From assembly GCA_003153575.1 (NCBI GenBank), contig PLZW01000001.1, positions 118,758 to 167,378 of the forward strand: 48,621 nt of DNA. The letters run 5' to 3'. This document shows, piece by piece, positions 1 through 48,621 of this stretch; position 1 is the first letter of the stretch; every line of letters begins with the position of its first letter. Under the pieces are notes generated by a model. It made no database searches, was not told where the DNA came from, and saw only the letters and a list, made by a program, of their open reading frames with translations. A program made the translations under genes and the position numbers. The DNA is from Acidimicrobiaceae bacterium. GTDB taxonomy: Bacteria > Actinomycetota > Acidimicrobiia > Acidimicrobiales > RAAP-2.

Positions 1-83
1 GACGGACAGCCGTCCGCACGACCGACGGAATCGACCGGTCGGGGCGCCCTCAAGTTGGCATCTCGATCGGCCGATGCCCGGGC

Positions 84-1550
84 ATGGCCGATGTCTATGG
101 GCAGGAGACAGAGCCGGAGAGGGGCCGCGAACCCGAAGGGCTCGCCGGTCGCCCCTACCGGATGTTCACACGTCGAGGGCTGACGGGAGCGGTCATGGGG
201 GTGGCGGCATCCGTTGCCGTTCTGATGAGCGCCCTGACCACGGCTGCGGGTCCCGCCATCTCCTCGCCGTCCCTTCTGTCGACGACGTCGACTGCGCCCA
301 CCGGCGCGGGCGGGGCACCGGGTGATGCTGCCGCCGCGACCCCGGCAGCCGCTACGGCGGGGCCGGTCAACCTGCACGTCGTCCCCTCGTCCGGCGGTCC
401 GTCGACGCCCGGGCGCGGGTTCTCCTACGGCTTCGACCTGGCGTACTCGGTCCCGACCTGGACCAATCTCCCGACCGTCCAGTCGTCCATCCAGGTGGCG
501 CGGACGGGGCCCGGGACGTTCGTCGACGTGCCGATCATGGGCTGGGGACCAGGCAACCCCGAGCCGTCCCCCGGGGTCTACGATTTCTCCGGGATCGCCA
601 AGCAGCTCGCATTCGTCCAGGCCACCGGTGACATCCCGTTCATCACGTTGTGCGCGGCTCCGGACTGGATGAAGGGTGGGCAGGCGGGCACGACCGACTG
701 GAGCCAGATCAACGTGGCCCCCGTGCCCCAGCACTACCAGGACTTCGCCACCCTCTCAGCGGCGGTCGCCCGGGCGTTCCCGCAGGTGAAGCACTTTGTG
801 GTGTGGAACGAGATGAAGGGGTTCGTGAACCCGGGCACGGGGACCGACAGTGCCGATTACACGGCGATGTACAACGACGTCTACCGGGCCGTGAAGTCGG
901 TCCGACCGGACGCCCTGGTCGGCGGCCCGTACGTCTCAGTCCATTCGCTCGCCGGACCGCCGCCGCCGTCGGCCCCGACGCCGTCCGGACCGTGGGGCCA
1001 CGTCGTTCCTGACTCGCTGGCCGCCATCTCCTACTGGTTGACCCACAACGTGGGGGCGGACTTCATCGCGGTGGACGGACGGGCGTACACCAATGACGCC
1101 GGGCTCACCACCGACCCGCTGACCTCGACCGGCAAATACGCGGCGGTCGACCGCTGGCTGGCGTCACGGACGTCCTTGCCGATCGTGTGGATGGAGTCCC
1201 ATCTGCTGCCCGATCCCACCGTTGCGACCGTGGCCCAGCAGGCCGCCCTCCGGGTGGCGGCACTCCTGCAGATGGCCTCCAGCGGGGCCAGCATCGGCAT
1301 GCAGTGGAATCCCGTCGACCAGCCGACGTGGGACGAGGGTGTCTGGACCTCCCCGTGGCTACCCGCGGGTGGGCGGGCCACGATCCTGGGCCAGGAGCTG
1401 CCCGGGGTGTTGGCCGTCTTGGCCGGTCCGGTGAGCCTGGTTCCCGGCGAACCGGCGGGAACGCTGGTAGCGACCGGTCCGGACGGGACGGTGACGGTCA
1501 CGGTGTGGGGATCGTCGGCCACCGTTGTCTCCACCGGTCCCCACGCCTGA
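84..1550 (+). CDS. Secreted GH39-like glycoside hydrolase
   Basis: Predicted secreted (beta/alpha)8-barrel glycosidase of 488 residues. The N-terminus has a twin-arginine-like segment (FTRRGLTGAVMG, residues 28-39) followed by a hydrophobic stretch, then an Ala/Pro/Thr-rich linker to about residue 95. The catalytic barrel follows. VVWNEMKGF places a candidate acid/base Glu at residue 243, and PIVWMESH places a candidate nucleophile at Glu371, the spacing expected for clan GH-A enzymes such as GH39. A second in-frame ATG at 162 would remove 26 residues and still keep the export signal; neither start has a clear Shine-Dalgarno. The substrate cannot be read from sequence. It is convergent with the glycosyltransferase gene ending at 1561, and GH context elsewhere in the window supports a role in glycan trimming. 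Assignment to GH39 rather than GH5 is tentative. Confidence 0.8.
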   Translation: MADVYGQETEPERGREPEGLAGRPYRMFTRRGLTGAVMGVAASVAVLMSALTTAAGPAISSPSLLSTTSTAPTGAGGAPGDAAAATPAAATAGPVNLHVVPSSGGPSTPGRGFSYGFDLAYSVPTWTNLPTVQSSIQVARTGPGTFVDVPIMGWGPGNPEPSPGVYDFSGIAKQLAFVQATGDIPFITLCAAPDWMKGGQAGTTDWSQINVAPVPQHYQDFATLSAAVARAFPQVKHFVVWNEMKGFVNPGTGTDSADYTAMYNDVYRAVKSVRPDALVGGPYVSVHSLAGPPPPSAPTPSGPWGHVVPDSLAAISYWLTHNVGADFIAVDGRAYTNDAGLTTDPLTSTGKYAAVDRWLASRTSLPIVWMESHLLPDPTVATVAQQAALRVAALLQMASSGASIGMQWNPVDQPTWDEGVWTSPWLPAGGRATILGQELPGVLAVLAGPVSLVPGEPAGTLVATGPDGTVTVTVWGSSATVVSTGPHA

Positions 1551-1560
1551 TCGGTCCGGC

Positions 1561-2646
1561 CTACCCGCCGCTCTGCTTCCCGGCCTTCTTGGTCGGGGCG
1601 GCAGCCAGGCGACTGGCCACGCTGTCCAACCCGAGGCGTCCGAGACCATACCCGAGCGTGGTGGCGGCCAGGCCGGCCACGATCATGGCGGAGCGGGCCA
1701 GAGACCAGCGGTAGGGGGAGGTCCCGGGCTTGAATCCCGCCACGAATCCGGTCGGTAGTGCGGAGGTGACGTACGACCGTTCACTGGACAGCCCCGCATC
1801 GTTGCCGACGTGCTGTGTGACCTTCGCCTTGGAGAGACCTTCGGCCACGCACCGGCGGAGGAAGTAGTCGACCTTGGTGCGGTCGGCGCTCACGAAGTGG
1901 TCCACCTCCGCATCGGGGACGTGGACGATCCGGGCCCCGGGGATGAACTCCCGGAGGCGGATGCTGAACTCGGTCTCCTCGCAGCCGAGGGGCAGGTTCC
2001 CCATGCGGCCGAACTGGCTCCCGAAGCCGCCGGCCACGTCGAATGCGTGGCGGCGGAACGACATGTTGGCCCCGATCGGGTTGCGGATGGGCGCCTGGCG
2101 TTCGGGGAGACCCCGGTAACTGCAGCCGACCACCCAGTCGAACTCCCTCGGGAACCATGGGGGTCGGTCGCCGGGCCAGGCGGCGCGGGCCACGCCTCCC
2201 GTGCCGAGCACGTCGGCGTCGCGATACGGGTCCACGAGAGACCCGAGCCAGTCCGGGTCGGCGCGGGCATCGTCGTCGAGGAATGCAATGATCTCGCCGG
2301 TGGCGTGGTGCACCCCGGTGTTGCGGGCGCCCGAGAGGCCCGTCTCCTCGGCGTTGGCCACCACGTCGACCCCGGCGTCGCCGAACTCGGCCACGGCCCG
2401 CCCGAGGAGCGCCGGATTGTGGTCGATGACGAGGACGATCTGGGCCGGCGGCGTCGCCTGGCCGTGCACCGACGCCACCGCGGCGACCACCTGGTCCCAC
2501 CGCCGCTCCGTGTAGGCACAGATCAGGACCGTGACGCTGGGGGTGCCGGCGGGCGTGACGGCGGACGTGCCGGCGGACGTGACGCTGGGGGTGCCGGCGG
2601 TCGCAACTGCGGGGACGCCGTCCTCCGGCGCCGTGTCAGCGGTCAC
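1561..2646 (-). CDS. Family 2 glycosyltransferase
   Basis: GT-A fold glycosyltransferase of 361 residues. The nucleotide-sugar core begins at about residue 38 (TVLICAYTERRW), with the metal-binding Asp cluster AFLDDDARAD at residues 121-130 and a later acidic motif GCEETEFSIRLRE that fits the catalytic base region. A hydrophobic segment near residues 325-345 may anchor it to the membrane. The start is uncertain: the GTG at 2646 adds an N-terminal tract with an 8-residue repeat (AGTPSVT/AGTSAVT) before the domain, encoded by a 24-bp imperfect DNA repeat, and no good ribosome binding site is visible. It lies 46 nt downstream of the GerMN lipoprotein gene and is probably the last gene of the leftward group that starts at 6462. 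Donor and acceptor are unknown. Confidence 0.85.
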   Translation of the reverse strand: MTADTAPEDGVPAVATAGTPSVTSAGTSAVTPAGTPSVTVLICAYTERRWDQVVAAVASVHGQATPPAQIVLVIDHNPALLGRAVAEFGDAGVDVVANAEETGLSGARNTGVHHATGEIIAFLDDDARADPDWLGSLVDPYRDADVLGTGGVARAAWPGDRPPWFPREFDWVVGCSYRGLPERQAPIRNPIGANMSFRRHAFDVAGGFGSQFGRMGNLPLGCEETEFSIRLREFIPGARIVHVPDAEVDHFVSADRTKVDYFLRRCVAEGLSKAKVTQHVGNDAGLSSERSYVTSALPTGFVAGFKPGTSPYRWSLARSAMIVAGLAATTLGYGLGRLGLDSVASRLAAAPTKKAGKQSGG

Positions 2647-2692
2647 GGTTGGCCGATCCGACCGGGCGCGTCCCCATGGTGGTCGAGTCCGG

Positions 2693-3580
2693 TCATGGGC
2701 TGATCGGCAGGCTGAACTGGAACTCCTGGACCGCCTGCGACGGTTTCGAGGGACGCGAGAAGACTTTGATCGTCCCGACCTCGGGCGCGGTGATGGTGAA
2801 GGGAATCGACTGCTGGAACGTGCCGCCCGCCACCGCCGTGTTCGTGGCCGAGGCGAGGAGTTTGCCCGAGGAGTCGGACAGCTGGACGTCGTAGGTGCCG
2901 TTGATGGAGGTGAGCCCGGAGATGGTCAGCTTGCTCTTCAAGTTCCCACCCACCGCGGGCTGCTCGAGGAGTACGCCGGGGAGCGAGGCGGTGACCTGGC
3001 TTCGGGTGACCGGGTTGGCGAGCGACACGAAGGCCAGGTTCGGGATCCGCTGACCGCCGACCTCGATGACGACGGACGACACGTTGGGAAAGGCGGTGAG
3101 CGTGTAGACGACCTGGGCAAGCCGTCCCTGGAGTGAGGAGAGGGTCCCGGGGCCGAGGTACTGGGGGCTCAGATTGGCGGTGGCGACGCCCGCTTTGATC
3201 TGGAGGCCCCGGATGGTCGTACCGGCCGGGATGTCCGTGGTCAGTCCGGCCGCGGTCTCCGCCGGGACGGTTCCGCCCACCAGCGCGACCAGCGCCGCGT
3301 AGCGCGGGTCGGCCGTCGACGGGCCGGTGCGGTCCGAGACGCCCAGCGTCGAGCCCCGCAGGAAGTACAGGACCGAGGTGCGCAGCGTGGACGGGGGGGT
3401 GGTCGTGGTCGACCCCGGCTTCGTGGTCGTCGTGTTGGGCAGGGTCGTGGTGGTGGCCGTGAGGGTCGTCGGGCTGCCGCCGCAACTGGCCACCAGGACC
3501 GCCAGCGCGGCCACCGCCACCGACGCCGCGCCGTAGTGGACGAAGGACCGGGAGGAGCGAACCTGGATCGGGCGACTCAT
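2693..3580 (-). CDS. GerMN/Gmad2 domain lipoprotein
   Basis: Predicted exported lipoprotein of 295 residues. A signal peptide ends in a lipobox (VLVASC, Cys33). A Thr-rich linker runs to about residue 66, then a GerMN-like domain (about 68-190, including LYFLRGS and a VVYTLTAFPNVSSVVIEV region) and a Gmad2 immunoglobulin-like domain (about 205-290, with GTFQQSIPFT). This pair is known in spore-germination GerM relatives and in actinobacterial lipoproteins of unclear role (LpqB-like). The ATG at 3580 is preceded by GAGAGGAC. In a non-sporulating actinobacterium a cell-envelope role is likelier than germination. It lies 97 nt after the small membrane protein gene and 46 nt before the GT2 gene, suggesting co-transcription in an envelope/glycan operon. 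Confidence 0.83.
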   Translation of the reverse strand: MSRPIQVRSSRSFVHYGAASVAVAALAVLVASCGGSPTTLTATTTTLPNTTTTKPGSTTTTPPSTLRTSVLYFLRGSTLGVSDRTGPSTADPRYAALVALVGGTVPAETAAGLTTDIPAGTTIRGLQIKAGVATANLSPQYLGPGTLSSLQGRLAQVVYTLTAFPNVSSVVIEVGGQRIPNLAFVSLANPVTRSQVTASLPGVLLEQPAVGGNLKSKLTISGLTSINGTYDVQLSDSSGKLLASATNTAVAGGTFQQSIPFTITAPEVGTIKVFSRPSKPSQAVQEFQFSLPISP

Positions 3581-3677
3581 GATGACGGTTGTCCTCTCGT
3601 CGAGATGTCGTCTGGCGAACGGAGGCCCGCCGACTGCGACGGGACCGCTCCCGGGGCTCTGCGCGCCGTCATGGTAC

Positions 3678-3890
3678 TCACAGTGACCGGAGATAGTAGA
3701 AGCGGGCGGCGATCACGATGGTGAGCATGATGCCGAGGACGGTGAATGCCCAGACCAGCCGACGACGTGCCACCGGGAACCGGTCGGTCGGGCCCGCCAC
3801 CGCCGCCAGCACCTCGTGGGACACGATGAGCACCAGGACGGAAGCCACGAGGACGATGGCCAACGGTGCATTGACGGCCAGGAACCTCAT
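3678..3890 (-). CDS. Small two-TM membrane protein (70 aa)
   Basis: A 70-residue hydrophobic protein, not recognised as a named family. Two transmembrane segments are visible (about residues 6-28 and 46-64), joined by a loop containing RFPVARRRL. The ATG at 3890 overlaps the stop codon of the upstream gene as ATGA, which fixes this start and rules out a longer upstream ORF. The overlap implies translational coupling to the 120-aa membrane protein and through it to the large membrane protein. Charge distribution puts the Arg-rich loop in the cytoplasm. It may be a small subunit or chaperone of the large polytopic protein; this is inference from coupling alone. Confidence 0.7.
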   Translation of the reverse strand: MRFLAVNAPLAIVLVASVLVLIVSHEVLAAVAGPTDRFPVARRRLVWAFTVLGIMLTIVIAARFYYLRSL

Positions 3891-4249
3891 GCCGCCCGCC
3901 GCCGCTTCAGGTCCACGATGGTGGCCGCGGCGTTGACCGCGGCCGCGGCGATCAGCAGCGCCCCGATGCTCCTCACCGGGTGCCACCAACCCATTTCGAC
4001 GAACACCAGGGCGTAGAAGCAGATGACGGACACGCCGGTGGCGATGGCGACCGTGGCCGCAAAGGCCACGTCACGGACCCGGATCCAACCGGTGGCGGCC
4101 CAGCCGGTCCCCAGCACGATGGCCAGGGCGCTCAGGCCCGAGCGGACGGGGGAGTGGACGTCGGCCAGCGTGAACACGGCGGACAGTGCACATGCCACCG
4201 CCGCCACGGCATCGACGCCGATCCTGATCCACTGCTCCTTGGACTTCAC
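3887..4249 (-). CDS. Small polytopic membrane protein (120 aa)
   Basis: A 120-residue protein with about four predicted membrane helices (near 11-30, 37-55, 62-82 and 94-110) and a basic C-terminus DLKRRRAA. No family is recognised. The start is the GTG at 4249, which overlaps the TGA stop of the large membrane protein as GTGA; a longer open frame extends upstream to 4726 but only runs antiphase through the repeat tail of its neighbour and is rejected. Coupled on both sides by 4-nt overlaps, it should be made in fixed ratio with the proteins encoded at 4246-6462 and 3678-3890. A role in the same membrane complex is plausible but not shown. Confidence 0.72.
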   Translation of the reverse strand: MKSKEQWIRIGVDAVAAVACALSAVFTLADVHSPVRSGLSALAIVLGTGWAATGWIRVRDVAFAATVAIATGVSVICFYALVFVEMGWWHPVRSIGALLIAAAAVNAAATIVDLKRRRAA

Positions 4250-6462
4250 GGGAGCACCTCCACGATGTTCGACAGCGCGGCGATCGGTGCGCGGAGGCCG
4301 GGTGGGGATGGCGCGCCGACCTGGGAAAGTGCTGGAGGCGGCAGTGTGGTGGTCGTCGTGGTCGTCGTGGTGGTCGTCGGATGGGTGGTGGTCGTGGTGG
4401 TCGGCGGATGGGTGGTGGTCGTGGTCGTCGGCTTCGGTCGGGTGGTGGGCGGCGGCTTCGGTCGGGTGGTGGGCGGCGGCTTCGGTCGGGTGGTGGGCGT
4501 CGGCCTCGGATGGGTGGTGGGCGTCGGCTTCGGGTGGGGCGTCACGGGCCCCACCGGCTTCGGGTGGGGCACGACCACGGGCTTGTGGTGCCGGGTCGGG
4601 GCGCTCTTCTCGATCCGCAGCACGAGCGCCGAGGAGTTCTTGTACACCACGTGGACGTACCCGGTCTTCAACAGGCGCGCCGTGAACGTGGTCAGCCAGT
4701 CGGGCGGGTAGCCGAGGTAGTCCCATCCCTCGTTGGCCTGGCTCCGCGTGAAGTAGATGTACGTGGGCTTGTGAGTCACCGGGAGGTGGTCCGCCAGCTC
4801 GGTCTGGCTGGCGGCAAGGAGGCCGCCGAACTCGACCAGTTTGTAGGCGCCGACCTTGGCGTAATAGAACGGCTCGTCCCGGTTGGTCACGTACACGACC
4901 GATCCGTCGGCTACGTGCACGTGGATCCAGGTGGCGGCGGCCAGGTCACCGGGGGAGATGGCCTCGAAGCTCTCGTTGCCGAACCTGTTGAGGGGGAACA
5001 GCACGAGGAGAAGGACGCCGACGCCGAGCAGGAACACGACCGACGCCTTCCTGAGCGGGGCGTAGTCGATGATGCTGGCCGTGAGCACCGCGGCGGGGGC
5101 CAGGCTGAACAGCAGGACCCGGAGCGCCACCTCACCGCCGTAGCTCACCGCCCCGGCCACGAACACGGGGGCCACGGCGACGACGACCATGGTCCACATG
5201 GTGCGTCCCCGGCGCCACAGCGCCCACCAGCCGACCATGGCCGCCAACCAGGTCAGTGCCGCCCCGAAGAGGCGGCTGTCCGTCACCAGGGTCCGGCCGA
5301 AGGACTTTCCCCCGAGGCGCGCCCCTACCGTCGAGTTGAGCGTGGACCCGATCTGGCCGGCGGACCCCAGGATCTTGGCCAGGTGGCCGGCCCAGTAGGT
5401 GTGCGCCTCCCACGAGAGCCACGCCCACACGAGCACCGCCGTGAACACCCACAGCATGCGGAGACTGGTGCGCCCGGTCAGGGCGAATCCGAAGAAGACG
5501 AGACACAGCGCGGCCGGGGTGATCTGGTGGGTAACGGCGGACGCCCCGAGGATCACCAGCAGCACGACGAGCAGGGCCACCCGGTACCCGGGGGTCGTGT
5601 CGGTCTCGGGCTGCTCGTTGGGGGTGGCGCCGTAGGGGAGCTGGAGGAGGTTGGTGGCGAACAGCTTGAGCCGCAACCACGACCGGGAGTCGATGATGGC
5701 CTGGACCGGCTTCGGAGATCGCCCACCGGCGGCGAAGACGCGGATGGCGATGGCCACCGCCGCCAGGAAGAGGAAGACGTTGATGCCCTGCGGGGAGAAG
5801 TAGTCCTGGTCGATCCAGTTACTGGCGAGGAAGATGGCCAGGACCGCCCACCGGGCCCGTGAGGTCCGCAGGCACGTGTCGGCGATCACCTTGAGCGGGA
5901 TCAGGTCGACGAGGTTGAGGCCGAGGGGACACCAGCGCAGGAACCACGTCGTGGACACCCCGATGGCCTTGGCCATCATGCCGGCGGCCGCGAACATGGC
6001 TGGCCAGGACATCCGCACGTCGAGGCGGGGCAGTGCCGTTCCGGTGCGGCCGATGTAGTCGCTGAACCCGGCCACGACGTAGGCCGCCGAGAACCGGGGC
6101 ACCGGCTCGGTGGCCGGGAGGGTCCCGTGGAGGATCAGGGCCAACGCGATGAGCGTCGGGATCATGATGATGGTGCGCGGCGACTCCCGGGACAGTTCGA
6201 GGACGATGCCCGCCGCAGCCAGGGCGACCCCCAGCCACCACAGGACGGAAAGCTGCGAGACGAGGCCGGACGCCGGCGCTGCGTAGGGATGGATGGAGGA
6301 GAGGGACACGCTCCAGGCGATGACGCCGGCGACCGCCAGCAGCAGGGGGAGCAGGCTCTTGAACCTCGAGCTCGGGCCGGTCGGGTGCAGGTCCGCGTCG
6401 CGACCCGCCAGGCCTCCGGGCGGCTGGTCCGCCATGACGTCGTACGTCGCTTCAGTGGTCAA
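4246..6462 (-). CDS. Large polytopic membrane protein, polymerase/GT-C-like, Thr/Pro tail
   Basis: A 738-residue protein with about 12 predicted membrane helices across residues 35-470, including ASNWIDQDYFSPQGINVF, a motif I associate with actinobacterial membrane proteins thought to polymerise or transfer glycans. A soluble region (about 500-610) follows, then a low-complexity tail from about 615 rich in Pro, Lys and Thr (repeats of PTTRPKPP, then long Thr runs). The frame start is a TTG at 6462; an in-frame ATG at 6435 is an alternative. It is the first gene of a leftward set, coupled by GTGA to the 120-aa membrane protein. The Thr/Pro tail looks like an extracellular spacer or a wall-embedded stalk. 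Function as a polysaccharide polymerase or a GT-C glycosyltransferase is inferred, not demonstrated. Confidence 0.72.
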   Translation of the reverse strand: MTTEATYDVMADQPPGGLAGRDADLHPTGPSSRFKSLLPLLLAVAGVIAWSVSLSSIHPYAAPASGLVSQLSVLWWLGVALAAAGIVLELSRESPRTIIMIPTLIALALILHGTLPATEPVPRFSAAYVVAGFSDYIGRTGTALPRLDVRMSWPAMFAAAGMMAKAIGVSTTWFLRWCPLGLNLVDLIPLKVIADTCLRTSRARWAVLAIFLASNWIDQDYFSPQGINVFLFLAAVAIAIRVFAAGGRSPKPVQAIIDSRSWLRLKLFATNLLQLPYGATPNEQPETDTTPGYRVALLVVLLVILGASAVTHQITPAALCLVFFGFALTGRTSLRMLWVFTAVLVWAWLSWEAHTYWAGHLAKILGSAGQIGSTLNSTVGARLGGKSFGRTLVTDSRLFGAALTWLAAMVGWWALWRRGRTMWTMVVVAVAPVFVAGAVSYGGEVALRVLLFSLAPAAVLTASIIDYAPLRKASVVFLLGVGVLLLVLFPLNRFGNESFEAISPGDLAAATWIHVHVADGSVVYVTNRDEPFYYAKVGAYKLVEFGGLLAASQTELADHLPVTHKPTYIYFTRSQANEGWDYLGYPPDWLTTFTARLLKTGYVHVVYKNSSALVLRIEKSAPTRHHKPVVVPHPKPVGPVTPHPKPTPTTHPRPTPTTRPKPPPTTRPKPPPTTRPKPTTTTTTHPPTTTTTTHPTTTTTTTTTTTLPPPALSQVGAPSPPGLRAPIAALSNIVEVLP

Positions 6463-6702
6463 TCGCCCAGCATCTCTCGCCCGGTGTTTGTGCGCCTACA
6501 CGGTCGGTGCGCAAGCCTGTTACCTGCCCCTGTGGCGATGTGCGGAACGCTATAGTACCTGGTACCGACGTTCAATGGCCATCGGATCGGCTGTGGTTCC
6601 ACCGTGGGGATCGGCCTTGGGGCGACGCCTCCGGGATCCTGGGTGACGGGTCGGATGGCAACCGCCGAGTCCCCGGCTGGCTGATTCCCGAGGAGGGTCA
6701 CC

Positions 6703-7023
6703 GTGAACGAGTTCGAGCAACGCCAGGAGGCGGAGGAGCCGCTCCGCGCCTTCGACGCCGAGTTCCCGGGTAGGCGGCGCCGGCGGTTGCTGATCGGTGC
6801 GGCGTCGGCCTTCCTGGTGGTCGTGCTCGTCGTGTGGGGCGCCCTCTTCGTCGGGATGAACAACAAGATCCACAAGCTTGAGCGGACGACGACGGCCCAG
6901 TCCGCGCAGATCACCAGCTTGAGTACGCAGCTCAACACGGTCAAGGCCTCGCTGGGTGCGGCGGTTGCCTGCCTCCAGACGGTGGGCGCGCTCGAAGGCC
7001 TGTGTTCGAAACTGGTCAAGTAG
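6703..7023 (+). CDS. Single-TM coiled-coil protein (106 aa)
   Basis: A small protein with a charged N-terminus (residues 1-25), a basic patch GRRRRRLL, one membrane helix (about 30-52) and a heptad-like stretch (about 54-95, MNNKIHKLERTT...ITSLSTQLNTVKASL) that should form an extracytoplasmic coiled coil. Two Cys residues lie near the C-terminus. The GTG start at 6703 has a perfect AGGAGG at 6691-6696. The topology resembles FtsL/DivIC-like or sensor-accessory proteins, but no family match is claimed. It stands alone, divergent from the leftward glycan operon, and is followed by a strong hairpin at 7080-7100. Confidence 0.7.
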   Translation: MNEFEQRQEAEEPLRAFDAEFPGRRRRRLLIGAASAFLVVVLVVWGALFVGMNNKIHKLERTTTAQSAQITSLSTQLNTVKASLGAAVACLQTVGALEGLCSKLVK

Positions 7024-7343
7024 CTTCCAGCGCGATCGAAAGTCGCGCCGCACACCGGATGACCTGAGCGGAACGACCGGTCCGCGTGCGTCACGCGGAC
7101 GTCACGCGGGGATCGACGGCATCGCGCACATGTGGGCCGGATACGCCTGTCGTCCCCGTTCTGGAAGTGCTCAGTAGTCACGTCGGCTGCTATCTTTGCG
7201 GGTGAGTTGCACGTTTCTCAGGTCAGGGTCGCGGGCCCCACCCGGACGTCTCGGACTGATCGCTTGGCCCCGTCCCGGTCGTGGTCTGGTTGCGGAATGG
7301 CGGCGAGGCACACCACGCAGGCAGGAACCGACTAGGAGGACTG
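7024..7343. other. 320-nt intergenic region
   Basis: Lies between the coiled-coil gene and the first sulfotransferase gene. It contains the perfect hairpin described separately at 7080-7100 and, near its right end, AGGAGG at 7334-7339 that sets the sulfotransferase start. Short open frames here lack ribosome binding sites and protein-like composition. I see no further RNA gene or repeat. Confidence 0.6.
7080..7100 (+). terminator. Hairpin terminator-like element
   Basis: Perfect 9-bp inverted repeat GTCCGCGTG / CACGCGGAC with a 3-nt loop (CGT), 56 nt after the stop codon at 7023. There is no T-tract, which is common for actinobacterial terminators, so it could also be a protein-binding dyad. 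A terminator fits the position best. Confidence 0.5.
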
Positions 7344-8249
7344 TTGATCTCGCGACCGCTGATAATTCTCGGGGCCCCCCGCTCGGGAACGACGATGATC
7401 TTCCAGGCCCTGTCCACCCACCCCGAGCTCTGGAGTCTGTACCGGGAAAGCCAGAACATCCTCAACCAGCACTTTCCCGTCCAGATGCTCCCGGGGCAGT
7501 CGGTACTGGTCACCGCTGAGGACATCGATGACGCTACGGCGGTCGCCATCGACCAGGAGTTCTTCGACGAAGTCGGCAACGCTGAGGCGTCGCTGAAGCT
7601 GTTCGGCCGCGGTGTCCCGCTGATCGCCCGCGTCCGATTGAGCAAGTTCCTCACCAAGCTCGGCAAGGACTTGAAGGTCCCGCCGATCCGCATGGTCGAG
7701 AAGACCCCGGACAACTGCTTCCGGATCAAGATGCTGCTCCGGGTCTTCCCGGACGCCCAGTTCGTCTACGTCGTCCGGGACCCGAGGGGCTCCATCGCAT
7801 CGATCCACAAGGGTTGGACCGAGGAGTCCCGATTCCAGCGGTTCGAGCTGCCGGCCGACTTCACCATCAAGGGGTACACCGGGAAGTCGTGGTGCTTCGG
7901 GCTGCCGCCCGGTTGGGAGGAGCTCGACGGTTCGACGGTCATGGAGATCTGTGCCCACCAGTGGCGCCTCTACAACGAGTACTGCCACCGTGATCTGCCC
8001 GAGGACGACCAGCGGACCCTCGTGGTCCGCTACGAGGAGATGTCCTCGGATCCGGGGCCGGTCCTCGACCAGGTGGCCCGCTTCGCCGACCTCGATCCCG
8101 CGCCGCTCGACCGCTACAAGGAGAAGCTCCCGGTCGTGAACACGTGGACGAAGCCCAGCTCGGACAAGTGGCGCAGGGTGGAAGAGGAGATCGGCGACGT
8201 GCTCCCGATCGTCTCGTCCGAGGCCGGGCGCCTCGGGTACCCCGTGTGA
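7344..8249 (+). CDS. PAPS-dependent sulfotransferase family protein
   Basis: Predicted sulfotransferase of 301 residues moving a sulfuryl group from PAPS to an alcohol or amine acceptor. The 5'-phosphosulfate loop is ILGAPRSGTTMIF near the N-terminus, and the 3'-phosphate motif is VVRDPRGSIASIHKGW in the middle. The start is taken as TTG at 7344 because AGGAGG lies at 7334-7339; the frame stays open back to 7281, but that extension starts without a ribosome binding site and adds 21 residues ahead of the P-loop strand. The next gene, also a sulfotransferase, begins 13 nt after the stop, so the two are co-transcribed. Acceptors could be a polysaccharide or a glycolipid; in this setting a surface glycan is likely. 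Confidence 0.85.
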   Translation: MISRPLIILGAPRSGTTMIFQALSTHPELWSLYRESQNILNQHFPVQMLPGQSVLVTAEDIDDATAVAIDQEFFDEVGNAEASLKLFGRGVPLIARVRLSKFLTKLGKDLKVPPIRMVEKTPDNCFRIKMLLRVFPDAQFVYVVRDPRGSIASIHKGWTEESRFQRFELPADFTIKGYTGKSWCFGLPPGWEELDGSTVMEICAHQWRLYNEYCHRDLPEDDQRTLVVRYEEMSSDPGPVLDQVARFADLDPAPLDRYKEKLPVVNTWTKPSSDKWRRVEEEIGDVLPIVSSEAGRLGYPV

Positions 8250-8262
8250 GCGTCGCGTCACC

Positions 8263-9363
8263 GTGAGACCGGACCGGACGAAAGTCCTGTACATCGGGGG
8301 CGAGGGGCGGTCGGGGTCGACCGTCCTGGAACGCCTGCTGGCCACCACACCCGGGACATGCGCCATCGGCGAGGCCAAGTACCTGTTCGCGCTGGGCATC
8401 GGGAGCAAGGAGCTCTGCGGGTGCGGCCGACCGGTGCCGGAGTGCGAGCTGTGGTCAGAAGTGGGCAACCGCCTGGTGGGCGGCTGGGACAGCGCGGAGG
8501 GAAAGGGGCTCGTCGACCTCTTCGCGGCGCTCGACCGACCCCGGAAGATCCCCGCCACCGTGGCCGGGCGGGGCGACCTGGTCCGCCGGGCCCGCGAGGT
8601 ACTGGCCGACCTGTACCCGCTGATCGCCGAGGTTTCCGGAGCGTCGGTCATCATCGACTCGTCGAAGCACCCCGCATGGGCCTACCTCCTGGCGGGGACG
8701 GAGACGGTCGATCTCCGGGTCGTCCATCTCGTGCGCCACCCCTCCGGCGTGGTCCAGTCGTGGAGCCGCCCCATCGAGCGACCTCAGGCCGGCGCCGGCA
8801 AGGGCGAGCAGCTGATGCCGGCGCACTCCGCGTTGGAGGTGACCGTCCGGTGGGACATCTTCAACGGGCTGTTCCACCGCCTGGCGCGACGGTCGGTCCC
8901 GACGGTGCTGGTCCGGTACGAGGACTACGTCGAGGACATCGGGGGCACGCTGCGGGCCTCGCTGGGCCTGGTCGGACTGGAGTGCGGCGGGACACCCGAG
9001 ACGATGACACGGGGCCATGGGATCGCGGGGAACCCCTCGCGCTTCGCCGATGACGGCCAGGCGATCATGGTCGACGACCGGTGGATCACCGAGTTGGGTC
9101 GGATCAAGCACACCCTGGTGTCCGCCGCCACCTGGCGCAAACGGTCGGCCTACGGCTACCGGTACCGCCGCTCCGAGCCCGTCGTCCCCCTGGTCCGCCA
9201 CGCCACCGGTCGAGCCGCAGGCACAGGGGATCGAGTAACCGGCGGTGTCACGGACAGCGACACCGAAGGCGGCAGCGGCACCGAAGGCGGCAGCGGCAGC
9301 GGCAGCGGCGACGATCCGGCGGTACGTCGGTCACGCGATCGAAGTGGCGTGGTCGACGACTGA
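8263..9363 (+). CDS. Second PAPS-dependent sulfotransferase family protein
   Basis: A 366-residue sulfotransferase-type protein only distantly like its upstream neighbour. The P-loop is YIGGEGRSGSTVLERLL at residues 10-26, followed by a Cys-rich segment (ELCGCGRPVPECELW) typical of a sub-branch of this family, and the 3'-phosphate motif VHLVRHPSGVVQSW. The last 50 residues are low complexity (GTEGGSGTEGGSGSGSG), encoded by an 18-bp direct repeat near 9258-9300, and are probably disordered. It starts with GTG at 8263, 13 nt after the previous stop. The pair may sulfate different positions of one glycan. It is convergent with the GT2 gene ending at 9452. Confidence 0.82.
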   Translation: MRPDRTKVLYIGGEGRSGSTVLERLLATTPGTCAIGEAKYLFALGIGSKELCGCGRPVPECELWSEVGNRLVGGWDSAEGKGLVDLFAALDRPRKIPATVAGRGDLVRRAREVLADLYPLIAEVSGASVIIDSSKHPAWAYLLAGTETVDLRVVHLVRHPSGVVQSWSRPIERPQAGAGKGEQLMPAHSALEVTVRWDIFNGLFHRLARRSVPTVLVRYEDYVEDIGGTLRASLGLVGLECGGTPETMTRGHGIAGNPSRFADDGQAIMVDDRWITELGRIKHTLVSAATWRKRSAYGYRYRRSEPVVPLVRHATGRAAGTGDRVTGGVTDSDTEGGSGTEGGSGSGSGDDPAVRRSRDRSGVVDD

Positions 9364-9451
9364 GTCGGCTGGTCAGCGCCGATACCCGACCGGGCACGAT
9401 GGATGTCGGCGGCACCCGGACGGGCGACGCCGGTGCCACGTCACTCCAGCT

Positions 9452-10399
9452 TCAGCTGGCCTCTTCGCAGGTCGACAGGACTGACCATGAGCTTCCCGAT
9501 TCGCGGGGGACTGCCGCATGCTGCATGGCGGCCTTGCGGGTACCACGCTTGCGCTCGATGTAGATGGTCCGGAACACCCGGAGGCCGTCGGAGAAGGCGT
9601 TGAGGTTGCTGGTGCCGTGCAGCCGGTTGCGCTCGAAGCTCGGCACCTCGAATACCCGCAGGCTCGCCTTGGCGATTCGGATATTGATCAGTGTCTCGAC
9701 TTCGAACCCGTCCCCCCACAACATCATCGATTCGTCGGTGCCCGGGCGGCACTCGGGATCGAGGGCGATGGCATCGAGGCAGCCTCGCCTGAAGGCGTTG
9801 TAGCCGTAACACAGGTCGGTGTACCGGGTCCCGTACAGGGCGTTGACGATCTTATTGAGCCAGAAGTTGCCGGACTGGCGCAGTCGGCTGATATCGCTGC
9901 TCCCCGCACCGGGCATGAAGCGGGAGCCCTTGGCGAAGTCGGCCCCTTGGCGGAGTGCGTCGACGAAGCGGGGGATCTCGGCCGGGTCAGTGGATCCGTC
10001 AGCGTCGATCATCACGATGAAGTCACCAGTGGTGGCCGCGAACCCGCATGCCAGCGCGTTCCCCTTGCCCTTGCGCGTCTGCCCGACGACCTTGATGCCG
10101 GGGTAGAAGGCCCGGGCCACCTGGACCGTCTCGTCGGTGGAGTTGCCGTCGACCAGAATCACTTCGTGTAGGCCGGCGGGAAGGGCCTCCAGCACATGGG
10201 GGAGGTTCCGGGCCTCGTTCTTGGCCGGGATCACCACACTGACGGTGGGGGGCTTGCGCACATGGTGCCGCGCACCGGTTGAGGAAGGGATCTGGCGCAC
10301 GACGGCGATCCGGTGGGTCCTGCGCTCGCCGTCCAGGGACAGGTGGCCGGACTCGTCCTGGGCCTCGGGTTCGAACTCTTCGGACTTGAGGACCGTCAT
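9452..10399 (-). CDS. GT2 glycosyltransferase, polyprenyl-phosphate type
   Basis: A 315-residue soluble GT-A enzyme resembling dolichyl-/polyprenyl-phosphate mannosyl or glucosyl transferases. The core starts at TVSVVIPAKNEARNL (about residue 53), followed by EVILVDGNSTDET, the metal-binding VMIDADGS, GSRFMPGAGSSD and a conserved C-terminal RLHGTSNLNAFSDG region. No membrane helices follow, so it is the short DPM1-like form. The ATG at 10399 has GAAAGGTG seven bases upstream. The product would be a lipid-linked sugar used by GT-C enzymes at the outer face, which fits the large membrane protein encoded at 4246-6462. It is a single leftward gene, convergent with the sulfotransferases. Confidence 0.87.
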   Translation of the reverse strand: MTVLKSEEFEPEAQDESGHLSLDGERRTHRIAVVRQIPSSTGARHHVRKPPTVSVVIPAKNEARNLPHVLEALPAGLHEVILVDGNSTDETVQVARAFYPGIKVVGQTRKGKGNALACGFAATTGDFIVMIDADGSTDPAEIPRFVDALRQGADFAKGSRFMPGAGSSDISRLRQSGNFWLNKIVNALYGTRYTDLCYGYNAFRRGCLDAIALDPECRPGTDESMMLWGDGFEVETLINIRIAKASLRVFEVPSFERNRLHGTSNLNAFSDGLRVFRTIYIERKRGTRKAAMQHAAVPRESGSSWSVLSTCEEAS

Positions 10400-11054
10400 C
10401 GCAGCGCACCTTTCGTGAAGAGGTTCGATCGAAGGACATGTCGATCGGCCTGCTGGACTCCGCTCAGGCCGACCCCGTAGTCGCGTTGTTCAACTGGATT
10501 GCTCATCACTTCGCCCCTGACTTGTACTGCTATTCGATGACTGGCCGACATGGACACTGATGACTACCTCACAGCGCCACCCGTGGACCCCGCTGTCACC
10601 GACCCCTCGATCATCAGGAATGCGCCAACGCTCCATGGCCGACACGCCCCTGGGGACGACTCCACTGACGGTCCTCGTGTGGTCCTGCTCCGCCGCTCCA
10701 CTCCGATGAGCACTGGCGATGTCTTGAGATTCTGCCGGTCATTGTCGCAGGTAGTCAAGGGAATTCTGGAAGCGCCGCCCTCTGTGGGCGGGTCCCTACC
10801 GAGGGTGGGGAGAAGACCCCTTGATGCCCGCGAGAACGCTGTTCCAATCGGATTGCGGGATCGATCCAATCGGGTGGCGGGATCGATCGGATCGGGGTGG
10901 CGGGATCGATCGGGATGTGGCCCTGACCGAGCGGCGACGCCCCTCTGGCGGTCGTCGGCAATGACCCAATTGAGGTCCACTTCGGCCCTAAAGTTCTCCC
11001 GGACGGGTGCCGATGATGCGAACGCATCGACAGTCGTCAGAGGAGCGTTCCGAT
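10400..11054. other. 655-nt intergenic region
   Basis: The longest gene-free stretch. It separates the leftward GT2 from the rightward small Cys protein and so should carry two divergent promoters. It holds a GATC-rich tandem repeat at 10855-10920. Open frames through it in both directions have shadow-like composition and no ribosome binding site. I see no tRNA or recognisable structured RNA. Confidence 0.6.
10855..10920. repeat. 22-23 bp GATC-rich tandem repeat
   Basis: Nearly three copies of a unit beginning GCGGGATCGATC, starting at 10855, 10877 and 10900. Each copy contains the palindrome ATCGAT. It lies about 140-200 nt upstream of the small Cys protein gene. It could be a multi-site operator or simply a repeat expansion. 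Confidence 0.75.
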
Positions 11055-11330
11055 ATGAGCCATGCGACCGATAGGGATTCGACGCAGTATCAGCGGTACG
11101 GCCGGTGCCACCGATGCGGCTGGTCCCAACCCCTCGCCAGGGTGCGTGGTCGCCGCAACTTCGCGGCGATGAAGCAGGCCACCGGCGGCATCGCCCTCGG
11201 GTGTCGCTGGCTGTGTGAGGAGTGCCTCGTGGCCCTCCGCCCGGACGAGCCGTTCCGTCCGCAGCCCGTCGCCGCGACGATCGTCGACCAGCGTTCGAAG
11301 CGCTCGACGAAGATCCGGTCCGTGGCCTGA
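11055..11330 (+). CDS. Small zinc-ribbon-like Cys protein (91 aa)
   Basis: A small protein with paired Cys motifs: CHRC near residue 18 and C-x3-C-x2-C (CRWLCEEC) near residues 50-57, which suits a zinc ribbon. Between them lies a basic stretch (RVRGRRNF). No named family is recognised. The ATG at 11055 has GAGGAG about nine bases upstream and is preferred over the earlier in-frame start at 11007. It precedes the regulator-exporter-RiPP genes by about 350 nt and may be a separate unit. A nucleic-acid-binding or regulatory role is possible but unsupported beyond the Cys pattern. Confidence 0.62.
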   Translation: MSHATDRDSTQYQRYGRCHRCGWSQPLARVRGRRNFAAMKQATGGIALGCRWLCEECLVALRPDEPFRPQPVAATIVDQRSKRSTKIRSVA

Positions 11331-11680
11331 GCCTGGCCGGGGACCGCGCCCCGGGCATTCGCCCCACCGTGCGTCCGCAACGGTGCCCCGGCTGAGCATC
11401 GAGCCGATCCTGTACGCCGGCCTGATCCCCCCAACCCGCGACCTTCCGACCTGGCCCCGACGGAGCACCGCGGATACCGGCCCGCAACACGCCTGTTCGA
11501 CGCGATGTCCATGGAGAGCCCGGTCGTGCCGATCCTCGGCTCAGGCGTGACCGCCCGCTGTGGAGTGACCTCCCGCTGTCGCCCGGGGCGAGGTGGACCG
11601 GGCCGCCGTCACCGACGTGCCGTGTCGGTCCCGTGAAGGGCCGCGACCGATGGCACCCATTGGTGACCAGGAGAAGTATC
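11331..11680. other. 350-nt intergenic region upstream of the RiPP regulators
   Basis: Gene-free stretch between the small Cys protein and the possible leader ORF. The promoter of the regulator/exporter operon should lie here, but I see no convincing -35/-10 pair. No structured RNA was recognised. Confidence 0.5.
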
Positions 11681-11785
11681 GTGACCAGTGTTGGCACGGG
11701 CGGCGGAAGTAGCGGCACGCATCTCGGGCGTGCGGCGCCGTACCGCCGGTCCGAGCGCAGGGGAGTGAAGGAGATCAGTCGTTGA
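11681..11785 (+). CDS. Possible 34-aa leader ORF coupled to LuxR regulator
   Basis: A short frame from GTG 11681 to TGA 11783-11785 encodes 34 residues rich in Gly, Ser and Arg (begins VTSVGTGGGSSG). It has AGGAG at 11670-11674, six bases before the start, and its stop overlaps the TTG start of the next gene as TTGA. The next three junctions in this operon are GTGA, ATGA and GTGA, so the same coupling style argues that this frame is translated. No homology is recognised. It may serve only to deliver ribosomes to the regulator start. Confidence 0.4.
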   Translation: MTSVGTGGGSSGTHLGRAAPYRRSERRGVKEISR

Positions 11786-12474
11786 CTCGCAATCGAGGCC
11801 GGCTCCCCACCGTTCTGATCCAGGACCGCTCCCGAATGTACCGGGAGAGCCTGCGCGTGCTCTTCGAGAGCAACTCCCTGTCGGTGGCGGAGGCCATGGC
11901 CTCGGCCGATGCGCTCGAAGGTGCTTGCCGTGCCCAGACCGTGGACGCCGTGGTGTTCGAAGCCGCAGGGGTGGTCGAAGGGGTGCCCGACCTGGTCGAG
12001 CGCCTGAGGGCCTGTGATGCCAGCACCCGACTCGTGGCGACCTATCCGTCCGAGCTGCGCGGCGTCGCGCTCGAGGGTGCACTCAATGTGCATCGCAGTG
12101 CCCCTGGTGCCTACTTCCTTGCCGCCGTATCCGGTGACGCGGGACCGCCGACCGGAGAGGACAAGGGGGAGAACCAGGGTGAGGACCCGGTCGCCGGTCG
12201 GGAGGGGGTGACCCTGTGGGATCCGGGCGCGGAGGTGCTGACCAAGCGGGAGATGCAGGTCCTGGCCCTGATCAGCGGCGGATTGACCACCCAGCAGATC
12301 GCCGAACGCCTCGGGATCAGTGCGAAGACCGTGGAGAGCCGCCGGCAGGGGCTCTTCGCCAAGCTCGGCGTCCAGAGCCAGTCCCACGCCGTCTCGGTGG
12401 CCATCCGGGCGGGCTTCCTCGGCAACCGTCCCGATGTCGCCTTGGCTCAGGGCCGGCCTCAGGGCCAACGGTGA
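11782..12474 (+). CDS. LuxR-family regulator with degenerate receiver (1)
   Basis: A 230-residue DNA-binding regulator. Residues 8-115 look like a response-regulator receiver (PTVLIQDRSRMYRESLRVLF), but the usual phosphoacceptor Asp position (DAVVFEAAG) carries Glu60, a residue that can mimic phospho-Asp. A charged linker (118-148) leads to a clear LuxR/GerE helix-turn-helix (150-210: LTKREMQVLALISGGLTTQ...). The TTG start at 11782 has GAAGGAG eight bases upstream. Its stop overlaps the next regulator start as GTGA. No histidine kinase gene is in the window, so control probably does not depend on phosphorelay. Likely regulator of the exporter and RiPP genes. Confidence 0.82.
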   Translation: MTRNRGRLPTVLIQDRSRMYRESLRVLFESNSLSVAEAMASADALEGACRAQTVDAVVFEAAGVVEGVPDLVERLRACDASTRLVATYPSELRGVALEGALNVHRSAPGAYFLAAVSGDAGPPTGEDKGENQGEDPVAGREGVTLWDPGAEVLTKREMQVLALISGGLTTQQIAERLGISAKTVESRRQGLFAKLGVQSQSHAVSVAIRAGFLGNRPDVALAQGRPQGQR

Positions 12475-13277
12475 CCCCGACGTCTGCGTCCCGCCCTCCC
12501 GCACCGTACCGGCGGCCCTTCTTCCGGGTCCGGCGGTACACGTCGGAACTCCCCAAGGTCGTCTGCCTCTGTGACTCGAGTGTGATCCCCGAGGCCCTGC
12601 ACGTGGTACTCGAAGGCCGGGCGGGAATCGTGGCCACGACCAGCTCCGGCAACGCGGCCGTGGCCCTCAGCGAGCTCCTGGTGCCGGACGTGGTCGTGGT
12701 CAGCGAGATGCTGGCGGACGGTGTCGCCGAGAGCTTCGTCCCTGCCATCCTGCGGGTGGGGAGTCGGGTGCTCATGATTTGCGAGCCACGCGAAACGGCC
12801 CGACTCGTCGAACTGGTGGCGCAGGGCGTCACGGGACTGGTGGGCACCGACCAGACGCCCCAGGAGTTGGCCGAGGCGGTCCTCGAGCTGGCAGCGGGCG
12901 GAGCGGAACTGCCGCCCGACGTGGTGGCCGCGGTGGTCGCTGACTGGCGCAGAGGCTGGCGCCGGGGGGCGGGGGACACCAGGAGCGCCGAGCTCACGGC
13001 CCGGGAGCGGGACGTCCTGGACGCCATCTCCGACGGTCTCAGCGCCAAGGCCGTGGCCCACCACCTGGGGATTGCCGTCAAGACCGTCGAGCACCATAAG
13101 TCGAGGATCTTCGACAAGCTCGGAGTCCGGTCACAAGCCGAGGCCGTTGCGGTCGCGCTCGGCACCGCCGCCGAGCCCGGCGAGCCCGGCGAGGCCGACA
13201 CGGGGGACGCCGACACGGGGGACACCGACACGGGGGACACCGGGGACGGCGTCGCCAGCGGTCGGACGGCGTCATGA
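12471..13277 (+). CDS. LuxR-family regulator with degenerate receiver (2)
   Basis: A 268-residue paralogue of the preceding regulator. The receiver-like domain (about 28-145, KVVCLCDSSVIPEAL) has Ser78 (VVVVSEM) where the phosphoacceptor Asp should be. The LuxR-type HTH spans about 173-232 (LTARERDVLDAISDGLSAK..., TVEHHKSRIFDKLGVRSQ). The C-terminal tail repeats DTGDA/DTGDT, encoded by a 15-bp direct repeat near 13193-13242. The GTG start at 12471 overlaps the upstream stop; an open frame continuing upstream to 12216 is a shadow of the first regulator. Its own stop overlaps the ABC ATPase start as ATGA. Two coupled regulators may act as a heterodimer. Confidence 0.82.
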   Translation: MTPTSASRPPAPYRRPFFRVRRYTSELPKVVCLCDSSVIPEALHVVLEGRAGIVATTSSGNAAVALSELLVPDVVVVSEMLADGVAESFVPAILRVGSRVLMICEPRETARLVELVAQGVTGLVGTDQTPQELAEAVLELAAGGAELPPDVVAAVVADWRRGWRRGAGDTRSAELTARERDVLDAISDGLSAKAVAHHLGIAVKTVEHHKSRIFDKLGVRSQAEAVAVALGTAAEPGEPGEADTGDADTGDTDTGDTGDGVASGRTAS

Positions 13278-14176
13278 TCCGGCGCCCGCCGAGGAAGCGG
13301 AAGTACGCAGCGGTGCCGACGGGCTACGGGATCGAGGTGCGATCCATGACCAAGGCACTACGGGGACGGCTCATTCTCGACCGTGTCGATCTCGAGGTCC
13401 GGCGCGGGACGCTGGCGGTGCTGGAGGGATCGAACGGAGCTGGGAAGACGACGCTGATCCGGTCACTGGCCACTGTGGTGGCACCGGACAGCGGTACCGT
13501 CCTGGTGAACGGCTACGACGTGGTGCGCCAGAGTCTCGACGTCCGTCGGTCGATCGGGGTGAGCTTCGCCAACGAGCGGAGCCTGTATTGGCGCATCAAC
13601 GCCTTCGAGAATCTCGAGCTGTTCGGGAAGATCGCCGGCCTGGTGAAGCCGGATATCGCCGAGCGGTCGGTCGATCTCCTGGAGCAGCTCCGGCTCATGG
13701 ATGTCTCCACGCTCCAGGTGGCTCGCCTGTCCACCGGCCAGCGGCAACGGCTGATGGTCGCCAGGGCCTTCCTCACCGATCCGGCCGTGGTGCTGCTCGA
13801 CGAACCATTCCGGGGCATCGACGGGGAAGGGCTGCACTCGATCATCGACCTGGTGACCGACCGGGTCGGCCATGGCACTACGGCGCTGATCGTGGCACCG
13901 CTGATCGACGCCATCGTGCCTGCCGCGGACAGGACGTACCGGATCCAGGACGGGCGGATATGGCCGACGGGCGCCGACCGGTCGGCCGGGGATCAGGGTG
14001 ACCACGGGAATCCAGGTGACCAGGGGAACCCAAATGACCAGGGGAACCCAGGTGACGAAGGGAACCCAGGTGACGAAGGGAACCAGGGCGCCGACGGAAC
14101 TGCAGCGACCACGGACGCCGTCGAGCCGGACGGACGATTGCCCCAGACAGGCGGTCGCGTGGGGGAGTATCCGTGA
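13274..14176 (+). CDS. ABC transporter ATP-binding protein, collagen-like tail
   Basis: A 300-residue nucleotide-binding subunit for the ABC-2 permease that follows. Walker A is GSNGAGKTT (52-60), the signature LSTGQRQRL (152-160) and Walker B VVLLDEP (172-178). The Q-loop region reads ANERSLYWR, as in other ABC-2 exporters. The switch histidine normally found after Walker B is not seen: the strand reads TTALIVAPLIDA (about 202-213), with Pro where His is expected. After residue 238 comes a tail of five hexapeptides of the type GDQGNP, encoded by an 18-bp tandem repeat. ATGA and GTGA overlaps bind it to the regulator and permease genes. It probably drives export of the RiPP or immunity to it. 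Confidence 0.87.
   Translation: MIRRPPRKRKYAAVPTGYGIEVRSMTKALRGRLILDRVDLEVRRGTLAVLEGSNGAGKTTLIRSLATVVAPDSGTVLVNGYDVVRQSLDVRRSIGVSFANERSLYWRINAFENLELFGKIAGLVKPDIAERSVDLLEQLRLMDVSTLQVARLSTGQRQRLMVARAFLTDPAVVLLDEPFRGIDGEGLHSIIDLVTDRVGHGTTALIVAPLIDAIVPAADRTYRIQDGRIWPTGADRSAGDQGDHGNPGDQGNPNDQGNPGDEGNPGDEGNQGADGTAATTDAVEPDGRLPQTGGRVGEYP
13997..14086 (+). repeat. 18-bp tandem repeat x5 inside the ABC ATPase gene
   Basis: Five copies of a unit like GGTGACCAGGGGAACCCA at 18-bp spacing, encoding the hexapeptide series GDxGNP. Units 2-5 are nearly identical at DNA level, suggesting recent expansion. Confidence 0.9.
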
Positions 14177-14973
14177 CCTTCCTGCGCATCCTGGGGGCGA
14201 CGGCCCAGAAGGACTTCCGGACGGCGATCTCCTACCGGGTCGGCTTCGTCACCAGCATCATCGCCACGTTCTGGGGCCTGTTCGCCTTCCGATTCGTGTC
14301 CAAGCTCGTCAACTCCGGTCAGTTCAGCTCCAGCTCGACGAGTTATTTCAAGTACACCGTGGTCGGGCTGCTGTTCGCCTCGATCCTCGAGCCCACGGCG
14401 GTCGGCACCTCGGTGTCGGCCCGCAACGACCAGGTCCAGGGAACGCTCGAGTACCTGTCCACTCAGCCCGTCCGCCGGGCGTACATCGGGTTCAGCTGGT
14501 CGGCTTTCAATCTGCTGCAGTCGTTGTTGGTGGCGGCCATCGTCGTGCTGTTGACCATCCCGCTCGGATTCAGCGTCTCCGACGTCAATGTTCCCGTGGT
14601 CCTCGTCGTCATCCCCCTCACCATCCTGATCTTCGGTGCGGTGGGCAACATGGGCGCCTCACTGGTCATCCTGCTCCAGCAGGGCGTCCCCCTCGTGGCC
14701 GGGCTCCTCAGCATCATCGGGATCATCAGCGGCACGCTCTTTCCGGTCACCGTGTTCCCACCGTGGCTCCAGTTCTTCGCCCACCTGTCGCCGCTCACCT
14801 ACGCGCTCGACGCCCTGCGCTCGGCCACGCTGGCCGACCAGCCGCCGACGAACTATGCACTGGACTTCGTCGTGCTGGTCGGATTCGCCGTGGTCCTCCT
14901 GCCGCTCTCCGGGCACCTGCTCGAGCGATCCTTCCGGATCGCCCAGCGGCGGGGGTCCCTGAGCACGTTTTGA
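14173..14973 (+). CDS. ABC-2 type transporter permease
   Basis: A 266-residue integral membrane protein with about six helices and the ABC-2 layout: an amphipathic N-terminus (FLRILGATAQKDFRTAISYR), first helix GFVTSIIATFWGLFAF, an EYLSTQPVRRAY coupling segment, and the conserved late motif SGTLFPVTVFPPWLQFFAHLSPLTYALDALR. It starts with GTG at 14173, overlapping the ATPase stop as GTGA. With the ATPase it forms an exporter. The next gene begins 72 nt later and encodes a PqqD-like protein, so peptide export or self-protection is the likely role. Substrate identity is inferred from position. Confidence 0.87.
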   Translation: MTFLRILGATAQKDFRTAISYRVGFVTSIIATFWGLFAFRFVSKLVNSGQFSSSSTSYFKYTVVGLLFASILEPTAVGTSVSARNDQVQGTLEYLSTQPVRRAYIGFSWSAFNLLQSLLVAAIVVLLTIPLGFSVSDVNVPVVLVVIPLTILIFGAVGNMGASLVILLQQGVPLVAGLLSIIGIISGTLFPVTVFPPWLQFFAHLSPLTYALDALRSATLADQPPTNYALDFVVLVGFAVVLLPLSGHLLERSFRIAQRRGSLSTF

Positions 14974-15045
14974 ACAGGATGGGGTGCTGATTCGTATGGT
15001 TATCGAGGGTTACATAACGCGCGCGGCGGCGGATACAGTAGGAGG

Positions 15046-15366
15046 ATGCAATTGTTTGAGTCGACGCACGAGCCGGACGTTCCCCTTCCCATGACGCAGG
15101 GACCGATGCGCCTGCGCGTCGACCAGGTGGCCTGGCGGGACGTCGGCGACGAGCTGATCGTGCTGGAGTTGGCCACGTCCACCTACCTCACGCTCAACGG
15201 CTCGGCCAAGCAGCTCTGGCTCGGTCTGGTGTCGGGCGCCACGGCCGAGGAGCTCGTCGGGTCGCTGGTGGCGGCCTACGGGATCTCGGTCGACCAGGCC
15301 GGTGCCGACACCGAGTCCTTCCTGGCGGCGCTGCTCGAGCGGAAGCTGATCGAGCCGGACGACTGA
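15046..15366 (+). CDS. PqqD-like RiPP recognition element protein
   Basis: A protein of about 106 residues with the winged-helix PqqD/B1 fold: RVDQVAWRDVGDELIVLEL, STYLTLNGSAKQLWLGL, ATAEELVGSLVAAYGI, then SFLAALLERKLIEP. Such RRE domains bind the precursor leader and present it to modifying enzymes. Start choice is interesting: AGGAGG (15040-15045) directly abuts the ATG at 15046, leaving no spacer, whereas the in-frame TTG at 15052 has a 6-nt spacer and may be the true start. It lies 184 nt upstream of the precursor gene. A second RRE is fused to the peptidase at 15700, so the locus encodes two leader-binding domains. Confidence 0.83.
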   Translation: MQLFESTHEPDVPLPMTQGPMRLRVDQVAWRDVGDELIVLELATSTYLTLNGSAKQLWLGLVSGATAEELVGSLVAAYGISVDQAGADTESFLAALLERKLIEPDD

Positions 15367-15466
15367 GTCGCCGGTGGCTGGCTCCCGGTTCTGCGCACCC
15401 GCGCTCACGTGGAGTGGTGGCCTTGCTGCGAAGAGCGTCCACAGGAGAAGGTCGAACCACCCCTTA

Positions 15467-15481
15467 GGGGGATCATCCCCC
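15467..15481. promoter_or_regulatory. Palindromic operator candidate upstream of precursor gene
   Basis: Perfect dyad GGGGGAT-C-ATCCCCC, 10 nt upstream of a candidate -35 element and about 70 nt before the precursor start. Outer arms ACCACC and GGTGGT flank it. The position suits binding of an activator such as the LuxR-type proteins of this locus. A stem-loop role in RNA is the alternative. Confidence 0.5.
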
Positions 15482-15491
15482 CTCGGAGCGG

Positions 15492-15520
15492 TGGTCAAGG
15501 ACAACCCGGTGGCTTACAGT
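15492..15520 (+). promoter_or_regulatory. Putative promoter of the precursor gene
   Basis: Candidate -35 TGGTCA (15492-15497) and -10 TACAGT (15515-15520) with a 17-bp spacer, giving a 5' leader of about 25 nt that contains AAAGGGG (15539-15545) before the ATG at 15551. The match to sigma-70/HrdB consensus is moderate. Confidence 0.4.
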
Positions 15521-15550
15521 GACAACACTCAACGAGGGAAAGGGGCAGAA

Positions 15551-15688
15551 ATGTCAAACAACTACGAGGCTCCGGAAATCACCGTCCTGGGCGAGCTGAC
15601 CGACATGACCCAGACCAGTACCAAGCCGGGGGTCTACTTCGACTTCGGTAACTGCAACCAGGGATCGACCAGCCAGGGAACCAGCTGA
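15551..15688 (+). CDS. Lasso-like RiPP precursor peptide (45 aa)
   Basis: A 45-residue peptide with a lasso-type leader: Y5-x-x-P8-x-I10-x-x-x-G14-x-L16 matches the YxxPxLxxxG motif read by B1/RRE proteins. After residue 18 the only acidic residue is Asp31. If a macrolactam forms, the core would have to begin at S23, T24 or K25 for a 9-, 8- or 7-residue ring; a start at T24 places Thr22 at leader position -2, the usual rule, and gives a 22-residue core with a 14-residue tail. Gly27 as residue 1 would give only a 5-residue ring. The core holds one Cys (C35) and ends in Ser45, the kind of residue phosphorylated by lasso kinases. AAAGGGG lies upstream of the ATG. The next gene encodes the matching peptidase. 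Confidence 0.85.
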   Translation: MSNNYEAPEITVLGELTDMTQTSTKPGVYFDFGNCNQGSTSQGTS

Positions 15689-15758
15689 ACCGAAGTTCCT
15701 TGACCGGCCTGGCCGGCAAGCTGTTTGTGAAACCAGGCTCCCGCAAGGGGGCCTGGTT
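15642..15758 (+). promoter_or_regulatory. Stem-loops at the precursor/peptidase junction
   Basis: Two inverted repeats: ACTTCGGT (15642-15649) with ACCGAAGT (15689-15696) across the end of the precursor gene, and AACCAGGC (15731-15738) with GCCTGGTT (15751-15758) just inside the peptidase frame. Such structures could favour precursor over enzyme expression. Neither is followed by a T-tract. Confidence 0.4.
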
Positions 15759-16620
15759 CGCGCCTGACGTCATACTCTCGCACGACGCGTCCGGGGCGAG
15801 GATCCTCCTCCACCTCCCCTCGGGTACCTACCTCCGGCTCGACGAGTCGGCCGCCCGCATCGTCGACCTCTTGAACGAGGACCCCGACCCCGGTCATGCC
15901 GCGGCGCGGCTCGCCTCCGACTTCGACATCTCCCACGACCAGGCGTTGGGCGATGTCCGCACCGTCATCGCGACCGTCCAAGGACGTGCCGCGGCCCGCA
16001 CGCACCGTGGGCGCCTCCCCACCCCCTCCGGGATGGTGGCCGTCGGCCGGTCGTGGCGGCGTCTTCCCCGCGCAGGACGATGGGCGACCGCCGAGGCGGC
16101 CATGGTGATCATCGTGATCGAGGCGGGCCTGGCGGTGTCCAGCCTGCCGAGACTGGCCACGTTGATGGGCGTCCCGTTGGCCACCGATCAAGAGGCCGCG
16201 GCGGTCGAGACCGACGATTCCGAGGCCATCGCCGCGCTCGGCGAGCGTGAGCGACGGGCCATGTGGGCGGTGGACTGGGTACTGTCCCGCTGGCTCTTCG
16301 ACGAGACCTGCCTGCGTCGGTCTCTGGCCTTCGGTTGGTTCATCCGTCGGCGCAAGCCGGTGCTGCGACTCGGGATGATCGATGACGGAGGCGCAATCGC
16401 CCATGCCTGGGTCGAGGCCGGGGGCAAAGCGTTCGACACCACCGCGGTGACGGGGACGTTCGCCGTGGGCACCGGTCCGACGGCGCAGGACCCGCCCGCC
16501 GGGTCCCCAGGAGACCCCAGATCAACGGAAGGCCAGGTGGGTCCGGGAACCAATCCGGCCACCAACGGCAACGTACCGACAGCCAACGGCAACGTGCCGA
16601 CAGAAGGTGGAAACGCCTAG
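15700..16620 (+). CDS. Fused lasso B1-B2: RRE plus McjB-type leader peptidase
   Basis: A 306-residue protein joining a PqqD-like RRE (about 20-95, PDVILSHDASGARILLHL, GTYLRLDESAARIV) to a transglutaminase-like leader peptidase of the lasso B2/McjB family (about 130-255). The catalytic set is visible: Cys204 in ETCLRRSLAFGW, His235 in AIAHAWVEAGG and Asp246 in KAFDTT, with spacing close to that of McjB. The C-terminal 50 residues are disordered-looking with repeats of NGNVPT. The start is TTG 15700, 11 nt after the precursor stop; GTG 15727 is an alternative. It should cleave the leader. In classical systems an asparagine-synthetase-like cyclase works with it, but none is encoded in this window. 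Confidence 0.87.
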   Translation: MTGLAGKLFVKPGSRKGAWFAPDVILSHDASGARILLHLPSGTYLRLDESAARIVDLLNEDPDPGHAAARLASDFDISHDQALGDVRTVIATVQGRAAARTHRGRLPTPSGMVAVGRSWRRLPRAGRWATAEAAMVIIVIEAGLAVSSLPRLATLMGVPLATDQEAAAVETDDSEAIAALGERERRAMWAVDWVLSRWLFDETCLRRSLAFGWFIRRRKPVLRLGMIDDGGAIAHAWVEAGGKAFDTTAVTGTFAVGTGPTAQDPPAGSPGDPRSTEGQVGPGTNPATNGNVPTANGNVPTEGGNA

Positions 16621-17659
16621 TATCGCCCGGGTGAGCAACGGGGCATCGGTGGAGGTCTACGAATGCTCCGGCCTCCGTTTGGCATCGCAACTGCCTCTCT
16701 CGGCCCCGCTGTCGATCGATGGCGACCTCGCCTCGGCCGACGTCACCATCGCGATCGGTGAGGAGCGGACGCCGCCTTCCGAGCGCCCGTCCGCCGATGT
16801 GATCGCCGAGCTCATCCTGGACGGGTATCCCTTCTACACGTTCTGCCGGGTTGGCGACGACATCGTCGGGCGCATGGGCGGCATCGGCGACTTCGAGATC
16901 AGCGGCGACCTGACGAAGGTCGTGTGCCACCCCTACGTGGGCGGCCGGCACGAGGTGTTGCCCATCGTCATCCCCGGGACCATCACCGCCTTCCTCATGA
17001 ACATGGCCGGCCAGTTCGTGCTGCACGGGAGCGCCGTCGACCTCGGGGGTCGGTGCCTGGCCTTCGTAGGTCAGTCCGGTCAGGGCAAGTCGACCATGGC
17101 GGCCATGTTCTGCGCGCTGGGTGCAGCCTTGGTGACCGACGACGTCCTGCCCCTCGAGTTCGGGACGGGGCGCAACGGTTCCGGTCCTGTCTTCTGTCTC
17201 CCGGGAGGGAGCGAGATCAGGCTGCGCGAGGGGTCGGCATCGCTGATCGACCGGTTCGTGACCGATGTCGCCGTTCGTGACACCGCGGACCAGCGGCGCG
17301 CCGTGTCACCCGGATCCACCGGCCGTGACCGGGTCCCCCTGTCCGCCATCGTGGTGCCCCATCCCGACCGTCTGCATCCCCAGGTGACCGCCCGACGACT
17401 GGGCGCCGGCGAGGCGAGCCTCGTGCTCGGTCGCTACCAGCGCATCGAGGGCTGGCGGTCCACCGAGCACCTGCGCCGGCAGTTCGAAGCAGTCGGACAG
17501 GTGGTCGTCGCGGTGCCGGTGTTCGACGTTTCCGTACCGTGGGGCCCGCCGTTCGCCGACGACCTCGTGACGCAGGTGCTGGAGGCCTGCGGGCTCACCG
17601 ACCTGCTCGGTCGCCTGGCGGAATCCGACGGGACCCGCCAGATGGAGACCGGCGTCTGA
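16607..17659 (+). CDS. HPr-kinase-like RiPP (lasso) peptide kinase
   Basis: A 350-residue protein with the C-terminal HPr kinase fold: QFVLHGSAVDLGGRC, P-loop FVGQSGQGKSTMAA (153-166) and ALVTDDVLPL (174-183). Homologues sit in lasso clusters (for example the paeninodin kinase) and phosphorylate the C-terminal Ser of the precursor. The precursor here ends in Ser45, which fits. The first 110 residues correspond to the variable N-terminal region of this family. It starts at GTG 16607, overlapping the end of the peptidase gene by 14 nt, with GTG 16631 as an alternative. The overlap supports one transcript for precursor, peptidase and kinase. Confidence 0.83.
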   Translation: METPSIARVSNGASVEVYECSGLRLASQLPLSAPLSIDGDLASADVTIAIGEERTPPSERPSADVIAELILDGYPFYTFCRVGDDIVGRMGGIGDFEISGDLTKVVCHPYVGGRHEVLPIVIPGTITAFLMNMAGQFVLHGSAVDLGGRCLAFVGQSGQGKSTMAAMFCALGAALVTDDVLPLEFGTGRNGSGPVFCLPGGSEIRLREGSASLIDRFVTDVAVRDTADQRRAVSPGSTGRDRVPLSAIVVPHPDRLHPQVTARRLGAGEASLVLGRYQRIEGWRSTEHLRRQFEAVGQVVVAVPVFDVSVPWGPPFADDLVTQVLEACGLTDLLGRLAESDGTRQMETGV

Positions 17660-17817
17660 TCCTCCCGACTGACGGTGGTCGGACCCCGGCTGCCGCCTTT
17701 CGACGAGCCTCCGTGAGTGTGGTCCCGACAACGGTGGCGCCGTCGGCCCCGGTGCTCGCCGCAGGCGCCGCCAGGGGGACGCACCGGTAGCCGATGACAC
17801 GTCTTCGCAGGCAAAAG

Positions 17818-17848
17818 TAGACGGAACGCGCCATGGCTGGGGTACTAT
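17818..17848 (+). promoter_or_regulatory. Putative promoter of the secreted GYW-repeat protein gene
   Basis: A -10-like TACTAT (17843-17848) in a locally AT-rich patch, with TAGACG (17818-17823) as a weak -35 at 19-bp spacing, 52 nt before the ATG at 17900. This marks the likely end of the RiPP transcription unit. Confidence 0.3.
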
Positions 17849-17899
17849 TATGTGCTCGGTGTCGTCGGACTACCGACGGATCTCAGGAAGCAGGGAACC

Positions 17900-19444
17900 A
17901 TGAAGCGAACAGCAGTGAAGGCGCGGCACCTGGCATCGGTATGTGCCGTGGGGGCACTCGCCGTCGGGTTGGTCTCGATGATGGGCGCAGGCCCGGCCGT
18001 CGCCGGCCCGACGTCGGCACCGGATCAGCCGTCGGTCATCCACGGCAACTCGATCGGCGGCCATGCGGCCCACGCCACCTCCCACATCGGCTTCGGCCTG
18101 CCGACCGGCAACGGCTTCCTCTCGGTCTTCCAGACGATCCCGGCCAAGACACTGTCGGTCACCGTCGGAGCGGGGACGCCCTTCACGCTGTCCCAGGGCG
18201 ACTTCAACTTCGGCGACATCGCGCCCAACACGTACCCCGTCACGGCGAAGACCGGCCCGGTCGTCACCGCCAGCGGCAGCATCGCCATCCCGACCGGCGG
18301 GGACGTCACCTCCCTCGTCTACCTGGGAGCGACCGGCACGCCTACGGTCGGCGGCTTCCCGAACAACCTGGCCTCGGCACCCGCCGGTCAGTCCCGCATG
18401 GTGTTCCGCAACACGGGCGAGGGCGGCCCTGTGGACGTCCTGGTCAACGGCGTCGTCGAGGCCACGTCACTCGTCAATGACGGCACGTCGTCCGTCCAGG
18501 TCAACCTGCCGGGTGAGCCCCTCCAGATCATTGTGAAGAACCACGCCACGCAGACCACCGTGGCCCGGTTGGCCAACGCCGTCCTCACCCCCGGTCTCTT
18601 GGTCAACGAGTTCTTCATCGGTAGCCAGACGAATGGGACCGGCTCCCTCCTGAGCAACGCCATCCCGCTCGAGAGCGGCTACCGGCTCTTCGCCTCCGAC
18701 GGCGGCGTCTTCACGTTCCCGGCGAGCCTGCCCTACTTCGGCTCGGAGGGCGGTAAGCCCCTCAACCAGCCGATCGTGGGTGCGGCGACCGATCCGCTCG
18801 GACTGGGCTACTGGATGGTGGCCTCCGATGGCGGCATCTTCACCTTCGGTGACACCGGGTTCTTCGGCTCCATGGGCGCCCAGCACCTCAACGAGCCGAT
18901 CGTGGGCATGGCGGCCACGCCGGACGGCGACGGCTACTGGCTCGTGGCGTCCGACGGCGGCATCTTCGCCTTCGGCGACGCCGTTTTCCAGGGCTCCATG
19001 GGCGCCCAACACCTCAACAAGCCCATCGTGGGCATGGCGGCCACACCGGACGGTAAAGGCTACTGGCTCGTCGCCTCCGACGGCGGCATGTTCTCCTTCG
19101 GCGACGCCGTTTTCCAGGGCTCCATGGGCGGTCAGCACCTCAACCAGCCGGTCGTGGGCATGGCGTCCACAGCCGACGGCGGCGGCTACTGGCTCGTGGC
19201 GTCCGACGGCGGTATGTTCTCGTTCGGCGACGCCGTTTTCTTCAACTCCATGGGCGGCCAGCCCTTGGCCAAGCCGATCGTGGGCATGATGTCGAGCCCC
19301 GACTCGCTGGGCTACTGGCTGGTGGCTTCCGACGGTGGGGTCTTCTCCTTCGGCGATGCACATTTCATGGGCTCGACCGGGAACATCGCCCTCAACAAGC
19401 CCATCGTGGCCGGCAACTCGTCGGGGACCCTGCTGGTCGGGTAG
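17900..19444 (+). CDS. Secreted DUF4397-like protein with GYW repeats
   Basis: A 514-residue exported protein. The Sec signal peptide ends at GPAVAG (cleavage near residue 34). Residues about 50-250 look like a DUF4397-type beta domain (MVFRNTGEGGPVDVLVNGV). From about 265 there are at least six copies of a 45-residue repeat with the core GYWLVASDGGIFAFGDA and linkers such as NKPIVGMAATPDG, likely a beta-propeller or beta-solenoid. Related repeats end the protein encoded at 22906. ATG 17900 follows GGAAGCAGGGA and is preferred over the upstream frame opening at 17852, because it places a proper signal peptide at the N-terminus. A surface adhesion or wall role is likely; no catalytic motif is seen. 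Confidence 0.82.
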   Translation: MKRTAVKARHLASVCAVGALAVGLVSMMGAGPAVAGPTSAPDQPSVIHGNSIGGHAAHATSHIGFGLPTGNGFLSVFQTIPAKTLSVTVGAGTPFTLSQGDFNFGDIAPNTYPVTAKTGPVVTASGSIAIPTGGDVTSLVYLGATGTPTVGGFPNNLASAPAGQSRMVFRNTGEGGPVDVLVNGVVEATSLVNDGTSSVQVNLPGEPLQIIVKNHATQTTVARLANAVLTPGLLVNEFFIGSQTNGTGSLLSNAIPLESGYRLFASDGGVFTFPASLPYFGSEGGKPLNQPIVGAATDPLGLGYWMVASDGGIFTFGDTGFFGSMGAQHLNEPIVGMAATPDGDGYWLVASDGGIFAFGDAVFQGSMGAQHLNKPIVGMAATPDGKGYWLVASDGGMFSFGDAVFQGSMGGQHLNQPVVGMASTADGGGYWLVASDGGMFSFGDAVFFNSMGGQPLAKPIVGMMSSPDSLGYWLVASDGGVFSFGDAHFMGSTGNIALNKPIVAGNSSGTLLVG

Positions 19445-19455
19445 GGGACCCACGC

Positions 19456-19560
19456 ATCGGGCCGGGGTCCCGGCGGCCTCATCGGGTTGGGGCCCTGTTG
19501 ATCGGGTTGGGGTCCGCTCATCGGTCAGGGGTCCCGGCTCATCGGGCCGGGGACCCGGCG
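19456..19560. repeat. Imperfect 19-25 bp repeats between convergent genes
   Basis: Five copies of ATCGGGCCGGGGTCCC-like units beginning at 19456, 19481, 19501, 19520 and 19541. They lie between the rightward GYW-repeat gene and the leftward aldo/keto reductase gene and can form GC-rich hairpins, so they may act as a two-way terminator. Confidence 0.65.
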
Positions 19561-19574
19561 GCTGGTCCTTGCCG

Positions 19575-20498
19575 TTATGCGGATGCGGCGTCCAACGCCG
19601 CCATGTGGGCGTCGGTGAGGACGAGCGTGGCCGCCTCGCAGTTCTCCTCCACGTGGGCCACTGACTTGGTCCCCGGGATGGGCAACATGACCGGCGACTT
19701 GTGTAGCAACCAGGCCAGGGCCACCTGGGACGGTGTGGCGCCGGTGGCCCGCACCACGTCGTCGACCGGCCCGCCCGGTGCGGCCAGCCGGCCCGATGCG
19801 ATCGGGTACCAGGGGATGAAGCCCAGACCCTCGGCCTGGCAGCGCTCCAGGACGTCCTCCGACGAGCGGTCGGTCAGGTTGAAGAGGTTCTGTACGGTGG
19901 CCACCGGGACCACTGTCTGAGCCTCGGCGAGCTCCCCGACCCCGACCTGGGACAGTCCGACCTGGGCCACCTTGCCTTCGGCGACCAAGTCGGCCAGCAG
20001 TCCGAACTGCTCGGCAGATGGGACCGAGGGGTCGATCCGGTGGAGCTGGAACAGGTCGATCCGCTCGAGCCCGAGGCGACGGAGACTGAGTTCGCACTGC
20101 TGGCGGAGGTACTCGGGCCGTCCGACCGGAAGCCACTGTCCCGGGCCTTGGCGCGTGAGCCCGGCCTTGGTGGCGATGACCAGGTCCTCGGGGTAGGGGT
20201 GGAGCGCCTCGCGGATCAGGCGTTCGCTGACCTCGGGACCGTAGGAGTCGGCCGTGTCGATGAAGTCGACCCCCATCTCGACGGCTTTCCGTAGGACCTG
20301 GATGCAGGCGGCCCGGTCCGCGGGCTCGTCCCAGACACCGGGCCCGGTGAGCTGCATCGCCCCAAATCCGAGTCGGTGGACGCTACGGGCGGCCGGGGTG
20401 CCGGCCCCGAGCGTGTAGGTACCACTCGAACGGGCCGGGCGTCCGCGACTACGGCCTCCGGTGTCCGTGGCCTCTCTGCTGTCGTCTGTGTCGTCCAT
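19575..20498 (-). CDS. Aldo/keto reductase
   Basis: An NADPH-dependent oxidoreductase of 307 residues with the AKR (beta/alpha)8 barrel. The catalytic tetrad is visible: Asp and Tyr in FIDTADSYGPEVSE, Lys in VIATKAGLT and His in LFQLHRIDP. The C-terminal PIPGTKSVAHVEEN is the cofactor-binding loop. Start ATG 20498 is preceded by GAGGAAG, and is better than the frame opening at 20561. An Arg/Gly/Ser-rich N-terminal extension of about 35 residues precedes the barrel. It resembles general AKRs acting on aldehydes and ketones; the true substrate is unknown. Leftward, 260 nt downstream of the SDR gene, with a 16-bp palindrome between them. Confidence 0.9.
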   Translation of the reverse strand: MDDTDDSREATDTGGRSRGRPARSSGTYTLGAGTPAARSVHRLGFGAMQLTGPGVWDEPADRAACIQVLRKAVEMGVDFIDTADSYGPEVSERLIREALHPYPEDLVIATKAGLTRQGPGQWLPVGRPEYLRQQCELSLRRLGLERIDLFQLHRIDPSVPSAEQFGLLADLVAEGKVAQVGLSQVGVGELAEAQTVVPVATVQNLFNLTDRSSEDVLERCQAEGLGFIPWYPIASGRLAAPGGPVDDVVRATGATPSQVALAWLLHKSPVMLPIPGTKSVAHVEENCEAATLVLTDAHMAALDAASA

Positions 20499-20584
20499 GG
20501 GCTTCCTCGCTTCAGTTCGGTTCCTGATCGGTCCGGTCCCGGTTGTCGTCAGTGTCGGCATTGCTCGTCACCACTATCGGACCG

Positions 20585-20600
20585 TCCGCCTCGAGGCGGA
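20585..20600. promoter_or_regulatory. 16-bp perfect palindrome upstream of the AKR gene
   Basis: TCCGCCTCGAGGCGGA is a perfect dyad with no loop, 87-102 nt upstream of the AKR start, inside a 260-nt gap that otherwise holds no gene I can support. It is a reasonable operator candidate. Confidence 0.45.
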
Positions 20601-20758
20601 TCATGTCCCGCTCAATGTGGCTCAGGTGCGGCCGGTTGTCCGTGACACTGCGGACTCGCCGCTCGACAATGGAAGGCTATTTGTCGCGTCCAGGCCGTCG
20701 TTCATCGGACGGGCGGTCGCCGGGAGGACGGTCATCGGGCAGGCGCTCGGCACGCGGG

Positions 20759-21652
20759 TCACGGGCGGGTGACAGGCTCGCCGAACGGGCCGCGGCCGAG
20801 TTGGGTGCGGATCGGCGTGAACGGGGGCTGCACGGTGTGCCGCCGTTGCCAGTTGGCCCCGTCGACGACCAGCGAGTGACCGGAGATGTAGGCGGCATAT
20901 GGGGAGCAGAGGTAGGTGGCAGCCCAGGCCAGCTCCCGGGGGTAGCCGACCCGACCGGCGGGCACCCGGTCGTCCTGGCCCTCGTACTTGCCGGGCACGG
21001 CGGCGATGGCCGCCACCTCATCCTCGTGGGGCATGAGGCCGGGCACCAGGCCGTTGACCCGGATGCCGTAGGGCGCCCACTCAACGGACAGCGTCTCGAC
21101 CATGTTCTTGACACCTGCCTTGGCCGCCGCCGAATGGGCGAACCCCGGTCCCCCGGTCCAGGCGTAGGAGGCGCCGACGTTCACGATCGAGCCGTCCAGG
21201 CCGGCGGGGATGCGCCGCCGGGCGAACTCCCGCGAGCACAGGTAGGTCCCGTTCAGCACGATGTCGACCACGGTGCGCCAGGCGTTCGGGCTCATGTCCT
21301 CGGCCGGTACCGGGAAGTTGCCGGCCGCGTTGTTGACGAGATGGTCGACGGGCCCGAGGCCGGACTCGACAGCGTCGAACGCCGCGCTGACGGCATCGGA
21401 GTCGCGGATGTCGCACGCCACTCCGAGCGCCCGCCCTCCGGCTTCCTCGACCGCGGCGACACCTGCCGCCCGGTGTCCCTCGTCCCGACTGACCACGGCG
21501 ACCGAGGCGCCGAGCCGTCCGAACTCGGTGGCAATCGACTTGCCGAGCCCGGTGCCGCCGCCGGTGACGAGCACCACCGTCCCGTCGTAGGTACCGGCAG
21601 GCAAGGCCGAGGCGCCGGTGGGCGGGGGCTGGGGCAGGCCGGGTGGGGTCAT
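20759..21652 (-). CDS. SDR oxidoreductase, 2,4-dienoyl-CoA reductase-like
   Basis: A 297-residue Rossmann-fold short-chain dehydrogenase. The NAD(P) motif is VLVTGGGTGLGKSIA, followed by ACDIRDSDAV and HLVNNAAGNFPVP. The classical YxxxK is replaced: the segment reads GFAHSAAAKAGVKNM, with His-Ser in place of Tyr, a pattern known from 2,4-dienoyl-CoA reductases. VEWAPYGIRVNGLVPG and SGHSLVVDGANW follow. The start is ATG 21652 (MTPPGLPQ); an open frame continuing to 21916 is the antisense of the Thr/Pro linker of the divergent hydrolase gene and is rejected. A role in unsaturated fatty-acid oxidation fits the acyl-CoA dehydrogenase far downstream only loosely. Confidence 0.85.
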   Translation of the reverse strand: MTPPGLPQPPPTGASALPAGTYDGTVVLVTGGGTGLGKSIATEFGRLGASVAVVSRDEGHRAAGVAAVEEAGGRALGVACDIRDSDAVSAAFDAVESGLGPVDHLVNNAAGNFPVPAEDMSPNAWRTVVDIVLNGTYLCSREFARRRIPAGLDGSIVNVGASYAWTGGPGFAHSAAAKAGVKNMVETLSVEWAPYGIRVNGLVPGLMPHEDEVAAIAAVPGKYEGQDDRVPAGRVGYPRELAWAATYLCSPYAAYISGHSLVVDGANWQRRHTVQPPFTPIRTQLGRGPFGEPVTRP

Positions 21653-21737
21653 GGGCGCCGATCCTACCCACGGCCCGCCTCCATGCCCGGAGGCGGCGCG
21701 TCCATGCCGGTCCCCACGTGTGGGAGCATCGACGGCC

Positions 21738-22760
21738 ATGGCCGCCCCCCTCTGGATACCCTCCGGACGACGCCGCTTGTCCGTAGCGCTCGCCGTCGTC
21801 GGGGCCTTGCTGCTCGCCGGGTGCAGTTCGTCAGGTGATCGATCGGGCAGCACCACGACCCCGACCACGACCACGACCACGACCCCGACCACGACCCCGA
21901 CCACGACCCCGACCACGTCCGCTGCGGCAACCGGGGTCCCGCCCGCCGTGCCGACCGCCGGTGCCTACCTCGGCGCGTGGCTCCACCCGCTGGCCGGCCA
22001 CGTCGATCCTTCGTTCGCACAGGAACAGGCCGCCCTGCCGAGCGTCGTGGCCGCCACCGGCCGACCGCTCGGCTTCCTGCACATCTACGCCCCCTGGGCC
22101 CGGCCGGCGCCCGTGGCTTCGATGCGGGCGGTGACCAGCGCCGGCTCGACCCCCCTCCTCGACTGGGGGTGTGGCCCCGACGTCGCCAATGTGGCAAGCG
22201 GTGCGGACGACCAACTCATCTCGGCCTATGCGACGAGCCTGCGTTCCTTCGGCGCCCCGGTGCTCCTGCGATGGTGCTGGGAGATGAACCTGGTCGCCCT
22301 CCACCCCCAGATAGGTGGACCGACGGGTTTCGTCAGCGCCTGGAACCACATCCGTGCGCTGTTTCGCACTGCCGGCGCCACCAACGTCGCCTTCGTATGG
22401 TGCCCGGGGTTGACCGGGGTCGATCCGGCGCCGTACTTCCCGGGAGCTGCGGCCGTGGACTGGATCGGCGTCGATGGCTACGACCGCAACGGCACCCAGA
22501 CCTTCGCCTCGCTGTTCGCACCGTTCTACCGGGTCTGGCTCCCCTCGGGGAAGCCGATGATGGTGGCGGAGACGGGTGCCTCGGCGTCGGCCCAGGTGCC
22601 CTATGTCAACAGCATCGGGACTGACGCGCCGGCCATGCCGGGATTCAAAGCTGTTGCCTACTTCGATGCGCCGGGACCGGTGGCCGCCTGGCAGTTCACG
22701 CCGGAGGGCCTCCAGGCCTTCGCCCATCTGGCCGCCCAGCCCTATTTTCAACCACATTGA
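21738..22760 (+). CDS. GH26-like lipoprotein glycoside hydrolase
   Basis: A 340-residue lipoprotein. A signal peptide ends in the lipobox LLLAGC (Cys29), then a Thr/Pro linker (about 38-62) and a GH-A barrel. The acid/base candidate is Glu182 in LLRWCWEMNLV and the nucleophile candidate is Glu278 in PMMVAETGAS, as in GH26 mannanase-like enzymes; VDWIGVDGYDR lies between them. The start ATG 21738 is chosen because it gives the signal peptide. It is divergent from the SDR gene with 85 nt between starts. A paralogue with the same motifs is encoded at 25808, so a duplicated hydrolase brackets the RCC1 protein. Substrate not determinable. Confidence 0.82.
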   Translation: MAAPLWIPSGRRRLSVALAVVGALLLAGCSSSGDRSGSTTTPTTTTTTTPTTTPTTTPTTSAAATGVPPAVPTAGAYLGAWLHPLAGHVDPSFAQEQAALPSVVAATGRPLGFLHIYAPWARPAPVASMRAVTSAGSTPLLDWGCGPDVANVASGADDQLISAYATSLRSFGAPVLLRWCWEMNLVALHPQIGGPTGFVSAWNHIRALFRTAGATNVAFVWCPGLTGVDPAPYFPGAAAVDWIGVDGYDRNGTQTFASLFAPFYRVWLPSGKPMMVAETGASASAQVPYVNSIGTDAPAMPGFKAVAYFDAPGPVAAWQFTPEGLQAFAHLAAQPYFQPH

Positions 22761-22905
22761 GTGGTGCTCTAACCTCGTAGCGTGATCGATATTCCGATTC
22801 ACCGGTTGCCGGCGTGCCCACAGAAGTGCAGGTCACAGGCCCAAAATTCGGTCGATATCGTCCATATTGACGAGAAGCGTGGCGCCAACCAGAATTGGCG
22901 AAACG

Positions 22906-25782
22906 ATGGTGCGACCGACGGGCCCCGACGGCCCGGTGGAGATGGCCGAGGTTCCGTACGGAGCCGGGTCCCCTCGGCGTCGCACCGACTCTCCTGGGCA
23001 GGGGGACAGCGTGGGGCAACCAGAGGGCGAGGGCATCGGCACGTACCGCCGTCCTCCGACCGGACGAACCGCCGGGCTCCGCCAGACCCTCGGACCGGGG
23101 TACCGCCGACGGCGCGATCGATCAGAGAGCAAGGCCACCCATTCCACCACCTCCACCGATCCCACCACCACCCATTCTCCCGTCGATCCCGCCGCCGACT
23201 CTTCCCGTCGTCGCCAGTGGCTCACCGGGACCGCCTTGGCCGTGGTGCTGGCCGCCGGCGTCACAGCGGTCCCGAACGTGGACAATCCGGACGCCGGCCG
23301 TGCCCCGGCGACGGCGGGCCACCGACACGGTGTGCAAGCTGGGCCCCGTCTGCTGGCCGGGGGCGGCCTACCCTCACGGCAACTGTACGGATGGGGGGGC
23401 AACGACGCGGGTCAGGTCGGTACCGGCTCCATCGGCGGCGGGTCGATGACGGGTGTCACCACCCCGACCGCAGTGACAGCACCCGCCGGCCAGTCGTTCG
23501 CGTCGATCGCCTCAGGGGGCGCCTTCACGGTCGGCCTCACCACCACCGGCCAGGTCTTCGCATGGGGTGCCGGGTCGCTCGGCCAGCTCGGCGACGGCCA
23601 GCTCACCGGGTCGACGGTGCCGATGCCGGTCACCATCCCGTCGCCGCCGGGCGCGCCGCCGGCTGTCGTCACCGCGGTGTCCGCCGGAGATAGCCATGCG
23701 CTGGCTCTGACGTCGTCGGGTCAGGTCTGGGCCTGGGGGGCGAACCTCTTCGGTCAACTGGGGAACGGCACCACTGCGGATAGCGACGTGCCTGTGGCCG
23801 TCACCCCGCCGCCGGGGGTCGTGTTCGACGCCGTGGCCGCGGGCGGCGACCACAGTCTGGCGCTCGCCAGCGACGGCCGGATCTTCGGATGGGGCGCCAA
23901 CACCAGCGGCCAGGTGGGCGACGGCACCACTTCGTCGCGGAGCACGCCGACGCCGGTCACCGCGCCCCCCGGGGTGACGTTCACGGCCGTGTCCGCGGGC
24001 ACGGCCCACAGTCTCGCTGTCGCCAGCGACGGCAGCGTCTGGTCCTGGGGATTCAACGCCTCCGGTCAGCTCGGCACGGGCACCACCACGGACGCGTCGA
24101 CGCCCCAACAGGTGGCCATGCCGGCCGGGACCCCGGTGGCCACGGTGGCCGCCGGCGGGTCCCACAGCCTGGCCCTCACCGCCTCCGGTCGGGTGTTCGC
24201 CTGGGGGTCCGACGTCTTCGGTCAGCTTTCCTCGGCCCTGGTCGCCACCCTGCCCGTCGACAGCGACGTGCCCGTGCAACCGCTCGGGCTGCCGCCGGTC
24301 ACGACGTTCATGTCGGTCTCCGCCGGCCAGGACTCGTCGTACGCGCTGACGTCCAACGGGGTGCCGTGGGGGTGGGGCGGCGACTACTACGGCCAGCTGG
24401 GCGACGGCACCCCCGGGCTCAACGCCGTGGGCCCCTCGGCCATGACCACCCTGTCGCCGGGCACGCTGGCGACCGGACTGTTCGCCGGTCCCGACGCGTC
24501 GGCGGCGTTCCTGGTGACCCGGGCGACGCAATCGATCACCTACCCGAGCGTCGGCGCAGTGACCTACGGCGACCCGCCCCTCGACGTCGCTCCGACGGTC
24601 GACTCGGGGCTGGGCGTGACCAACAGCGCGTCTGGCTCGTGCACCGGGGCTCTCGTCCGCCTGTTCATCGTCGCCGCCGGGCCGTGCACGGTGACGTCGG
24701 CCCAGGTGGGCTCGTTCCAGTACTACCCGGCCTCGGCATCGGCCACCTTCACGGTGGCACCGGCCGTCCTCCAGGTCGTGCCCGACCCGGCCACCGGTGC
24801 CGTCGGCTCGCCGCTCCCAGCCCTCACCTACCACCTGGTCGGCTTCCACGACGGCGACACGGCGTCGGTGGTCTCCGGATCGGCGACGTGCACCACCAGA
24901 GCTACGACGTCGTCGTTCCAAGGCACCTACGCCATCACCTGCTCGGTCGGGACGCTCAGCGCGGCCAACTACGTGTTCCAGGTCGGCACGGGAGCGACTC
25001 TTTCGCTCTTCGGCGCCTCGTCTGGCTACGCGGTGTTCGGCGCCGACGGCTCGATCTGGCCGATGGGCCCGGTCCCGGCCGTCCACGGCGTGACCACCAA
25101 CTTCTTCGGGTCGATGGCCGGACAGCCCCTGGCCGCACCGGTGGTGGGGGCGGCCTACACCCCGTTCCACGACGGCTACTGGGAGGTCGCCACCGATGGC
25201 GGCATCTTCGCCTTCGGATCGGCCCGGTTCGCCGGCTCGATGGGGGCCCGTCCGCTCAACCGGCCGATCGTGGGCATGGCCGCCACACCCGACGGGTCCG
25301 GCTACTGGGAGGTCGCTTCCGACGGCGGCATCTTCGCCTTCGGCGACGCCGGCTTCTACGGATCGACCGGGGCCGACAGTCTGGTCGAGCCCATCGTGGG
25401 CATGGCGGCCACACCCGACGGCAGGGGGTACTGGCTGGTGGCATCCGACGGCGGCATCTTCGCCTTCGGCGACGCCACGTTCTACGGGTCGACCGGCGGG
25501 CGCCCCAGCCTCGATCCGATCGTGGCCATGGCCGCCACCGCCGACGGAGCCGGGTACTGGATGGTCACCCGCGACGGCGCGGTGTTCCCCTTCGGGGATG
25601 CCGCGTTCGAGGGCAGCCTCCGCTACGAGACCCTGATCGCACCGATCGTGGGCATCGCGCCCTCCTCCGATGGCAAGGGCTACTGGCTGGCCGGTGCCGA
25701 CGGCGGGGTGTTCGCATTCGGGGACGCTCCGTTCCTCGGCGCCGTGTCGGCACCCCCCGCACCGGCGGCCGGGATCATCTGA
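22906..25782 (+). CDS. Secreted RCC1-propeller protein with GYW repeats
   Basis: A protein of about 958 residues. After a long charged N-terminus comes a twin-arginine-like signal (SSRRRQWLTGTALAVVLAAG). Next is a seven-blade RCC1-type propeller (units such as GQVWAWGANLFGQLGNGTT and HSLALASDGRIFGWGANTSG), then two MBG-like immunoglobulin domains (ITYPSVGAVTYGDPPL, then PALTYHLVGFHDGDT), and finally about six GYW repeats (GYWEVASDGGIFAFGDA) like those in the protein encoded at 17900. The start is uncertain: TTG 22867, ATG 22906 and ATG 22942 are all in frame without a strong ribosome binding site. Likely a large surface or matrix protein. It is followed after 25 nt by the second GH26-like gene. 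Confidence 0.8.
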   Translation: MVRPTGPDGPVEMAEVPYGAGSPRRRTDSPGQGDSVGQPEGEGIGTYRRPPTGRTAGLRQTLGPGYRRRRDRSESKATHSTTSTDPTTTHSPVDPAADSSRRRQWLTGTALAVVLAAGVTAVPNVDNPDAGRAPATAGHRHGVQAGPRLLAGGGLPSRQLYGWGGNDAGQVGTGSIGGGSMTGVTTPTAVTAPAGQSFASIASGGAFTVGLTTTGQVFAWGAGSLGQLGDGQLTGSTVPMPVTIPSPPGAPPAVVTAVSAGDSHALALTSSGQVWAWGANLFGQLGNGTTADSDVPVAVTPPPGVVFDAVAAGGDHSLALASDGRIFGWGANTSGQVGDGTTSSRSTPTPVTAPPGVTFTAVSAGTAHSLAVASDGSVWSWGFNASGQLGTGTTTDASTPQQVAMPAGTPVATVAAGGSHSLALTASGRVFAWGSDVFGQLSSALVATLPVDSDVPVQPLGLPPVTTFMSVSAGQDSSYALTSNGVPWGWGGDYYGQLGDGTPGLNAVGPSAMTTLSPGTLATGLFAGPDASAAFLVTRATQSITYPSVGAVTYGDPPLDVAPTVDSGLGVTNSASGSCTGALVRLFIVAAGPCTVTSAQVGSFQYYPASASATFTVAPAVLQVVPDPATGAVGSPLPALTYHLVGFHDGDTASVVSGSATCTTRATTSSFQGTYAITCSVGTLSAANYVFQVGTGATLSLFGASSGYAVFGADGSIWPMGPVPAVHGVTTNFFGSMAGQPLAAPVVGAAYTPFHDGYWEVATDGGIFAFGSARFAGSMGARPLNRPIVGMAATPDGSGYWEVASDGGIFAFGDAGFYGSTGADSLVEPIVGMAATPDGRGYWLVASDGGIFAFGDATFYGSTGGRPSLDPIVAMAATADGAGYWMVTRDGAVFPFGDAAFEGSLRYETLIAPIVGIAPSSDGKGYWLAGADGGVFAFGDAPFLGAVSAPPAPAAGII

Positions 25783-25807
25783 GATGCCACGCCACGAAAG
25801 GACGGGT

Positions 25808-26893
25808 ATGTCCACCCTCGATGCAACTGACGACACCAGTCGCCACGTCGTGATCCGAGCCCGTGACCGCCTGCGGCCCGGTGGCTGGCCCGGGTCGCGG
25901 CGGACCCAGCGGCTCATCGCAGGACTGGTGGCCGTCGGGATCCTGGCTGCGGCGGCGGCCACGCAGGTCGCCACGGCGGCGTCGAGCCCGCCCGGACCGC
26001 TCGCCGCTTCGTCGCCGTCGCTGCCCAAGCCTGCAGTGCCGACCCGAAGTGCCTACCTGGGCGCCTTCGTGGCCCCCCACGAGGGCGAAACTCAGGCCCA
26101 GGGCGACGTGCGCCAGGAGCTGGCCCAGATCGGGAACTTCGACGGCACCTTCGGGCGCCCGCTCGGGCTCGTCCACGTCTACCAGTCGTGGGGCGACCCG
26201 GTGAAGCCGTCGATCCTCGCCGCACTGGCCAGCACGGGCGCCACCCCGGTGATCGACTGGACCTGCACCTCGGACCAGTCGATCATCGACGGCACCCAGG
26301 ACACACTCATCGCCAACTACGCCGACGCGCTGAAGGCCTACGGCCGACCCGTGTTCCTGCGTTGGTTCTGGGAGATGAACCTGGTGAACCTGCCTCGCAC
26401 CAACGGCTGCCTCGGCGGCCTCGGATCGACCGGCTACATCGATGCCTGGCGACATATCTGGACCATCTTCCAGAACGAGGGGGCGGCCAACGTGGCCTTC
26501 GTGTGGTGCCCCTCGATCAACGGCCCCGCCTTCGGCTCGGCCTACTACCCGGGGGACTCCTACGTCGACTGGATCGGCTGGGACGGCTACGACCGCAAGC
26601 AGGACCCCACCATGCTCGACACCCAGTTCCTGCCCTTCTACAACAACTGGCTCCCCAACGGGAAGCCGATGATGATCGGCGAGACCGGCGCCACCATCGA
26701 CCAGGCCACGTACCTGGCCCAGCTGACGTCGGTGTTGCCGGTCACGTTTCCGGGGGTCAAGGCCGTCCTCTACTACGACTCGAAGTCGACCTCGGACTGG
26801 ACGCTGGTGGACACCCCGGGCAATCTGGGGGCCAGCGCCTTTGTGGCCATGGGCCAGACGCCGTACTTCGGGTTCCCATTCGTCGGCTCCTGA
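25808..26893 (+). CDS. GH26-like secreted glycoside hydrolase (paralogue)
   Basis: A 361-residue exported hydrolase. An SRRTQ-containing n-region and hydrophobic stretch (about 30-57) form a signal or anchor. The barrel carries Glu189 in FLRWFWEMNLV and Glu292 in PMMIGETGAT, and VDWIGWDGYDRK as in the paralogue encoded at 21738. Start ATG 25808 has AAAGGACGGG just upstream; ATG 25784 is an in-frame alternative. Unlike its paralogue it has no lipobox Cys, so it is either released or held by the N-terminal helix. It is 25 nt after the RCC1 gene and probably co-transcribed with it. Confidence 0.82.
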   Translation: MSTLDATDDTSRHVVIRARDRLRPGGWPGSRRTQRLIAGLVAVGILAAAAATQVATAASSPPGPLAASSPSLPKPAVPTRSAYLGAFVAPHEGETQAQGDVRQELAQIGNFDGTFGRPLGLVHVYQSWGDPVKPSILAALASTGATPVIDWTCTSDQSIIDGTQDTLIANYADALKAYGRPVFLRWFWEMNLVNLPRTNGCLGGLGSTGYIDAWRHIWTIFQNEGAANVAFVWCPSINGPAFGSAYYPGDSYVDWIGWDGYDRKQDPTMLDTQFLPFYNNWLPNGKPMMIGETGATIDQATYLAQLTSVLPVTFPGVKAVLYYDSKSTSDWTLVDTPGNLGASAFVAMGQTPYFGFPFVGS

Positions 26894-27143
26894 CCGGCGT
26901 CTGAGGTGATAGTTAGATTGAGAAACGGCTCATGAACTGTTTCCACCCCTATTCGTAATTCGCTCATACTCGTCCCGTGCATCCTCATCGACTGACACCA
27001 GGTCAAGACGGGGCAACGAGAACTCCTTCAACTCTCCACGCAAATGAGCCTTGTTTGCCTACCAGTCCGCGATCTTCACCCGGTCATCTCGCTCGCTATC
27101 CAGCCCTGGCGACAATCAGGTGACCCGAGCCAAGGGAGTTCCC
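26894..27143. other. 250-nt intergenic region of lower GC
   Basis: This gap contains the most AT-rich sequence nearby (26909-26970, for example TGATAGTTAGATTGAGAAAC and TTCGTAATTCGCTCATACTC). It probably holds the promoter of the carboxymuconolactone-decarboxylase/SDR pair, though no textbook -35/-10 pair at 17 bp is evident. No gene is supported here. Confidence 0.5.
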
Positions 27144-27689
27144 ATGTCCGATCCCAACACGCCACGACTGGCGCCGACGACAGCGGCAAACTGGGACGAC
27201 GAGACCGCTGCTCTAATGGCCGTCAGCGGCGACTTGAACATATTCGCGACCCTCGCCCACCATCCGAAGCTGCTCAAGCGCTGGCTGGTCTTCGGCGGGC
27301 ACGTGCTCGCCAAGTCGACCCTCCCGTCGCGTGAGCGCGAGCTCGTGATACTCCGCACCGGCTGGCGATGCGGCAGCGAGTACGAGTTCGGCCAGCACAC
27401 TGTGATTGGCCTCGGCAATGGGCTCGATGAAGCTGACATCACCCGCCTCACCGGGCCCGTTGACGCCCCGGGATGGTCGCCAGGCGACGCGGTGCTTGTC
27501 CGGGCCGTCGACGAGCTCATCGACGACCACTGCCTTTCCGACGAAACGTGGGAGGCGCTGGTGGCGTCGTGGTCCACCAAGCAGGTCATCGATCTCGTCT
27601 TTGCCGTCGGCCAGTACCAGCTCGTGTCGATGGCGCTGCGCTCCTTCGGGGTTCAGCGCGAGCCTGGCGTCCCGGGGTTCCCGGCGTGA
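27144..27689 (+). CDS. Carboxymuconolactone decarboxylase family protein
   Basis: A 181-residue all-helical protein of the CMD/AhpD-like superfamily. The core shows HPKLLKRWLVFGGHVLAKS, then LPSRERELVILRTGWRCGSEYEFGQH (written here across residues of the signature helix), which is the family signature with a single Cys rather than the CxxC of AhpD. This points away from peroxidase activity and toward a decarboxylase-like or unknown role. ATG 27144 follows AAGGGAG. Its stop overlaps the GTG start of the SDR gene as GTGA, so the two proteins are likely partners in degradation of a small, perhaps aromatic or terpenoid, compound. That pathway is inference. Confidence 0.85.
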   Translation: MSDPNTPRLAPTTAANWDDETAALMAVSGDLNIFATLAHHPKLLKRWLVFGGHVLAKSTLPSRERELVILRTGWRCGSEYEFGQHTVIGLGNGLDEADITRLTGPVDAPGWSPGDAVLVRAVDELIDDHCLSDETWEALVASWSTKQVIDLVFAVGQYQLVSMALRSFGVQREPGVPGFPA

Positions 27690-28480
27690 GGCTCGAGGCC
27701 AAAACCGCCATCGTCGTCGGGGCCGGCCAGCGGCCCGGCGAGACGATCGGTAACGGGCGGGCGGTCGCTGTGCTCTTCGCACGGGAGGGTGCCAGCGTCC
27801 TCGCCGTGGACCGTGACGCCGACTCGGCCGCTGAGACTGTGGCACTGATCGTCGCCGAAGGCGGCGACGCCGCGGCATTCACCGCCGATGTCCGCAGCGC
27901 CAACGACTGCGCGGCCGCGGTCGCCAATGCACTCGAGCGGTGGGGGCGCATCGACGTGCTCCACAACAACGTCGGCATCGGCGGAGGCGACGGTGACGCT
28001 CAGCACCTGGAGGAGGCGGCGTGGGATCGCATCTTCGACGTCAACCTCCGGGGCATGTGGCTGATGTGCCGTCACGCTGTGCCGTCGATGAGGGACCAGG
28101 GCGGGGGCGCCATCGTCAACGTGTCCTCCATCGCCGCGGTCTGTGCCACGCCGCTGCTCGCCTACAAGGTGTCCAAGGCGGGTGTGAACGCCTTGACCCA
28201 CCAACTCGCAATGGACAATGCCCGCTACGGGGTGCGGGTCAATGCGGTGATGCCCGGGCTCATCGACACACCCATGGCGGTCGACGGGATCGCCGAAGCT
28301 TTCGGGATCGATCGGGACGAGGTGCGGGCCAGCCGAGATCGGCTCGTCCCGCTCGGGCGGCACCAGGGCAGTGCCTGGGACGTCGCCCATGCTGCGCTGT
28401 TCCTGGCGTCGGACGAGGCCGGATTCATCACCGGCGCCGTCCTCCCGGTCGATGGTGGGCAGAGCGGGCGGATCGGCTGA
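27686..28480 (+). CDS. Short-chain dehydrogenase/reductase
   Basis: A classical SDR of 264 residues. The cofactor region is KTAIVVGAGQRPGETIGNGR, an extended variant of TGxxxGxG. Then come VLHNNVGIGGG, the catalytic Ser in IVNVSSIAAV, and Tyr/Lys in LLAYKVSKAGVNAL, so the active site is complete. PGLIDTPM and AGFITGAVLPVDGGQ close the fold. It starts with GTG 27686 overlapping the previous stop; the open frame back to 27473 is a shadow. The acidic residue after the second strand (VLAVDRDADS) suggests NAD rather than NADP. It is coupled to the CMD-family protein. Confidence 0.9.
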   Translation: MRLEAKTAIVVGAGQRPGETIGNGRAVAVLFAREGASVLAVDRDADSAAETVALIVAEGGDAAAFTADVRSANDCAAAVANALERWGRIDVLHNNVGIGGGDGDAQHLEEAAWDRIFDVNLRGMWLMCRHAVPSMRDQGGGAIVNVSSIAAVCATPLLAYKVSKAGVNALTHQLAMDNARYGVRVNAVMPGLIDTPMAVDGIAEAFGIDRDEVRASRDRLVPLGRHQGSAWDVAHAALFLASDEAGFITGAVLPVDGGQSGRIG

Positions 28481-28696
28481 GGCGACGCATCATTTCAACC
28501 AAGTCGCTCGTAGCCAGCGATGCTCGATGGACAGGTGATTCCGAAGAGCCAGATTGCCGCCGACTCCTGTGTGGTCCACGTGTTGCCCCCATCGACACAG
28601 GCAATCACGACACCGGTTCCGCCATTCACTCCGGCCGCAAAACTGTCGCCCGGCGCGCCCCGGTCCGCCACGCGCCCCGGGGCCGCTGCATGGGCC

Positions 28697-31552
28697 TCAG
28701 AACGAAACGTCCACGGTGAACCCGGCCAGCTGTCCCGGTGTCGGGATGGAGGTCACTGCCGGGTTGTTCGGGTCGTAGGCGAGGGTGTGGGCGCCCTTGG
28801 CCGTGGTCACAAGGTCCACCCGGAAGTAGGTCTGCCCGGACTGGGTGACCGGGGTCCGCTCGATCCGACTCACCACCACATCGAGAGTGGAGCCGGGCAC
28901 GGCGGGCAGGGTGGCGCTGGCCTTCTGGCCGACGTGGATCCCGTTGATCGAGGTCTCGGGTATCTGCACCACCATCTGGTTCTCCACGCTGTCGAGGGTG
29001 ACGAGAGCGGCATAGGCCGGCGACGACGTCGCGCCCGACTGCGGACCCTGGGGGAAGAGCTGGATGCCGGTCGTCTGTCCCTGGGTCAGGGCCGGCGGGG
29101 CGGTGGGCTGCTTCACACCCTGGTCCGACACCACCTCGCCGACCGCCCCGTTGACGGCGGAGATCACCCCGTCGAAGGGGGCCACCACCACGGCCTGGGC
29201 CAGTTTGGCCTGATCGGCGGCGATGGCCGCCTGGTCCTGCTGGATGGCCGCCTCCGTCCCGGCGATCTGCTCAGCGGTCGCCGGGGCGCTCCCGGTGACC
29301 AGCGCCGCCTGGGCGGTGGTCACCGCGGCGGCGGCCTGGTTCACGCTGTCCTGGGCCGCCGACACCTCGGACTGCTGGGTGGCCGTCGCCTCGTTGAGCG
29401 CGTTCTGGTCGGCGGTCAGCGTGCCCTGGTCGACTTGGACCTGGCGTTGATCCGCGGCGCAGTATGCGGGGGGTGTGGCCGAGGTGCAGGACGGGATGTC
29501 GTCCTGGTTCCTCTGCTGGTCGGCCACCAGCAGCGACTGCTCGGTGGTCACCTGGGCCTGAGCAGAAGTCACGTCGGCGGCTGTGGTCGACTGGGTCCCG
29601 CCGAGCTTCTCCTGGGCCGTCGACAGCTGGACCTGGTTGGCCGCCACCTGGTCCTGGAGCTGCTGGACCTGGTTGGGCTGGCCGCCGGCCTGCTCCTGGC
29701 CCAGTGTGGCCTGGTCGGCCGCCAGCTTGGACCGGTCGGCGGCGATCCGTGCGTCGATGGCGGTGGTGTCCTGGCTGGCCAGGATCTGTCCGGCGTGCAC
29801 CCTCTCGCCCACGTGGACTGGGAGCGAGGTGATCGGCCCGGTGGTGGGCATGTTGAGCTGGGCGTCGAGGGCCGGCTGCACCACCCCGGTGGCCGACAGC
29901 GGGCTCGTCAGCAACAGGTCGTTGACGGCCGCCCCGAGCAGCACCGCGGCCCCCAGGACGAGGGCCGCCACCACCAGGCCCCGGGTTCCCCGCAGCCGTC
30001 GCCGGTGCGGGTTGCGAGGGGCGAACCGACCGCCGTCGCCGGGGGGCGGGCCGGATTGTGGGCCGGGGGGCGGGCCGGAGTGTGGGTCGGAGTGTGGGCC
30101 GGGGGGCAGGCCGGGATCGAGGTGGTCGGAGACGGCCGCAGCCCCGGCCGCTACCCCGGCCGCAGCCCCGGCCGCAGCCCCGGCAGCCGCCACTCCGGCC
30201 GGCACCAGGCCGAGCTCGGGGTCGGTGGGGGTGGGTACGTCGTTGCGGGGGCGGCTCAGTCCGGAGATCACCTCGTGCAGCCGGGCCACGGCCGGCAGCC
30301 CGGCGTCGAGGACCGATGCCATCGGGTCGGGCCGGCCGGCGAGCTGGGCGGACACCCAGTGCCGGAGCCGGCCGGCGAGCTCGTCGACCACCTCGGGGTG
30401 CTCGTCGGCCACATTGTGCTGCTCGTGGGGGTCGTTGGCCAGGTCGTAGAGCTCGACGCCGTCGCGGCCGTAGATGGTCGACTGGAGGAACGTGATGTAC
30501 TTCCAGTCCGGCGTGCGGACGCCCCGGGCCGCCTGCCAGGTGGCCTCGCTGAGCATCACCGCATCGCGGTGGGTCGCCGTCTCGCCCCGCATCAGAGGGA
30601 AGAGAGACCGCCCGTCGATCCCGTCTGCCGCCGGCATGCCGAGCGCCTCGAGGATGGTCGGCATCACATCGGTCAGGGTGACCATGGCCGACGAGTCAGT
30701 GACGGGGATGGTCCCGGGCGCCCACATCAGCAGCGGCACATGGGTGACCGAGTCGTACAGGCCGGCGTGGTCGAACCAGGCGTCGTGCTCGGTCATGTTC
30801 TCGCCGTGGTCGCCGAACAGGACGACGAGCGTGTCCTCGAGGAGGCCCTCGTGTTCCAGGTGCTGGAAGATCTGGCCTATCTCGAAGTCGAGGTAGGCCA
30901 CCTCGGCGTCGTACAGATCGGCGATGTAGTCGAGGTTGGGCATGGAATCGAGGAAGTCGTACAGGTTCTGCTTGAACAGCGGGTAGCTGGGCCGGCCTTC
31001 GAGCTTGGCGGTGATCTCGGGATCGATCCGGCCGGCCGTGCCGTAGGTGTAACGCTCCTTGAACGGCGAGGGGGGCACGTAGGGGATGTGGGCGTCCCAG
31101 AAGTGGAGGAACAGGAAGAAGTCCTCCTCGCGGTGCTCGCTGATCCAAGGCAGGCCGATGCCGTTGATGACCGACCCGGGGGAGCGGGAGCGCCCGGGCG
31201 GCGGCATGTAGTCGTCGTAGCCGCGGATGAACCAGTCCTTCATGGCGAACAGGTGGTCCACCGCACCCGTCACGTAGCCGTTGCGGCGCATGAGCGACGG
31301 CAGCCACAGCGTCTCTTCGGGCAGGTAGGCGGCCGGGTGGAAGTGGGACACGATGCCCGAGTTGATCCCGAACTTCCCCGTGAACAGGGCGGTGTGGGAC
31401 GGCTGGGTGGGGATGTCGGTGGCGTACGTCTCGCGGAACAGGGCGCCCTCTCTGGCGATGCGGTCGAGATTGGGGGTGAGGCCCCGGTCGTTGCCCAGAC
31501 AGCTCAGGTGGTCGGCACGGAGGGTGTCGAGGGAGCAGATGAGGAGGTTCAC
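28697..31552 (-). CDS. Fusion: sulfatase-like domain + TM + HlyD-type adaptor
   Basis: A single uninterrupted 951-residue frame. Residues 1-435 are an alkaline-phosphatase-superfamily sulfatase-like domain: LLICSLDTLRADHLSCLG (metal ligand Asp9), IPTQPSHTALFTGKFG at 48-63, and LFGDHGEN with Asp248/His249. The formylglycine motif CxPSR is replaced by T49-Q-P-S-H53, so this is probably not a formylglycine sulfatase; Thr nucleophiles are known in phosphotransferase branches of the superfamily. Residues 440-520 are Ala/Gly/Pro linker, 526-543 one membrane helix, and 555-950 an HlyD/membrane-fusion-protein domain with split lipoyl-like halves (ITSLPVHVGERVHAGQIL; VVAPFDGVISAVNGAVGE) and a Gln/Ala-rich coiled coil between. 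Positive-inside rules place the enzyme domain in the cytoplasm and the adaptor outside. GTG 31552 follows GGAGGAG. Confidence 0.85.
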   Translation of the reverse strand: MNLLICSLDTLRADHLSCLGNDRGLTPNLDRIAREGALFRETYATDIPTQPSHTALFTGKFGINSGIVSHFHPAAYLPEETLWLPSLMRRNGYVTGAVDHLFAMKDWFIRGYDDYMPPPGRSRSPGSVINGIGLPWISEHREEDFFLFLHFWDAHIPYVPPSPFKERYTYGTAGRIDPEITAKLEGRPSYPLFKQNLYDFLDSMPNLDYIADLYDAEVAYLDFEIGQIFQHLEHEGLLEDTLVVLFGDHGENMTEHDAWFDHAGLYDSVTHVPLLMWAPGTIPVTDSSAMVTLTDVMPTILEALGMPAADGIDGRSLFPLMRGETATHRDAVMLSEATWQAARGVRTPDWKYITFLQSTIYGRDGVELYDLANDPHEQHNVADEHPEVVDELAGRLRHWVSAQLAGRPDPMASVLDAGLPAVARLHEVISGLSRPRNDVPTPTDPELGLVPAGVAAAGAAAGAAAGVAAGAAAVSDHLDPGLPPGPHSDPHSGPPPGPQSGPPPGDGGRFAPRNPHRRRLRGTRGLVVAALVLGAAVLLGAAVNDLLLTSPLSATGVVQPALDAQLNMPTTGPITSLPVHVGERVHAGQILASQDTTAIDARIAADRSKLAADQATLGQEQAGGQPNQVQQLQDQVAANQVQLSTAQEKLGGTQSTTAADVTSAQAQVTTEQSLLVADQQRNQDDIPSCTSATPPAYCAADQRQVQVDQGTLTADQNALNEATATQQSEVSAAQDSVNQAAAAVTTAQAALVTGSAPATAEQIAGTEAAIQQDQAAIAADQAKLAQAVVVAPFDGVISAVNGAVGEVVSDQGVKQPTAPPALTQGQTTGIQLFPQGPQSGATSSPAYAALVTLDSVENQMVVQIPETSINGIHVGQKASATLPAVPGSTLDVVVSRIERTPVTQSGQTYFRVDLVTTAKGAHTLAYDPNNPAVTSIPTPGQLAGFTVDVSF

Positions 31553-31925
31553 GCATCTCCTCCCCGGGCGGTCGTCCCCACTGATGTCCGGCGCCGGCGG
31601 TCGATGGCCGACCAGCTACCGACCCCGCTGCTCCCGCTTCTATCGGCGGTGCGGCTTCTCTCGTGCTGCCCGTCTGCGCCGTTGCGGGCGAGCCTGTGTG
31701 TGCCGTTGTCCGGGTGCCGCCGGTCGTCGGGGTACGTGTTCTCACACCGTCGATTACTGCGTGCCATGATCCCTGCCCTTCGCTCTGCAGGAACGCCGCC
31801 GGCCATCCTCCGGACCACCGCACCTCCTGCCACGGGCATCGTACCTAAAGATCACGCAAAGTGCACGCCCTTTCACGGAGAGTGAGTTTATTGGTAGTCT
31901 GCCCCGCGGGCAGGGACCAATCGGC
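31553..31925. other. 373-nt divergent intergenic region
   Basis: Separates the leftward fusion gene from the rightward polysaccharide synthase gene and must carry both promoters. The right half is AT-richer than its surroundings. Open frames crossing it are continuations or shadows with no ribosome binding site. Confidence 0.55.
31872..31900 (+). promoter_or_regulatory. Putative promoter of the polysaccharide synthase gene
   Basis: TTCACG (31872-31877) and TAGTCT (31895-31900) separated by 17 bp, in an AT-rich patch, give a start site near 31907 and a leader of about 19 nt holding AGGGA before ATG 31926. The match is modest. Confidence 0.35.
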
Positions 31926-33959
31926 ATGCCGGGCGGCACGTACGTCGCCGGCCCAGGACAACCCCGCTCGACGTCAAGCACACCGGATCGGACAGGGGCG
32001 ACCAGACAACCGATGCACTTCGACCTTCTCAACGGCATCCAGCCGCTGGTCCTCCTCCTCGGGACCGACGCGTTGCTCGGGGCATTCCTCGTCTATCCGC
32101 TGTGCATGCGGTACCCGGACGACCAGGGCGACGGGTTGGCGCTCGTCCTGCTGCCGAAGCCGAAGCTCCCGTCCTACTGGCTGGTCCCGGGATTCGCGGC
32201 ACTGTTCGTCACGTCGATGGTCGTGTACCACTCGTTGCGGGGCAACTGGAGTCCCGACCAGATCTACTCGGACCTGGTGGCCCGGATCTGCGCGTCAGTG
32301 GTGCGCTCTCCGGCCGAGGTGTCCGGCTACCTGGCCGGCTTCACCCTCGGTCTGCGCTTCCTCACCGTCGGCACCATCGTCTGCCTCGCCGTCCTCGGCC
32401 GCGGCAACGCCCTCCGCCGGTGCCTGGTCGCCTTCCAGGCCCTGGTGTACCTCTTCGTCATGGCCTTCGTGGACGCCACGCTGGTCATCGTGGAGGTGCT
32501 CGTCGGCGCGCCGGTCGCTCCGACCACTCTGCTCGGCAACTTCGCCGCCGTCGGGGTGGCCGTCGTCGCCATGTCCAGGATGCAGTACCTCAACTATGCC
32601 CTGCCGATGCCCAGCCGGGTGCCGTTCGCCAAGCGGCCGAGGATCTCCGATGCGGCCGCCCTCGTCGGGGTGACGGTGGCATCGATGGCCATCTGCATGG
32701 CCGGGCTGCTGTGGATCTTCCACCTGGCCGACCCGGCATTCCGGCCGGCGCTGGCCCTGGTCCTCCCGGTGCCCTTCGCGGCCGGCACCTTCGTGGTGCG
32801 CAGCGCGCTGCTGGCCCTGGTGAACGGGGTGACGGTCCGTCCCGACCCGCCGGTGACGGACAGGCGTCCCCCGATCGACGTCATCATCCCCGCCTACAAC
32901 GAGGAGGAGGTCATCGGGGCGACCCTCGAGGCCATCGACGTGGCCGCTGGCCGCTACGGCGGCCCGGTGCGGGTGATCGTGATGAACGACGGTTCGTCCG
33001 ATGGCACCCGGGAGCTGGCACTGGCGACCATGGCGGTGTTCAGCCATGCCACCGGTGAGGTCCACGACGGCCGCCACGGCGGGAAGTCCGAGTCGCTGAA
33101 CGCGGCCCTCGCCTTGACTCGCACGGACATCGTCGTCCGCATCGACGCCGACACCATCGTCGGGGAGTGGTCGCTCCACTACACGCCCCGCTGGTTCGAG
33201 GACCCCCAGATCGGCCTGGTCGAGCCCATGTGCTTCCCCCGGGCCGGCCGCCGGTCGGTCTTCCCCCACATGCGCCTGTTCGAGGAGCTCAAGCAGTTCG
33301 GGCTCAACCACCGCACCATCCAGACCGTCGACGGGGTCAACGTGGTGCCGGGGGTGTTCACCGCATTCCGGCGGGTCCTGGCCGTCGAGCTCGGCGGTTT
33401 CACCGTCGGGATGAACGGCGAGGACGGGGACTTCACCCTGCGGGCCAGCCGGCTCGGCTACCGGACGTGGATGGACACCAAGATCGTCGTCTACGAGGAC
33501 GTGCCGCCCACCTACGCCGAGATCCGCGAGCAGCGGGTGCGGTGGGGGCGGGCCGTCCACCACAACCAGGCCCGCCACGGCCCCTACCGGGCGGGCGTCG
33601 CCACCCCGAAGGTGTGGTTCAACCAGACCCAGCAGTTCGTAAAGTGCACGTTCGCACCGGCCCGACTGATGCTGCCGCTCTACCTGCTGCTGACCGCCAT
33701 GTTCGAGGGGACCCAGCGGGACGTCATCCTCATCTTCCTCGGCGGCTACGTCATCGCGGAGATCGTCTTCATGGCCCTCCAGGCCGTGCTGACGTTGGGT
33801 TTCCACCAGGGACGCCACTTCGGCTGGGTCCTCCTCTGGCCCATCTGGCACCTCTTCTTGATGGTCTTCGCCACCGAGTCCTGGCTGTCGATGCCGGGTC
33901 GGCCCATCGGGATCCACGGGACCCGGCCACAGGCCATCACCCAAGCGGTGATCCACTGA
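31926..33959 (+). CDS. Membrane processive GT2 polysaccharide synthase
   Basis: A 677-residue membrane glycosyltransferase of the HAS/NodC/cellulose-synthase type. About six N-terminal helices (35-300) precede the catalytic domain: DVIIPAYNEEEVIG (318-331), NDGSSDGT (354-361), RIDADT (405-410), the acceptor-site GEDGD (498-502) and the processive motif QRVRW (536-540). C-terminal helices (about 570-660) follow. All D, DxD, ED and QxxRW elements are present, so it should polymerise and extrude a glycan from cytoplasmic nucleotide sugars. ATG 31926 is used; ATG 32013 is a shorter alternative that removes 29 polar residues. Two sulfatase-type genes flank it, and a ten-unit 18-bp repeat starts at its stop codon. 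Confidence 0.88.
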   Translation: MPGGTYVAGPGQPRSTSSTPDRTGATRQPMHFDLLNGIQPLVLLLGTDALLGAFLVYPLCMRYPDDQGDGLALVLLPKPKLPSYWLVPGFAALFVTSMVVYHSLRGNWSPDQIYSDLVARICASVVRSPAEVSGYLAGFTLGLRFLTVGTIVCLAVLGRGNALRRCLVAFQALVYLFVMAFVDATLVIVEVLVGAPVAPTTLLGNFAAVGVAVVAMSRMQYLNYALPMPSRVPFAKRPRISDAAALVGVTVASMAICMAGLLWIFHLADPAFRPALALVLPVPFAAGTFVVRSALLALVNGVTVRPDPPVTDRRPPIDVIIPAYNEEEVIGATLEAIDVAAGRYGGPVRVIVMNDGSSDGTRELALATMAVFSHATGEVHDGRHGGKSESLNAALALTRTDIVVRIDADTIVGEWSLHYTPRWFEDPQIGLVEPMCFPRAGRRSVFPHMRLFEELKQFGLNHRTIQTVDGVNVVPGVFTAFRRVLAVELGGFTVGMNGEDGDFTLRASRLGYRTWMDTKIVVYEDVPPTYAEIREQRVRWGRAVHHNQARHGPYRAGVATPKVWFNQTQQFVKCTFAPARLMLPLYLLLTAMFEGTQRDVILIFLGGYVIAEIVFMALQAVLTLGFHQGRHFGWVLLWPIWHLFLMVFATESWLSMPGRPIGIHGTRPQAITQAVIH

Positions 33960-34138
33960 GCGGTATCGGGAGACTGAGGGGTACGGGGCGCGTGGGCGGT
34001 GCCGGGCGCGTGGGCGGTGCCGGGCGACCGGGCGGTACCGGGCGTGTGGGCGGTACCGGGCGACTGAGCGGTGCCGAGCGACCGGGCGGTACCGGGCGAC
34101 CGGGCGGTACCGGGGGACTGAGCGGTGCCGGTCCGGGA
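33959..34138. repeat. 18-bp tandem repeat x10 after the synthase gene
   Basis: Ten units with strict 18-bp spacing, consensus near GGCGGTACCGGGCGACTG, beginning in the stop codon of the synthase gene (unit starts 33959, 33977, 33995, 34013, 34031, 34049, 34067, 34085, 34103, 34121). No spacers interrupt it. It fills most of the 274-nt gap before the sulfatase gene. Confidence 0.92.
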
Positions 34139-34233
34139 GGCACGTCCGCAACTACGCTCGCCACCACGTCAACCATGCGCGCCACTTCGACGACTTCCAC
34201 CACGCCCGCTGACACGACACGACGGAACGCGCC

Positions 34234-35808
34234 ATGCGCCTGATCTACTTCGATGTCGACACCCTGCGGGCCGACCACTTGGGTTGTTACGGGTACAACC
34301 GCCCCACCAGCCCGGTCATCGACGGCCTGGCCGCCCGGGGCCTGCGCTTGGACAATGTGCACGCCTCGGACACCCCGTGCCTGCCGTCACGCTCGGCGCT
34401 GTCGACCGGCCAATTCGGCATCCGCAACGGGGCGGTCAACCATGGTGGCATCGGAACGGACCTCCTGCCCGAAGGCGCCCGCCGGGGATTCCGCACCGAG
34501 GCCGCCGCCCACAGCTGGATGGCACCCTTGCGCGATCTCGGGATGTGGACGACGTCGATCAGCACGTTCGCCGAACGCCACTCGGCGTACCACTTCGACG
34601 CCGGCTTCAACGAGTGCCTCAACCTCGGCACCCGGGGCATCGAGACTGCTGACCAGGTGGCGGCGGTTGCTCGCGACTGGCTGCTGCGCAACGGACATCG
34701 CGACGACTGGTTCCTCCACGTCCACCTGTGGGACCCTCACACCCCGTACCGGACACCGTCCTCGTTCGGCGACCCGTTCGATGACGAGCCGGTCCCGACG
34801 TGGCTTGACGAGGAGGTCCGGGCCGCCCACTGGCTGCTACCCGGGCCCCATTCGGCACAGGAGCTGGCCGGGTTCGGCCCCCGCGACGTGTGGGACCGCT
34901 ACCCACGCCAACCGCACCAGGCCGCGTCGATGGATGACGTGCGCCGTATCTTCGACGGCTACGACACCGGGATCCGCTATGCCGACGACCAGATCGGTCA
35001 GCTGCTCGACGTGGTCGATGTTCTGGGACTCACCGATGACACCGCGGTGATGGTCACCGCCGACCACGGCGAGAACCTGGGGGAGCTCGGCATCTACTGC
35101 GACCACCAGACGGCCGATCAGCACACCACCCGGCTGCCATTTGTGTTGGCCTGGCCGGGACTCCACGGACCGGGACGGGACGGCGTCGGTCGGGACGGCG
35201 TCGGTCGGGACGGCGTCGGATCCGAAGTGGGGACGCCCGCGGGGTTGGGGCCCGATGCGGTGGACACGGGTCTCCACTATCAGATCGACGTGATGGCGAC
35301 CGTGCTGGAACTGGCGGGAGCCGAAGTGCCCGAACGATGGGACGGGTCATCGTTCGCCGACGCCCTCCGCTCGGGGCGGCCGACCGGACGCGACCATCTG
35401 GTGCTGTCCCATGGCGCCTGGACGGCCCAGCGCGCCGTCCGATTCGGCGAGTGGATCTGTATCCGCACCTACCACGACGCCTTCCACGGGTTCCCCGAGG
35501 TGCTGCTGTTCGACCTGGAGACCGATCCCCATGAACAGCAGGACGTGGCCGCCGACCATCCCGACGTGGTCGAGCACGCCCTCGCCCGACTCGCCGAGTG
35601 GGCCAGCGACGCGCTGGCCCACTCGCCGACCGGGGTCGACCCGCTGTGGACGGTCATGACCGGCGGCGGCCCGTGGCACAGCCGCGTCGACGTCCCGTGG
35701 TACCTCGACCGGCTCCGGGCCACGGGACGAGGACGGTGGGCCGACCATTTCGCGGCCCAGGGCTGGCCGCGGCCACCGGGTCCAGCACTGGGGGTGCTCG
35801 GGCCCTAA
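34234..35808 (+). CDS. Sulfatase with canonical CxPSR motif
   Basis: A 524-residue formylglycine-type sulfatase. Metal ligands begin in IYFDVDTLRADHLGCYG; the modification motif is C49-L-P-S-R53 followed by SALSTG, and VTADHGENLGE supplies the later Asp/His pair. No signal peptide is seen, so it is probably cytoplasmic or exported by an unknown route. Between the catalytic halves a 15-bp repeat encodes three GRDGV units (near 35165-35215), probably a loop insertion. C49 occupies the same residue number as Thr49 in the fusion protein encoded at 28697, indicating the two descend from a common ancestor. A formylglycine-generating enzyme is not encoded in this window and must act from elsewhere. 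Confidence 0.87.
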   Translation: MRLIYFDVDTLRADHLGCYGYNRPTSPVIDGLAARGLRLDNVHASDTPCLPSRSALSTGQFGIRNGAVNHGGIGTDLLPEGARRGFRTEAAAHSWMAPLRDLGMWTTSISTFAERHSAYHFDAGFNECLNLGTRGIETADQVAAVARDWLLRNGHRDDWFLHVHLWDPHTPYRTPSSFGDPFDDEPVPTWLDEEVRAAHWLLPGPHSAQELAGFGPRDVWDRYPRQPHQAASMDDVRRIFDGYDTGIRYADDQIGQLLDVVDVLGLTDDTAVMVTADHGENLGELGIYCDHQTADQHTTRLPFVLAWPGLHGPGRDGVGRDGVGRDGVGSEVGTPAGLGPDAVDTGLHYQIDVMATVLELAGAEVPERWDGSSFADALRSGRPTGRDHLVLSHGAWTAQRAVRFGEWICIRTYHDAFHGFPEVLLFDLETDPHEQQDVAADHPDVVEHALARLAEWASDALAHSPTGVDPLWTVMTGGGPWHSRVDVPWYLDRLRATGRGRWADHFAAQGWPRPPGPALGVLGP

Positions 35809-35815
35809 TTCCTCG

Positions 35816-35835
35816 GGCCCCAAATCAATGGGGCC
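35816..35835. terminator. Bidirectional terminator between convergent genes
   Basis: Inverted repeat GGCCCCA (35816-35822) / TGGGGCC (35829-35835) with a 6-nt AT-rich loop, in the 99-nt gap between the rightward sulfatase and the leftward GH5-like gene. A further GGGGCC repeat follows at about 35854. Confidence 0.6.
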
Positions 35836-35907
35836 GGAACCGATGGGGCCGGCGCCCGTTCCGCGACCGTCCCAGCGGCGATGCATTGCCGGACCGCCGC
35901 GAGGACG

Positions 35908-37305
35908 TCAGCGGAGCGGCCGGCGCCTCGATCTCCGCCCCAGGATGGCGACCGCCGCTGCCGCGACCAGGAGGGCGGCCACCCCCGCCGCCAGCAACCG
36001 GGTGGTCCCGAAGTTCCCGCCCGTCGGGACGACGGTCGACGGGGCCGCGGCGGCCGGACCCGAGGCGCCGGATGGGCTGGGAACGCTGTTGCCCCGGAAG
36101 AAGGCGAGGATCAGCGAGCCGGGCCCCTCGGTGTTGGACTGGAGCGCGGCAGTCAGAGCCGCCCGGTGCTTCTTGCCCGTGGCGGTCGGGCACTGGGTGG
36201 TGGTCCCGGCATAGGTTGTCGGGTTCTCCGGGTTGTTCCCGACCTGCATCACTCCCGGATTGAGGGCCCAGGCGATGAGTCCGAGGTGCTTGGCGTGCAG
36301 GTAGGCGAGCAGCTGCGGCACGAGCGTGGGCGAGTCCGTATTGCACGAGCCGGTGCCGGGCCAGTCCTGGAATGCCTCCATCATGACGGGGACCGTGTCC
36401 GAGAGATTGCCGAAGTTGGCCGCCCACTCCGCCTGGGTGACGTCGTTCGACTTGAGGTCCGGCTCCATCCCGTAGGCGAGGTTGGAGCCGTTGAGCACGT
36501 ACCGGGGCAGGCCCGACAGGTCCTTGTCGGCCTGGAGCCCCTCGGCGATGATCACGTTGGTCGCGCCGTCGGCCCGGATTCTGTCGACGAGCGGCTGCAT
36601 GCCGACGAACTGGTAGGTGGTCCCGCCGACGTCGGTGGTCCCCCCGTTCCTCCACAGGTTCCAGGTGGCGTCCATCGAGCCGGCCGCAGCCATGCCCAGG
36701 CGGGGCTCGTTGTAGAGGTCGAAGAACACCATGGGATCGTCCTTGAAGGCCGAGGAGACGGCATCCCAGAACGGGATGGCGCTGGCCACGGGGAGTGGTG
36801 GCTGGTCGAAGTACTCCTCCTGCTCGGTGATGATGGCGACCATGCCGAGGCTGTTCGCCAACTGCACATCGGCCGTCAGACGGGCGAGGAACGACGGGTC
36901 GACGGCGCCGTTCGGGAGGAGGTTCTGCTCGGCCACCTGGAAGCGGATGACGTTGGCGTGCCAGTAGGTTGCCGCGGCCCGGATCTTGGTGGTGTCGGGC
37001 ACCGGATCGGTCGGCGTGGTGGCATCGTTGCAGGTGACGTCCTGCTCGGCCAGGCAGTAGACCACGAACCCGTAGGGGATGAACTGCTGGCCATTCGGTC
37101 CGAGCACCTGATTCCCGACCACGTGGTACCCGCCGGAGCCCGGCGTCCCGATGGTCGAGCTCAACAGGGTGGCGGATGGAACGGACCGCGAAGTCGTCGC
37201 CGGCACACCGGCTTCCGCGGCCGATGGGACGGCGACAACCAGCGCCAGGGTGGTCGCCAGGATGCTTGCTGTGATGACGAGGATGCGGTGTACGGCACCG
37301 TGCAC
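35908..37305 (-). CDS. GH5-like secreted glycoside hydrolase (1)
   Basis: A 465-residue exported GH-A enzyme. Start GTG 37305 is fixed by CAGGAG six bases upstream and by the signal peptide it opens (cleavage near AEAG, residue 33); the frame itself extends to 37464. Key residues: Glu200 in FFDLYNEPRLG (acid/base) and Glu310 in TVPVMMEAFQDW (nucleophile). The C-terminus has VPTGG followed by a membrane helix and RRSRRR, resembling a wall- or membrane-anchoring tail. It is one of three GH5-like paralogues in this window (others at 42093 and 43593), sharing the layout GQxxxPYGFV, YWHAN and TQAEWAANFG. Substrate unknown. Confidence 0.84.
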   Translation of the reverse strand: MHGAVHRILVITASILATTLALVVAVPSAAEAGVPATTSRSVPSATLLSSTIGTPGSGGYHVVGNQVLGPNGQQFIPYGFVVYCLAEQDVTCNDATTPTDPVPDTTKIRAAATYWHANVIRFQVAEQNLLPNGAVDPSFLARLTADVQLANSLGMVAIITEQEEYFDQPPLPVASAIPFWDAVSSAFKDDPMVFFDLYNEPRLGMAAAGSMDATWNLWRNGGTTDVGGTTYQFVGMQPLVDRIRADGATNVIIAEGLQADKDLSGLPRYVLNGSNLAYGMEPDLKSNDVTQAEWAANFGNLSDTVPVMMEAFQDWPGTGSCNTDSPTLVPQLLAYLHAKHLGLIAWALNPGVMQVGNNPENPTTYAGTTTQCPTATGKKHRAALTAALQSNTEGPGSLILAFFRGNSVPSPSGASGPAAAAPSTVVPTGGNFGTTRLLAAGVAALLVAAAAVAILGRRSRRRPLR

Positions 37306-37727
37306 GGTGGCTCCTGAGCGATCGCTGGGGTGGACCTGGACCTGCATGTCGTATTCGGCTCCAGCCGGGCAGTGGGCTGGAGCTCGGCAGGGTTGTGGAG
37401 GGGAACGGGGCATCCGGTGGGTCGTGGTCGAGGGCCCATTCGACCCTGGCCGCCCTCCGGACACCGGCTCCGGCGTTGGTCACCGGCTCCGGCGTTCGAC
37501 TTGGGTTGTGAACCCCGCCATCGACCCGGGGCAACGAAGCGGGGGGTTCGTCTCCAAGAGTGTGACGTTCGGATGTGATGGCGACGTCAGAAGAATATGA
37601 GGGATCCATGTGCACCGGGGGCGCGGGTGCCCTCGACGGCGCGGGTGCCCTCGACGTACAAACGGGGCGTCCACATCATCCGCGGTACTCGGAGCTCGAA
37701 TTCCAACCTCGGGCCGGCCCCGGACCT

Positions 37728-40700
37728 CTAGCTGGGCAAGCCCCAGACGTACAGGTGGCCGTCACCCGAGCCCACGTAGATCTGCCCGTTGGAGACGGCG
37801 GGCGAGGAGGTGACCGGTCCGCCGGTGGTGCCGGTCCACAGGGGGCTACACGTGGTCGCCTTACCGCATCCGGCGGCATTGAGCGCATAGACCTTCCCGT
37901 CGTTCGAACCGACGTAGACGACGCCATTGGCCACGGCCGGCGAGGAGACGACCGGACCGCCCGTCGTCGCCTTCCACTCGAGCGCGTGGGTGAAATGTGA
38001 GAATGCGGACAGCGTGCCGTCGTCCGACCCGACGAAGATGCTCCCGTAGGCAACGGCCGGGGACGATTCGATCGGTCCGCCGGTGGATACCGTCCACAGG
38101 GGGGTGCACGTCGACGCGCAGGTGAGCGGGAAAGCGTAGAGTTTCCCGTCCTGGGAGCCCACGTACACGGTGTTCTTCACGATGGCCGGGGAGGACGACA
38201 CCGTCCCGCCGGTGGAGCCGCTCCAGAGCACCGCTCCCGTCGTGGGGTTGAGGGCGTACACCTTGGATCCCGATCCGACCACCACGGTGCCGGCCACGTA
38301 GGCCGGTGACGACGTGACCGGTGCGCCGAGCGGCGTCGACCACAGAATGCGCTTGCCCGCAGTGTCGATGGCGTACAGGTTGCCGTTGTCGGCACCCACG
38401 TAGAGGGTGGACTGGCGACCGACGGGGGACGACTCGATCGGGCTGCCGAGCGGAATGCTCAGCGTCGAGAGGCACATACCGGCATTGCGCGGCCCGCACG
38501 TATTGGGCCAGCCGTACAAGGTGCCGTCCTTGGAGCCGACGTAGATCTGGGATCCCACCACGAACGGCGAGGACACGACTGCTCCCGTGGTCGGCAGGGC
38601 GCGCACCTGGGCGAAGGTGGACGCGTTCCACTCGTAGAGATTTCCGTCGACAGAACCGGCGAAGATCAACCCGTTGTGGGCTGCCGGCGACGAGGTGATG
38701 GCCTGGGTGGCCGACCCCTGCCACGGGGCGACCAAGGTGGCCACGTTGGCGACACCGATCGCGATCTCGTAGGGGTTGAAGCTCCCTCCTGAAGCCGAGT
38801 ACCGGAACTCCCAGTTGACGGAGACCGTGAGGGTCTGGGTCGAGCCGATGCCGCTCGACTGGCCGACCGAGCTCACCGTGTAGGTGCCGGGCGCCATCGT
38901 CGAGGGCACGGCGAGAGGTGCGCTGGCGAACGTGCTCGTCGCACCGACCTTGGCTGTTCCCCACGCCTGACCGTTGAGGCTCACGTCGACGGTCTCTCCT
39001 GGCGCGTACCCGCGTCCGGTGACGGTGACCGGGTTGGTCGGTCCGGCGACGGACGGATTCAGGGAGGTGGTGGCCTTCACCATGTAGGTGAAGGGCGCCG
39101 TGGCGGTGGTCCCGTCGGAATCGCTGACCGTGAGGATGGCCCCGAAGTCGCCGGCCTGGGTGAAGCTGTGGACGGCTGTCGGACTGGGCGGGGGACCGGA
39201 GCCGGTGACCGGCGGGCTCCCGTCCCCGAACGAGAGGGACCAGCCGGTGATGGTGGTGCCTGCCGGGGCGGTGGTGGCCGAGCCGTCGAAGGCGACGTTG
39301 TCCATGGGGGCGAGACCGCCGGGAGGCGAAGCCGTCAGGGCCGGGAGGGGCGGTGGCGGCTGGACCTGGACCGACGCCGTGGTGGAGCCGCTCGTTCCGG
39401 TCCCGTCGAGGACAGTCAGCGTCGCCGTGAAGGACCCGGCGCTCAGGTAGGTGTGGGCGAGCACGGCCGGGGGGGCGCCGGTGCCGGTGGCGTCCGGGGT
39501 CCCGTCCCCGAAGGACAGGTCCCACGAGGTGATCGGCCCGTTGGGGGAGCTGCTGGCCGAGCCGTCAAGGTTGACGGTCAAGGGCGCGGTCCCCCCCGAG
39601 GTGCCCGGTGTGCGACCGGGGCTGGGGGCCGGGCCCCAGGGTGCGGAGCTGTTGAGGATCAGCGGGGGATTCGGGGTCTGGTTGAAGTTGAAGTCGGTCT
39701 GGAGGTCACCGAGCTGAGGGGCGTTCTCCCGGACGTCGGGGCGAGGGTCCGGGCGCCCGTCGGTGGCCGGGTCCAGGCGCTGGCCGCTCAGGAAGTCGTC
39801 CTCGATGAACTTGGCGAAAGCGTCGAAGCTGAGCACCTGCGAGTCGATCTTGCCCGGGATGGAGTACGGGCTGATGATGATGGTCGGGACTCTCAGGCCG
39901 TAGCCCTCGGCGTCGACGTGCGGGGGCACGACATGGTCGTAGAAGCCACCCCAGTCGTCCCAGCTCAAGATGATGGCTGTGCTGTTCCAGTCCGGCCCCT
40001 CCATGACGGCGTTGATCAGCCCGGTGACGTAGGCCTGGCCCAGGCTGACCGGGGCCGTCGGGTGCTCGCTCACGATGTTGTTGGGCACGACCCACGACAC
40101 GGCCGGAAGGGTGCCGTTGCGCGCCTCGGGATAGAACTTGGAGGTGTTCACGATGTTGCCCAGCTGCCCGTCCTGCTGCACGTCGGTGAAGTCCGGGAGG
40201 GGGTTCCAGACGCCCGGCTGGGCCGGGCTGAGCGAGCTCGCCTCGCAGTTGGCCGCGTCGTCCTTGCAGTCGGGATTTCCCCCGGCGCCGACGAAGTACT
40301 GCCAGCTCACCCCGGCTCGGTGGAGCAGCCAGGTCAGGTCGGTCCAGGCGTAGTTGTCGTTGTACCCGGTGCGCGGCTGGTTGAGGTAGCCCGTGCAGCT
40401 CGAGGGGTCACCGGTTCGGCTGCACGAGGCCGCCCACAGCGACACCAGGCCGAGGTGCGAAGGAAGGCTCCACCCCAGGTTGGTGGCGAACATGTGGTCG
40501 GTGAGGGTGAAGTGCCCGGCGTAGGACCAGTAGTTCGGGATCTCGGCCGCCGTGTGGTAGCCCATCACGTCGGGGAGCGGGCAGTTGGCCGAGCCGGTCG
40601 AGCAGCTCGACGGCGACTCACGTTGGGCCTCCTTGATGAACCCGTCCATCTTGCCGGCGTCGATGTCGCGGATGGAGTTCTCGTCGCCGTGGGGTCCGCC

Positions 40701-41996
40701 CCCGTTCGTGTCGCTGGTGTCGTGATAGGGCTTGACGCACTGTCCGGACGCGGGGTCGGGCACACACACGCTGGGGACACCGTTCGTCATGGGGATCCCG
40801 TCGGCTCCCGGATAGGTGCCGAAGTAGCTGTCGAAGGACCGGTTCTCCTGCATGATCATGATCACGTGCTGGATCTTGTGGATGCCGGTGGTTGTCGACG
40901 AAGGGGTGATCACCAAGTTGGCCTTGGGTGGGGTCGGGTGCACAACGACCTGGGCGGTGGCGGCGTTGGTAAGACCGCCGGAGTCGGTCACCGTAAGCGT
41001 GGCGGTATAGGTGCCGGCCGCCGTGTACGTGTGGCTGGCTGTTGCAGCCGGTGGTGCCCCGTGCGCGCTAGCGGCCGTCGTACCGTCGCCGAAGTTGAGG
41101 GTCCACGAGGTGAGCGTGCCGGTGGCGTCGGTGCTGGCCGAGCCGTCGAGGCTGACCGCAAGTGGGGCGGTGCCTGAACCCGGACTGGCCGTCAGCGCCG
41201 CGGTCGGTCCTGCGGCCAGCCGGGCCGAGGAGGCGCCCACGGCCGACGGGGATACGACGACCGTGGCCGTGGCCGTGGCCGTCAGGTGCTGTGCGTTCGA
41301 CACCAGCAGGACGGCGGCGAAGGTCCCGGGATGGGCGTAGACGTGGGGAACCGACAGTGGCGGGGCTCCGCTGCCGGTGGTGGGTGCAGCGCCATCCCCG
41401 AATGACAGGGCCCAGGAGGTCACGGGATCTCCGGACGACGGCGTGGTCGACGAGCCGAGGCGGACCTGGAGGGCCGCCATCCCCGAGCCCGGGCTGGCCG
41501 TCAGGTCAACGAGGGGAGCGCCGGGCGTGGGTGCATTGACCGTGACGGTGGAGCGGCTGGCCCCGCGCCGCCCGTCGGCCCCCGTGACCTGCAGGATGGC
41601 CGTGAAGATGCCTGGGTTCAGATAGGTGTGGGCGATAGCGGCCGGAGGCAGGCCGGAACCGGCGTCGTCGCGGGTGTGGTCACCAAAGGAGAGGGTCCAG
41701 GCGACGATGGTCCCGCCAGGGGCGGAACTCATGGCGCCGTCGAAGCTGACGCGCAACGGTGCGTTCCCCGATGTCGGGATTGCCCCCACGTCGGCGACAG
41801 GATTGGTCCCGGGCGGTGCCGGATGGTCCGCCGCATGTGCCGCCAAGGTGGCCGGGACCCCTGCGGCGAGCCCGAGCACGACAAGCGCGGCCAATGTCAG
41901 CGGGAGCAGTCGACGTCGGGATGCCATGCCACGCTTCGTGTGCCGCCTCAAGGTGCCCCCTCGTTGGCCTGGACGGGAAATGGCCTGATCCACCAT
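37728..41996 (-). CDS. Giant secreted PKD / phosphoesterase / PQQ-propeller protein
   Basis: A 1422-residue exported multidomain protein. A signal peptide begins at Met24 ([22 protein letters not shown] 41927), so 41996 may overstate the start. Three PKD domains (about 65-155, 160-250, 262-352; SFGDG and HTYxxxGxxTA motifs) precede a phosphoesterase of the bacterial phospholipase C/acid phosphatase AcpA type (about 374-790: [46 protein letters not shown]). Two more PKD domains, an Ig-like domain ([16 protein letters not shown]), and a PQQ-type propeller (about 1110-1420; repeats such as [23 protein letters not shown]) follow. Fusion of a phosphoesterase with an outer propeller is unusual. It may cleave phosphodiester groups of surface glycan or lipid. 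Confidence 0.86.
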
Positions 41997-42092
41997 CGAC
42001 CGTCATGTCTTCCAGTCCGGACTTGCAATTACCACGATACCTGCGACAGTGACCAAAGCGCATATCGGCGTCTGAGCGTCTGGCCCTGAGCG

Positions 42093-43445
42093 TCAAGCGG
42101 GTGGCGGCAACGTCAGGGTTGCGCTGTGGGCGCGGAAGAAGCCCAGGATGTCGGCGCCCGGGCCATTCGTGTTGGTGTCGGGGTTGTAGCCGACACCCGA
42201 GCCGACGGCGATGGCCCGGTGCTGGTGGTCGTGGGGCACGCACAGCTGTGTGACCCCGTCCGGATAGCTGGTCGGCTGGTCCGGATTTGCGCCGACGAAG
42301 GTGTTTCCCGCATCCAAGGTCCACACCAGCAGACCGAGATGGTGCGCCACCAGGTACGCGAACAACTGCGGCAGGACGGTCGGCGTGTCGGCCAGGCAGT
42401 CGCTACCGGTTGCGTAGTCACGGAACGCGTCCATGACCAGGGGGACGGTGGCCGAGGCGTCGCCGAAGGCCGTATCCCACTGCGCGGGTGTCTGGCTGTG
42501 GATCTTGAGGTTGGGCTCGAACCCGTAGGCGATGTTCCCTCCCGTGAGGAGGTGGGTCGTCACCTCGGTCAGGTCGTGGTCGTTCCCGTTGCCCTCGGCC
42601 ACGATCAGGTTGTCCGCCCCGGTGGCCCGGACGGCGTCCACCAGGGCCTGCATGCCGACGAACGTGTCGTCGACGCCGTTGACCGAAACCTGTCCGCCGT
42701 TGCGCCAGATGTTCCACAGCCAGTCCTGGCCCTGGTAGGGCAGGAGCTTCGGCTCGTTGTAGAGATCGAATACCACCCCGGGAGAGGAGGCGAAGTGCCG
42801 GGCCATGAACGTCCAGAAGTGCTCGGCCGATGCGGTCGGCAGGGGAGGACCGCTGAAGTCCTCCTCCTGCAGGGTGATGCTGACGACCATGCCGAGGTGG
42901 TTGGCGAGCTGCACCTCACTGTCGAGCGCGGCCAGGTACGCGGTGTCGTACGGCGACGACGAGAACAGGTGCTCCTGTGCCACCTGGAGACGGACGGCGT
43001 TGGCATGCCAGAACGAGGCGGCGGCCTCGATCTTGGCGCTGTCGGTGAGACCCGGGTCGGACGGGTGCTCACAGCTCAGATCCTGCATGGCCAGGCACTC
43101 GAGTACGAAGCCGTATGGGGCGAACCTTTGGCCGTCAGGAGCGAGGATGGCGGCGCCCGAGGTATGGAGACCCGTGGTGGCCACGCCGCTGCCCGGACCA
43201 ACGCTGCCCGGCGCCACTGGCGGTGCGGTGGTCGGCGGTGACGCCGTCGGCGCCGGAGACTGACTTGTCGTGCCGAGGAGCAGGTAGACCAGCCCGCCCG
43301 ACACGAGGGCCACGACCGCCACCAGGAGTACCGCCACCAGCGGGTGCGGCCCGGCCGGGCGGGATGAGCGGGACGCATCGGGGGCGCCGGACGATGGGGA
43401 GTCTGGTGAGCCGCCGCGGCTCGCACGGTGGCGCACGCTGCCCAT
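42093..43445 (-). CDS. GH5-like protein (2), nucleophile Glu replaced by Asp
   Basis: A 450-residue paralogue of the GH5-like hydrolases at 35908 and 43593. An N-terminal anchor helix (about 35-58) and a Pro/Thr linker precede the barrel. The acid/base is present (Glu231 in VFDLYNEPKLL), but the residue aligned with the nucleophile is Asp339 (VPLVMDAFRDY, versus MMEAF in both paralogues). This could weaken or abolish hydrolysis. The ATG at 43445 abuts GGGGGAGG with no spacer; GTG 43436 is a possible alternative with nine bases of spacing. The gene is leftward, 96 nt upstream of the giant phosphoesterase gene. Confidence 0.82.
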   Translation of the reverse strand: MGSVRHRASRGGSPDSPSSGAPDASRSSRPAGPHPLVAVLLVAVVALVSGGLVYLLLGTTSQSPAPTASPPTTAPPVAPGSVGPGSGVATTGLHTSGAAILAPDGQRFAPYGFVLECLAMQDLSCEHPSDPGLTDSAKIEAAASFWHANAVRLQVAQEHLFSSSPYDTAYLAALDSEVQLANHLGMVVSITLQEEDFSGPPLPTASAEHFWTFMARHFASSPGVVFDLYNEPKLLPYQGQDWLWNIWRNGGQVSVNGVDDTFVGMQALVDAVRATGADNLIVAEGNGNDHDLTEVTTHLLTGGNIAYGFEPNLKIHSQTPAQWDTAFGDASATVPLVMDAFRDYATGSDCLADTPTVLPQLFAYLVAHHLGLLVWTLDAGNTFVGANPDQPTSYPDGVTQLCVPHDHQHRAIAVGSGVGYNPDTNTNGPGADILGFFRAHSATLTLPPPA

Positions 43446-43524
43446 CCTCCCCCGTCGGACGCCCGAACCATCGTCACCGCACCGATGGCGGTACGGACTC
43501 CTCGATCGACCCGTGATCCACCCC

Positions 43525-43580
43525 GGGAATCGGCGTCAGGGAATCGGCGTCAGAGGATCGGCGTCGGGGGGTTTGGCGTC
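43525..43580. repeat. 14-bp tandem repeat x4 after the third GH5-like gene
   Basis: Units start at 43525, 43539, 43553 and 43567, consensus GGGAATCGGCGTCA. The first two are identical and the last is diverged. It lies just downstream (leftward) of the stop of the third GH5-like gene. Confidence 0.85.
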
Positions 43581-43592
43581 TAAAGGGTCTGG

Positions 43593-45080
43593 TCAGCCGA
43601 TGGGGGTGCTGTTGGCCGCGAACCAGTCGTGGATGGCCTGGCCGGGTCCGACGGTGTTGGGGGCCTGGGGGGCGGCGCAGTTGAGCGTCTGGGAGCCCTG
43701 GAAGGTGGTCGGTTGCTCCAGGTTGGTGCCGACGATCCCCTCGCCCGCATCGAGCGTGAAATAGATCATCCCCAGCCCGTTGGCCTGCAGGTAGTTGAGC
43801 AGCTGGGGGAACACGGTGGGTGAGTTCGGATCGCAGTCGACGGTCCCTGGGGTGCCGAGGAACGCCTCCATCATGATCGGATACGTCTGGGACGGGATGC
43901 CAAAGTTGGCGGCCCACTGCGCCTGGGTGTAGTTGGGCACGTTGCCCAGGAGCCGGAGCGAGTTCTCCGTGCCGTAGGCGATGTTCGGGCCGGTGAGCGC
44001 GTGCGTGGCGAGCCCGGACAGATCGTGGTCGCCGCCGGTGCCCTCGGCGATGACGATGTTGGTCGCCCCCGTCGCCCGGACCGTATTCACGACCGTCTGC
44101 ATGCCCACGTAGGTGCCGTTCGAGCCGTCCGTCGTACCCGTCACCGTGCCGCCGTTCTGCCAGATGCTCCAGAGCTGATCCTTCCCGCCCACGTCCAGGG
44201 CGGACAGCCTGGGCTCGTTGAAGAGGTCGAACATGACGAGCGGATCGGACTTGTACCGGTTGGCGATGAAGGTCCAGAAGGTGAGCGAGTGCGAGTCGGG
44301 CATGATCGAGCCGCCGAGGTGCTCGGTCTGCTGGGTGAGGATCGCCACCATGTTGAGGGAGTTCGCCTGCTGGATCTCACGGTCGAGCTGGGAGAGGTAC
44401 AGCGTGTTGACGGTGCCGTTGGGACCGCTGTACAGCTGCTCCCACGACACCTGGAACCGCACCGTGTTGGCGTGCCAGTACGTGGCGGCCTCGCTGATCT
44501 TCTGATAGAGGGTCGGCGATGCCGCGTTGCAGGGGAGGGCCGGCATCGGGGTACACCACTCGAGCACGAAGCCGTAGGGAACGTACCGCTGCCCATTTGG
44601 TTGCAGGATGCTGTTGCCCGACACGGTGAAGCTGCCGGACGTCGGGAGGGTGGTCGGTGGAGGCTGGCTCGGGAACGTGCCGATGGGCGCCTGGGCCCCG
44701 TTGGTGACGCTGCCCTGGTTGGGGACGCTGCCGTGGGTGACCGCCGCGGACCAGCCGTGAGTTGCCCGATGGGCCGCGCCCTGGGCAACCGCCGCGGACC
44801 TGCCGTGGGCTGCCCGATGGGCCGCGCCCTGGGCACGCGGCGTCGCGGTCGGGAAGAACCATCCGGCGGCGACCAGGGTGGTCACGATCATGGCCACGCC
44901 GATTGCTGCGAGACCCGTGGGGAGGTGCGGGTGCCAGCGCAGCGGCTCACCCCTGTCGACCTCCACCTGGCGGAGCGCAGTTGGCACGTCCCGCCCTGTC
45001 GTGACCGCACATGGACCATTCGTCTGCACGCGTCCAGGCGCGCCGCACTTTCGGCGGAAGTCGCCCATGAACAGCCCCAT
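43593..45080 (-). CDS. GH5-like glycoside hydrolase (3)
   Basis: A 495-residue paralogue with a cytoplasmic N-terminus, an anchor helix (about 57-75), then two copies of a 16-residue Ala/His-rich repeat (AQGAAHRAAHGRSAAV-like, 83-114) and the barrel. Catalytic residues are Glu289 in MFDLFNEPRLS and Glu405 in YPIMMEAFLGT. Cys pairs near 176-184 and 415 are shared with the paralogues and may form a disulfide. The start is uncertain (ATG 45080 or ATG 45068, no strong ribosome binding site). It heads the leftward GH5 group and is divergent from the PQQ/IPT gene. Confidence 0.82.
   Translation of the reverse strand: MGLFMGDFRRKCGAPGRVQTNGPCAVTTGRDVPTALRQVEVDRGEPLRWHPHLPTGLAAIGVAMIVTTLVAAGWFFPTATPRAQGAAHRAAHGRSAAVAQGAAHRATHGWSAAVTHGSVPNQGSVTNGAQAPIGTFPSQPPPTTLPTSGSFTVSGNSILQPNGQRYVPYGFVLEWCTPMPALPCNAASPTLYQKISEAATYWHANTVRFQVSWEQLYSGPNGTVNTLYLSQLDREIQQANSLNMVAILTQQTEHLGGSIMPDSHSLTFWTFIANRYKSDPLVMFDLFNEPRLSALDVGGKDQLWSIWQNGGTVTGTTDGSNGTYVGMQTVVNTVRATGATNIVIAEGTGGDHDLSGLATHALTGPNIAYGTENSLRLLGNVPNYTQAQWAANFGIPSQTYPIMMEAFLGTPGTVDCDPNSPTVFPQLLNYLQANGLGMIYFTLDAGEGIVGTNLEQPTTFQGSQTLNCAAPQAPNTVGPGQAIHDWFAANSTPIG
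44740..44835. repeat. 48-bp tandem repeat x2 within the third GH5-like gene
   Basis: Two 48-bp units (starts 44740 and 44788) differing at a few bases, encoding the duplicated 16-residue Ala/His linker between membrane anchor and catalytic barrel. Confidence 0.9.
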
Positions 45081-45369
45081 TCCCTCGTCGACCTACTCCT
45101 TGGCGGTATCGGAGAGTTCCCGGTGGAACTGAAGCGATCTCTCACGCGGAGCGGTTCGTCCGTCCATGCGTGCCTCTATACCGGGGGTTGACCGGCCTAA
45201 TCGATAGTGCCACCAGGTTGTCGCCACCCTGCGTCGCCCATCTTGAGGTCCGGTGCGGACTCGGGAGGCTTGCGCCGCCCGCCCGAGACCACTGTCCGCG
45301 TTGGTTGGTTGACGCAACTCACTGGTGACCTCTAGGACAGAGCTAACGGTAGGTCAAAAAGGGGCGCAG
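45081..45369. other. 289-nt divergent intergenic region
   Basis: Lies between the leftward GH5 group and the rightward PQQ/IPT gene. TTGACG at 45305-45310 is a candidate -35, but no good -10 stands at 17-18 bp. No gene is supported. Confidence 0.45.
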
Positions 45370-47496
45370 ATGCAGGGGCAAAATATTTCTGGACAGCCGG
45401 CGCGCAGCGCCCGCCGGTCAAGGGTGCGCGAGTGGCGGGTGGGTGCGGCGCTGACGGTGCTTGTCATCACCGTGCCGACCGCCGTGGGGGCCCTGACAAC
45501 GGGGCCGGCCCAGGCCGTGTTGACCTCCCGGGCCACCACGACCTCCCGGGCCACCTCGACCCTCGAAGCCAGCTCGGATACACCGGCGATTCCAGACTGG
45601 TCGGAGTATCTGAACGGCCCGACCCACTCGTCGTACAGCCCGACGTCCACGGCCATCACGCCGACGAACATCGGGAACCTCACCGGCGTGTGGAACTGGC
45701 GGCCACCGTGGAAGGTCGGCGACCCGGGGTCTCCGGGCTTCTACGCCAGTCCTTCCGTCGCCGACGGCGTGGTGTACATCGCGGCCCGCAACGGGTGGAT
45801 GTACGCACTGAGTGAGTCGACCCGGACCGTCTTGTGGTCGCAGTATCTGGGGGTCGTGACCGCCACGACGTGCGGGGGCAGCGGGCCGATCTCGACGGCG
45901 TCGGTGGTGCCCGACCCGAGTACCGGGAAGCTGACGGTCTATGTGAACGCCCCCGACGGCTACTTCTATGCGTTCGACGCCGCCACCGGGGGTGTGGTCT
46001 GGCGGAGCGTGGTCGGGATCCCGTCGACGACGGTCAACGACTACTTCGCATGGGGCGCGCCGCTGGTGGCCAACGGCAAGGTGTACATCGGGATCGCCTC
46101 GCAGTGCGACCACCCGCTGGTGATGGCCGGCCTGCTGGCCTTCGACCAGGTCTCAGGCACCCGGCTGGCCTGGTGGCGCTCGATGTCCGGGACCCGCATC
46201 GGGGCGAGCATCTGGAGCGCCCCGATGGCGCTGCCGGACGGCACCATCATCACTGACGCCGGCAACGCACCGGCCAAGAACCAACCTCTCTACGCCGACT
46301 CGATCGTCCGGCTCGACGGGAGCACGCTGCACCTGCTCGACGCCTGGCAGATCCCCGTCTCCCAGCAGACGAACAACGCCGACTTCGGTGCGTCGCCCAC
46401 TCGATTCACCGCAGACCTCGCTGGCACGCCGACACCGATGATCGGGGTGTGCAACAAGAACGGCATCTACTACGGGTTCCGCCAGTCCGACCTGCACGAC
46501 GGTCCGGTGTGGGAGTACCGGATGGCCGGCGCCTATGGGGGCGGTTTCAACGGCCAGTGCGATGCCGCCGCCATCTGGGACGGCACCCACCTGATCGCGG
46601 GCGGAGGCAACACCACCATCATCAACGGCGTGACCTACGACGGGTCCGTACAGGCGCTGGATCCGACCACCGGCATCCCCGTGTGGTCGACGGGCCTGCC
46701 CGGCGAGATCATCGGGAGTCCGACCGAGGACGGGGCGGGCGTCGTCGCCGCCCAGGTCTTCTACTCCTCGACCAAGGCCAACGGGGTCTACTTCCTCGAT
46801 GCGTCAACCGGCGCGGTGGTCGGCCAGATCTCGACTCCGGGCACCGCGTACTTCGCCCAGCCCGTCTGGGAGGGAACCGACCTCCTCGTGGCAGCCGCCT
46901 CGGGCATCGGACTGACCGACTTCGAGGCGTTGACCCCTCCGACGCTTGGCTCCGTGGACCCCACGCTGCTGGCCGTCGGGACCCGGGTGAGCCTGTCGCT
47001 CACCGGCACCGGTTTCGAGCCGGGTGCCACCATCACGTTCTCGGGTCCGACGAGCGCTCCGACGGTGAATGCCAAAGCGCAGAACGTCTCGGTGACGCCC
47101 ACGTCGGCCACGGCCACGGTGACCCTTTCCAAGAGCGCCCCGACGGGCAGCTACACGTTGACGTTGACGAACCCCGACCACACCTCTGCGCACTGCACGG
47201 GCTGTGTCGCGGTCATCGCCGCCCCGAAACTGGCGAGCATCACCCCGTCGAGCGTTACCCGTGGGAGCGTGACGCCGGTCACGATGACGGGTACCGGGTT
47301 CGCCCCGGGGTTGACCTTCGTAGGTCCCAACGGGGTGATGTTCACCCAGGTGCAGTATGTGAGCCCCACCAGTGCGACGGCGGTCCTGGGTGTGAATCTG
47401 GCGGCCGCCACGGGGTCGGATCTCAGGATCACGGTGGTCAACGACCTGGCGGCCGGCGCCGGCCGGGACTCGGAGGCACTCCTGACGATCAGTTAG
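45370..47496 (+). CDS. Secreted PQQ-propeller protein with IPT/TIG domains
   Basis: A 708-residue exported protein. The signal region is RVGAALTVLVITVPTAVGAL, cleavage near QAV. A Thr/Ser linker leads to a PQQ-like beta-propeller (about 75-530; SPSVADGVVYIAARNGWMYAL, VPDPSTGKLTVYVNAPDGYFYAF), followed by two IPT/TIG Ig-like domains (about 535-620 and 625-700; LSLTGTGFEPGATITFSG and VTMTGTGFAPG). ATG 45370 is preceded by AAAAAGGGG and preferred over the frame opening at 45325. No PQQ-dehydrogenase catalytic motif is evident, so a structural or binding role is likelier. It shares propeller style with the C-terminus of the giant protein encoded at 37728. Confidence 0.83.
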   Translation: MQGQNISGQPARSARRSRVREWRVGAALTVLVITVPTAVGALTTGPAQAVLTSRATTTSRATSTLEASSDTPAIPDWSEYLNGPTHSSYSPTSTAITPTNIGNLTGVWNWRPPWKVGDPGSPGFYASPSVADGVVYIAARNGWMYALSESTRTVLWSQYLGVVTATTCGGSGPISTASVVPDPSTGKLTVYVNAPDGYFYAFDAATGGVVWRSVVGIPSTTVNDYFAWGAPLVANGKVYIGIASQCDHPLVMAGLLAFDQVSGTRLAWWRSMSGTRIGASIWSAPMALPDGTIITDAGNAPAKNQPLYADSIVRLDGSTLHLLDAWQIPVSQQTNNADFGASPTRFTADLAGTPTPMIGVCNKNGIYYGFRQSDLHDGPVWEYRMAGAYGGGFNGQCDAAAIWDGTHLIAGGGNTTIINGVTYDGSVQALDPTTGIPVWSTGLPGEIIGSPTEDGAGVVAAQVFYSSTKANGVYFLDASTGAVVGQISTPGTAYFAQPVWEGTDLLVAAASGIGLTDFEALTPPTLGSVDPTLLAVGTRVSLSLTGTGFEPGATITFSGPTSAPTVNAKAQNVSVTPTSATATVTLSKSAPTGSYTLTLTNPDHTSAHCTGCVAVIAAPKLASITPSSVTRGSVTPVTMTGTGFAPGLTFVGPNGVMFTQVQYVSPTSATAVLGVNLAAATGSDLRITVVNDLAAGAGRDSEALLTIS

Positions 47497-47640
47497 GCCG
47501 CCAGACCAGCCAGATCGATGCGACAGTCCGGGCGCGCTCCTGTCGGATGCGGGAAAAGTCTCCCGCCCCCACGGTCCCGGAGCGACACAACTGGACGACG
47601 TCACGGGGCGCCGTTCCCCACCGCGGTGACGCCACTGGGG

Positions 47641-47666
47641 CAATCGATCGCGGCAATCGATCGCGG
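47641..47666. repeat. 13-bp direct duplication
   Basis: CAATCGATCGCGG occurs twice in tandem, 26-51 nt upstream of the acyl-CoA dehydrogenase start. ATCGAT is also the core of the repeat at 10855-10920. Confidence 0.8.
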
Positions 47667-47692
47667 TGGACCATCCACTAGCCTCCACCCTC

Positions 47693-48621
47693 GTGGACTT
47701 CGACCTGTCGCCCGAGCTTGCTGCCCTGCAGGACTCCGTCCGTCGCCTCGCCCAGGACAGGATCAAGCCCCGTGCCCGCGAGATCGACACCACCGGCGAG
47801 TACCCCCAGGACATCTTCGACGCCTTCCGCGACGCCGACCTCCTCGGACTGTGTCTGCCCACCGAGCTCGGCGGTTCGGGTGCGGGCATCCTCGGCCTGA
47901 CCATCGCCATCGAGGAGGTGGCCAAGTACTCCAACACGGCGGCGCTGATGCTCCTCCTCACCAGACTGCCGACGGGCCCGATACTCATCGCCGGCAACGA
48001 GGAGCAGAAGCAACGGTACCTGCCCGGCATCGCCCGGGGCGAGGTGCGGTGCGGGTTCGGACTCTCCGAGTCACAGGCGGGCAGCGATGTCGCCGGGATG
48101 CGCACCCGGGCCGTGCCCGACACCCGACAGGGACACGACGGTGACTGGATCCTGAGCGGCACCAAGTGCTGGATGTCCGGTGTGGTCCAGGCCGACTGGT
48201 ACACGGTGTTCGCCAAGACCGGTGACCCGGACTCGCGGGCGCACGACTCCATCACCGGCTTCATCGTGGAGCGCGCCTGGGACGGGGTATCGGTCGGGAA
48301 CACCGACCGCAAGATGGGGGTGCGGGGCGTCGACACCGGCGAGCTCCTGCTCGATCGGGTCCATGTTCCCGCCGCCAACGTGATCGGTGAGGTCGGCGGG
48401 TTCCGCCTGGCCATGCTCGGCCTCAACGCCATGCGGCCCATCGTGGCCGCCCGGGGGATCGGCCTCGCCGAGGGTGCCCTGATGTACGCCACCGAGTACG
48501 TCAAGAGCCGGCAGGCCTTCGGTCACACCATCGCCGACTTCCAGGGAATCCAGTGGGAGATCGCCAAGGTGGCCGTGGACATCGAGGCGGCCCGCCTCCT
48601 CACCTACCGCTCGGCGTGGCT
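47693..48621 (+). CDS. Acyl-CoA dehydrogenase (3' end beyond window)
   Basis: Partial gene; about 309 residues are present of the usual 380-390. It starts VDFDLSPELAALQDSVRRLA, which matches the normal N-terminus of the family and supports GTG 47693 over GTG 47666. FAD-binding and substrate regions are clear: CGFGLSESQAGSDVAGM, WILSGTKCWMSG, KMGVRGVDTGELLLDRVHVP, and RQAFGHTIADFQGIQW. It should oxidise an acyl-CoA thioester at the alpha-beta bond, passing electrons to ETF. The catalytic Glu is normally in the C-terminal part and is not covered here. It is unrelated to the glycan genes and marks a change of context. Confidence 0.9.
   Translation, partial: MDFDLSPELAALQDSVRRLAQDRIKPRAREIDTTGEYPQDIFDAFRDADLLGLCLPTELGGSGAGILGLTIAIEEVAKYSNTAALMLLLTRLPTGPILIAGNEEQKQRYLPGIARGEVRCGFGLSESQAGSDVAGMRTRAVPDTRQGHDGDWILSGTKCWMSGVVQADWYTVFAKTGDPDSRAHDSITGFIVERAWDGVSVGNTDRKMGVRGVDTGELLLDRVHVPAANVIGEVGGFRLAMLGLNAMRPIVAARGIGLAEGALMYATEYVKSRQAFGHTIADFQGIQWEIAKVAVDIEAARLLTYRSAW

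Follow-up and report, generated by a model that had tools for sequence, protein, structure and literature searches.

How can a gene cluster with the parts of a lasso peptide pathway close a ring when it encodes no cyclase? The DNA analysed here (the window, 48,621 nucleotides, C15:118758-167378) belongs to a metagenome-assembled genome (MAG) of an Acidimicrobiaceae bacterium (2.98 Mb, 43 contigs, 76% complete). A preliminary description of the window had recognised a compact set of RiPP genes without a ring-closing enzyme and had offered two explanations: a cyclase acting in trans, or a variant RiPP whose peptide is never closed. Characterised lasso cyclases consist of an N-terminal glutaminase-like domain and a C-terminal synthetase domain.

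Genes of the cluster

The gene set of the preliminary description is complete, with all eight genes (11782-17659) on the + strand in this order:

11782..12474, +, LuxR-type regulator 1 (PF00196 GerE, 63.2 bits)
~12429..13277 (start uncertain), +, LuxR-type regulator 2 (PF00196, 59.7 bits)
13274..14176, +, ABC-2 exporter ATPase (PF00005, 96.9 bits)
14173..14973, +, ABC-2 exporter permease (PF01061, 61.6 bits)
15046..15366, +, PqqD-type RRE (B1-like), 106 aa (PF05402, 48.0 bits, cut-off 23.4)
15551..15688, +, lasso-type precursor, 45 aa (leader motif; similarity to the L068 precursor)
15700..16620 (start uncertain, frame open from 15652), +, fusion of an RRE and a B2 leader peptidase (NF033537, 56.3 bits)
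16607..17659, +, HPrK-like precursor kinase, 350 aa (lasso-kinase motif, residues 140-179)

No nucleotidyltransferase is found among these eight genes. The homologues of the two LuxR regulators adjoin each other in genome G025 (locus L017) and are fused in locus L068; LuxR2 is 44% identical to its counterpart in L017 and 42% to that in L068. Two further features were noted beside the cluster. Upstream of a glycosyltransferase gene, in a stretch variable within the genus, lies a sulfotransferase gene (window 7281-8249, PF13469, 82 bits), followed by what by eye is a second sulfotransferase-like gene (8263-9363, no NCBIfam match). At 17852-19444 a protein with repeated units like GYWLVASDGGIFxFGD is encoded, and DNA resembling this stretch occurs at many places in genomes of the genus among the matches listed.

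The precursor, MSNNYEAPEITVLGELTDMTQTSTKPGVYFDFGNCNQGSTSQGTS, is as first described: its leader, MSNNYEAPEITVLGELTDMTQTS, fits the YxxPx[LI]xxxG motif of lasso pathways, and no other small ORF in the surrounding 103.6 kb (C15:83758-187378) has the strict motif. It falls under the NCBIfam cut-offs (lasso_cyano, 19.2 versus 33). We infer a 23-aa leader followed by a 22-aa core, T1KPGVYFD8...GTS22, with Ser as the last residue. If the core begins at Thr24, it has Thr at −2 and its acid at Asp8; under the usual leader spacing, in which a Thr stands six residues past the leader Gly and cleavage falls two residues further, the acid is at position 10. The Asp8 reading requires a leader two residues longer than usual. 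The L068 precursor, MTENYEAPTVTVLGTVSDLTQ-GKPGVWFDF..., has T(−2), G1 and D8, and relative to its GKPGVWFDF the window core TKPGVYFDF is preceded by two additional residues (TS).

The RRE domain PF05402 occurs twice in the cluster, once stand-alone and once fused to B2. The N-terminus of the fusion scores 38.2 bits as a PqqD domain (cut-off 23.4), and its RRE part matches TbiB1 (5v1u, E 0.00085) and TfuB1 (6jx3, E 0.007). The fusion also matches the lasso B2 model NF033537 (cut-off 33) and Transglut_core3 (39.1 bits, cut-off 26). Cys204 and His235, named earlier together with Asp246, are invariant in all 7 aligned B2 sequences (the window's own counted), whereas Asp246 is not conserved. Used as a query, the fusion found no relative in genome_contigs.

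The kinase stays under the Pfam cut-off (PF07475, 22.2 of 33.3 bits). Its His140 and the G, G, G, K, S, D and D that accompany it have the exact spacing published for BsfK, and the accessible text of PMC10368454 reports this H-G-G-G-K-S-D-D motif for lasso kinases. The strict motif occurs in 2 of 9 kinases tested and a relaxed form in 52 of the 74 loci whose kinase match exceeds 60 bits; the kinase adjoining the L068 precursor, 48% identical to that of the window, has Asn in place of the middle Gly. According to the accessible parts of PMC9266682 and PMC10368454, the phosphate is placed on the precursor's C-terminal Ser by PadeK and on Ser3 by BsfK. Given the motif of the kinase and a C-terminal Ser in the window precursor, we predict that the product is probably phosphorylated, with that Ser as the first candidate; the precursor holds several further Ser/Thr.

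A candidate short cyclase upstream of the cluster

The window contains no PF00733 match, in agreement with the preliminary description. The genome-wide Asn_synthase search that it had proposed gave five matches, and one of them is a candidate cyclase: C15:101723-102931 encodes an intact protein of 402 aa with an Asn_synthase domain only (49 bits), PF00733 alone being found and no glutaminase-like domain. Contig and strand are those of the cluster; the window starts 17 kb further on, and the end of the gene is separated from the precursor downstream by 31.4 kb that include other genes. The protein carries FSGGRDSS, SGEGGDE and the C-terminal lysine that is invariant in the family alignment; the genome thus holds an ATP-dependent Asn_synthase-type candidate with intact active-site motifs, and the reading that it has no cyclase at all was rejected. 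Among the NCBIfam models, none of lasso type matches this protein, and asparagine synthase does so only weakly (22.8 bits, cut-off 267.1). It had been overlooked because a protein of about 600 aa was expected; proteins of this family have about 350-440 residues and lack the glutaminase-like domain. Across C15:83758-187378 the cyclase profile, the strict precursor motif, B2 and, at a significant score, the HPrK-like kinase are each matched once.

Other candidates were set aside. The genome's own asnB (C39:258836) is an ordinary glutamine-dependent asparagine synthase (TIGR01536, 471.3 bits, cut-off 267.1), and C15:253898, C39:211647 and C19:41299, matching PF00733 at 22-31.5 bits over only 59-63 positions, were taken as other PP-loop enzymes.

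Cyclase and cluster in related genomes

We compared 172 genomes of the family using protein matches at E 0.001. The cyclase has a match in 9 genomes and RRE-B2 in 8, with both in 7 (Fisher 3.6e−10). The RRE-B2 matches of G015 and G034 are through the RRE part only, and in each of these genomes the B2 profile detects a peptidase gene close by. Cyclase and B2 are less than 4 kb apart in G010, G015, G025, G034, G062 and G086 and separate solely in the window's genome. With its homologues near precursors in relatives, the short protein at C15:101723-102931 supports the option of a cyclase acting in trans and speaks against a variant RiPP without ring closure.

The incomplete cases are few. G007 has B2, PqqD, precursor and a partial kinase on a 5.3 kb contig, and is uninformative on the cyclase because this contig stops within the kinase gene. 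Protein search found the cyclase but no B2 in G004 and G032; in G032 the B2 profile does match close by, and the G004 contig terminates within the cyclase. A leader-motif precursor is present in all cyclase- or B2-matching family genomes except G004. At the level of the order, 397 sampled genomes yielded 20 with a cyclase match at E 0.001, a count that takes in the own genome and weak matches. At L018:5689-9497, PqqD, B2 and HPrK-like genes are followed by ORFs that resemble, by eye, a nucleotidyltransferase and an acetyltransferase, with no short-cyclase match within the 16 kb examined.

Locus L068 (PMHH01000144.1, Acidimicrobiaceae MAG palsa_693) unites ABC, kinase, fused LuxR pair, PqqD, cyclase, precursor, second kinase and an Exo_endo_phos-like gene. 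Downstream of the window genome's own cyclase, too, an Exo_endo_phos gene follows after 2.8 kb and two other ORFs. Just upstream in L068 is a B2-like ORF: the B2 protein search of that genome gave no match, PF13471 scores a sub-threshold 22.9 bits (cut-off 26) on a 121-aa ORF, and this ORF was placed beside the ABC gene by way of an ORF common to both loci. In a best-match ranking among 183 loci outside the own genome (duplicates and controls counted), L068 is first for cyclase, precursor and kinase; it was found via the cyclase, so its top rank for that gene is partly selection. LuxR1 and LuxR2 are best matched in G025 with L068 next, and PqqD, B2 and the ABC pair have better matches in loci other than L068. 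In a tree of 35 sequences, the own cyclase, that of L068 and a second, LuxR-linked cyclase of G025 (whose row covers 30% of columns) form a 100/100 clade.

Short cyclases in Actinomycetota

A profile of 20 cyclases run against genome_contigs revealed 141 relatives, and the best 80 of the 141 were kept. By record title, all of these 80 are from Actinomycetota except one from Gemmatimonadetes; hosts include Acidimicrobiaceae MAGs, Jiangella, Nocardioides, Tessaracoccus, Blastococcus, Georgenia, Isoptericola, Occultella and others. Within set distances, these best 80 of 141 are accompanied by a precursor-like ORF (79/80), an HPrK-like match (73/80), PqqD (70/80) and a B2 match (46/80), with all four partners in 45/80. 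Small ORFs with the strict motif are concentrated near the cyclases (93 in 546 kb, against 8 in 621 kb farther away). The short cyclases align solely with columns 188-554 of full-length cyclases.

Of the precursors, 95 have T where the usual leader spacing puts it, and 67 of these carry Asp or Glu at core position 7-9, against 28.4 in shuffled cores (SD 4.2, maximum 42, 2000 shuffles). Ser is the last residue in 66 of the 96 precursor-like ORFs at short-cyclase loci. The cores are diverse. Beside the short cyclase in L069, L070 and L077 (contigs of L048, L049 and L053) are 11-residue cores, TIVIVAQGETS and near variants, with T(−2), Glu9 and a 2-residue tail; this tail looks too short for threading, and the products are possibly simple phosphorylated macrolactams. 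At L098:4531-5191 (−), near a short cyclase, PqqD and an HPrK-like gene, seven tiny precursor-like ORFs stand in tandem with cores of ~10-13 residues. Under the usual leader spacing, the first acid past position 6 is at 10-13 in L116 and L119-L121 (Oceanitalea, Georgenia), L085 and L101 (Blastococcus), L111 and L122 (Isoptericola), and L015, L016, L017 and L033, which we read as larger rings or shifted cleavage. One possibility, less likely than not, is a large actinobacterial branch that pairs a minimal, glutaminase-free cyclase with a precursor kinase and in part, through the 11-residue cores with a 2-residue tail and the cores with an acid at 10-13, yields unthreaded or larger phosphorylated macrolactams outside the lasso definition.

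A proposed split pathway and its predicted product

We consider it likely that the window cluster and the short cyclase at C15:101723-102931, as the predicted ring-closing enzyme, together form a split lasso-type RiPP pathway, because of the gene content, the homology, the intact cyclase motifs, and the joint occurrence and adjacency in relatives. In the proposed order, the RREs would, judging by homology, bind the YxxPxIxxxG leader, the kinase would phosphorylate the core, most likely at the C-terminal Ser, and B2 would cleave after precursor Ser23, exposing Thr1. The short cyclase would then adenylate Asp8 for attack by Thr1, so that an 8-residue macrolactam ring would form and leave a tail of 14 residues, and the ABC pair would export the product. 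Several observations count against a split pathway: the cyclase is outside the operon, it has no lasso-type NCBIfam match, Asp246 of B2 varies, PqqD, B2 and the ABC pair are best matched outside L068, and the genome is a 76%-complete MAG.

A Thr1-Asp8 macrolactam is the best reading of the product that the genes predict; the acid at core 10 under the usual spacing counts against this ring. A larger or unthreaded macrolactam instead of a lasso, with a T1-Asp10 ring under that spacing, is compatible with the split pathway and somewhat unlikely. The absence of an acid at 7-9 in 28 of the 95 precursors whose T is regularly placed, the several precursors with a first acid at 10-13 and the 11-residue cores with Glu9 and a 2-residue tail point to it, but the L068 stretch GKPGVWFD (T(−2), G1, D8) aligns with TKPGVYFD of the window.

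Separation of cyclase and cluster

The Exo_endo_phos gene on the cyclase side and the glycosyltransferase gene on the cluster side (window 9452-10399) are neighbours in G004 and G013 and lie ~21 kb apart here. Downstream of the cluster, an aldo/keto reductase and SDR pair is also found in G001, G002, G009 and G012, where these stretches have no match to B2, kinase or cyclase. The cluster thus occupies a variable region, and expansion or rearrangement there would be the simplest cause of the split.

That the split locus is decaying after a rearrangement, its product lost, is unlikely: of the 7 family genomes that have cyclase and B2, the window's is the only one with the split order, and the intervening region varies within the genus, but every reading frame is open and the active-site motifs of cyclase and kinase are intact. 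We regard as quite improbable a ringless product, a linear or otherwise modified phosphopeptide, with another role for the upstream Asn_synthase protein. The 31.4 kb and other genes between cyclase and cluster, and the failure of this protein to match a lasso-type model, would fit such a peptide; against it stand the lack of a second strict-motif precursor within 103.6 kb, the spacing of at most 4 kb between cyclase and cluster in the other 6 genomes of the family that contain the two, and the common nearest locus of cyclase, precursor and kinase (L068, among 183 loci). A metagenome assembly artefact, conceivable for a MAG judged from its assembly, is very improbable, as C15 spans 383,929 bases and the two genes flanking the gap adjoin in two congeners, therefore placing both sides in one region.

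Relation to known pathways

The proposed split pathway is ordinary in its logic, that of a lasso-type pathway with a kinase, and has two unusual traits: the cyclase is the synthetase half alone, and in the window's genome its gene stands apart from the cluster. It resembles lasso biosynthesis (A, B1, B2, C, D) in leader motif, RRE, B2 family, cyclase synthetase domain and exporter, and differs in the missing N-terminal glutaminase-like domain, the distance of 31 kb and the extra RRE fused to B2. With the phosphorylated pathways of paeninodin, ThcoK and BsfK, as presented in the accessible parts of PMC9266682 and PMC10368454, it shares an HPrK-like kinase of the same motif. The window precursor ends in Ser like PadeA, whereas BsfA ends in Asp (same sources, as accessible). 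Unlike these pathways, that of the window is found in Actinomycetota, with a short cyclase and no nucleotidyltransferase in its eight-gene cluster.

The albusnodin/ikarugamycin family macrolactam cyclase model NF033561 is the sole lasso-type model matched by short cyclases, by 6 of 7 scanned at 23.6-49.5 bits (cut-off 300); the window genome's own cyclase is unmatched. Among full-length loci, the 4 with PqqD and precursor have no HPrK-like match within ~5 kb. Beta-lactam synthetase, carbapenam synthetase and TsnB9 share the synthetase-half fold with the short cyclase, but their aligned part begins at residue 126-232, and what precedes it has no counterpart there. We found no description of a lasso-type cyclase without a glutaminase domain in the open-access literature, a body that omits most subscription journals, the accessible parts of PMC10368454, PMC9266682, PMC13352647 and PMC7533575 included.

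Implications

These results remove an apparent exception, a lasso cluster without a cyclase. They also advise caution in genome mining, where pathways of this kind can escape notice if a cyclase of ~600 aa is expected or if only the cluster is searched. The main interest lies in the short-cyclase family, for which we propose the rule that in Actinomycetota a cyclase consisting of the synthetase half only tends to accompany an HPrK-like kinase. If the short cyclase is active, it would be a smaller macrolactam-making enzyme, and the glutaminase-like domain of lasso cyclases would be dispensable, which bears on the purpose of that domain.
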